From the IMG/VR virus record IMGVR_UViG_3300009132_000016, positions 1-36,326 of that record: a stretch of 36,326 bases of DNA, one strand, 5' to 3'. This document shows positions 1 through 36,326 of the stretch, one piece after another; positions within the stretch are counted from its first letter, which is position 1, and each line of letters starts with the position of its first letter. The notes under the pieces are model-generated. The model did not search any database and had not been told where the DNA came from. It saw nothing but the letters and a program-made list of their open reading frames with translations. Origin of the DNA: a virus. The position numbers and the translations under genes were made by a program.

Positions 1-99
1 GTCTGCGTAAAGCTGACCACTCCACTATCACATACACCAACATACCCAACCCGGAAAGCAAAGAAATACAAACCATCATACTTACCCATGCAATATTAA
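1..99 (+). CDS. Possible C-terminal end of a gene cut by the window edge
   Basis: Frame 1 is open from base 1 to a TAA at 97-99, giving about 32 residues that are lysine- and proline-rich near the end. The stop lies 12 bases before the ATG at 112, a spacing like the rest of this genome. If the window ends are contiguous, this frame is the in-frame continuation of the open reading frame starting at 36162, giving a product of about 87 residues. Frame 3 is also open (to a TAA at 171-173) and cannot be excluded, but in a circular reading it has no upstream start. No family is recognised. Confidence 0.3.
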   Translation, partial: VCVKLTTPLSHTPTYPTRKAKKYKPSYLPMQY

Positions 100-111
100 C
101 ACACAAACTAC

Positions 112-315
112 ATGACCCAGAAAGAACTAATCGAAAAAACGCTAGTATTACAAGACGCCGTAACCGCCTATAAAACAATACTAGAAACTATAGAATACCA
201 CCTCAATGAGCTGTTATTAGACATGAACAACCAAACTCTGAATTTAGATGAGCCTCCTAGCAATAAAACGTCAAACAACCAAGGATATAGAGGCCCAAAT
301 AGGAACCCTATCTAG
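112..315 (+). CDS. Small hypothetical protein, helical N-terminal half
   Basis: This 67-residue product has an amphipathic, leucine-rich helix-like stretch over residues 4-40 and a polar Asn/Pro-rich tail. No family is recognised. The start is an ATG with no Shine-Dalgarno sequence. Its last 68 bases overlap the start of the GP88-like gene in another frame. It sits in the A-rich accessory block upstream of the RNA polymerase, where T7-like phages keep small host-takeover genes. That role is inferred from position only. Confidence 0.5.
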   Translation: MTQKELIEKTLVLQDAVTAYKTILETIEYHLNELLLDMNNQTLNLDEPPSNKTSNNQGYRGPNRNPI

Positions 316-919
316 GCCCTCTAAAATGCCATGCCACGGCTACAGTCTCCCGGCCACAGAATGTAAACGAGGCTCAATACTGCGTAAAATAGAAAACTCA
401 GTATGCTCAGACTGTTACGCCCTTAAAAACAGGTATCTGTTCGACAACGTTCAAAAAGCACTACACAAAAGACTTGACGCCTTGCTATCAGATACCTTCA
501 CTTGGCAACACCTAATAACAGAACTCATCAACCGCAAAGAAAAAAGCGGTTACTTCAGATGGCACGACAGCGGAGACATCCAAAGCCCAGAGCACCTGTC
601 AGCCATCAACAACATAGCTTTTGCCCTTCCCCACATAATATTCTGGATACCCACTAGGGAATTTGGTGTTGTGAAGGAATGGGTAAAGACCAACGAAGTA
701 GCGCCAAACCTTACCATAAGGATAAGCGCCAACACCATTGGCCAAACCCTGCGTCGCCCCTCCATAGGAACCGCGAATATAACTACATCATCAGTAGGGG
801 TGACGCAGAATCTCTCAGACAGCAAAAACTGTCCAGCATCTAAGCAAAACAACCAATGCAAAGACTGTAGGTCTTGTTGGGACACCCAAGTCTCCAACAT
901 AAACTACACACAGCATTGA
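248..919 (+). CDS. GP88-family phage protein (gene product 88 domain)
   Basis: The 223-residue product matches the conserved pattern of the phage GP88 family. A CxGYSLPA segment (residues 29-36) is followed by CxxCYALKxRY (53-63), FRWHDSGDIQS (103-113), FWIPTRE (132-138) and a Cys-rich C-terminus (C195, C204, C207, C210). The eight Cys residues and the His/Asp motif suggest a metal or cofactor site, but the biochemical role of the family is unknown to me. The start at 248 overlaps the preceding small gene by 68 bases. An internal ATG at 326 would avoid the overlap but would cut into the domain. The stop TGA overlaps a possible TTG start at 916. No Shine-Dalgarno sequence is seen. Confidence 0.85.
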   Translation: MSLLAIKRQTTKDIEAQIGTLSRPSKMPCHGYSLPATECKRGSILRKIENSVCSDCYALKNRYLFDNVQKALHKRLDALLSDTFTWQHLITELINRKEKSGYFRWHDSGDIQSPEHLSAINNIAFALPHIIFWIPTREFGVVKEWVKTNEVAPNLTIRISANTIGQTLRRPSIGTANITTSSVGVTQNLSDSKNCPASKQNNQCKDCRSCWDTQVSNINYTQH

Positions 920-1041
920 CCAACAAGACCAAAGAGAGACTAAAAGATGCGTGGTGGTGTTTCCTATACACATTACCCTTCATACATTGGATATTGTTAA
1001 TAGGTTTTCTGTATAAACTATACCAACACAACACGCAATAA
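916..1041 (+). CDS. Very small putative membrane protein, TTG start
   Basis: A 41-codon frame starts at TTG 916, overlapping the stop of the GP88 gene (TTGA). It begins with a charged segment rich in Lys/Arg/Glu, then has a hydrophobic, Trp-rich stretch from about residue 13 to 35 (motifs AWWCFLYTL and WILLIGFLYKL) that would span a membrane once. It stops 4 bases before the stem of a strong terminator. No homologue is recognised. The support is the clean overlap, the membrane-like composition and the terminator position. The TTG start and missing RBS keep confidence moderate. Confidence 0.4.
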   Translation: MTNKTKERLKDAWWCFLYTLPFIHWILLIGFLYKLYQHNTQ

Positions 1042-1045
1042 CCGC

Positions 1046-1088
1046 AAGGGAGAACCCGGCTTCATAGCTAGGTTCTCCCTTTTCTTTT
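1046..1088 (+). terminator. Rho-independent terminator ending the left accessory block
   Basis: A perfect 11-bp stem, AAGGGAGAACC (1046-1056) with GGTTCTCCCTT (1071-1081), surrounds a 14-base loop and is followed by a T-rich tract (1080-1088). It would stop transcription from the upstream small genes before the RNA polymerase gene, implying that the polymerase has its own promoter in 1090-1228. Confidence 0.85.
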
Positions 1089-1116
1089 GCGAACACAACC
1101 ATCCACAACCCCGCCT

Positions 1117-1190
1117 ACTATCACCTGATTGCGTCCGGCTACGCCTGTAAGTCGTTTCACTATCATTTGATTGCGGCCGCCTATAATACT
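1117..1190 (+). promoter_or_regulatory. Repeated ACTATCA elements, candidate phage or early promoters before the RNA polymerase
   Basis: Two copies of a composite element lie 42 bases apart: ACTATCA at 1117 followed by TGATTGCGTCCGGCTAC (1126-1142), and ACTATCA at 1159 followed by TGATTGCGGCCGCCTA (1168-1183). The bases before the second copy, TAAGTCGTTTCACTATC (1148-1164), resemble the T7 promoter core TAATACGACTCACTATA. A TATAAT string is at 1182-1187. The same composite element recurs at 35043-35077. The position between a terminator and the polymerase gene supports a promoter or operator, but no transcript start can be read from sequence. Confidence 0.45.
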
Positions 1191-1228
1191 CTTGACTTAC
1201 CCAGCAGCCTGTAGTAAATGCCATCGCT

Positions 1229-3646
1229 ATGGCCCAAATCACGCAAGAAGAACTGAATAATTCAATGGTAACTCTTGGCATTGGGCGTTACCGAGCAAAG
1301 ATAGAGAGCGCTAAAGGCCGGGACGCCGAGATGGAAACTAGATACGGCCAAACGCTGATGCGTAGCGCCTTGCCTAATTACACCACAAAAATCAGTGAAT
1401 GGCTAGATACCGTAAAAGATTACGCTACGCCAGCTAGATACCAGTTAGAATTACAAACGCTGGAACCTAAAGTGATTGCTTATATCGCTACACGCGCAAT
1501 CATAGACAGCATAACAAAAAAGCGGCCTTTGTCTCAAGTCGCTATTTATCTAGGGGCTAGACTGGAAGACGAAATTCGATGCCGTTTTTTGCTAGAAAAC
1601 AATGAGGAAAAAGGCTCTGGTATTTTGTTGGGAGCTAAACGCAGAAAAGGGTTAAACGCTAAAGTCCGACACATTCGCTCGTCTATGAAAAACGAGGTAA
1701 AGAAAGGTCTCATGCCGGAATTTAAAAAGTGGGCTATTAGAGACAAGGCTAACGCAGGTTTAACAGCCGTAGAGCTTTTCCGTAGCTGCACCGGGTTGAT
1801 TGAATACAACTACGTCCTTGAAAGAGCTGGTAGACGACCGACGCGCTTCGTAGCACCCACCAATGAACTCATAGATTGGATTGAGAACTACAATGACAGC
1901 CGGGAACTTATTGAACCCTTCTGGATGCCTACCGTAGACCTCCCGGAGCCTTGGACGGGTATCTGGAGTGGTGGTTATTCACAGGACGACAGGCTACCTC
2001 CTGTTTGTTTTATCAAGTCTTCTAACATGGACTACCTTCGTTCTATTGACGGAGGGCTTGAAGAATCCATGGAAGCTGTAAACTGCATTCAACAGACTCC
2101 TTGGGAAATAAACTCAGAAGTCAAAAAGGTGTTTGAGTGGGCTTGGGAAAACAATGTAACCATCGGGGACCTTCCAAACCGAAAAGACGAGGAACTACCT
2201 CCCATGCCGAGGGACTTTAAGACCAACAAAGATTCCAATACAAACTGGAGACGAGAGGCTGCTAAAATATACGACATCAATCTATCGACAAAGTCCCGGC
2301 GTCTACTGACCGCAAAAGTTCTTCACCTAGCAAATAAGTTTGAGGGAAGTCGATTCTTCTTTCCTTCCAACGTAGATTGGAGGGGTAGGGTCTACAACAT
2401 TCCGTCCTTCCTAAACATCCAAAACGCTGACCCCTCAAGGGGGTTGTTGAGGTTCTTCCGCTCAGAAAAAGTCCAAACGCCTGAACAAGCGCGGTGGTTG
2501 GCTATTCACGGAGCGAACACCTACGGTAACGACAAGGTGACTCTGGACGAGCGCGTGGAGTGGGCTAACAGCTACGCGGAGGAGGCTCAGTTGATTGCGT
2601 CCGACCCCACCAAACATCTCTCTTGGAAAGACGCCGACAGTCCTTGGCAACACCTCGCGTGGTGCTTTGAATGGGCTGAATACGCACGCACCGGGAAAGT
2701 AAAAACCAAACTACCATGCGCTCAGGATGCTACCAACAACGGCTTACAGCTACTCGCTTGTCTAACACAATGTGAAGAGACAGCATACGCCACCAACGCA
2801 GCGCCTACTCCAGCTCCACAGGACATCTATGCGGTCATCGCTGCGAGAGCTGTTAGTCAACTACAAAAAGACGCTGATTCTGGTAATGTAATAGCTCGTA
2901 AATGGTTGTCTTTTGGCGTTGACAGAAAAGCCACAAAGCGACCCACCATGGTATATCCGTATGGAGGCACATTCTACTCATGTCGCGCCTACATTGACGA
3001 ATGGTATCAGGACAGATTACGAAAAGAACACGCCGACAATCCCTTCAGCGAATCCGAGCGCTTCAAGGTCACTGGCTACCTTTCTAAGTTTATTTGGAGA
3101 GCCATTCAGGACGTGTTTGATAAGCCGACCAAGTGTATGCAATACCTACAAGGAGTAGCTAAAGTATTGACGCGAGCCGGGAAGGACGTGAAGTGGACAA
3201 GCCCTTCAGGTTTCCCGGTGTTGCAGCACTACACCAAGCAAACATCGAAGTCAGTTTCAACCAAGATTGCAGGGGAGGCAACGTGGGTAAACTTCCGAGA
3301 CAGCACCGACGAACTAAGTGTGGCAAGAGCAAAACAAGGAATTTCTCCAAATTTTGTTCACTCCCTTGATGCGTCCATTTTGACCCGGACTGTGGTTTAC
3401 GCTAACTCACTGGGTATCTACGACTTTGCGTGTATTCACGACTCCTTTGGGACCCACTCAACACGCTCTCAAGAACTCGCAGATTCGATAAGAAAAGCGG
3501 CTTCCGAAATTTTTAGTGTTGACCTCCTTCGAGATTTCGACAATACCTTGCGGCGTTCTGACACAGAGTTAGAATACCCTGAGTTACCTGAGTATGGAAC
3601 ATTCGACCCAACTACGGTCAAACATAGTCAGTATCTCTTCAGTTAA
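1229..3646 (+). CDS. Single-subunit phage DNA-dependent RNA polymerase (T7 gp1 family)
   Basis: This 805-residue enzyme transcribes the replication and late genes from phage-specific promoters. Diagnostic motifs are DWRGRVY (D383 onward), the motif A region with catalytic Asp in AQDATNNG (D500), the motif B region DRKATKRPTMVYPYG (565-579, Arg/Lys of the O helix), PNFVHSLDAS, and motif C with HDSFG (H737, catalytic D738). The C-terminus ends in FS, close to the FA/FAFA foot of T7-type enzymes. T7 gp1 is 883 residues, so this one is somewhat short. The ATG follows the candidate promoter repeats, and the SSB gene follows after 22 bases. Confidence 0.98.
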   Translation: MAQITQEELNNSMVTLGIGRYRAKIESAKGRDAEMETRYGQTLMRSALPNYTTKISEWLDTVKDYATPARYQLELQTLEPKVIAYIATRAIIDSITKKRPLSQVAIYLGARLEDEIRCRFLLENNEEKGSGILLGAKRRKGLNAKVRHIRSSMKNEVKKGLMPEFKKWAIRDKANAGLTAVELFRSCTGLIEYNYVLERAGRRPTRFVAPTNELIDWIENYNDSRELIEPFWMPTVDLPEPWTGIWSGGYSQDDRLPPVCFIKSSNMDYLRSIDGGLEESMEAVNCIQQTPWEINSEVKKVFEWAWENNVTIGDLPNRKDEELPPMPRDFKTNKDSNTNWRREAAKIYDINLSTKSRRLLTAKVLHLANKFEGSRFFFPSNVDWRGRVYNIPSFLNIQNADPSRGLLRFFRSEKVQTPEQARWLAIHGANTYGNDKVTLDERVEWANSYAEEAQLIASDPTKHLSWKDADSPWQHLAWCFEWAEYARTGKVKTKLPCAQDATNNGLQLLACLTQCEETAYATNAAPTPAPQDIYAVIAARAVSQLQKDADSGNVIARKWLSFGVDRKATKRPTMVYPYGGTFYSCRAYIDEWYQDRLRKEHADNPFSESERFKVTGYLSKFIWRAIQDVFDKPTKCMQYLQGVAKVLTRAGKDVKWTSPSGFPVLQHYTKQTSKSVSTKIAGEATWVNFRDSTDELSVARAKQGISPNFVHSLDASILTRTVVYANSLGIYDFACIHDSFGTHSTRSQELADSIRKAASEIFSVDLLRDFDNTLRRSDTELEYPELPEYGTFDPTTVKHSQYLFS

Positions 3647-3668
3647 AACCAAACACAACTACTACAAA

Positions 3669-4265
3669 ATGAGTAAAGACGTAAATAAGTTAGTCACCCC
3701 CATCGGAACCGCAGTCTACCCTAAGTTGGTAGAACCTGACACAGCCTTCGATGAAGCAGGGGTTTATACCTGTAAGCTCCATGTAACCAAAGAGGAGTTC
3801 GCAGAGTTCAAAGCTAAAGTGGATAAGATGGCTGACGCCGCCTACGCCGCTGAATGCACAGCACAAGGAAAAGAGGTGCGAAAAGCAACTAGCTGCCCTG
3901 TGCGTATCACCCAAGATGGTGACTACGAAATCCTAGCCAAACAGAAAGCTAAGGTTACCACCCGCAAAGGAGAGACCATCGAATTCAATATTCCTCTCTA
4001 CGACAGCCAAGTCAAAATCATCGACAACAAACCTAAGATTGGTTCAGGTTCTCGTATTCGTATGAGTGTTATTTTCAGTCCTTGGTTTGTTTCATCGCAA
4101 GGCTGGGGTTACACTCTCCGACTCAAAGAGGCTCAGGTCTTGGAGTTGGTTGAATACGGAGGTGGAGGAGGTTCTTCCTTCAGTGCCGAGGCTGATGGCT
4201 ATACTTCTCAAGGAGAAAACTTGAATGATGCCTTGGAGACACAAGACCCGGTCGCACCGTTCTAA
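3669..4265 (+). CDS. Single-stranded DNA-binding protein (T7 gp2.5-like)
   Basis: The 198-residue product coats single-stranded DNA at the fork and coordinates the polymerase and primase-helicase. The OB-fold-like body (about residues 5-160, with conserved KLVTPIGTAVYPKL near the start) is followed by a Gly/Ser linker and an acidic tail ending in Phe (ETQDPVAPF), the T7 gp2.5 signature for docking partner proteins. An in-frame upstream start at 3594 lies inside the RNA polymerase gene. The ATG at 3669 gives a natural N-terminus and non-overlapping spacing. It overlaps the endonuclease gene by 41 bases at its end. Confidence 0.9.
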   Translation: MSKDVNKLVTPIGTAVYPKLVEPDTAFDEAGVYTCKLHVTKEEFAEFKAKVDKMADAAYAAECTAQGKEVRKATSCPVRITQDGDYEILAKQKAKVTTRKGETIEFNIPLYDSQVKIIDNKPKIGSGSRIRMSVIFSPWFVSSQGWGYTLRLKEAQVLELVEYGGGGGSSFSAEADGYTSQGENLNDALETQDPVAPF

Positions 4266-4614
4266 CGGTTACCGCTCACGTTTCGAGGAAAGGTTGGCGC
4301 TTGGCTTGGAAAAGCGAGGCGTCAGCTTCTCCTACGAGACGGAGAGGTTCAGCTACACCGTAGTTCGACACTACACACCCGACTTCATCCTCGATAATGG
4401 GGTGTTGATTGAAGTTAAGGGTTATTTCACTTCAGCAGACCGGACAAAGCACCTAAAAGTCCGTGAATCTAATCCAACCCTAGATATACGTTTTTGTTTC
4501 CAGAACGCTAAAAACAAGCTCAACAAAAAAAGCAAAACGAGCTATAGCGACTGGTGCGAAAAGCATGGGTTTCAATGGTGCGAAAAAGTAATACCAGAAG
4601 AATGGGTTTCATAA
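4225..4614 (+). CDS. Endonuclease I, Holliday junction resolvase (T7 gp3-like)
   Basis: This 129-residue enzyme cleaves branched DNA during recombination and host DNA breakdown. It aligns along its length with T7 endonuclease I: SRFEERL (E21), YTPDFILDNGVLIEVKG with the catalytic PD-(D/E)xK set D53, E63 and K65, then TKHLKVRE, YSDWCEKHG and IPEEW near the end. Two adjacent ATGs (4225, 4228) are possible starts. An AAGGAG lies 9 bases upstream, one of few SD-like sites here, though it is inside the SSB coding sequence. The end overlaps the primase-helicase start by 13 bases. Confidence 0.95.
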   Translation: MMPWRHKTRSHRSNGYRSRFEERLALGLEKRGVSFSYETERFSYTVVRHYTPDFILDNGVLIEVKGYFTSADRTKHLKVRESNPTLDIRFCFQNAKNKLNKKSKTSYSDWCEKHGFQWCEKVIPEEWVS

Positions 4615-6227
4615 ACACACACTTGCCGTGCGAAGAGTGCGGCAGCAGCGACGGCCTCGCCGTCAACGAAGACGGCAGCTCAAAATGCTTCGTATGCGGC
4701 ACGTTTACACCGAGCCGTAACAGCCAACACAACAAAGAACAGAACACACAAATGCAGCAGACAGAACAACATAGAGATACACCACAGTTCATACAAGGAG
4801 ACGTCATGGCTCTCCCAAACAGAGGTCTACACAAAGACGTCTGTCAGCGGTATGATTACCGCATCGGTGAACACAATGGTAAACCATGCCATGTAGCAAC
4901 CTACCGCAACCCCGAGAGAACCATCGTAAGTCAAAAGGTTCGTTTCGAGGGCAAGGACTTCACCTCCATTGGTAGTCCTACCTATTTCTGGGGCCAGCAC
5001 CTTTGGCCCAACGGAGGTAAACGTCTCACCATTACAGAGGGAGAGATTGATTGCCTAACGGTAGCTCAGGTAGTAGGGGAAGGTAAGTGGCCTGTGGTCA
5101 GTCTACCGAGCGGAGCACAAGGAGCCAAGCGCGTCTTTCAGAAACAGATGAAGTGGCTTGAGAAGTTCGATGAGGTCATCCTCATGTTCGACAACGACGA
5201 ACCGGGTAACGCTGCTGCTGAAGCTTGTAGCCATGTCTTACCCGCTGGGACTTGTAAGATTGCTCGCCTTACCATGAAAGACCCTAACGAGCTGCTCATG
5301 GAAGGACGCAGCCGAGAAATCGTTGACGCATACTGGCAAGCTAAAGTCTGGAGACCTGACACTATCATGGACGGGGCTGAGCTGTTTGACCGACTTACAA
5401 CCAGTAAAGTAAACGACAGCGTCCCGTATCCTTGGGACGGTCTAAACGACAAGACACATGGTCTACGCTTGGGAGAGATTGTTACGCTATGCGCTGGCTC
5501 TGGTATCGGTAAGAGCGCTGTTGCCAAAGAGCTTGCTCACCACCTCCTCAAGCACACCAACAAAAAGATTGGTTACATAGCTCTTGAGGAGTCCATCGAA
5601 AGGACCGCTAACTCCATCATCGGACTGGAGATGAACAAGCTTTTGCACCTTGAGCCTATTAAGGTGGACGATGACTACAGGAGCGCATTCGACAACACGG
5701 TAGGTAGTGGACGAGTTTTCTTCTACGACCATTGGGGTAGCCTTGACTCGGACAACCTACTCAATCACATCCGATACATGGCTAAAGCGCTTGGTGTTCA
5801 ATACCTCGTTCTTGACCATTTAAGTATCGTTGTTTCAGGTCTCGACGGCGGGGACGAGCGGAGGCTCATCGACAACACAATGACCAAGCTTCGCGCTCTT
5901 GTTGAAGAGTGTGGTATTGGTCTTGTCCTTGTTAGTCACCTCAAGCGACCAGAGGGACGAGGCCATGAGAACGGAGCGGAGACCACCTTGGCTCAACTTC
6001 GTGGAAGTGCTGCCATAGCTCAACTAAGTGACATGGTTTTAGGACTGGAGCGCGACCAACAGGACGCCGAGGCTCGCAACATAACCAACGTGCGAGTGTT
6101 GAAGAACCGCTTCAGTGGTGACACTGGTCTAGCCGTCACGCTGCGCTTTAGTCATATCACTGGACGCCTCACAGAAGAAGAAATAGCAGCAGACCCGGTT
6201 GAGACCGAGCAAACACCGTTCAGTTAA
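4602..6227 (+). CDS. Bifunctional primase-helicase (T7 gp4-like)
   Basis: The 541-residue protein makes RNA primers and unwinds DNA ahead of the polymerase. The N-terminal zinc-binding domain has two CxxC pairs (LPCEECGSSDG and CFVCG). The TOPRIM primase core has TITEGEIDCLT and LMFDNDEPG. The DnaB-like helicase has Walker A GSGIGKS (K304), Walker B YLVLDHLSIVVSG, the LVSHLKRP motif, LRGSAAIAQLSDM and an arginine-finger region VRVLKNRFSGDTG. T7 gp4A is 566 residues. The ATG at 4602 places the zinc finger near the N-terminus as in T7. A GTG at 4554 would add 16 residues inside the endonuclease gene. Confidence 0.96.
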   Translation: MGFINTHLPCEECGSSDGLAVNEDGSSKCFVCGTFTPSRNSQHNKEQNTQMQQTEQHRDTPQFIQGDVMALPNRGLHKDVCQRYDYRIGEHNGKPCHVATYRNPERTIVSQKVRFEGKDFTSIGSPTYFWGQHLWPNGGKRLTITEGEIDCLTVAQVVGEGKWPVVSLPSGAQGAKRVFQKQMKWLEKFDEVILMFDNDEPGNAAAEACSHVLPAGTCKIARLTMKDPNELLMEGRSREIVDAYWQAKVWRPDTIMDGAELFDRLTTSKVNDSVPYPWDGLNDKTHGLRLGEIVTLCAGSGIGKSAVAKELAHHLLKHTNKKIGYIALEESIERTANSIIGLEMNKLLHLEPIKVDDDYRSAFDNTVGSGRVFFYDHWGSLDSDNLLNHIRYMAKALGVQYLVLDHLSIVVSGLDGGDERRLIDNTMTKLRALVEECGIGLVLVSHLKRPEGRGHENGAETTLAQLRGSAAIAQLSDMVLGLERDQQDAEARNITNVRVLKNRFSGDTGLAVTLRFSHITGRLTEEEIAADPVETEQTPFS

Positions 6228-6230
6228 TTT

Positions 6231-6593
6231 ATGGAATACAACAGCAACTTTAAGTATGACCTCAAAGTCGGACAAGTGGCAGAGCAAGCTCTCGCTGACA
6301 TCCTCGAAAACAAAACCATCGAAGTCAAACGTGACCTCAAAGCAAAGACTACTGGCAATGTATTTGTCGAGTTTGAATCAAGGGGCAAGCCGTCTGGTAT
6401 TGCCAAATCAGAAGCTGACTTTTGGTGCTTCGTTCTGGAGGACCGTTATGTCATCCTTTCGGCTGAAGAACTTAAAAAGCTTGTTGAACCGCTAAAAGGA
6501 ACTGAAAGAGAAAAGCGCGGGGGCGATAACAACACCTCCAAAGGCGTATTACTAAGAACACACGAACTGATAACCAACACGAACACACCATGA
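6231..6593 (+). CDS. Small PD-(D/E)xK nuclease-like protein
   Basis: The 120-residue product has the pattern IEVKRD (E31, K33), VFVEFES (E47), GKPSGIAKSEADFW (52-65) and a strand ending in YVILS. This arrangement resembles the small PD-(D/E)xK nuclease-like proteins found beside polymerase genes in other marine podoviruses. The assignment rests on motif spacing rather than on a full alignment, so activity is inferred. The ATG is 4 bases after the primase-helicase stop, and the last 4 bases overlap the DNA polymerase start (ATGA), which suggests translational coupling with the replisome genes. Confidence 0.65.
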   Translation: MEYNSNFKYDLKVGQVAEQALADILENKTIEVKRDLKAKTTGNVFVEFESRGKPSGIAKSEADFWCFVLEDRYVILSAEELKKLVEPLKGTEREKRGGDNNTSKGVLLRTHELITNTNTP

Positions 6594-8443
6594 AGAAAAT
6601 AGTATTAGACATAGAAACCAACGCAATCGAAGATTGGGAGAATCTAACAGACCTAGAGACCATCCATTGCATTAGCATGATGGACTTAGAGACTGGCCAG
6701 ATGCACTCCTACAACAGCCAGACGCCGGGAGAGATTACAAACGCCATGAGTATAATTGGCGCGGCTGACATCGTCATCGGCCACAACTCCATCGGGTTTG
6801 ATTGGCCAGCGCTGTTGAAGATGGACGTGGGCGGTGAGCTTTCTCTGGACCCACCCTTTGTAATCGACACAAAGATTATGGCCAAGTGTGTTTACCCAGA
6901 CCTAAAGAACCACGACTTCAGAGAGAAGAGTGTTGAGATTAGATACGCAGGTAGTCACTCGCTGAAGTGCTGGGGTATGCGCTTGGGTATTCACAAGGAC
7001 AGCCACGGCGAAACCGAGGACTGGACTAAGTGGTCTCAGGAAATGCAGGACTACTGTGAGCAAGACGTAAGGGTGACCGCTAAGCTTTACGAGCACTTAC
7101 AAAAGCTCGCACCAAGTAAAAACGCTTTGTTGCTTGAGCACCAGTTTGCTCAGGAGATTCAAAAGCAAGTCAGCAACGGTTTTCCGTTTGACGAAGAGAA
7201 AGCCAAAGCTCTCACAGCGAAGCTTATGACTCGCCGTGTGGAGTTGAGCGACGAGCTTCAAGAGCTTTTCAAGCCGACAGTGAAGGAGACCAAGTCGCCT
7301 ATTGGCTGGTCTGTTTCTGTGGAAGATAAAACCTACACAGCGCCCACCAAAACTAAGCTCAAGACAGTGCTCAAAGAAGCAGGTCTTAAGCAGTCTCTAG
7401 TCAACGGTGCAACCAAGTTAGCCAACAAGACCAAGACCATTCCTTTTAATCCCGGTTCACGCGACCAAATCGCAGCGCGTCTCATCGAGCAGGGGTGGAA
7501 ACCAGCAGCCTACGAAGGCAAGCGCCCAGCAATCAACGAAGCGGTTCTCAAGGACATAGGGACGCCAGCAGCGCTCAAGCTACTGGAATACCTCCTCGTC
7601 CAGAAGAGACTAGGAGCGCTTGCGGAAGGTAAAAACGCTTGGATGACCATGGTGCGTAACGGTCGTATCCACGGCAACGTAGATACGCTAGGAGCTTACT
7701 CCGGTCGCTGCTCTCACTACAAACCGAACTTGGGACAGATACCCGCCACCAGAGCCCCATACGGAGGTGAGTGCCGTGAGTTATTCAAGGCTCCAGACAA
7801 CAAGGTTCTAGTTGGAGCTGACGCTTCGGGAATCGAGTTGCGAGTATTAGCCCACTACTTATCTAATTGGGATGAAGGAAGCTACGCCAAGACGATTGTC
7901 GAGGGTGACATCCACACCGCGAACCAAGAAGCCGCTGGATTGTCTACTCGCGACGAAGCGAAAAAATTCATATACATGTGGTTATACGGCGCTGGTGATG
8001 CAGCCATTGGTGCGATTGTGGACGGTGGAGAACGCGAAGGTAGAACTCTGAAGGAGCAGTTCCTCGCCAAGATTCCCGCCGTTGCCTCTCTGATGAAAGC
8101 CATCGAGCAGTCAGTGACACGCAGCGCCACCATCAAGGGTCTTGACGGTCGCGTCATACCAGCACGCAAGGCGTTCTCCGCATTGAACCTCGTATGTCAA
8201 TCAGCCGCAGCCGTCATCATGAAGAAGGCGTTGGTGTTGTTTGCTGAGAGTGCCAACGACGAGGACTACGAGATGCACGGTAACGTCCACGATGAGGTTC
8301 AGTTTTCTTGCGACCCTGACAAAGCCGACGAGCTTGGTCAGTTGTTTGTGGACAGCATCAAGAAAGCTGGCGAGGTGTTGAACGTCCAGTGTCCTCTTGA
8401 CGGAGAATACAAGGTGGGCGCTAACTGGAAGGAGACTCACTAA
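6590..8443 (+). CDS. Family A DNA polymerase (T7 gp5-like)
   Basis: The 617-residue replicative polymerase carries a 3'-5' proofreading domain (LDIET with D7 and E9, HNSIGFDWPAL, YCEQDVRVT) and the polymerase core: GAYSGRCSHYKPNLGQIP, motif A GADASGIELR (D411), motif B RDEAKKFIYMWLYGAGD with the Tyr of FIY conserved, and motif C VHDEVQ (D568, E569). It is shorter than T7 gp5 (704). The segment between ELFKPT and FNPGSRD, where T7 has the thioredoxin-binding loop, is about 55 residues rather than about 75. It overlaps the preceding gene by 4 bases and is followed 1 base later by the exonuclease. Confidence 0.97.
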   Translation: MKKIVLDIETNAIEDWENLTDLETIHCISMMDLETGQMHSYNSQTPGEITNAMSIIGAADIVIGHNSIGFDWPALLKMDVGGELSLDPPFVIDTKIMAKCVYPDLKNHDFREKSVEIRYAGSHSLKCWGMRLGIHKDSHGETEDWTKWSQEMQDYCEQDVRVTAKLYEHLQKLAPSKNALLLEHQFAQEIQKQVSNGFPFDEEKAKALTAKLMTRRVELSDELQELFKPTVKETKSPIGWSVSVEDKTYTAPTKTKLKTVLKEAGLKQSLVNGATKLANKTKTIPFNPGSRDQIAARLIEQGWKPAAYEGKRPAINEAVLKDIGTPAALKLLEYLLVQKRLGALAEGKNAWMTMVRNGRIHGNVDTLGAYSGRCSHYKPNLGQIPATRAPYGGECRELFKAPDNKVLVGADASGIELRVLAHYLSNWDEGSYAKTIVEGDIHTANQEAAGLSTRDEAKKFIYMWLYGAGDAAIGAIVDGGEREGRTLKEQFLAKIPAVASLMKAIEQSVTRSATIKGLDGRVIPARKAFSALNLVCQSAAAVIMKKALVLFAESANDEDYEMHGNVHDEVQFSCDPDKADELGQLFVDSIKKAGEVLNVQCPLDGEYKVGANWKETH

Positions 8444-8444
8444 C

Positions 8445-9176
8445 ATGAAGAAAATACTACTAGACGCTGACATGCTGGCCTACCGGGCGGCTTTCGCTAG
8501 CGAGGTTGAGACTAAATGGGACGAGGACACTTGGACCCTTACCTGCAAGGAGAGCGACATGAAGCGGGAGGTTAAGGCGTTCATGTCGAACCTATCGGAG
8601 ACACTGCAATCAAGCGACATTGTCCCGGTGTTCTCCACATCGACCAACTACCGCTACGACCTATGGCCTGACTACAAAGCTAACAGGAGAGACAAGCGCA
8701 AGCCTGTCGGTCTCAAGTGGCTAATCGGATGGGTCACTGAGGACTACAAGGGTATCTCTGAGCCTAACCTAGAAGCTGATGATTTGATTGGTATACTGGC
8801 AACCAGAGAACCTGAGAAAACCATCGCGGTCTCAGGTGACAAGGACTTTGAAACCCTACCGATTACTTGGTATAACCCGCTCAAGGATGAGACTAAAACA
8901 ACCTCACCGGAAGCGGCGCGTAGGTTCCATTTAATCCAAGCACTAGCTGGGGACTCCGCTGACGGCTACAAAGGGGCTAAGGGTGTTGGTGTTATCGGGG
9001 CTAAAAAACTACTCGACAAGGACGGTTATACATGGGATACCGTGGTAGCAGCTTACGAAAAGGCAGGGCAGACCGAGGAGGACGCTTTGCTCAACGCGAG
9101 ACTGGCCTACATCCTTCACGACAAAGACTTCAACGCAAAAACAAAAGAGATAACGCTATGGACGCCAGCGAAGTGA
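8445..9176 (+). CDS. 5'-3' exonuclease of the FEN family (T7 gp6-like)
   Basis: This 243-residue nuclease degrades DNA from 5' ends, removes primers and supplies nucleotides from host DNA. Metal-binding acids are visible: LLDADM (D7, D9), EADDLIG (E110, D112, D113), SGDKDFET (D132, D134) and AGDSADGYKG (D170, D173), followed by a helix-hairpin-helix-like GVGVIGAKKLL. The ATG at 8445 is 1 base after the polymerase stop, with AAGGAG 11 bases upstream. An in-frame ATG at 8397 lies inside the polymerase gene. It overlaps the next gene by 19 bases. Confidence 0.92.
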   Translation: MKKILLDADMLAYRAAFASEVETKWDEDTWTLTCKESDMKREVKAFMSNLSETLQSSDIVPVFSTSTNYRYDLWPDYKANRRDKRKPVGLKWLIGWVTEDYKGISEPNLEADDLIGILATREPEKTIAVSGDKDFETLPITWYNPLKDETKTTSPEAARRFHLIQALAGDSADGYKGAKGVGVIGAKKLLDKDGYTWDTVVAAYEKAGQTEEDALLNARLAYILHDKDFNAKTKEITLWTPAK

Positions 9177-9490
9177 ACGACCCTAAAGGAGCCGCAGGTG
9201 CTTTGAAGACTCCCATGCACCTGCTTCCCCCGTCAGCGCTTGAAGAAACTGCATGGGCGCACAAGCTTGGAGCCGAGAAGTATGGCCCTTACAACTGGAG
9301 GGACACAGGCGTTTGCGCTACGACTTACGTTGCTGCTATTATGCGTCACCTGAACAAATGGAGAGACGGAGAAGACCTAGACGATGAGTCTGGTAGAAGC
9401 CATTTAGCCCACGTTATTTGCTCAGCAAACATCCTTTTGGACGCCGCTCATTGCGGAACTCTACAAGACGACAGAAACAAGCTACCGTAA
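9158..9490 (+). CDS. dATP/dGTP diphosphohydrolase-type domain protein (DUF5664-like)
   Basis: The 110-residue product has the conserved pattern KYGPYNWR (41-48), IMRHLNKWRDGEDLDDESG (61-79) and SHLAHV (81-86). I recognise this as the phage dATP/dGTP diphosphohydrolase N-terminal (DUF5664) family, distantly like MazG-type all-alpha NTP pyrophosphohydrolases. A role in adjusting deoxynucleotide pools during replication is likely but inferred. No PurZ-like gene is present, so a modified-base pathway is not supported. The ATG at 9158 overlaps the exonuclease end. A longer frame from 9032 would lie inside that gene and is rejected. Confidence 0.75.
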   Translation: MDASEVNDPKGAAGALKTPMHLLPPSALEETAWAHKLGAEKYGPYNWRDTGVCATTYVAAIMRHLNKWRDGEDLDDESGRSHLAHVICSANILLDAAHCGTLQDDRNKLP

Positions 9491-9502
9491 GATTAGGTAT
9501 AT

Positions 9503-9706
9503 ATGAAACAGGAAAACCAAATTCCGCCAATTAGCGATGAATTACTCAAAGCTTTGAAGGCTCAGTTCCCTATGAGAGACTTAGGTCTTGATTACAACTT
9601 AAGGGATATGGACTACCACGCGGGTCAGCGTTCGGTAATTCATTTTCTTTCTTTCAAACATAAAGAACAACGTGAAAACGCGCTAACATCCATTCCAGAT
9701 AAATAA
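9503..9706 (+). CDS. Small conserved podovirus protein of unknown function
   Basis: The 67-residue protein has the pattern ISDELLKALKAQFP (10-23) and later AGQRSVIHFLSF, a layout I associate with short proteins at the replication/structure boundary of T7-like marine phages. No catalytic motif is present. It starts at ATG 9503, 12 bases after the preceding stop, with a weak AGG upstream. Its function is unknown. Confidence 0.6.
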   Translation: MKQENQIPPISDELLKALKAQFPMRDLGLDYNLRDMDYHAGQRSVIHFLSFKHKEQRENALTSIPDK

Positions 9707-9724
9707 CATCAACTCCTATAAACC

Positions 9725-9931
9725 ATGTGTCTAGGCTCGACTCCTACCCCGCCTCCTCCACCTCCTTCTCCAACACCTCCACCAAGACCAATGAAAAAGG
9801 TCACGAAAATAGATTCTGCTGCGCGTAAGACACGCAAGGCGTCTCAACGTCGCGGAGGACAACGCTCTCTTCTTATCAACAGGACGACTCCTAACACGGG
9901 TTCGGCTGGAAGCGGAGCATCACCTTATTAA
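9725..9931 (+). CDS. Small proline-rich protein with basic RRGGQRSL motif
   Basis: The 68-residue product starts with MCLGS, then a proline run (residues 7-21, mostly Pro with Thr/Ser), then a basic middle (RKTRKASQRRGGQRSLL) and a Gly/Ser/Asn tail. Proteins of this composition with an RRG..SL motif are common just before the head genes of marine T7-like phages and may be virion associated. This is context rather than proof. The Cys at position 2 is not preceded by a signal peptide, so a lipoprotein is unlikely. No Shine-Dalgarno sequence is seen. Confidence 0.6.
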   Translation: MCLGSTPTPPPPPPSPTPPPRPMKKVTKIDSAARKTRKASQRRGGQRSLLINRTTPNTGSAGSGASPY

Positions 9932-9936
9932 AAACT

Positions 9937-10245
9937 ATGAGTTATTACGGAAAAACAATCACAAACCCCGCACAGGGGACAAACACTGAAGTTGACTGGA
10001 ACGGTTCTACAGGAATGTTTGCTGTTGCAGGAAGTAACTTCCAAAGTCGGACAGTTAAACTACAGCATAAAATCGGAGACACTTGGGTTGACATCGGTTC
10101 TGACGCTTCTTTCACAGCCAACGGAGCAGTTCTTTTCACCACCTCTGCCTCTAAAGTCCGGGTTAGCATCGACGCGGTAAGTGAGGGAGCAGACCTTGTT
10201 GTCGTTATCGAAGTAAAACCTGTTGTCGAAAACAAAGCTTACTAA
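9937..10245 (+). CDS. Putative small virion protein, beta-rich
   Basis: This 102-residue protein has alternating hydrophobic and polar residues typical of a beta-sandwich: GMFAVAGSNFQSRTVKLQ, a DTWVDIG turn and LVVVIEVKPVVE at the end, with no Cys. It lies in a tight row of structural-type genes (5 bases after the previous stop, 2 bases before the next start) and could be a decoration or head-fibre protein. No family is recognised. Confidence 0.5.
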   Translation: MSYYGKTITNPAQGTNTEVDWNGSTGMFAVAGSNFQSRTVKLQHKIGDTWVDIGSDASFTANGAVLFTTSASKVRVSIDAVSEGADLVVVIEVKPVVENKAY

Positions 10246-10247
10246 TC

Positions 10248-11135
10248 ATGTTTCAGTTCCCGAAGGGTTCCCTTACCGCTCCGCTTACAACTGCTGTTGC
10301 TAGACCTATAGAATCTAGTCTTACAGGAAGCAGCAGCGGGGACCCCGACGCGAATGCTTACATAGCTCTACTTGAGGGCGACGGTGTGAGCGTTTCGGAC
10401 GCACAAAAAACAGCGATTGATACGTTCTACGTCACTGGTAAGAGTGATGGGTGGTATTCAAAACTAAAGAGGTTTTATTTCCCTATCTGGGGTGCAGCCG
10501 CGCCAAACGCTCGATGCCTTGTTAGTTCGACTAGCGGAACATTTGAAGGCTCGTTCACGCACACCACTGGATACGCCCACCCGTCCGCTGCCTCGTCTGC
10601 GAACAGGTTCAACACCGGATACAAACTTCTGGATGACCTGACCACCGAGGATGCTTGTCTAATGGCTCTTGCCTACGATGATGTTCCTCCGAGAGACCGA
10701 GCCATTAACGCGAGTAACAAAACCATTATTGGTTCCGGTTCAGTTACCGCTAATAGTGTTCGTATTAATACAGGTAGTAGCTCACTTCTGCCAAAAGCTG
10801 TATGGTTAGGAGTTGACGAATCCACGCTTCCCACATTTGGTTCTCATGGTGTTCTCCTATCTAACCGTAAAGGAGGGGGAACAACCCTGAGTAGACGCAC
10901 CGCATCAGTTTTTGACGATGACACAACAACAGGTTCACTAACGGGAACCTATAACAACAACTTTCCTATTACGGGATACGGGTCTGCCAATGGTTCCACA
11001 GGAGCCGTGGGACAAGCGACCACATCAAAAGCGGGAGCCTTAGCAATTAGTGAGGGACTAGATGCCACTGAACGCGCAGCCTACACGCTCGCCGTGAAAA
11101 ACCTTTGGGAAACTTGCTCAGGATTAACATTATGA
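10248..11135 (+). CDS. Putative fibre or adhesin-type virion protein
   Basis: The 295-residue product contains a domain pattern seen in phage fibre-type proteins: ANAYIALLEGDGVSVSDAQ (36-54), an AIDTFYVTGKSDGWYSKL stretch, FYFPIWGAAAPNARCL, then Gly/Ser/Thr-rich beta segments and a C-terminal helix (DATERAAYTLAVKNLWETC). This resembles surface or receptor-binding domains that are often fused to tail fibres. Here it stands alone upstream of the portal, separate from the T7-type fibre at 28357. A role in host binding or capsid decoration is inferred. Its stop TGA overlaps the next ATG. Confidence 0.55.
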   Translation: MFQFPKGSLTAPLTTAVARPIESSLTGSSSGDPDANAYIALLEGDGVSVSDAQKTAIDTFYVTGKSDGWYSKLKRFYFPIWGAAAPNARCLVSSTSGTFEGSFTHTTGYAHPSAASSANRFNTGYKLLDDLTTEDACLMALAYDDVPPRDRAINASNKTIIGSGSVTANSVRINTGSSSLLPKAVWLGVDESTLPTFGSHGVLLSNRKGGGTTLSRRTASVFDDDTTTGSLTGTYNNNFPITGYGSANGSTGAVGQATTSKAGALAISEGLDATERAAYTLAVKNLWETCSGLTL

Positions 11136-11437
11136 TTGGATTTGTTACTACACCCGAAACCGCCTCTACCGTCACTGATGGTATTCGCGATGCTCAATTA
11201 AGCCGTGGGCAGCACTATTACTGGACTACAGGAGCGGAGCCAATCTATAGCGGAGACAACAAAGGTCAGATGTTTATCCCTGCTGGTGATGAGGTTCTTA
11301 GCACCCCGCTGCGTAACGGATTAACACCCCGCGACTTTCCTGAGTTCGACCAACTGGTCGCCCTTCTTGGAGGACTAGATTCTCGCGTTGAAATCGACCC
11401 TGACTCTTTAATTAACCCAGACATTCCTATTGAATGA
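11132..11437 (+). CDS. Hypothetical protein preceding the portal gene
   Basis: This 101-residue product has a TGAEPIYSGDNKGQMFIPAGDEV stretch followed by TPRDFPEFDQLVALLGGLDSR and an acidic, Asp/Pro-rich tail. It starts at ATG 11132, overlapping the previous stop (ATGA), and its own stop overlaps the portal start in the same way. The coupled layout suggests a head or connector-associated protein made with the portal. No family is recognised. Confidence 0.55.
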   Translation: MIGFVTTPETASTVTDGIRDAQLSRGQHYYWTTGAEPIYSGDNKGQMFIPAGDEVLSTPLRNGLTPRDFPEFDQLVALLGGLDSRVEIDPDSLINPDIPIE

Positions 11438-13002
11438 ACACTTCCGCAGAATCACGCTATAACGCGCTAGAAAGCGAACGCCAGCCTTTCATCGACAGGG
11501 CGAGAGAAGCGTCTAAACTAACTTTACCTTATGTAATGCCCGAAGATGGGCATAATTCACACTCACGGCTATATACACCATTTCAGGGCATTGGAGCAAG
11601 AGGAGTCAACAACTTAGCATCTAAACTACTACTAGCCTTACTCGCTCCCAATGCCCCTTTTTTCCGCCTCAACTTCGACCAAGCTAAGCTCCGCGCTGAA
11701 GGGGCTACTCAAGAAATCATCACAGAGATGGAGTCAGCGCTACAAAGCGTAGAAGACTCCGTGATGGAAGAGATTAGTCGTCAATCCTACCGGGTTGGCG
11801 TTCATGAGGCTCTTAAGAACCTAATCATCACAGGTAACTCGCTCCTGTATATCCCACCAGAGGGAGGACTAAGGGTCTTCCACTTGGACCGCTATGTAAT
11901 CAGCAGGGACCCTATGGGAAACCCTCTGAAAATCATCACTCGGGAGACTCTAAACTACAATACCCTCAACGACGAACTCAAGGCAGCAGCAGGTTACCTA
12001 GAAGGAGAAACCACAGGCAAAAACTGTGATTTGTTTACTTGTGTGGAGTTGGTTGACGATAAGTGGTATGTCCACCAAGAGATTAAAGGTAACGTCATTG
12101 AGAGTTCTATGGGTTCTTTCCCCAAGGACAAACTACCCTACATTCCCCTTCGTTTCTCTAAGATTGATGGGGAAGATTATGGGCGGGGATATGTAGAAGA
12201 ATATCTCGGAGACCTTATCAGCCTAGAGACACTTACTCAAGCTATCGTTGAAGGCTCCGCTGCTGCTGCTAAGGTTCTGTTCTTAGTGAATCCTAACGGC
12301 ACGACGAGGGCTAAGACTCTCGCTGAAAGCCCCAACGGAGCAATCACACAGGGCAACGCTCAAGACGTCTCCGTCCTTCAACTGGACAAGTTCAATGATT
12401 TTAGAATTGCTTCTGACACCGCTAACACAATTAAGGAACGATTAGGACAAGCCTTCCTTCTTACGTCAGGTGTTGTCCGCAACGCAGAGCGTGTAACAGC
12501 CGAGGAAATTCGTATGCTAACTCTGGAGCTTGAGTCATCGTTAGGTGGTCTCTACTCTCTGTTAAGTAACGAGCTACAGCTTCCTATGGTCAACCGGGTC
12601 ATGGGCCTAATGACCGAAGACAAGCGTCTTCCTAAGCTTCCTAAAGACTTGGTCAAGCCTGTAATCATTACGGGTGTTGAGGCTCTTGGACGAGGTAACG
12701 ACCTTCAAAAGTTGGATATGTTCTTGGCTGGTGCTGCGCAAGTCGTAGGTCCTCAAGCTATCGGACAGTTCGTTAAGGTTGATGAATACTTTAAGCGTAG
12801 AGCTACCAGTTTAGGCATCAAGACTGCTGGGTTGATTAAGACTCAGGAAGAGATGCAACAAGAGATGCAACAAGCTCAAATGATGGAGATGGCTTCTAAA
12901 GCTGCTCCACAAGGAGTCGCTGCTCTAGGCAACATTGCCCGAGACGCAGCAGCAGCCCCGCCTGAAGAAGCTCCCCCGGAAGAATCACAACAACAACCGT
13001 AA
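11434..13002 (+). CDS. Portal (head-tail connector) protein, T7 gp8-like
   Basis: The 522-residue protein forms the dodecameric ring through which DNA is packaged and ejected. Its N-terminus (ESERQPFIDRAREASKLTLP, then TPFQGIGARGVNNLASKL) is the classic T7-like connector signature. The size is close to T7 gp8 (536). The middle has SLETLTQAIVEGSAAAAK, and the tail is Gln/Met/Ala rich (QEEMQQEMQQ). It is coupled to the upstream gene by an ATGA overlap, and the scaffold gene starts 3 bases after its stop. Confidence 0.95.
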   Translation: MNTSAESRYNALESERQPFIDRAREASKLTLPYVMPEDGHNSHSRLYTPFQGIGARGVNNLASKLLLALLAPNAPFFRLNFDQAKLRAEGATQEIITEMESALQSVEDSVMEEISRQSYRVGVHEALKNLIITGNSLLYIPPEGGLRVFHLDRYVISRDPMGNPLKIITRETLNYNTLNDELKAAAGYLEGETTGKNCDLFTCVELVDDKWYVHQEIKGNVIESSMGSFPKDKLPYIPLRFSKIDGEDYGRGYVEEYLGDLISLETLTQAIVEGSAAAAKVLFLVNPNGTTRAKTLAESPNGAITQGNAQDVSVLQLDKFNDFRIASDTANTIKERLGQAFLLTSGVVRNAERVTAEEIRMLTLELESSLGGLYSLLSNELQLPMVNRVMGLMTEDKRLPKLPKDLVKPVIITGVEALGRGNDLQKLDMFLAGAAQVVGPQAIGQFVKVDEYFKRRATSLGIKTAGLIKTQEEMQQEMQQAQMMEMASKAAPQGVAALGNIARDAAAAPPEEAPPEESQQQP

Positions 13003-13005
13003 GCC

Positions 13006-13767
13006 ATGAGTGAATCACATGTAATCAACGACAAGACCGCCTCAGAGCAGGTCACCTTAGAAGAAGAAGCTGCTAAGATTGAAGAACAAGAAGAGCAGTC
13101 ACAGGACCGCCCAGAGTGGCTTCCTGATAAGTTTAAGTCTCCAGAAGACTTAGCAAACGCCTACAACAACCTAGAGACACGCTTGGGTAAGTCTTCGGAG
13201 GAGGAAAGCGAAGAAGACCTCCCACCTACCGAAAAACCAACTGAGGAACAGCCTACCCAGAATGACGCTATTACTAACGCTTCTGTGGAGTTCTTTGAAA
13301 ACGGTGGTCTCACGGACGACACCTACGCAAAACTGCAAGAGGTTGGTCTTAGTAAGGAGTTGGTTGATTCTTACATCGAAGGACAATCTGCTCTCCAAAA
13401 GTCAGGCGAGGAGTCTCTTCTAGCGGCGGCTGGTGGTCGCGAGTCTTATGACAAGATTTCTGAGTGGGCCTCGGATAACATGAGCGAAAAGCAGCTCAAC
13501 GCTTACAACCAAGCCCTAGAAACAGGAAGCGACGAACAAGCCGAGCTTGCTATTGATTGGCTCAAGGGTAAATACGAAGAAGCCAATGGCGTCTCGCCTA
13601 CGCTCGCACAGGGCAAGACAGCAGGTTCTGGCGTCTCAGCCTTTGAAAGCCGTGCACAAGTCATGGCAGCAATGTCGGAACGCGACGCCACAGGGCGTAA
13701 GCGCTACGAAGTAGACCCAGCTTACCGAGCCGAAGTGGAGCGCAAACTCGCACTTTCCAACCTATAA
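13006..13767 (+). CDS. Capsid assembly scaffolding protein, T7 gp9-like
   Basis: The 253-residue protein is strongly acidic in residues 15-90 (runs of Glu with Gln), helical, and has the phage scaffold signature RPEWLPDKFKSPEDLANAY followed by LETRLG. Its C-terminus is basic and ends in RAEVERKLALSNL, which would bind the capsid shell. Position between portal and capsid (with the lysis genes inserted) agrees with T7 order. The start has no Shine-Dalgarno sequence. Confidence 0.9.
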   Translation: MSESHVINDKTASEQVTLEEEAAKIEEQEEQSQDRPEWLPDKFKSPEDLANAYNNLETRLGKSSEEESEEDLPPTEKPTEEQPTQNDAITNASVEFFENGGLTDDTYAKLQEVGLSKELVDSYIEGQSALQKSGEESLLAAAGGRESYDKISEWASDNMSEKQLNAYNQALETGSDEQAELAIDWLKGKYEEANGVSPTLAQGKTAGSGVSAFESRAQVMAAMSERDATGRKRYEVDPAYRAEVERKLALSNL

Positions 13768-13779
13768 CCCATATAAACC

Positions 13780-13980
13780 ATGACAGAAGTAATCAACTGG
13801 TTAATCACCAACAAAGAAACGGTCATTCAACTCCTTACGGGTGTTGTATCCGTAGCGAGTATTCTGGCTACTCTTATTCCTAACGACAGTGCTAACGCTT
13901 GGATTGCCCGAGCAAACAAAGTTGTTAGCTGGCTAGCGCTAAACATCGGAAAGGCTAAACCAGCCTCAAAGAATGATTAA
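13780..13980 (+). CDS. Small single-span membrane protein in the lysis cluster
   Basis: This 66-residue protein has a short N-terminus with a polar patch (LITNKE), a hydrophobic segment over residues 15-34 (VIQLLTGVVSVASILATLIP), then WIARANKVVSWLALNIGKAK. Similar proteins sit beside lysis genes in other podoviruses and are sometimes called holin-like. A separate, better holin candidate lies at 29447, so the role here is open. It overlaps the next small gene by 8 bases. Confidence 0.55.
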   Translation: MTEVINWLITNKETVIQLLTGVVSVASILATLIPNDSANAWIARANKVVSWLALNIGKAKPASKND

Positions 13981-14125
13981 GCTGCTGGTCTCGCTCATGC
14001 TTGCGTTTCCTAAGATTGCCGACGTCTTTTTCAAAGTAAAGGATGAGTATACTAAGTCGTATAAAAAGAATCGCCATCGTCGCATGGATAAGCGTATCGA
14101 CGACTGGTTGCACAACTCTAAGTAA
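13973..14125 (+). CDS. Small basic protein with hydrophobic N-terminus
   Basis: A 50-residue frame starts at ATG 13973 inside the end of the previous gene. Its N-terminus (MIKLLVSLMLAFPKIADVFF) is hydrophobic and the rest is strongly charged (KNRHRRMDKRIDDWL). Short proteins ending in a DDWL-type motif are common next to phage lysis genes. It overlaps the lipoprotein gene (14043) in another frame by 83 bases, an arrangement reminiscent of inner and outer spanin pairs, but it is short for an inner spanin. The function is inferred. Confidence 0.5.
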   Translation: MIKLLVSLMLAFPKIADVFFKVKDEYTKSYKKNRHRRMDKRIDDWLHNSK

Positions 14126-14237
14126 AAGTGAAATTCCATACTTTATTTCAATACTTGAAGAACATTCTTTCTCGCCTGAAGAGAAACAAACCATCGCAGA
14201 GCTGCTCAGATACGCCGCGAAGCTTGAAGCGAGGTGA
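14043..14237 (+). CDS. Small lipoprotein, candidate outer-membrane spanin
   Basis: The 64-residue product starts with a positively charged, hydrophobic signal-like segment (RIKRIAIVAWISVSTTGC, residues 6-23) ending in a lipobox-like TTGC, so it may be cleaved and lipidated at C23. The mature part is about 42 residues, helical and charged (SPEEKQTIAELLRYAAKLEA). A short lipoprotein beside an amidase and overlapping a small membrane-type gene fits an o-spanin. The -3 position is Thr rather than the usual Leu, so processing is not certain. It overlaps both neighbours in different frames. Confidence 0.55.
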   Translation: MSILSRIKRIAIVAWISVSTTGCTTLSKSEIPYFISILEEHSFSPEEKQTIAELLRYAAKLEAR

Positions 14238-14835
14238 GCTTGTAGGTATTTGTATTGGTCATTCCCGTCCGGGTGACAAAGGTGCAGTCAATTACGACGG
14301 CACGGTTGACGAATGGAGCTACAACCTAGAAGCCGGGAAGGCGCTTAAAAAAACCCTTCAAGATAAAGGTGTGCGTTCGGTTCTTTACTCGACCTACGAA
14401 GGGCGAACCTACCGCACCGCGATGGCATACATCCGAAAGAAGCTCAAGCTAGACGGAGCCACGTTAGCCGTAGAGCTTCACTTCAACGCCTCTGGTGTTC
14501 CTACTGTCCGAGGTTGCGAGACTTGGTATCGTTACGGTTCTCCTGAAGGACGTAAACTAGCACAACACATTCAAACATCTATTATCGCTGCTTACGGTAA
14601 CCGAAACAGAGGAGTCAAAGCAGCCAGAGCAGCCGACAGAGGATTCAGCTTCATGAAAAATGATGCCCTTCCTGCTGTTCTTTGCGAACCATTTTTCGGA
14701 GACGACAAGAAAGACTACATCTTGTTCTCCAAACCGACCAAGCTGGGTCAACACCTAGCTGACGGTATCTACGATTTCCTGTTGGATAAGCATACAAGTA
14801 ACCAGAGTGCCCGAAAGGATAACGCTGTTGAGTGA
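14128..14835 (+). CDS. N-acetylmuramoyl-L-alanine amidase (Amidase_3-type endolysin)
   Basis: This endolysin cleaves the amide bond between muramic acid and L-Ala in peptidoglycan. Zinc and catalytic residues are visible in the 235-residue reading: GICIGHSRPGD (H45), DEWSYNLEAG (probable E62), VELHFNAS (H118) and LCEPFFGD (catalytic E187). The first 30 residues overlap the lipoprotein gene by 110 bases and show no domain signal. A TTG at 14224 would give about 203 residues, start just before the domain and reduce the overlap to 14 bases, so the true start is uncertain. T7 keeps its amidase (gp3.5) among replication genes. Here it lies between scaffold and capsid. Confidence 0.88.
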   Translation: MKFHTLFQYLKNILSRLKRNKPSQSCSDTPRSLKRGELVGICIGHSRPGDKGAVNYDGTVDEWSYNLEAGKALKKTLQDKGVRSVLYSTYEGRTYRTAMAYIRKKLKLDGATLAVELHFNASGVPTVRGCETWYRYGSPEGRKLAQHIQTSIIAAYGNRNRGVKAARAADRGFSFMKNDALPAVLCEPFFGDDKKDYILFSKPTKLGQHLADGIYDFLLDKHTSNQSARKDNAVE

Positions 14836-14897
14836 ACGACGCATTGACCGACCTGAAAAACCTAAAACAAACCAAACTAACCTAACAAAATTATATT

Positions 14898-15944
14898 ATG
14901 GCTGATGGAGCTATTACCCCCTCAAGACTTGGACAAAGCAATCTCACTGGAGACAAGGACGCTTTGTTCCTAAAAGTATTTGCTAACGAAGTCCTCACCA
15001 CGTTTGAAGAAACTAACGTGATGAAAGACCTCCATACCGTTCGGACTATTTCGAGTGGTAAGTCGGCGCAGTTCCCCACTATGGGCAAAGCAACTGCTAA
15101 GTATCACACCCCCGGTGACGACGTATTTGAAGCTGGCACTAACGGCGACAAGTATGCTTCGGCGCTTAACCACAAAGAGCGCGTAATCAACATTGATGAT
15201 GTGCTGATTGCTGCTACGTCCATCGCTAACATCGACGAACTAAAAAATCACTACGACGTTCGTTCTGCCTATTCGACCGAATTGGGACGTGCGCTTTCTA
15301 AGCGCTTCGACCTCGCTACTATGCGAACTCTCGTTGCTGCCTCTCAAGTGGCTGCTTCTGCACAAGCTAACCCTGATGCTGGAAACGGTATCAAGATTAC
15401 CTTGGGAAGCACCACTGGTGCTCCTGCGGACCTTAGCACTGCTGGTAACCTCATCCAGACCTTCCGCCTCATCGCGCAGAAGCTGGACGAGCAAGACATC
15501 CCGTCTGAAGACCGCTTCGTTGTCCTGACGCCTGAGCTTTACTACCTCCTCGCAGGTAGTGATAACGCAGCCATCAACCGCGATTTCAGCGGCGCTGGTA
15601 GCATTGCTTCTGGTAAGGTGTTGGAGCTTGTTGGACTGAAAATCTTCAGCTCGACTCACTTGTCTGACATCACCACGAACGATACGACCGCTGATGACTC
15701 CAACGCCAAGAACAACCCGTTCGATGACGCTGACGGCGCTTCGGCTGGTAAAGGCTATCTTGACGCTGGTCTCGACGTTCTTAAGTTCGTTGCTGGTCAC
15801 AAGTCCGCTATCGGAACTGTCAAGCTTATGGACCTCGCTGTGGAATCGGAATACTCCATTCCTAAGCAAGCTACCCTCATGCTTGCCAAATACGCAATGG
15901 GTCATGGCATCCTTCGTCCTGAAGGCGCTGTGAGCGTTGTTTAA
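14898..15944 (+). CDS. Major capsid protein, T7 gp10A-like (HK97 fold)
   Basis: The 348-residue protein builds the icosahedral shell. Its length is close to T7 gp10A (345), and the family pattern is clear: ALFLKVFANEVLTTFEE, RTISSGKSAQFPTMGKATA, ALNHKERVINIDDVLIA, a helix with ELGRALSKRFDLATMRTLV, and a C-terminal EGAVSVV. The 62-base leader (14836-14897) is A-rich with no Shine-Dalgarno sequence and no visible promoter motif. A strong terminator follows the stop by 12 bases, as after T7 gene 10. Confidence 0.97.
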   Translation: MADGAITPSRLGQSNLTGDKDALFLKVFANEVLTTFEETNVMKDLHTVRTISSGKSAQFPTMGKATAKYHTPGDDVFEAGTNGDKYASALNHKERVINIDDVLIAATSIANIDELKNHYDVRSAYSTELGRALSKRFDLATMRTLVAASQVAASAQANPDAGNGIKITLGSTTGAPADLSTAGNLIQTFRLIAQKLDEQDIPSEDRFVVLTPELYYLLAGSDNAAINRDFSGAGSIASGKVLELVGLKIFSSTHLSDITTNDTTADDSNAKNNPFDDADGASAGKGYLDAGLDVLKFVAGHKSAIGTVKLMDLAVESEYSIPKQATLMLAKYAMGHGILRPEGAVSVV

Positions 15945-15956
15945 TACATACCCCCT

Positions 15957-15997
15957 AGGGGCCTCCTTAGAACAGTCTTTGGAGGCCCCTTTTTTTC
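15957..15997 (+). terminator. Rho-independent terminator after the major capsid gene
   Basis: A perfect 10-bp stem, AGGGGCCTCC (15957-15966) with GGAGGCCCCT (15981-15990), encloses a 14-base loop and is followed by seven T residues. It matches the place of the T7 late terminator downstream of gene 10 and would boost capsid mRNA relative to the tail genes. The next ATG is only 3 bases past the T-run. Confidence 0.92.
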
Positions 15998-15999
15998 CT

Positions 16000-16254
16000 A
16001 TGAAGAAAAGAGTAAACTTGCGGATAGAGCATAAGTCTAAGAAAGGCGGTCTCACCAAAAAGGGACGCGACCATTATAACCGCAAAACGGGCTCTAATCT
16101 CAAAGCTCCGGTCACGGAGAAAAACCCTAAAGGAAAGAAGGCTGCTCGTAAGCGTTCATTCTGTGCTCGCATGTCGGGCGTCAAAGGACCTATGAAAGAC
16201 AAAAAAGGTCGCCCTACAAGAAAAGCGCTCGCTCTTAAACGCTGGCGTTGCTAA
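16000..16254 (+). CDS. Small, very basic conserved phage protein (DUF6321-like)
   Basis: The 84-residue product is about one third Lys/Arg. It has the widely shared phage pattern GGLTKKGRDHYNRKTGSNLK (22-41) followed by RSFCARMSGVKGPMKDKKGR and PTRKALALKRWRC at the end. I believe this is the DUF6321 family; its function is not established. It may bind DNA inside the head. The ATG at 16000 follows the capsid terminator directly. A longer upstream frame from a TTG at 15937 would run through the terminator and is not preferred. Confidence 0.7.
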   Translation: MKKRVNLRIEHKSKKGGLTKKGRDHYNRKTGSNLKAPVTEKNPKGKKAARKRSFCARMSGVKGPMKDKKGRPTRKALALKRWRC

Positions 16255-16268
16255 CTTAAAATAAACAA

Positions 16269-16859
16269 ATGGCTCTAACTACTGAACTAGAAAGTGTAAA
16301 CCAAATGCTTGGGCATATTGGTGAAGCACCCGTAAACACGCTTGCCGACACAGCAGCACTACCAATTTCTGCCAGCACCGCCTTGACCGCTCTACGCGAA
16401 GTCTCAAAGGAAGTGCAAACCGAAGAGTGGCACTTCAACACCATTACGGACTACGAGCCCATCAAGGAGGACACCGGGAAACTTAGGTTGCCGGATGAAA
16501 CTCTTTTCGTTGATGCGGTAGACAAGACACGCGACGTTGTTCAGCGTGGGTTGTATTTGTATGACCGTAAAAACCAAACGGACATCTTCAGCGAAACCTT
16601 CAAAGTTGACCTCACCGTTCAACTATCATGGGACGAGCTTGTGGAAGTAGCCAGACGCTACATTACCCTTAGAGCCTCCCGTGTGTTCCAAAGTCGCATC
16701 ATTGGAAGCACAGAACTTCAATCGTTAATTGCGTTGGATGAAATGCAAGCCCGTGCTCGTTTGCTGGAGCTAGACGCTCAATCATCTGACAGAACCATCT
16801 TTGACAGCGAGGACGTAGCCCGACGTGTGGGCGTCCACCGCAACCCTAATATCTACTAA
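16269..16859 (+). CDS. Tail tubular protein A (gatekeeper), T7 gp11-like
   Basis: The 196-residue protein forms the ring between portal and nozzle. It has the family start ELESVNQMLGHIGEAPVNTL, the central WHFNTI segment and the C-terminal RRVGVHRNPNIY. Its length equals T7 gp11 (196). The stop shares its last base with the ATG of tail tubular protein B (TAATG), so the two are translationally coupled. The leader is A-rich (AAAATAAACAA) without a Shine-Dalgarno sequence. Confidence 0.95.
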   Translation: MALTTELESVNQMLGHIGEAPVNTLADTAALPISASTALTALREVSKEVQTEEWHFNTITDYEPIKEDTGKLRLPDETLFVDAVDKTRDVVQRGLYLYDRKNQTDIFSETFKVDLTVQLSWDELVEVARRYITLRASRVFQSRIIGSTELQSLIALDEMQARARLLELDAQSSDRTIFDSEDVARRVGVHRNPNIY

Positions 16860-19831
16860 TGGCCTTAATCAACACCTCGGTAAGTAACCTCATTCAAGGG
16901 GTCTCACAGCAGCCAGACGCTATTCGGTTTGCTGGTCAGTGTGAGGAACAGGAGAACGCTCTGCCAAGCATCGTGGACGGTCTCCAAAAGCGACCGGGTT
17001 GTCAGCATATCGTCACGTTACTAAACGCAGCGTCTCTCGACGCGAACGCTAAAATTCACTTCATCGAACGAGACCAAGACGAGAGGTATGTGGTTATTAT
17101 TAAGAACAAAACCTCCTCAACTAAGTCTATCGCAGCCTTTAACCTCTCTACAGGACAGCAAGCGTCAATCACAGAGCGCTATACCGGGGTGGTTGAATCG
17201 TTTACTACTGATTACATCGGCAAGAAAGAAATCACCCTTACTCAGAAATCTCCCGTTACAGTTCTAAGCTCTGAGAGCACCCGGTTGGGTAAACTCAGAA
17301 TCACCGGAGGTCTAAACAAAGGAACTACCTTATACGACATTCACGACATCGCTACCGACACTGACAAGAAGCGACTCAGGTTTGACGGTGACGTTACACT
17401 ATACGGCTCTGGGACTGGCTCTTACCAAAACACAGTTGAATACACTGTAGACAACGCAGATAACGCAGAGCTAATTCTCGAAACTCGTAACTACCTTACT
17501 CATGGCGTTGACGACTCGACGCCCACAGTCCCCGTGGACGACCTAAAGCTGTTCACTACTGGTGACTTCACCTACGTCTTGAATACCAAGAAGAAGGTAA
17601 CTAAAGATTCTACAACGAGTGCTCCTGTTAGTTCGGATGCTTTGGTGTTTGTTAAGCAGGGTGACTACGACAGGAAATACGGGTTGTCTATTACAACCTC
17701 TGGTGGGACTGTTTATGAGAACTGGACTCACTCTGGGCCTTCGCAGAAAAAAACCGCAGGAAGCGGAGGAGGAAGCGGAGGAACCTTCTACAACACCGCT
17801 CATGAATCTGACTCGGATTTCATTATAAGAAATCTGTTTGAGGGGGAGTCTACGGACAGCGCTGGTCCTCGCGGAATTACAGACGCTAACTCAACAGCGG
17901 AGACAAAGCGATATGACAAACCTCTTAATCATGTAATCACTTCGTATGTCACTACGGAGCTTAACACAGCTTCAATCGCTACGGCTAATCCTAATTACCT
18001 AGCACATCTCTCTTTGGCGTCAGATACATCGTTCACTGTAAGTCTCAAAGGTAACCAAGTAGGTGTTATTACCGGACCTGCTGACTTCACTATTCAAGTA
18101 GATGACTCAATGGCTGGAGAAGGACTCGGAGTTGCGTATAAATCAATCCCTAACCTAGCTGACCTACCTAGCACCGCTACCCACAGGTTTAAGATTGCCG
18201 TTCAAGGCGACGTAGATGCCTCTGAAGACGACAGGTATGTTCAGTTCTTGGTTAATGGACACACCCCATCCTTGGCAGACGGCTCTGTTGGAGATGGTGG
18301 TTGGTTTGAAACCAGCGGAGGCAACGTAAGCGACCGCATAGATTCTAATACAATGCCCTTGATTCTCAAGAGCACCGCCGTAGACAAATTTGAGCTTAAC
18401 CACATGCCTCTGGATAAGCTAGACGCTGGGGACGAAGTGACAAACCCTGACCCTTCCTTTATCGGAACCTCCATCCAACGAGTGTTCCAGTTTAAGAGCC
18501 GTTTAGGTTTCTTATCCGGCTCATCTGTTTCTATGAGCGAAGTTAAGTTCGGGGGTTACGACGGTGAGTTGGATTTACAACGATACAACTTCTACCGGAC
18601 TTCAGTTACATCTCTACTGGACGGAGACCCAATCGACGCCACCATCTCGTCTGACAAGGTGACCAAGCTTAGGGCTGCTATCTCGTTCCAAGATAACTTG
18701 ATATTGTTCTCAGACTTCAGTCAGTTTGTTCTCCGGGGTGGAGACCTGCTGACACCAAAGACTGTCTCGTTCAACCAGATTACAGAATACGAATACGACA
18801 AGTCAGTAGACCCGGTTGGTCTTGGTTCGTATATTTACTTCCCGTTCGTTCGCGGAGGATTCATGGGAATCCGTGAGTTCACCGTAAATGCGAATACCGA
18901 CAACTTTGACGCAAACGAAATTACAGCTCACGTTCCTCAGTATATCCCCAAGGCTAGCGGAGGAGGGCTTGTGGCTCTTTCCGGGTCCAGCGCGGAAAGC
19001 CTGATGGCAACCACTGACGGCAACGACGTCTACATCTACAAATACTTCTTCAAGGGGAATGAGAAAGTTCTTAGCTCTTGGGGTAAGTTCACCGTAAGCG
19101 GTGGTGGTATCAGGGGTCTTACGTTTATCGAATCTGAGTTGTATATTGTTCAGTCTATCTCAGACACAAACCAGACGCATCTACTTAAGATACCCATGGG
19201 TAACAAGTATCGAGACCCTGAAGGATACAACACTCACCTAGACAGGCGCGTTGCTGTAACGCTCGATGCGACTATAGCTGTTCCGACGTTTACTTTACCC
19301 TACTTGCTTAAGGACGACGAGGAGTTACAAGTCTACACCAAAGATGGTCTTCTTCTTCAGAACCTAGTCGCCACTCCAAGCGGTCATCAGACTATTGTCA
19401 CCTTCAAAAACAACATCGTAAGCGGAGGGTTGTCTACCGACACTGAGCCACTCTATGCTGGTGTTAAATACACCATGAAGTATACTTTCTCTAAGTTGTT
19501 GTTCAAAGCACAGTCCGGGCAGAACATGACACGCACCGCTGGTAAAATGCGAGTGCGTGGAGGGACGTTATTTTTCGAGGACACATCTCACTTTGAAGTC
19601 AAAGTCACGCCTCAACTAAGAGACACCACAACGGCGGAGTTCAACGCTTCTGTCGTTCAGCAGACCATAGAGGGCTCTGCGGTTCTAGAGTCGGGCAGCT
19701 TCCGGTTCCCTGTGTTCTCAGACCCTGAACACACCACCATTACCATTGAGAACTCTTCGGCCATGCCTTCTAACTTCCAAAGTGGAGAGTTTGAGTCGTT
19801 CATTCATCATCGCTCCAGACGCTATGCCTAG
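16859..19831 (+). CDS. Tail tubular protein B (nozzle), T7 gp12-like
   Basis: This 990-residue protein makes the tail nozzle. The start SNLIQGVSQQPDAIRFAGQC is diagnostic for the gp12 family, and further family segments include LPSIVDGLQKRPG and a central FKSRLGFLSGSSVSMSE. It is longer than T7 gp12 (794). The extra length lies in beta-rich Gly/Ser/Thr segments around residues 280-330 and 390-520. Its end overlaps the next gene by 8 bases (ATGCCTAG). Confidence 0.95.
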   Translation: MALINTSVSNLIQGVSQQPDAIRFAGQCEEQENALPSIVDGLQKRPGCQHIVTLLNAASLDANAKIHFIERDQDERYVVIIKNKTSSTKSIAAFNLSTGQQASITERYTGVVESFTTDYIGKKEITLTQKSPVTVLSSESTRLGKLRITGGLNKGTTLYDIHDIATDTDKKRLRFDGDVTLYGSGTGSYQNTVEYTVDNADNAELILETRNYLTHGVDDSTPTVPVDDLKLFTTGDFTYVLNTKKKVTKDSTTSAPVSSDALVFVKQGDYDRKYGLSITTSGGTVYENWTHSGPSQKKTAGSGGGSGGTFYNTAHESDSDFIIRNLFEGESTDSAGPRGITDANSTAETKRYDKPLNHVITSYVTTELNTASIATANPNYLAHLSLASDTSFTVSLKGNQVGVITGPADFTIQVDDSMAGEGLGVAYKSIPNLADLPSTATHRFKIAVQGDVDASEDDRYVQFLVNGHTPSLADGSVGDGGWFETSGGNVSDRIDSNTMPLILKSTAVDKFELNHMPLDKLDAGDEVTNPDPSFIGTSIQRVFQFKSRLGFLSGSSVSMSEVKFGGYDGELDLQRYNFYRTSVTSLLDGDPIDATISSDKVTKLRAAISFQDNLILFSDFSQFVLRGGDLLTPKTVSFNQITEYEYDKSVDPVGLGSYIYFPFVRGGFMGIREFTVNANTDNFDANEITAHVPQYIPKASGGGLVALSGSSAESLMATTDGNDVYIYKYFFKGNEKVLSSWGKFTVSGGGIRGLTFIESELYIVQSISDTNQTHLLKIPMGNKYRDPEGYNTHLDRRVAVTLDATIAVPTFTLPYLLKDDEELQVYTKDGLLLQNLVATPSGHQTIVTFKNNIVSGGLSTDTEPLYAGVKYTMKYTFSKLLFKAQSGQNMTRTAGKMRVRGGTLFFEDTSHFEVKVTPQLRDTTTAEFNASVVQQTIEGSAVLESGSFRFPVFSDPEHTTITIENSSAMPSNFQSGEFESFIHHRSRRYA

Positions 19832-20291
19832 TGTAGTAGAAACAACACCGGAAGGACATACCATTCTCATCGCCACCAAAGAGCACGCTAAAGAGCTTAC
19901 TGAGGGTATGAGGGAAATGGACAAACTTGAATGCTTTTGTATCGGCGCATCGCCATCAAAAGCTGTTGAGTCGTCCATGAACGCCAGCGACATGAGCTTT
20001 ACCGTCATGACCAAGGATAACAAAGTCATGGCTATGTTCGGAGCGGGAGAAGGCCATGAGCCTTTCATCTGGATGTTAGGGACTAATGAAGTGGAACGAT
20101 ACGCAAAAGACTTTCTAAAGCACTGTAGGAAATGGGTCTGGTCTTTAGCGAGTCATTATGGTTCTGTGTCTAATTGGATACACTCGGATAACCTTGTGTG
20201 CATCAAATGGCTTAAATGGTGTGGTGCGGAGTTCGGAGAACCCGTAAAAATTAAAGAAGAACTTTTCAGGAAATTCAAAATAACTAAGTAA
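19824..20291 (+). CDS. T7 gp13-like protein with GNAT-type layout
   Basis: The 155-residue product resembles T7 gp13: an N-terminal EHAKELTEGMREMDKLEC helix, a central strand KVMAMFGAGEG, and a C-terminal half with WIHSDNLVCIKWLKWCGAEF followed by FRKFKITK, the same order as in T7 (NTSHIRFLKTIGAVF). The fold is acetyltransferase-like, but catalysis is not established. In T7 it is needed for internal core assembly. The start at 19824 overlaps the gp12 stop by 8 bases. An in-frame start at 19746 lies inside gp12. Confidence 0.8.
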   Translation: MPSVVETTPEGHTILIATKEHAKELTEGMREMDKLECFCIGASPSKAVESSMNASDMSFTVMTKDNKVMAMFGAGEGHEPFIWMLGTNEVERYAKDFLKHCRKWVWSLASHYGSVSNWIHSDNLVCIKWLKWCGAEFGEPVKIKEELFRKFKITK

Positions 20292-20292
20292 T

Positions 20293-21006
20293 ATGTGTTC
20301 AATAACATTGGCTACAATGGCGATGTCGGCTGCACAAGGCGTCGCTTCCATCTCAGCCCAGCAGCAACAAGCAAAAGCGCAAGAAGCCGCTCAAGATGCA
20401 GCCTCTGTTCGCGAGATGCAAAGACAGCAGATGGCTATGCGCTCTGAGCGTATGCAGCAGAGTCAGGAAGAAACTTCAATGGCTCAGGAAGCGCTTAAAG
20501 CTCAACGTGAATCTGAAGCATCAGTCTCCACCGGGACCGTCGCTGCTGAGTCAGTCAATGTATCAGGAACATCCGTGGGTCTTGGTCTACAAGACCTCGA
20601 AAGAAGCAATGCGGAGTATCAAGCCGCTCTGGCTTTACAGGCTCGCTTAAACGACTCATCACGCCGACTGGGGCTTGCTAACGCTGGTGAGCAGTATATC
20701 ACTAACATGGTTGGAATTAATCAACCCATTGCTCAGCCTGATTACTTAGGAACAATCTTAGGGACCGCCCAGAGTATGATGGGCACTTACCAGCAAGGAA
20801 AACTCTATGACATGCAGACAGAGAATGCTAATCTTAGTCGTGGAGTCATGAGAGGTCAAGAAACGGCAGCAGAGAAACAATACAGAATTAATCAGGAGAA
20901 AGTCAAGAACATGCGCACGCAGCACAAAGCATCTCAAATTCAAACTGGAGTCACGTCCACTCGGAGAGACCTTTATAAAATCCAGAGCAAAAACACATCC
21001 CAATAA
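20293..21006 (+). CDS. Internal virion protein B, T7 gp14-like
   Basis: The 237-residue product starts with a small hydrophobic Ala/Ser segment (SITLATMAMSAAQGVASI), followed by a long Gln/Ala/Glu/Arg-rich coiled-coil-like region (residues 20-80), as in gp14, which is ejected and forms a channel in the outer membrane. A central AALALQARL helix and the order gp13, gp14, gp15, gp16 support the call. T7 gp14 is 196 residues. The start lies 1 base after the previous stop. Confidence 0.85.
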   Translation: MCSITLATMAMSAAQGVASISAQQQQAKAQEAAQDAASVREMQRQQMAMRSERMQQSQEETSMAQEALKAQRESEASVSTGTVAAESVNVSGTSVGLGLQDLERSNAEYQAALALQARLNDSSRRLGLANAGEQYITNMVGINQPIAQPDYLGTILGTAQSMMGTYQQGKLYDMQTENANLSRGVMRGQETAAEKQYRINQEKVKNMRTQHKASQIQTGVTSTRRDLYKIQSKNTSQ

Positions 21007-21012
21007 TACACT

Positions 21013-23901
21013 ATGGCAACTAAGAAAAACCCACTTTCTGCTCTACTCAGCACCGACGATAGACAGCAGGTTCAAGAAATGCAACGGGAGCACGTTCTTC
21101 GTTCTTCTGTTCGTCAAGCAGGGACTTATGGAGTTGGAGTGCAAAAGCCTCTTCCAATTTCTCAAACCAGTCTAGGTAGGTTGTCTAATTCGTTGGGAAC
21201 AGTAAGCGGTATCTTAGGTCAGTTCAGCGCTTACCAAGCGCAGAAAGAGCAAGTCGAGCTAAAAGGTCAAGGCTTACAGAGCCAGCTTAACCTACAGGAA
21301 ATCGCGAGTAAACAAGCTGACCTTAATCTTAAGGGCGCTATGATTCAAGGAGACATTCTTGATGAAACCGTCAAGCAACAGTCCATAGCGCTAGACGAAG
21401 CTCAGACTCGAAAGCGAAACGCAGAGTTTGACTACATGTTGTCTCAATCAAACGACGAGCAAGTTGAAAAGATGATTGAGGAGGCGAACGAACAAGTCCG
21501 ACGCCAAAAAGCCAAATTGGCCAAAGCGGAGCTTGGCGTTGAACGCGCCAACCCCGGAGAGCACACCGAGTCTCCTTTATACTCTACGCGAGCTTTGCGT
21601 TTCCTCGGAGCTACCTACGCGGAAGAGTATGATGAATACCACAGACAGCAGACCAAAGAACTCATAGAGAGCTTAGCGGACAACCCCAACGGCGCTAGTC
21701 TGTCTCGCGAAGAGGCGACTGACTTAGCTCAGAAAACCTTGCGTGATTTCATGCTGTTGAAAAAGCTCGACCCTGAAGGTGAGGTTGGTAAAGGGTTTAT
21801 TCAAGCTACAGACCGCTTAAGGGCCGCTAAGAATCCTATACTAGCAAGTGCGCTCATGGATGAATCAGAGACTCTCAACACGCAGAACATGATTGGAGCC
21901 ATGAAAGCTTATGCTGAGTTGAGTCCCGGTCAAGAAGGATTGATAGGCGAGTCTCCGTGGTTTGCACAACTTTCGGGCATGTCTCAAACAAAGGCTAGGG
22001 CAGTGTTGTTTGGAACTCAAGGTGACCCTGCTCGCGGAATACCTCCAACTCCCGGTCTTTACGGAATGATGGCTCGCACACACGATGGAGCTGTTAAGTT
22101 CCAAGCGTTCTTTGAAGAGTTGGCTGATGAACTTCACATCAACAATAAACCATTCAAAGAGTTTCCTGAGTTTGATTCTCTTCAGGCTCAAGTTGAGGAA
22201 GCGGTTGACAGGACAGCTCTCGACGAGGTGAAAAGCAAAAACAGTGCTTTTTCCGTGGCTTGGCAAGAGACAGCAGATAAACTACCTAAATTAAGTTCAA
22301 GTATGTCTCCTCAAGATATAGCATTGGCGACAGCGAACCTCATAGACATAAACGACACTCCTGACCAACTCAGAGAAAAACTACTTGACCGCTTTCCTTC
22401 CTTGAGTGACCAAATAGCACAAATCACAGATGATAAGTTGTCTACATACGCCTTTGACTTAGTCAATGGGATTAAGGGAGGCGGAGACAGGTTAGACGCT
22501 GTGACTGACGTTCTGATGGCGCGAGTAGTTCCGCACCTTCCAAGGCTCGACAGGAGGGAAGGACTTTTACGCGTTTTACAGAAAATCGGCATAGGTGTTG
22601 ACTCGTTTCCGGGCGGTGATTCTGTAAGCATCTCTGGTTTAATTGCTAATTTCATTGAGGGGTTTGAATCTCAAGGCTCAAAAGCAACACCGGGTCTGGA
22701 GGACTCTAGTGGGGGGTTCATGGTGGGCGAGATAGACGACCTGACAGCAGTTGTAAATGGGACGCCTACTGGCGTTATCACTCGCTACACAAGGGACCTA
22801 AATAACTTAAATGACCAAGTCCTAGCCTCGCTGCCAAAAGACGCAACAGAAGACGATTTCAACAAAGCTTACAAAGAGGGATTTAATGAGCTAAGCAAAA
22901 ACCTTGAAAACGACCTAGCTGGAGCCCTTATCAAACACGCTAAAACAAACCAAGATTACGTAAGAAAATTAGATGGAGACTCCTTGGACAGACGTTCTCT
23001 ACCACCAAACGCTGCTTTAGTCCCGACAGAAAGACTTAAAAGACTACAAAACGAAAATCCTACTATGACTTTCGAGGAGGTTGTTAAGCTGGGATTAAGT
23101 CAAGGAGCCATAGAAGTAGCCTCTGGTTCGGTTCTAAGCAACGCTTTTGCTGAAAGCTCTCAAGAAGCAAAAGCACTTAATAAGACTTATGTAAGCACCA
23201 AAAAAGCACTTAAGGCGCGAATGGAGCAATACACTGAAGAAGGAGGGAGAGAGTATGAACAGGTTCAAGATATATCAACACGTCTAGCAGCCTTTGGACG
23301 CGTTTTCTGGTCAAAAGATGTAGAAAAACACTATGAGGGGTTGATTGGTGAAATGAACGCAGCAGCAGAAGCTAACTATTCAGTCTCAGTCACTCCAGAA
23401 GAGATAAAAGGTTTAGCTTCAGGAATTGCTTTGGTAAACCCTCTTCAGCCTTGGTTCAGAAGAAAACGAACACCTTTCATTGTTAAGATGGGAGATGATT
23501 TTTTAAATATAAAACCGTATAAAAAAGGTCCTACCAAGCACGATACTACGGGTGGAAAGTTTTCCTACGATATTACAGGCGTGCAGCGAGCTGGACAACT
23601 TACTAGCGACGCTGACGGAAACGTCAACAAACATGAGGATTGGAACGACTACATAAGCCGAGATGTGACTATTCGTCATGATTTATTTAAAGAAAACCAG
23701 CCGCCAGTCACAGGCTTAGCCTTTGGTAGCTCAGAACCAACACCCAATGACGTTGACAAGATAAGAAAAGCAGCAGGTTGGAGCATAAAGGAGCTAGAGG
23801 AAGTGAGAAGCGCGTTCGGTTTCGACAACGCGTTTACTTTTCTCAAGGCTCAGTATAACAACGCCTATTACTCCAACCAAAGAAAAGCCAAGACCAAGTA
23901 A
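21013..23901 (+). CDS. Internal virion protein C, T7 gp15-like
   Basis: The 962-residue, mostly helical and charged protein lies where T7 gp15 (747 residues) does and starts similarly, with a short basic N-terminus (MATKKNPLSALL) then a Gln-rich helical stretch. It forms part of the internal core and the ejected periplasmic conduit. No enzymatic motif was seen. The call rests on position, size and composition more than on a clear motif. The ATG is 6 bases after the gp14 stop. Confidence 0.82.
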   Translation: MATKKNPLSALLSTDDRQQVQEMQREHVLRSSVRQAGTYGVGVQKPLPISQTSLGRLSNSLGTVSGILGQFSAYQAQKEQVELKGQGLQSQLNLQEIASKQADLNLKGAMIQGDILDETVKQQSIALDEAQTRKRNAEFDYMLSQSNDEQVEKMIEEANEQVRRQKAKLAKAELGVERANPGEHTESPLYSTRALRFLGATYAEEYDEYHRQQTKELIESLADNPNGASLSREEATDLAQKTLRDFMLLKKLDPEGEVGKGFIQATDRLRAAKNPILASALMDESETLNTQNMIGAMKAYAELSPGQEGLIGESPWFAQLSGMSQTKARAVLFGTQGDPARGIPPTPGLYGMMARTHDGAVKFQAFFEELADELHINNKPFKEFPEFDSLQAQVEEAVDRTALDEVKSKNSAFSVAWQETADKLPKLSSSMSPQDIALATANLIDINDTPDQLREKLLDRFPSLSDQIAQITDDKLSTYAFDLVNGIKGGGDRLDAVTDVLMARVVPHLPRLDRREGLLRVLQKIGIGVDSFPGGDSVSISGLIANFIEGFESQGSKATPGLEDSSGGFMVGEIDDLTAVVNGTPTGVITRYTRDLNNLNDQVLASLPKDATEDDFNKAYKEGFNELSKNLENDLAGALIKHAKTNQDYVRKLDGDSLDRRSLPPNAALVPTERLKRLQNENPTMTFEEVVKLGLSQGAIEVASGSVLSNAFAESSQEAKALNKTYVSTKKALKARMEQYTEEGGREYEQVQDISTRLAAFGRVFWSKDVEKHYEGLIGEMNAAAEANYSVSVTPEEIKGLASGIALVNPLQPWFRRKRTPFIVKMGDDFLNIKPYKKGPTKHDTTGGKFSYDITGVQRAGQLTSDADGNVNKHEDWNDYISRDVTIRHDLFKENQPPVTGLAFGSSEPTPNDVDKIRKAAGWSIKELEEVRSAFGFDNAFTFLKAQYNNAYYSNQRKAKTK

Positions 23902-23919
23902 AAACTCGATTAAGCGAAC

Positions 23920-26900
23920 ATGACTGATAAATTAGATTCATTCGACAGAGCCGCCCTACAAGGGGACTCGTTTGACCAATTACAACAACAGAGCCAGCTT
24001 GGGCAGTTACAGGAGGCAGCACCGCAAGCACCTATTGAAGAAGAGGTTCAACCACCGTCGCAAGAGGAGCAAATAGAGCTTGAACAAGACGTAGAACAGC
24101 CTCTTTTTAGTAGGGATAAAGACAAGCCCCAAAAAGAATCGAAGCCTCAAGAGGAAAGCGAAGAAGGTAACAAATTAAGCGACTACGGTAAGGACGTCGC
24201 GTTTGCACCAATACGTGGTGCAGAAGCAGCGTTGGAAGGCGTATGGAATTTCTTGGATTTCGCTACCGGAGACCGACTGTGGGATTTTTACGATAGAAAA
24301 AAATCGTGGCTAGGAACGTCGAAGACAGGAGTAGGTAAAGCTGGTGAAGCTCTTGTTCAGTTTGGTATTGGTTTTGTTCCCGGTTTAAACGCAGCGTCTT
24401 GGTTAGGAAAGGCTTCTAAGTTAAAAGGAGTAGCGGGAACACTGTCTAAAAGCAAAGACGCCATTAAGAGTTTCTCTAAGAACCAACTCAGTCTCTCTTC
24501 TAAGTCGATGAAGAAGCTGAGCAAATACAAGACTGCTACAAAGACTAACGTTAGGTTTGCCACGGCAGGTGCTATTTCTGAGTTCTTCGTATTCAAAGGG
24601 GAAGAGGAACGTCTCGCAAACTTACTGGCTACACACGAAAGCGGAGGAGGACCTGTTCAGGATTTTATTAACTGGATGGCCTACGACCCTGACGACGAAA
24701 ACAGCAACGAGATAATCGAACGTGGTAAGCTTGCTTTAGAAGGTCTTATTGTCGGTGAAGCTATCGGTCTCGGCCTTCTCGGTGTGGGTAAAGGGTATAG
24801 AGCTGTAAGGCCCAAGAGGGAGGCTGTTGAAGTGACATCTAAATCAGCCATTGAGACTCCCGAGCAAGGAGAAGCTGTTAGTGGGTTACAAAAGATATTT
24901 GGTATCTTTGCTCGTAAAAACGCAAACGTAAAGAAGCAACGAGCAAACGGCGAAGAACCGGACGAATGGCAAGCGCTTAACGACGCTCTGAATGACCCAG
25001 AACTTCAAGTAACGGATAGCGAGAGAAGGGCTTTGCAAGAATCAGCTCACCGCAATAACGACCTTAAAAACGCAACAGATTGGGAGGAGCAAACTGGAGA
25101 AAAGCTGAGCGAAACTCCACCACCTCCGGGTGTTCAGGAAGCTACCGGGAACCTCAAGGCCGCCGAAGGTTCAGAAGCTCCAGTTCCAGTCCCTAAAGTA
25201 AGAAAAATAGACCCTGATACAGCCACCGAAAAACAGCTCGATAACTTTTTATTGAGTCGAAACATAACAGGGGTTGGGTCTACTCTTGAAAATAAACGAG
25301 CCTACGTTAAGGACATAATCAATGAGTCTAAGGAAGGCGGAACAGAGCACCTAATAGACAGCATCGAGCAGCATGTAGTCAAGACTGTTAAAGATGCTGG
25401 GCTGTATGACGAAACTAACCCTCAAGCAATGCTTTCAGGTGTTAGGGTTCTAAATAGCGTTCCTGAAATGCGAGCTTTTCTTACGCATGTATCTAAGGTT
25501 GCTATGAAGGCTAGCAAAAAAGGCAAAATGAACCCAAAGGCTCAAGAAGAGTTTTACGAGGAAACGCGTAGAATTGCAAACGCGGGTTTTGAGGGAGCGG
25601 GCGGTAAAGGAGAAATGGACTTGTCCGCATTCCGAGGCCGAGCTAAGGACTTGGAGCTTTTCAGAAGCGAGGCTGAAGCACTTTACGACGCAATGAACAG
25701 CATCGCAAAAGACCTAAAGGATAAAGTATCAAGCGCTGCTGATGCGTTAAAAAACGGAACTGCCAAATTGCAGACCAAAGACGGAGTGACCGTCTTAAAC
25801 AAAGACGAGGCTATGACGGAAGTTTTCTCGACCATGGACCGCTGGACAGCGCTTCAAGAAATCTGGGCTGACTTTGGAACTCAGTTATCGCTTGGAATGA
25901 GACAGCGTCAAGACCTCTATCGCACGGGGCAAAGCGCTTTGGGTAGAGACATCGCAGGTCAACACAGGACTCTAGGAGTGGCTTTGGAGGACGCGCTGAA
26001 GAGACAGGGAGACATCTACCGTAGACAGAACAGGGGTAATCTCACTGACAAAAGAATTATTAAAGACCTTCAAAAGTTGTTTAAGAATTCAGGAGAGGTT
26101 ATTGAAATGGACCAAATGGCTAAGAACCTTAACCAAATAGGCGTCAACAAAGGGTTATCTCAGTGGACGTTAGCAGGTAGAAAAGGACTAGCCGTTTCTC
26201 AAGAGTGGTATTACAACGCTATTCTAGGTTCACCTACTTCTTGGGCTGTGAACTTTTTAGGTGGAGCACTCGTTCTTCCCTTGAGGCACATTGAGTCAAT
26301 CGCAGGAGGTGTTATGACAGGCAACGTCGATTTAGTTAGGGCTAACTTTAGGGCTATGTTTGACGTCCAGAGTTTCAAAGACTCTCTTAAATACGCGTGG
26401 AAGTCAGGAATTGACGATGAGGCTAGGTCAATCACCGGATACACCGCATTTAGAGATGACCGCATACTCAACCGAGGAGGAGAGATTAGAGTAGACAACC
26501 CTGACGGGACCCTTCTTCGTTCCGCTTTCAATTTCATGGGCCATCTTGTTAGACACCCTTCTCGATTGATGATGGCGGGTGATGAGTTCTTTAAGCAGAT
26601 GAACTACCGCGCTCGCATCAAGACATCTCTTGCTGTGGACGGATACAAAAAGGGACTTCACAGAGACCCCGGCAAACTAGCGGAACACATTCAAAACGGT
26701 TTCAATACTACTATTACTAAAGAGGGTCGTTTTCGCAATGAGGAAAACATCCGACGCGAGGCGGTAGAGGCTCTTATCGCAGCTCGTAAGGCTGGAGAAG
26801 ACATTACTGACGAGAGGAAGTTCATCAACGGTTACATGAAGGACCACTACCAGATGAATAAACTCAAACGCGTGAAGGATGTTGTATACGACGACGACCT

Positions 26901-28350
26901 TGGGTTCTCCCAAAGACAAGCGCTGGTCGAAGCGGGAACAGACTGGGCTCTTGTAAACACCTTCACTAACGAAGTTACCAATGGGTTCTTTAAGAAGACC
27001 GGAGAAATGGCCCAAATGAGTCCTTGGCTTGGTTTTATCATCCCGTTCGTTAGGACGCCTTCAAACATTATTTTGTTTGCTTTAGGACGCACTTTACCAA
27101 GGCCGGTTAAAATGGTCAAAGAGGTAGCAAGCATGCGTAAGAAGAGGAAAGAGCTTGCAGATGTATCCCCTTCATCAATCATTAATCCCGAAGAGTTAGC
27201 CGACCCATTGAGCGCATCCCGAGAAAAAGCTGAAAAGTATTTGAAACTCATTCAAAACGAGCACGATATTAAATCAGCCGAAGCCCTTGGTCGTTTATCT
27301 GTAGGTTTAATGTCTACGGGAGCTTTGTTCATGAACATCGAAGCCCTTGGAGAGCGAATCACAGGTTCTCCTCCATCGGACCCCGGTAAACGTGCAGCTT
27401 GGGCTGCTACGGGTAAGATACCATTCGCTATTGAGTGGAACGGCAAATGGCACAGCTACCAGCGTCTCGACCCGTTTGCTACTACCCTTGGTATACTGGC
27501 GGATATTTCAAAAGGCTTTAACGACATAAGAGATACCGGACTTAGCGAGTTCGGGGACGTAGAGGAGTTTGAGGAAAAGCAGAACGATTTATTTCAAGCT
27601 GTTGCTATTATTACGACGGCTATAGCTGACAACACCATGAAGAAATCCTACATCGAGAACTTAGGTGAGCTTCTGGACTTAATGGAGAAGCCAGTCGAAG
27701 CCTTTGAAAACGTGGGCGCAAACGTCTTAGGTGGTTTCGTCCCTAACGGACTCAACTGGTCCCAAAACGTCTTTGAAGAAGAACCTGCTATCTTAGAAGC
27801 TAGAGGCTTTTTGGATAAGATGCTTAAGCGTCTACCCGAGTCTATACGACCCGGAGGAAAACTAATGCCACAGCGGAACGCCCTTGGTGAAATACGCAGA
27901 AAAAGCAAGGACAACACAGGGTCGCTTAGGAAGGGAATCAACCCTCTTTTCTCTTCTGAAATCTCCAACGACATTGTTGATATTGAGATTGAACACCAAG
28001 CGGTTGGGCGTAAACCTATGGGCGACGTCCGTAACATCGCTGGGAACCGTCTTAGTTATCGGGACTACAGAAACGACAAGGACCAAACTGCTTACGACCG
28101 TATGCAGGAGCTGTCGGGGACGATAAAGCTTGGTCCTGCTCAGAAAACGCTTCGTCAAAACTTGAGGAGGCTAATCGAGTCTAACGCCTACCAACGTCTT
28201 CCTCCAATCACTGACCAAAACAGGCATAAAGACCACCCAAGGTCTAAAGCAATCTCCAAAGTAATTAACACATACAGAGCAGCGGCTAGACGCCAAACCC
28301 ACAAAGAGTTTAAAGAACTTAGAGCTGACTTAGCTAAACTATTAAGATAA
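23920..28350 (+). CDS. Internal virion protein D, T7 gp16-like
   Basis: This is the largest gene (1476 residues; T7 gp16 has 1318). The N-terminus is Gln/Glu/Pro rich (residues 14-80). Hydrophobic segments include FGIGFVPGLNAASWLG and LIVGEAIGLGLLGVG. Conserved segments typical of large ejected core proteins are GSPTSWAVNFLGGALVLPL (about 770-790) and SPWLGFIIPFVRTPSNIILF (about 1030-1050). I do not see the lytic transglycosylase N-terminus that T7 gp16 carries. The C-terminus is basic and helical. Function: the inner-membrane end of the DNA ejection conduit. Confidence 0.88.
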   Translation: MTDKLDSFDRAALQGDSFDQLQQQSQLGQLQEAAPQAPIEEEVQPPSQEEQIELEQDVEQPLFSRDKDKPQKESKPQEESEEGNKLSDYGKDVAFAPIRGAEAALEGVWNFLDFATGDRLWDFYDRKKSWLGTSKTGVGKAGEALVQFGIGFVPGLNAASWLGKASKLKGVAGTLSKSKDAIKSFSKNQLSLSSKSMKKLSKYKTATKTNVRFATAGAISEFFVFKGEEERLANLLATHESGGGPVQDFINWMAYDPDDENSNEIIERGKLALEGLIVGEAIGLGLLGVGKGYRAVRPKREAVEVTSKSAIETPEQGEAVSGLQKIFGIFARKNANVKKQRANGEEPDEWQALNDALNDPELQVTDSERRALQESAHRNNDLKNATDWEEQTGEKLSETPPPPGVQEATGNLKAAEGSEAPVPVPKVRKIDPDTATEKQLDNFLLSRNITGVGSTLENKRAYVKDIINESKEGGTEHLIDSIEQHVVKTVKDAGLYDETNPQAMLSGVRVLNSVPEMRAFLTHVSKVAMKASKKGKMNPKAQEEFYEETRRIANAGFEGAGGKGEMDLSAFRGRAKDLELFRSEAEALYDAMNSIAKDLKDKVSSAADALKNGTAKLQTKDGVTVLNKDEAMTEVFSTMDRWTALQEIWADFGTQLSLGMRQRQDLYRTGQSALGRDIAGQHRTLGVALEDALKRQGDIYRRQNRGNLTDKRIIKDLQKLFKNSGEVIEMDQMAKNLNQIGVNKGLSQWTLAGRKGLAVSQEWYYNAILGSPTSWAVNFLGGALVLPLRHIESIAGGVMTGNVDLVRANFRAMFDVQSFKDSLKYAWKSGIDDEARSITGYTAFRDDRILNRGGEIRVDNPDGTLLRSAFNFMGHLVRHPSRLMMAGDEFFKQMNYRARIKTSLAVDGYKKGLHRDPGKLAEHIQNGFNTTITKEGRFRNEENIRREAVEALIAARKAGEDITDERKFINGYMKDHYQMNKLKRVKDVVYDDDLGFSQRQALVEAGTDWALVNTFTNEVTNGFFKKTGEMAQMSPWLGFIIPFVRTPSNIILFALGRTLPRPVKMVKEVASMRKKRKELADVSPSSIINPEELADPLSASREKAEKYLKLIQNEHDIKSAEALGRLSVGLMSTGALFMNIEALGERITGSPPSDPGKRAAWAATGKIPFAIEWNGKWHSYQRLDPFATTLGILADISKGFNDIRDTGLSEFGDVEEFEEKQNDLFQAVAIITTAIADNTMKKSYIENLGELLDLMEKPVEAFENVGANVLGGFVPNGLNWSQNVFEEEPAILEARGFLDKMLKRLPESIRPGGKLMPQRNALGEIRRKSKDNTGSLRKGINPLFSSEISNDIVDIEIEHQAVGRKPMGDVRNIAGNRLSYRDYRNDKDQTAYDRMQELSGTIKLGPAQKTLRQNLRRLIESNAYQRLPPITDQNRHKDHPRSKAISKVINTYRAAARRQTHKEFKELRADLAKLLR

Positions 28351-28356
28351 AATACC

Positions 28357-29439
28357 ATGCCAAATTCATATACTACAATAACCCTGCTATCTGGGTCCAG
28401 CGGAACTAACGCCTCAGGCCAGACAGTGTATGGTCCGTTTGACTTCGATTACATTAACACTTCTGACATCAAAGCAGTCGTGAAGATGACATCTGGCTCT
28501 ACTTTCAAATGGCAAAGTGTTTCGGTTGCAAGTGTTGACGCCACGACGAAGTTAGTGACTCTATCTGCAAACCTGTATTTCTCAGATGTTCTTGACCAAA
28601 TGCGAATCTACAGGGAAACCTCACTTAGTTCTCTAGTTGACTTCCAGTCTGGTTCTCGTATCTCCGAGGCTGACTTAGACACCGCTTACAGACAGGCGTT
28701 GTTTGTTGCTCAGGAGACTGCTGAAGACGGCTCAGGAAGTGGAACAAGAACACTCCAAACGGCTGATGACATCGCGAGTGGAGCAATAACCGCCGCTGAG
28801 TTAGCTACTGACGCCGTCGAGACTGCTAAAATTAAAGACGTAAACGTGACAGCAGGTAAGCTAGCTACCGACGCCGTGGAGACAGCTAAAATCAAAGACC
28901 TAAACGTTACCGCTGCTAAGCTGGCTGCTGACGCTGCCGAGACTGCTAAGATTAAAGACGGTGCGGTCACAGCTCCCAAGCTGGCCTCGACGTTAGACTT
29001 GTCAGGAAATACTTTGACCTTTCCTTCGGGTGGTATTGTTCAAGGTGAGGTGGACACTGCAACAAAAACCGAAATGGAAACCGAGGCGTCTGCGGGTATC
29101 TGTGTTCCAGCGACTCTAAAGCACCACCCCGGTGTGGCTGCGGCTTGGGGAATTGTTTCTTTTGACGACAGCTCTCCAGTGTTAGTTGCGGGTTACAACG
29201 TGGCCCTCGGTTCTCCCAGCGAACCTAGCGCTGATACCCGTAGAATCGTCTTCTCAAACAACATGGCAACCGCAAACGGCGCTGACTACGTAGTTTTAAC
29301 AGCTACAGACACAGGGACCTCAAAAAACCACCCGTTCGTGACAAACAAAACGGCTTCTGGCTTTGATTTAGACGTAGATTTTGCGGACGACACAGGTCAC
29401 AGACTTCACTTCGTGGTTTACGGACAACTACAAGCCTAA
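28357..29439 (+). CDS. Tail fibre protein with T7 gp17-type N-terminal domain
   Basis: The 360-residue fibre starts with the T7 fibre anchoring domain: FDFDYINTSDIKAVVK, LYFSDVLDQMRIYRETSL, a FQSGSRISEADLDTAYRQAL segment and FVAQETAEDG. The shaft has three 20-residue repeats (148-207) with the pattern LATDAVETAKIKD. The C-terminal domain (about 240-360) is beta-rich and should bind the host receptor. It is shorter than T7 gp17 (553). The start is 6 bases after gp16, with an A-rich leader. Confidence 0.93.
   Translation: MPNSYTTITLLSGSSGTNASGQTVYGPFDFDYINTSDIKAVVKMTSGSTFKWQSVSVASVDATTKLVTLSANLYFSDVLDQMRIYRETSLSSLVDFQSGSRISEADLDTAYRQALFVAQETAEDGSGSGTRTLQTADDIASGAITAAELATDAVETAKIKDVNVTAGKLATDAVETAKIKDLNVTAAKLAADAAETAKIKDGAVTAPKLASTLDLSGNTLTFPSGGIVQGEVDTATKTEMETEASAGICVPATLKHHPGVAAAWGIVSFDDSSPVLVAGYNVALGSPSEPSADTRRIVFSNNMATANGADYVVLTATDTGTSKNHPFVTNKTASGFDLDVDFADDTGHRLHFVVYGQLQA
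28798..28977 (+). repeat. Three tandem 60-bp repeats in the tail fibre shaft
   Basis: Units at 28798-28857, 28858-28917 and 28918-28977 each encode 20 residues of the form [EK]LAxDAxETAKIKDxxVTAx, with a partial fourth (KLAS). The codons differ between copies although the residues are kept, so the repeat is selected at protein level. Such repeats form a trimeric shaft, and their number can change by recombination. Confidence 0.85.
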
Positions 29440-29446
29440 TAGACCC

Positions 29447-29602
29447 ATGGACTCCACCCACACCCCAGCAGCAGTAGGCATCGTAGGAATGTTAGGAACC
29501 TTTACATTATCGGACATCAACGCTCTCGTTGGTATCGGGGTAGGCTTACTGAGCTTACTTTATTTACTCATTAGAATCCTTAAGGAATGCAAGACGAAGT
29601 AG
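29447..29602 (+). CDS. Holin-like small membrane protein (T7 gp17.5 position)
   Basis: The 51-residue product has a hydrophobic core with one clear span (INALVGIGVGLLSLLYLLIRIL, about residues 25-46), a weaker hydrophobic segment before it (AAVGIVGMLGTFTL) and a basic C-terminus (KECKTK), as in small class II holins. It lies between the tail fibre and the small terminase gene, exactly where T7 has its holin. The start ATG at 29447 is 7 bases after the fibre stop. It overlaps the terminase small subunit by 16 bases. Confidence 0.75.
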   Translation: MDSTHTPAAVGIVGMLGTFTLSDINALVGIGVGLLSLLYLLIRILKECKTK

Positions 29603-29811
29603 AAAACCAAGAAGAAAAGCTCAACGCCCTCCAAGGGCTGCTTATTGATGAGTTTATCGCCCGTATCAAGTCAGGCGAGGCTGCACCAAGCGACCTCAAC
29701 GCTGCTAGGCAGTTACTGAAGGACAACGGCATCCACGCCGGGTTATCCAAAGGCAACCCTCTAGAGCAACTGGCAGACATCTTACCCTTTGACGCAGTAT
29801 CCAATGGCTAG
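29587..29811 (+). CDS. terS: Terminase small subunit, T7 gp18-like
   Basis: The 74-residue product is shorter than T7 gp18 (89) but has the same layout: an acidic helical N-terminus, EEKLNALQGLLIDEFIARIK, then SDLNAARQLLKDNGI and LEQLADILPF. It recognises concatemeric phage DNA and feeds it to the large subunit. It overlaps the holin gene upstream (16 bases) and the HNH-like gene downstream (8 bases). Confidence 0.8.
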   Translation: MQDEVENQEEKLNALQGLLIDEFIARIKSGEAAPSDLNAARQLLKDNGIHAGLSKGNPLEQLADILPFDAVSNG

Positions 29812-30028
29812 AAATTACAGAAAAGAATACGACACCTACCACAAGTCAGCACGACAGAAGAAACGCCGGGCTGGTCGTAACAAGGCTCGTGCCCTCGTCA
29901 TCAAGAGGAGAGGCAAAAAGGCAGTTCAAGGTAAGGACGTCCATCACGCAGACCGTAACCCTCAGAACAACGGGGCGAGTAACCTGAAGATTCAGAGTAA
30001 GAAGAAGAACCGAGGAAACAATAAGTAA
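29804..30028 (+). CDS. Small basic HNH-like protein
   Basis: The 74-residue, Lys/Arg-rich product has a C-terminal half resembling the HNH core: KDVHHADRNPQNNGASNLK (D45, H47/H48, N55-N56, N60). The family start pattern YRKEYDTYH is also common in phage proteins next to terminase genes. HNH proteins beside terminases can aid DNA cleavage in packaging; whether this short form is an active nuclease is unknown. The ATG at 29804 overlaps the small terminase stop, and an in-frame upstream start at 29789 is less likely. Confidence 0.65.
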   Translation: MARNYRKEYDTYHKSARQKKRRAGRNKARALVIKRRGKKAVQGKDVHHADRNPQNNGASNLKIQSKKKNRGNNK

Positions 30029-30030
30029 TA

Positions 30031-31683
30031 GTGGACATTCCAGACAAACTAAAAGACTTTAGGAACTTCTTGTATATTGTCTGGAAGCACCTAAACCTGC
30101 CCAGCCCTACACCTATTCAATATGAAATCGCCGCATACATGCAAGGAGGAGATAGACGAGCTATTATCGAAGGCTTTAGGGGAGTCGGTAAGAGTTGGAT
30201 TTGCTCTGCATACATTGTGCACCAACTCCTCCTCGACCCCAGTAAAAACATACTTGTCGTCTCTGCTTCAAAGACAAGAGCAGATGACTTCAGCACTTTT
30301 ACACTTAGACTCATCCATGAACTCCCTATTCTCGCTCACCTTAGACCCACCGCCTCACAGCGATTTTCAAAAATCTCCTTCGACGTCGGACCAGCCCCCG
30401 CCTCCCACGCCCCCTCCGTCAAATCCTTGGGAGTCACGTCTCAACTGACGGGCTCCCGAGCTGACATCATTGTTGCGGACGATATTGAGGTTGTTGGCAA
30501 CAGCGCCACCCAAGGGATGCGCGACAAGCTGGGCGAGCAGGTCAAGGAGTTTGACGCCATCATCAAGCCTGAAGACGAGTCAAAAATCCTCTTTCTGGGA
30601 ACCCCTCAGTGCGAGGACACCATCTACAACAAGCTCACCGAGCGAGGATACAAGAAGCGCATCTGGCCAGCCAAATACATCACCCAGAAGATAAACGAGA
30701 CATCCTACGACGGAACCGTAAGCGACTACTGCGTCAACGACGAGCGTGAAGGGGAGTCCACCGAACCCCTGCGGTTCTCCGACATCGACCTAGCGGAGCG
30801 AGAAGCTTCCTACGGGCGCACCGGGTTCGCCATGCAGTTCATGCTGGATACCCGGCTAAGTGACCTAGACCGATACCCACTCAAGACCAGCGACCTCGTA
30901 GTGATGTCTGTAGACCCCACAGTGGCCCCCGAGAAGCTTGTGTGGGCCCGTGACCCTAATTTGGAGTGGGACTCCTCTGTGCCCAACGTAGGGCTCTCAG
31001 GGGACCGTTTCTACAGACCCATGCAAACCCTTGGGGACTACATCCCATACACAGGCTCTGTAATGTCCATTGACCCCTCTGGACGAGGAAAAGACGAGAC
31101 AGCCTTCAGCATCGTCAAGATGCTCAACGGTTACCTCTACGTCCCGGACGGAGGAGGAATGCAAGGAGGCTACGGCGATGACACCCTAAAAGCCCTAGCC
31201 ATCAAAGCCAAGGAACACAAGGTGAACGCCATCGTTGTCGAGAGTAACTTCGGTGACGGTATGTTTGTGGAGTTGTTTAAGCCCATCCTAACCAAAATAC
31301 ACCCCTGCACCATCGAGGAGGTCAGACACAACACCCAAAAGGAACGAAGAATCATCGACACCCTTGAGCCTGTAATGAACCAACACAGGCTCGTTATCGA
31401 CCCCAAGGTCATCCAGAAGGACTACGAGAGCGCACAACGCTACCCTAACGACTCACAACTCAAATACCAACTCATATACCAGCTCTCACGCCTCACCAAC
31501 CAACGCGGAGCCATCACCCACGATGACCGCCTAGATGCCCTAAGCATGGCCGTGGCCTACTGGACAGAACAAATGGCCCAAGACGCCGACAGGCGCATGG
31601 GGGACCGCAAACAAGAGCTTCTCAAAGAGGAACTAGAGAAGTTCATGAACAACTTCAGCACCCAAGGAAACTCATGGCTATAA
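30031..31683 (+). CDS. terL: Terminase large subunit (packaging ATPase/nuclease), T7 gp19-like
   Basis: The 550-residue motor packages DNA into the prohead and cuts concatemers. The ATPase has Walker A EGFRGVGKSW (K54) and Walker B DIIVADDIE (D150, D151, E153) followed by NSAT. The nuclease has SIDPSGRGKDET (D348) and THDDRLDAL (D498 and D499). T7 gp19 is 586 residues. It starts with GTG at 30031, 2 bases after the HNH-like gene. C-ending codons are more frequent than in its neighbours. Its end overlaps the next ATG by 10 bases. Confidence 0.97.
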   Translation: MDIPDKLKDFRNFLYIVWKHLNLPSPTPIQYEIAAYMQGGDRRAIIEGFRGVGKSWICSAYIVHQLLLDPSKNILVVSASKTRADDFSTFTLRLIHELPILAHLRPTASQRFSKISFDVGPAPASHAPSVKSLGVTSQLTGSRADIIVADDIEVVGNSATQGMRDKLGEQVKEFDAIIKPEDESKILFLGTPQCEDTIYNKLTERGYKKRIWPAKYITQKINETSYDGTVSDYCVNDEREGESTEPLRFSDIDLAEREASYGRTGFAMQFMLDTRLSDLDRYPLKTSDLVVMSVDPTVAPEKLVWARDPNLEWDSSVPNVGLSGDRFYRPMQTLGDYIPYTGSVMSIDPSGRGKDETAFSIVKMLNGYLYVPDGGGMQGGYGDDTLKALAIKAKEHKVNAIVVESNFGDGMFVELFKPILTKIHPCTIEEVRHNTQKERRIIDTLEPVMNQHRLVIDPKVIQKDYESAQRYPNDSQLKYQLIYQLSRLTNQRGAITHDDRLDALSMAVAYWTEQMAQDADRRMGDRKQELLKEELEKFMNNFSTQGNSWL

Positions 31684-31997
31684 ACAAAGACAGAATCAAC
31701 CTCCGAGTAGCAGGGATGGACATTCCCCTGAACATCGTTGAGTCCTTCCCTGACGGAAGCCTTGGCGAATACGACGGCAACGTCCGGGAAATCAGCATCA
31801 GTAAGGCGTGTTTTAAAGACGTGAACCTCTTCAGGTCTACCCTAGTTCACGAAGTGGTGCATTGTGCACTAGACCTCAGTGGAGCTAACTACGGAATGTC
31901 TTCAAAGACTGAAGAACAGGTCGTTACAGCCGTGGAGGCTCTAGCTATACCTGCAATCAGGAGCATCGACAAAGCCTTTATACAACAACCATCTTAA
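31674..31997 (+). CDS. Small HExxH putative metalloprotease-type protein
   Basis: The 107-residue product has a zincin motif in STLVHEVVHCALDLSG (H59, E60, H63) and a downstream acidic helix SKTEEQVVTAVEAL that could supply a third ligand (E80 or E81). This is the minimal layout of SprT/ImmA-like small metallopeptidases seen in phages. Activity and target are unknown. It is the last gene of the late block, overlapping the terminase gene by 10 bases. Confidence 0.7.
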   Translation: MAINKDRINLRVAGMDIPLNIVESFPDGSLGEYDGNVREISISKACFKDVNLFRSTLVHEVVHCALDLSGANYGMSSKTEEQVVTAVEALAIPAIRSIDKAFIQQPS

Positions 31998-32027
31998 GAG
32001 GTGGTATATATGGACGCAGGGGGGACA

Positions 32028-32058
32028 CTCTGAGTACACTCAGAGCTGACTGAAGTCA
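32028..32058. repeat. Two adjacent inverted repeats downstream of the last late gene
   Basis: CTCTGAGT (32028-32035) and ACTCAGAG (32038-32045) form a perfect 8-bp inverted repeat with a 2-base centre. One base later comes TGACT (32047-32051) with AGTCA (32054-32058), again with a 2-base centre. No T-run follows, so this is not a rho-independent terminator. A protein-binding or cleavage site is possible. Confidence 0.55.
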
Positions 32059-32311
32059 ACGAAGGTTAAAAACAACACCTAGACCTAGAACTGTAGTGGA
32101 ATGTGAGCGGAGGGATTGGTTAAGGGTAATTTACACTTACTCCCCCACAAAAAGCACACTCTAAGTGAACCATAGCGAACCCCTTGTCAAACAAAAAACA
32201 CAAAAACACACTTTTTCATGTTTTTCTTCACTTAGGGGTTGACCTTGTGTCCCCCATCTGTTTCTTTTACGCGTGTGTTGTGTGTAATGCCCTCTGGGCC
32301 TCTTCTTATGT

Positions 32312-32332
32312 TGAGCGCTCAGGGGGTCCCCC
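32312..32332. repeat. Two abutting palindromes
   Basis: TGAGCGCTCA (32312-32321) is a perfect 10-base palindrome and is followed without a gap by GGGGGTCCCCC (32322-32332). Nearby sequence has no coding signal. Confidence 0.6.
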
Positions 32333-32372
32333 GGTTGCAAACGGTGGTTTTGATGCAAAAATCTGAGGGGGT

Positions 32373-32503
32373 AGCGTTATACGCTGGTGCGCGAGCACCC
32401 CCCGTGGCCCCACGACACGCGGATAGCGCACAAACAAAATACCCAGCGGTAAGCCACGGGCCACAGCACGAAGCTTTATCGAACCACACAGCGCTACCGC
32501 TGG
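32373..32503 (+). ncRNA. Candidate structured RNA in the genome-end region
   Basis: Several stems are visible by eye: AGCGT-TAT-ACGCT (32373-32385), directly stacked on GGTGC-GCGA-GCACC with a GNRA tetraloop (32386-32399); GTGGCCC (32404-32410) with GGGCCAC (32458-32464); and CCAGCGGTA (32443-32451) with TACCGCTGG (32495-32503). The last two overlap in span, so they are alternative folds or a pseudoknot. The strand is assumed from the surrounding genes. No known RNA family is recognised, and it could equally be a DNA-level structure. Confidence 0.3.
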
Positions 32504-32727
32504 CGCAAGCACACAAGGCCAAGGGACCACGCCACCCACCCTGAACGGCCTGAAGCCAGCCAGCAAGCACGCATGGATACACGCACTATCATCCCCTAGT
32601 ATAACTCAGGGCTCCACGCCGGACGCTCAGAGCTAAGCTCGTTGCGCACTCAATGGGTAATCATTAGTGAGACTAAGGGCGACCCGAGGGTTCGGGCGTT
32701 CTTGTTCTTGCATACGTTTTTTGCATA

Positions 32728-32771
32728 TCGCTCACTCATAGCTCCACTCAGCGTTCGCTCACTGCTCCACT
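32728..32771. repeat. Imperfect tandem direct repeat
   Basis: TCGCTCACT occurs at 32728-32736 and 32755-32763, each followed by GCTCCACT (32741-32748 and 32764-32771). The first copy has a 4-base insert between the two parts. The role is unknown. Short direct repeats near genome ends occur in T7-like phages. Confidence 0.55.
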
Positions 32772-32891
32772 AGCCGTGTGTCTTGTAGTGAAACGTCCGC
32801 ACTCAAGGCGAGCTTCGGGTGCTAAAGAACGAACTAACGGAGTCATAGAGCTACGTCTCTCTCCTCCTCCTCTCCGCACACACAGGGTAAC

Positions 32892-32901
32892 TTATTGTTG
32901 T
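32892..32901 (+). promoter_or_regulatory. TTATTGTTGT motif directly before an ATG (copy 1)
   Basis: The ten bases TTATTGTTGT end immediately before the ATG at 32902. Identical copies abut the ATGs at 33126 and 34823. There is no Shine-Dalgarno sequence here. The fixed zero spacing suggests an initiation or promoter signal. Confidence 0.5.
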
Positions 32902-33084
32902 ATGGATAACACCGAACACAAGATGTATCAGACGGAGGCTGACGCCGAGGAGAACGCCAGAGACGACAAGGACCTCGTATACGATGTGTTCCTTGACGAG
33001 CTAATCTCCAAGGAGGAGGTCGAGGGAATCGAAAGGGCCTACGAGGGCCAAGTGGAGCAATGGCTCTACTATCACAACGGTTAG
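32902..33084 (+). CDS. Small acidic protein of unknown function
   Basis: The 60-residue product is rich in Glu/Asp (for example EADAEENARDDKDLVYD) and ends in EQWLYYHNG. Small acidic proteins in the early region of T7-like phages sometimes mimic DNA or block host enzymes; nothing beyond composition supports that here. The ATG at 32902 is chosen because the TTATTGTTGT motif abuts it. A longer frame from 32776 has an unnatural Arg/Pro/Ser-rich N-terminus. An ACTATCA motif lies at 33068 within its last codons, upstream of the next gene. Confidence 0.6.
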   Translation: MDNTEHKMYQTEADAEENARDDKDLVYDVFLDELISKEEVEGIERAYEGQVEQWLYYHNG

Positions 33085-33115
33085 TAGAACACCAGCTCAT
33101 CGAACTCTAACTTAA

Positions 33116-33125
33116 TTATTGTTGT
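33116..33125 (+). promoter_or_regulatory. TTATTGTTGT motif directly before an ATG (copy 2)
   Basis: An exact second copy of the 10-base motif ends at the ATG at 33126. It lies about 40 bases downstream of the ACTATCA at 33068. As at the other copies, no Shine-Dalgarno sequence is present. Confidence 0.5.
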
Positions 33126-33410
33126 ATGGTTAATACATTCCTTAACGTCTGCCGTGTTCTCAACAAGGTGCTAAAGCGCCTTGCAGAAAACTTCATCTGG
33201 TGTCTCGCGATGTGCAGCATTTTCATGCTTCTCATAATCGTCTCGGTTATTCTAATCGGTTCGGGTCCCGAGTTGTTGAACAGCGTAATCCACGGGTGGA
33301 CCGGGCCCGACTTCTTGTTCGTGCTCTTTGCGCCGAGTTTAGTTGGCACCGTGTTGCTGACCATCGGAGACGCGGTAATCCACTATCATTGGGAGGGCCT
33401 ACGGCGCTAA
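33126..33410 (+). CDS. Small two-span membrane protein of unknown function
   Basis: The 94-residue protein has a basic amphipathic N-terminus, a first membrane span over about residues 24-45 (IWCLAMCSIFMLLIIVSVIL), a loop with GPELLNSVIHGW, and a second span over about 62-80 (FLFVLFAPSLVGTVLLTIG). It could alter the host membrane early in infection or exclude other phages. No homologue is recognised. The start is set by the abutting TTATTGTTGT motif. An ACTATCA lies inside its end (33382). Confidence 0.55.
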   Translation: MVNTFLNVCRVLNKVLKRLAENFIWCLAMCSIFMLLIIVSVILIGSGPELLNSVIHGWTGPDFLFVLFAPSLVGTVLLTIGDAVIHYHWEGLRR

Positions 33411-33736
33411 GCGTATGCAGAAAACAACAAGGCGAGCACTGGCAAAAGCTTCCCGTCGCGTAAACTTCAAAACAAGCATAACTCGCTTCGCTTCGGCCTT
33501 CGGCACTTATATTGTTTTAAAGTTGACCCGCCGTCCAGCGTTCGCAAGAGGTCGTTACCTTTTACGGCCTACCAATTCACTCGTTCCTCGTTCCTTGGCT
33601 AGCCGAAAAGCTTTCCTAGAGATGAATTATTTTCATGTTGAAAATGAATCAAACTCATAAAGAATTTAGCAGTTTGTTCTTTACCGTAAAATCTAATTCA
33701 AGTAAGCTCCCAACGGGCAAAGCCCACAACCACAAA
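33411..33736. other. Non-coding stretch with a long hairpin and CTTCG-rich repeats
   Basis: A 20-base arm (33457-33476) pairs imperfectly, about 16 of 20, with 33511-33530. The core AACTTCAAAACAA / TTGTTTTAAAGTT matches 12 of 13. Its loop holds CGCTTCGCTTCGGCCTTCGG. Further on come short tandem CTCGTTC copies (near 33579-33592) and a TAGCCGAAAAGC segment. A + strand frame crosses 33415-33660 but has repeat-driven, low-complexity residues and is not accepted as a gene. The next ATG (33737) has an A-rich leader. Confidence 0.45.
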
Positions 33737-34006
33737 ATGAAAACCATAGAAATCCAACTAGTCGAAGTAAGCGCAGGAATTAAAACCCGCACTGGAAATG
33801 CCACTCTTTACAAAGGGTGGAGCGAAAGTGAAAAGACCATGCTTTCGGTATGGTCCGACGACAAAAAGCCTAATCCCTTTCTAAAGGGGAAAGGAATTGC
33901 CGACTTCGTGCGCGTTGTCGAAGAAGTCCGCGAAGAGTCCGACTTGAACGGAAATAAAGTCACAAAGACATTCCACACCGTCATTCCCAGCGCTCCGCAG
34001 TCATGA
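33737..34006 (+). CDS. Hypothetical protein
   Basis: This 89-residue product has alternating strands and charged loops (KTIEIQLVEVSAGIK, TLYKGWSESEKTMLSVWSDD) and a C-terminal segment DFVRVVEEVREE, with no catalytic motif. No family is recognised. The ATG at 33737 follows ACCACAAA and lies past the non-coding repeats. Earlier in-frame ATGs at 33635 and 33644 would add a low-quality N-terminus. The stop overlaps the next start (ATGA at 34003-34006), so the pair is probably co-translated. Confidence 0.5.
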   Translation: MKTIEIQLVEVSAGIKTRTGNATLYKGWSESEKTMLSVWSDDKKPNPFLKGKGIADFVRVVEEVREESDLNGNKVTKTFHTVIPSAPQS

Positions 34007-34596
34007 AGGTCGCAGCCCCTACACCCTTCCAAGCCGCCCTTTTGGGGCGTGCCTTGGAGGCAACCAAATTCACCGAGCAAAGAAAAGCGCTCTGGCGTGC
34101 CGTGTTCCAACAAGCCAAGGCCACAGTCAAGGCTTACAACCTCTCTAGGCCAGTCGAAGACCTCGTTTCTTACTGGCTCGATATTCAACCAGAGCCGGAA
34201 GAGTCTAACAACATTGCCCTAGACGACCTACAGACCGGCTTCAAGACCATCGCGCAGGAGTCTGGCGCTGTCGTCGTGCCCCTCGAATCCCTTGAGGAAT
34301 ACGGAGACACATGGCAGGAAGCCCCCGAAGACACACGCAAGGGCCGACTATCATCCTCACTTCAATGGAAGCGCGACCCGCACGGAGTAACCGAACGTGC
34401 CCACCTCCCTCGCTGGTGTGACGGGACAAGCAACCCAGACGAGGAAGCCCACCTCGAACCGGCGTTTAACGGATTCGAAGGATTGACACCGCTAGCTGCA
34501 GACACTCCAAGAGCGCGTTACTATCAGACAAAACGCCTAAGAGAACGCATAGCCAAGCGCCAAGCCGGGACACAATCCCAGGCCGGGAAACACTAA
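34003..34596 (+). CDS. Hypothetical protein, helical N-terminus and basic C-terminus
   Basis: The 197-residue product has an Ala/Lys-rich helical N-terminal third (FQAALLGRALEATKFTEQRK, then AVFQQAKATVKAYNL), an acidic middle and a Lys/Arg-rich tail (YYQTKRLRERIAKRQ). No family is recognised. Its GC-rich codon choice differs from the A-rich genes at 35.1-36.3 kb. It is coupled to the upstream gene by an ATGA overlap and followed 6 bases later by a long hairpin. ACTATCA motifs occur within it at 34347 and 34520. Confidence 0.5.
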   Translation: MKVAAPTPFQAALLGRALEATKFTEQRKALWRAVFQQAKATVKAYNLSRPVEDLVSYWLDIQPEPEESNNIALDDLQTGFKTIAQESGAVVVPLESLEEYGDTWQEAPEDTRKGRLSSSLQWKRDPHGVTERAHLPRWCDGTSNPDEEAHLEPAFNGFEGLTPLAADTPRARYYQTKRLRERIAKRQAGTQSQAGKH

Positions 34597-34602
34597 AAAC
34601 CA

Positions 34603-34637
34603 GCCCCCTTAATGCAACTAACTTGCGTTAAGGGGGC
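34603..34637. terminator. Long hairpin after the 34003 gene, possible terminator
   Basis: A 15-bp stem pairs GCCCCCTTAATGCAA (34603-34617) with TTGCGTTAAGGGGGC (34623-34637); the single non-Watson-Crick pair is a G-U wobble. The loop is 5 bases. On the + strand it is followed by AAAAAATTTT rather than a clean T-run. On the - strand it is followed by GGTTTTTAG. It may terminate in either direction or act as an mRNA-protecting end. Confidence 0.5.
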
Positions 34638-34812
34638 AAAAAATTTTCCCTCGGCTTCGCCTCGGGTTATCTTGCGACTTCGTCGGAATGTAAAAAAATT
34701 TTTCCGCCTTCGGCGGAGAATCTTCGCCTCCTATCGTCGGCCTGTAAAAATCAATCTAGCCTCCTATCGTCGGGCTTATGTTAGATGACTATCGTCAGTT
34801 AATTGTGTTTGT
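34638..34812. other. Non-coding region with hairpins and GCCTCCTATCGTCGG repeats
   Basis: After the long hairpin come two A/T tracts (34638-34647 and 34692-34702), each followed by a small GC hairpin (CGGC-TTC-GCC, then TCCGCC-TTC-GGCGGA at 34702-34716). A 15-base direct repeat GCCTCCTATCGTCGG follows at 34726-34740 and 34759-34773, and a related ACTATCGTCAG at 34788-34798 lies about 25 bases before the ATG at 34823. The CTATCGTC units resemble the ACTATCA motif and may be operator or promoter sites. Confidence 0.45.
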
Positions 34813-34822
34813 TTATTGTTGT
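34813..34822 (+). promoter_or_regulatory. TTATTGTTGT motif directly before an ATG (copy 3)
   Basis: A third exact copy of the 10-base motif ends at the ATG at 34823. The downstream sequence may be a small gene or a structured repeat transcript, so this copy helps decide what the motif marks. Confidence 0.5.
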
Positions 34823-35089
34823 ATGCTTATGGTTTCACACAGAACTCAAGGTGCACGCCTCGCGGAAAACAACGCGACAAGTAAAAAGACGGGTCTCTGG
34901 AAGACATCGAAGCAAGCCTTCGGAGGGCGACGCGCCAAGCCTCGCGGAGGACATCGCTACAAGTCTCAAGAAAAGTATATGAAGAACAACGTGGAAAGCC
35001 TAGCGGAGGGCGACGCTGTGGGTCCTAGCGGGGGGGCCCGGGACTATCATGATTGCGTCCGGCTACACTATCACCTGCTTACCAACTAG
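34823..35089 (+). CDS. Doubtful small basic protein overlying a tandem DNA repeat
   Basis: An 88-residue frame starts at the ATG that abuts the TTATTGTTGT motif, which favours a real start. Against coding: the frame runs through an 82-base tandem repeat whose unit is not a multiple of three, so the two copies are read in different frames and give unrelated residues (RLAENNATS versus RGGHRYKS). The tail also crosses the ACTATCA elements. It may be a fortuitous frame over a non-coding RNA or DNA structure. No family is recognised. Confidence 0.3.
   Translation: MLMVSHRTQGARLAENNATSKKTGLWKTSKQAFGGRRAKPRGGHRYKSQEKYMKNNVESLAEGDAVGPSGGARDYHDCVRLHYHLLTN
34857..35034. repeat. Tandem repeat of about 82 bases with nested small hairpins
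   Basis: Copy A spans 34857-34938 and copy B 34939-35023; a third start (CCTAGCGG) is at 35024. Each copy opens with GCCTCGCGGA..AC.(A/T)CGC.ACAAGT and closes with GCCT.CGGAGGGCGACGC. By eye identity is about 70 percent. The openings and closings share the hairpin-forming pattern CCT..CGGAGG, giving hits at 34857, 34916, 34939 and 34998 with spacings 59, 23 and 59. This is DNA- or RNA-level conservation, not protein-level. Confidence 0.65.
35043..35080 (+). promoter_or_regulatory. Second site of the ACTATCA composite element
   Basis: ACTATCA at 35043-35049 is followed by TGATTGCGTCCGGCTAC (35050-35066), identical over 17 bases to 1126-1142. Then ACTATCACCTG (35067-35077) is identical over 11 bases to 1117-1127. 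It lies 37 bases before the ATG at 35114, as the first site lies before the RNA polymerase gene. Promoter or operator function is inferred from this shared placement. Confidence 0.5.
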
Positions 35090-35113
35090 CACAAAGTATT
35101 TAATTTTTTGTAT

Positions 35114-35461
35114 ATGAAATTACAACACAAAGAAAAACCAATAAGCATAAAAAAACTCCTGACTGCTCTGCTAGACTCCTACCAAATTAACAATGAACTA
35201 GGAAACGTTTACAATGAAGACGGAAGTGTGTTAATGACAACTAAAGAGGCTATAAAATTCGTCGATGAATTAAAAGAAGAAGCTAGTCCTGAGCAAGTTG
35301 CATTTGAATCTCAACTAGACACCATCATGGAAGAATTTAGAAACGTATTTCCTTCTTACGTAAGCGAAGCTAAACGTGGAAGCGGTTGGTTTAGCCTTAT
35401 GCACAGCATCTGGAACAAACATGTTCAACCTGAATTAGCACAAAAATACAGCAATCTATAA
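35114..35461 (+). CDS. Hypothetical protein
   Basis: The 115-residue product is mostly helical and acidic in its middle (KFVDELKEEASPEQ) with a C-terminal segment GSGWFSLMHSIWNKH. No family is recognised. The ATG at 35114 follows a T-rich leader (TTTTTTGTAT) that loosely resembles the TTATTGTTGT motif, and the ACTATCA elements lie upstream. A TTG two codons earlier is possible but not preferred. It opens the A-rich gene run that continues to the window end. Confidence 0.6.
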   Translation: MKLQHKEKPISIKKLLTALLDSYQINNELGNVYNEDGSVLMTTKEAIKFVDELKEEASPEQVAFESQLDTIMEEFRNVFPSYVSEAKRGSGWFSLMHSIWNKHVQPELAQKYSNL

Positions 35462-35472
35462 CACAAAAAACC

Positions 35473-35559
35473 ATGCTACTGACCAACAAACAACTCCTAG
35501 AGTTCGCAAAAACACAATCCCCAAACAACAGACTAGATATTCAATGCAGCCTTCATTGA
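35473..35559 (+). CDS. Possible 28-residue peptide gene
   Basis: A short frame starts at ATG 35473 after an A-rich leader like those of the genes around it and ends at TGA 35557-35559, 3 bases before a 9-bp hairpin. The peptide (start MLLTNKQLLEFAKTQ) has an amphipathic helix character. It fills the gap between the 35114 and 35605 genes. No homologue is known, and the size makes this uncertain. Confidence 0.3.
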   Translation: MLLTNKQLLEFAKTQSPNNRLDIQCSLH

Positions 35560-35562
35560 CTA

Positions 35563-35592
35563 GCCGCTCAAGCAGCCACTCAGTTGAGCGGC
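35563..35592. repeat. Perfect 9-bp inverted repeat between small genes
   Basis: GCCGCTCAA (35563-35571) pairs with TTGAGCGGC (35584-35592) around a 12-base loop. No T-run follows, so it is more likely an mRNA stabilising or processing hairpin, or a regulator of the ATG at 35605, than a terminator. Confidence 0.55.
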
Positions 35593-35604
35593 AAAGAACA
35601 CAGA

Positions 35605-35793
35605 ATGAACGGATGGCAAACCTTTGACAATTTTGACGAAGATTTAATCTACACAGAAGTGTCAAAAGAATACGCTGAATGGTGTGAAGATTATAACAAT
35701 TACGCCATAGATAACGCCACATACGCGACCTACCAAGACGCCATTGACGTTCTTGAAACATTTATTGAAGACGAAGAAAAGCAACTATCATGA
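35605..35793 (+). CDS. Small acidic protein of unknown function
   Basis: This 62-residue product is strongly acidic and rich in Tyr/Asn (EVSKEYAEWCEDYNNYAID), ending in EDEEKQLS. No family is recognised. Its composition resembles the other small acidic early protein at 32902. The start at ATG 35605 lies past the hairpin; upstream in-frame TTG 35584 falls in the hairpin arm. The stop overlaps the next start (ATGA). Confidence 0.55.
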   Translation: MNGWQTFDNFDEDLIYTEVSKEYAEWCEDYNNYAIDNATYATYQDAIDVLETFIEDEEKQLS

Positions 35794-36161
35794 ACACAAA
35801 CACACTTAAACTAATCAAAACGCTCCTAGAAGACGATAACAAAACTCCTACAGAACCCGAACCAAACTGGACGTTCGCTTACCACCACGAAGGAACGCTA
35901 GTCCTTGTGCGAGCAAAAAACGCAGGTGTTCACGTCGGAACCTTAGAAGAAGCAACAAGCGATTTTGTTACCTTGTCAAACTCTAATCGTATTTGGAAAT
36001 GGGAAGGAGCCTTCACGCTGTCTGAAGTAAGTCAAAGAGGTATCACAGGAGGACGTATTGCTTGTCAAATACCTTTTGTATCCATACCCACAATAGATGT
36101 AGGTGAAATTATTCCGCTAGACGTAACAGCTTACGAATCAATCCTAAAACATGTTGAGTAA
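35790..36161 (+). CDS. Conserved phage protein, DUF6948-like
   Basis: The 123-residue product matches a conserved phage pattern: LVLVRAKNAGVHVGTLEEA (38-56), then VTLSNSNRIWKWEGAFTLSE (60-79), GRIACQIPFVSIP and EIIPLDVTAYESILKHV. I recognise this as the DUF6948-type family; its function is unknown. The ATG sits in ACTATCATG, so the ACTATCA motif overlaps the start. The stop is immediately followed by the next ATG. Confidence 0.7.
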   Translation: MNTNTLKLIKTLLEDDNKTPTEPEPNWTFAYHHEGTLVLVRAKNAGVHVGTLEEATSDFVTLSNSNRIWKWEGAFTLSEVSQRGITGGRIACQIPFVSIPTIDVGEIIPLDVTAYESILKHVE

Positions 36162-36326
36162 ATGCCGCGACCTACTATCATCAAAAACACAAAAGGAGAA
36201 GCTCTAAAAGGCGTCATCTCCGTTTGCGGGACAGGATACGGCTTCGGTGAAGCAGCCCGTAATGACAACAGAAACCGCAGCCAAACCCATAGTTACGCTG
36301 AAGGAGAAGCCTGTGGAGTCCCAAGA
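36162..36326 (+). CDS. Partial gene running off the window end
   Basis: An open frame of 55 codons starts at the ATG immediately after the previous stop and continues to the last base in frame. The visible part has a Gly-rich stretch (CGTGYGFGEAARND) and an Asn/Arg/Ser segment. An ACTATCA lies at 36174 inside it. If the window is circular it continues into 1-99 and ends after about 87 residues. No family is recognised. Confidence 0.5.
   Translation, partial: MPRPTIIKNTKGEALKGVISVCGTGYGFGEAARNDNRNRSQTHSYAEGEACGVPR

Follow-up and report, generated by a model that had tools for sequence, protein, structure and literature searches.

Early region and a motif repeated at start codons

The stretch analyzed here (the window) is a virus contig of 36,326 bases; it is an autographivirus (T7-like) record, and its virus is a marine T7-like one. 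A T7-like single-subunit RNA polymerase gene on the plus strand (1229 to 3646; Pfam RNA_pol, 4e-87; phrog_414) marks the end of the early region, and other products encoded in the window are a T7-like SSB, a primase-helicase, a family A DNA polymerase, a head-tail adaptor, a major head protein, and TerL, by which the nearest named genome is the uncultured MedDCM-OCT-S45-C18 (71%). We took as early the stretch from the end of TerL (31683) across the contig ends to the beginning of the polymerase gene (1229). When this region was compared with named phages by blastn, TerL was the sole match, and an Rfam search of the region found no family. Between the late genes and the first motif copy described below lies a terminator-like hairpin with a T-rich run (32683 to 32706, plus strand), which is weak, the terminator scan overall being within the chance count.

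The window holds exactly three copies of the 10-mer TTATTGTTGT, at 32892 to 32901, 33116 to 33125, and 34813 to 34822, all of them on the plus strand and in the early region, with TerL on one side and the phage RNA polymerase gene on the other. All three copies have T at position -3 and are followed directly by ATG, so that the 13-mer TTATTGTTGTATG is likewise present three times. The original prediction had described these three identical copies ending at an ATG, and it is exact; it was also right that such a 10-mer is expected far less than once, since dinucleotide shuffles give an expectation of 0.15 copies and none of 100 shuffles reached three. Its argument that the zero spacing is hard to obtain by chance stands as well: by chance, a T has an ATG right behind it about 1.2% of the time, which puts three of three at about 2e-6, on top of the rarity in copy number. 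Allowing up to two mismatches, TTATTGTTGTATG has one further match in the window, on the minus strand at 28369, and no plus-strand match to TTATTGTTGT was found outside the early region, that is, at middle or late genes. An unbiased k-mer screen covering the 5.6 kb of early DNA ranked the motif's four overlapping 10-mers first in over-representation among 10-mers (log10 p of about -7.2), a value that alone is borderline given about 1e6 possible 10-mers. This borderline figure is what speaks for three unrelated 10-mers being identical by chance; that explanation is extremely improbable in view of the ATG contact in all three copies and of the conservation in four related genomes (L006, L009, L027, and L036), which is independent support for the motif being real.

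Copy 1 (32892 to 32904 including the ATG) is embedded in TAACTTATTGTTGTATG and opens gene 1, which encodes 60 amino acids (32902 to 33084, plus strand). Its homologue in the sister genome L006 has 55 amino acids and a different N terminus behind the same leader; in the C-terminal block of 25 codons, 10 differ synonymously, 8 differ nonsynonymously, and 7 are identical. Copy 2 (33116 to 33128), embedded in TAACTTAATTATTGTTGTATG, opens gene 2 (33126 to 33410, plus strand), which encodes a small hydrophobic protein of 94 amino acids with 77% identity to its L006 counterpart over residues 12 to 88. Searches of Pfam and PHROGs with genes 1 and 2 and with the frame behind copy 3 (ORF3) found no family, and protein-based scans added almost no contigs to those already known, whether run with gene 2, with a 197-amino-acid protein, or with the first early gene of L027 or of L018. 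Genes 1 and 2 are real, as seen from their L006 homologues, from which they differ chiefly at third codon positions; the two appear unrelated to each other, yet the motif stands in front of both.

The third of the predicted gene starts did not fare as well. Copy 3 (34813 to 34825, plus strand; L006 counterpart at 12752) lies in a conserved noncoding leader (34720 to 34855, plus strand) that contains two copies of GCCTCCTATCGTCGG and is nearly identical in L006, unlike the frame that follows. That frame, ORF3 (88 amino acids; 34823 to 35089, plus strand), starts with the ATG at 34823, and its first 11 codons are kept in L006 with two differences, at third positions only; the remainder is unrelated, the common 3' DNA being read in different frames. 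ORF3 is therefore doubtful as a protein gene, and we regard it as a short leader frame or as noncoding. A separate element, a 15-bp inverted repeat (GCCCCCTTAATGCAA / TTGCGTTAAGGGGGC) followed by AAAAAATTTT, lies at 34603 to 34637, after the gene for the 197-amino-acid protein; it is kept in L006, and a called ORF (34612 to 34788) begins inside it.

The motif in related genomes

A scan with TerL yielded 80 related loci. The sisters reaching far into the early region are L006, L009, and L104 only; L007, L008, L010, and L011 end before it. TTATTGTTGTATG is found three times in L006 (TerL 98%), each time at a start, and once in L009 (TerL 97%); the leader of gene 1 recurs at 11062 in L006 and at 3946 in L009, and copy 2 has its L006 equivalent at 11241. 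The exact motif sites known are seven only, from three closely related genomes, and common descent accounts for part of their identity. At the first early gene of L027 and L036 (TerL 84 to 85%) we found TTGTTGTATG, for which 0.02 and 0.14 matches, respectively, were expected at the tolerance used, and looser forms stand at the first early gene of L016 to L018, e.g., TTGTTTGTATG. In L104, whose polymerase is 84% identical to that of the window, the place syntenic to copy 3 reads TTTATTGTTGTAG-ATG, the same 12-mer lying 2 nt further from the ATG. Thus, the motif-ATG unit that the original prediction suggested looking for in related phages is kept in L006 and L009 and, as TTGTTGTATG, in L027 and L036, while in L104 its spacing is off by 2 nt.

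That the contact with the start codon outlasts changes in the coding sequence can be read directly from gene 2, which begins with MVNTFLNVCRVLNKVLKRLAENF in the window and with the shorter MKRLIKRLCENF in L006, the motif adjoining the ATG in both. The 13 codons between KRL and the next Met carry 5 synonymous changes and 1 nonsynonymous change between the two genomes, and in the L006 sequence an upstream TGA closes the frame; this coding constraint, together with the TGA, makes the motif's ATG the start of gene 2 and places it inside the mRNA. Moreover, from the stop of gene 1 to the start of gene 2, L006 reads TAA-C-TTATTGTTGT-ATG, so that the motif and one C make up the entire 11-nt spacer.

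The presence or absence of gene 1 is equally precise. L009 lacks gene 1, the gap falling exactly between two motif copies, and its leader 1 continues without a break into a start like that of gene 2 (27 nt at 92.6%). Recombination between copies accounts for the gain or loss of gene 1 and could lie behind much of the copies' identity, and to this extent the suggestion of a mobile gene-start cassette finds partial support. One could go further and regard the whole repeat as a by-product of duplication and homologous recombination, in which one leader of about 17 to 21 nt (TAACTTATTGTTGTATG) was copied along with inserted genes and has not decayed, its only function being to provide homology for recombination. 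Besides the L009 deletion, this would fit with copies 1 and 2 being alike beyond the 10-mer (TAACTT upstream and GG.TAA.AC downstream) and with the 17 nt that the two have in common in L006. However, the flanks of copy 3 and of the L027, L036, and L104 sites have diverged around the motif while TTGTTGTA is retained, and decay would not be expected to halt at an ATG, which makes this explanation somewhat unlikely.

Searched for in all viral contigs, the 17-mer TAACTTATTGTTGTATG was present in L006, L009, and L089 (the same phage) and in five further contigs. When the DNA query was an extended form of copy 3, at least 120 contigs were returned, and homology to the window among those listed was confined to already known contigs or unrelated matches, which suggests that the motif by itself does not mark starts in general.

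A promoter, a regulator site, or a start for ribosomes

The original prediction had considered the motif as a promoter from which transcripts would start at or just past the ATG. There are reasons to look for one: TATTGT is similar to a -10 hexamer, T7-family promoters end in TAT or TATA before the +1 G, and the phage-specific promoters of the T7-like phage LUZ100, which are 17 bp long and also lie upstream of middle and late genes, end in TATGG (PMC10134795). Like the motif, these are short repeated elements in an autographivirus; in contrast to them, the motif stands at early starts only, and its ATG must itself be transcribed. We found no more sigma-70 -35/-10 pairs than expected (3, versus 3.9 in shuffles), and the Bacteroidota -7 box TAnnTTTG was not found on the plus strand of the early region. 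TATTGT is separated from the ATG by only 3 nt, the middle and late genes, which need a phage polymerase promoter, have no copies, and both the coding constraint right behind the gene 2 ATG and the 11-nt stop-to-start gap in L006 are at odds with leaderless or truncated transcripts. Whether read by a host σ factor (leaderless or of the Bacteroidota type) or by the T7-like phage polymerase, a -10-type promoter is thus very unlikely, and this part of the prediction is not supported.

At the ribosome, the statement that motif genes have no Shine-Dalgarno (SD) sequence is true (the match at motif starts is 3 nt only), yet the same holds for almost the entire phage, in which SD matches of at least 4 nt occur at 8 of 31 starts versus 10.2 at random positions. 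Usage that is not above chance at these 31 starts suggests a host from a non-SD bacterial group.

We favor, with a probability of about 0.5, the reading that TTATTGTTGT-ATG serves a narrow lineage of marine T7-like phages as a start-associated leader, acting at SD-independent translation initiation of small early genes. A promoter is the less likely role for the repeat, which probably signals ribosomes where to start or is at least a leader common to these genes. It would belong to the mRNA leader of these genes and act as the translation initiation region, or part of it, where phage and host do not use SD pairing; the U-rich stretch touching the AUG would serve to load the ribosome or set its position, perhaps through protein S1. 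Leader and ATG would form a repeated unit, and recombination between copies would gain and lose genes and spread the leader to new ones. We infer the translational action, and its manner, from the way in which the motif stays in contact with the start codon when the coding sequence behind it changes, and from its use as a full intergenic gap. For the same reasons, an SD-independent initiation signal is the best fit among the three ideas originally put forward, with copy 3 and the L104 shift counting against it.

These two observations deserve weight, as they indicate that the motif has been retained at the copy 3 locus although no clear gene follows it there. They also make a serious rival of the view that a regulator of phage or host origin (a protein or a small RNA) binds here, on the early mRNA or the leader DNA, the overlap of its site with the start codon permitting translational or transcriptional repression: conservation at copy 3 covers more than 100 nt of the leader and is not matched by the frame that follows, as in a regulatory leader, and L104 retains the 12-mer without the zero spacing. 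We nevertheless consider a regulator site unlikely, because the motif contains no palindrome, Rfam has no matching family, and folding of 17 leaders revealed no structure or hairpin common to the copies. Two further points stand against the preferred reading of a translational leader: the motif regions in the window are predicted to be no more accessible (0.42 to 0.63 unpaired) than the phage's other starts (mean of 0.63), and the motif has T at -3, where the Kozak-like preference of Flavobacterium is for A (PMC6847099). A stronger form of that reading seems quite unlikely, namely that UUAUUGUUGU directly on the AUG would be a start signal in its own right, specific in sequence and independent of SD, by which a phage or host factor would single out early genes for translation and which would make these genes exchangeable as leader-start modules.

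Among known systems, the Start-Associated Sequences (SAS) of Cluster K mycobacteriophages are the closest precedent. SAS are 13-bp asymmetric repeats (GGGATAGGAGCCC) with an SD core, 3 to 7 bp from the start and in many copies per genome; they lie in one orientation at the starts of different non-structural genes, and their position suggests a role in translation initiation (PMC3203893). The motif (10 to 13 bp) is likewise short, asymmetric, and confined to starts in the non-structural part of the genome, with three of three copies on the plus strand and early only, as also in L006 and L009, and an upstream stop codon can overlap the SAS unit as it does the motif in L006. In contrast to SAS, the motif is U-rich, lacks an SD sequence, touches the ATG, and has three copies; with a different sequence and zero spacing in place of GGGATAGGAGCCC and its SD core, it bears no sequence relation to SAS and is not a member of that family. 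Initiation regions of Bacteroidia, in which S1 with A/U-rich RNA is proposed as a substitute for SD pairing (PMC6847099), share with the proposed role of the motif the lack of such pairing. They are, however, defined by a compositional bias, A at -3 being among the measured positive determinants in Flavobacterium (PMC6847099), whereas the motif is an exact repeat, and the T at -3 in all its copies does not match a Kozak-like context. Phages of non-SD hosts must mark their ribosome starts otherwise, and an exact repeat touching the start codon would give a handle on that signal. While start-associated repeats are known from some mycobacteriophages, what would be new here is a U-rich, SD-less sequence in contact with the ATG, in a concrete case of leader-start units between which small early genes are gained or lost.

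Strand-biased ACTATCA sites

Another short sequence, ACTATCA, is found only on the plus strand of the window (positions 24, 1117, 1159, 5361, 16622, 32585, 33068, 33382, 34347, 34520, 35043, 35067, 35784, and 36174), with 12 sites on that strand of the early region versus 0.53 expected and none on the minus strand of the window; no single-base variant is enriched. The same one-strand bias is seen in L104, L113, L006, L036, L125, L130, and others. Over 157 loci, the minority strands sum to 4 of 347 sites versus about 100 expected, counted over loci that share ancestry and sites that are not independent, and the preferred strand varies between lineages. In eight genomes the ratio was 54:0 in the early region and 28:0 in the remainder. 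Sites are also one-sided in the Pelagibacter phages HTVC011P (16:0) and HTVC025P (7:0), and the bias was not seen in HTVC120P and MedDCM-OCT-S42-C7. A reversed-sequence control is void for this element because ACTATCA is identical when read backwards.

The polarity of ACTATCA is statistically stronger than the start-motif finding. It is suggestive of an orientation rule of the kind linked to type III restriction, or of some other polar DNA signal. T7 escapes the type III enzyme EcoP15 through sites in one orientation (PMC3874151); such an escape does not explain the enrichment in the early region. ACTATCA is also part of a composite, ACTATCAYn(n)TGATTGCGTCCGCCTA, that precedes the phage RNA polymerase gene in two copies (window positions 1117 to 1190) and is found once at the end of ORF3 (35043 to 35075), as well as in L104 (1752 to 1785 and 6285 to 6340) and L101 (1109 to 1180), and this composite is a candidate phage promoter or operator.
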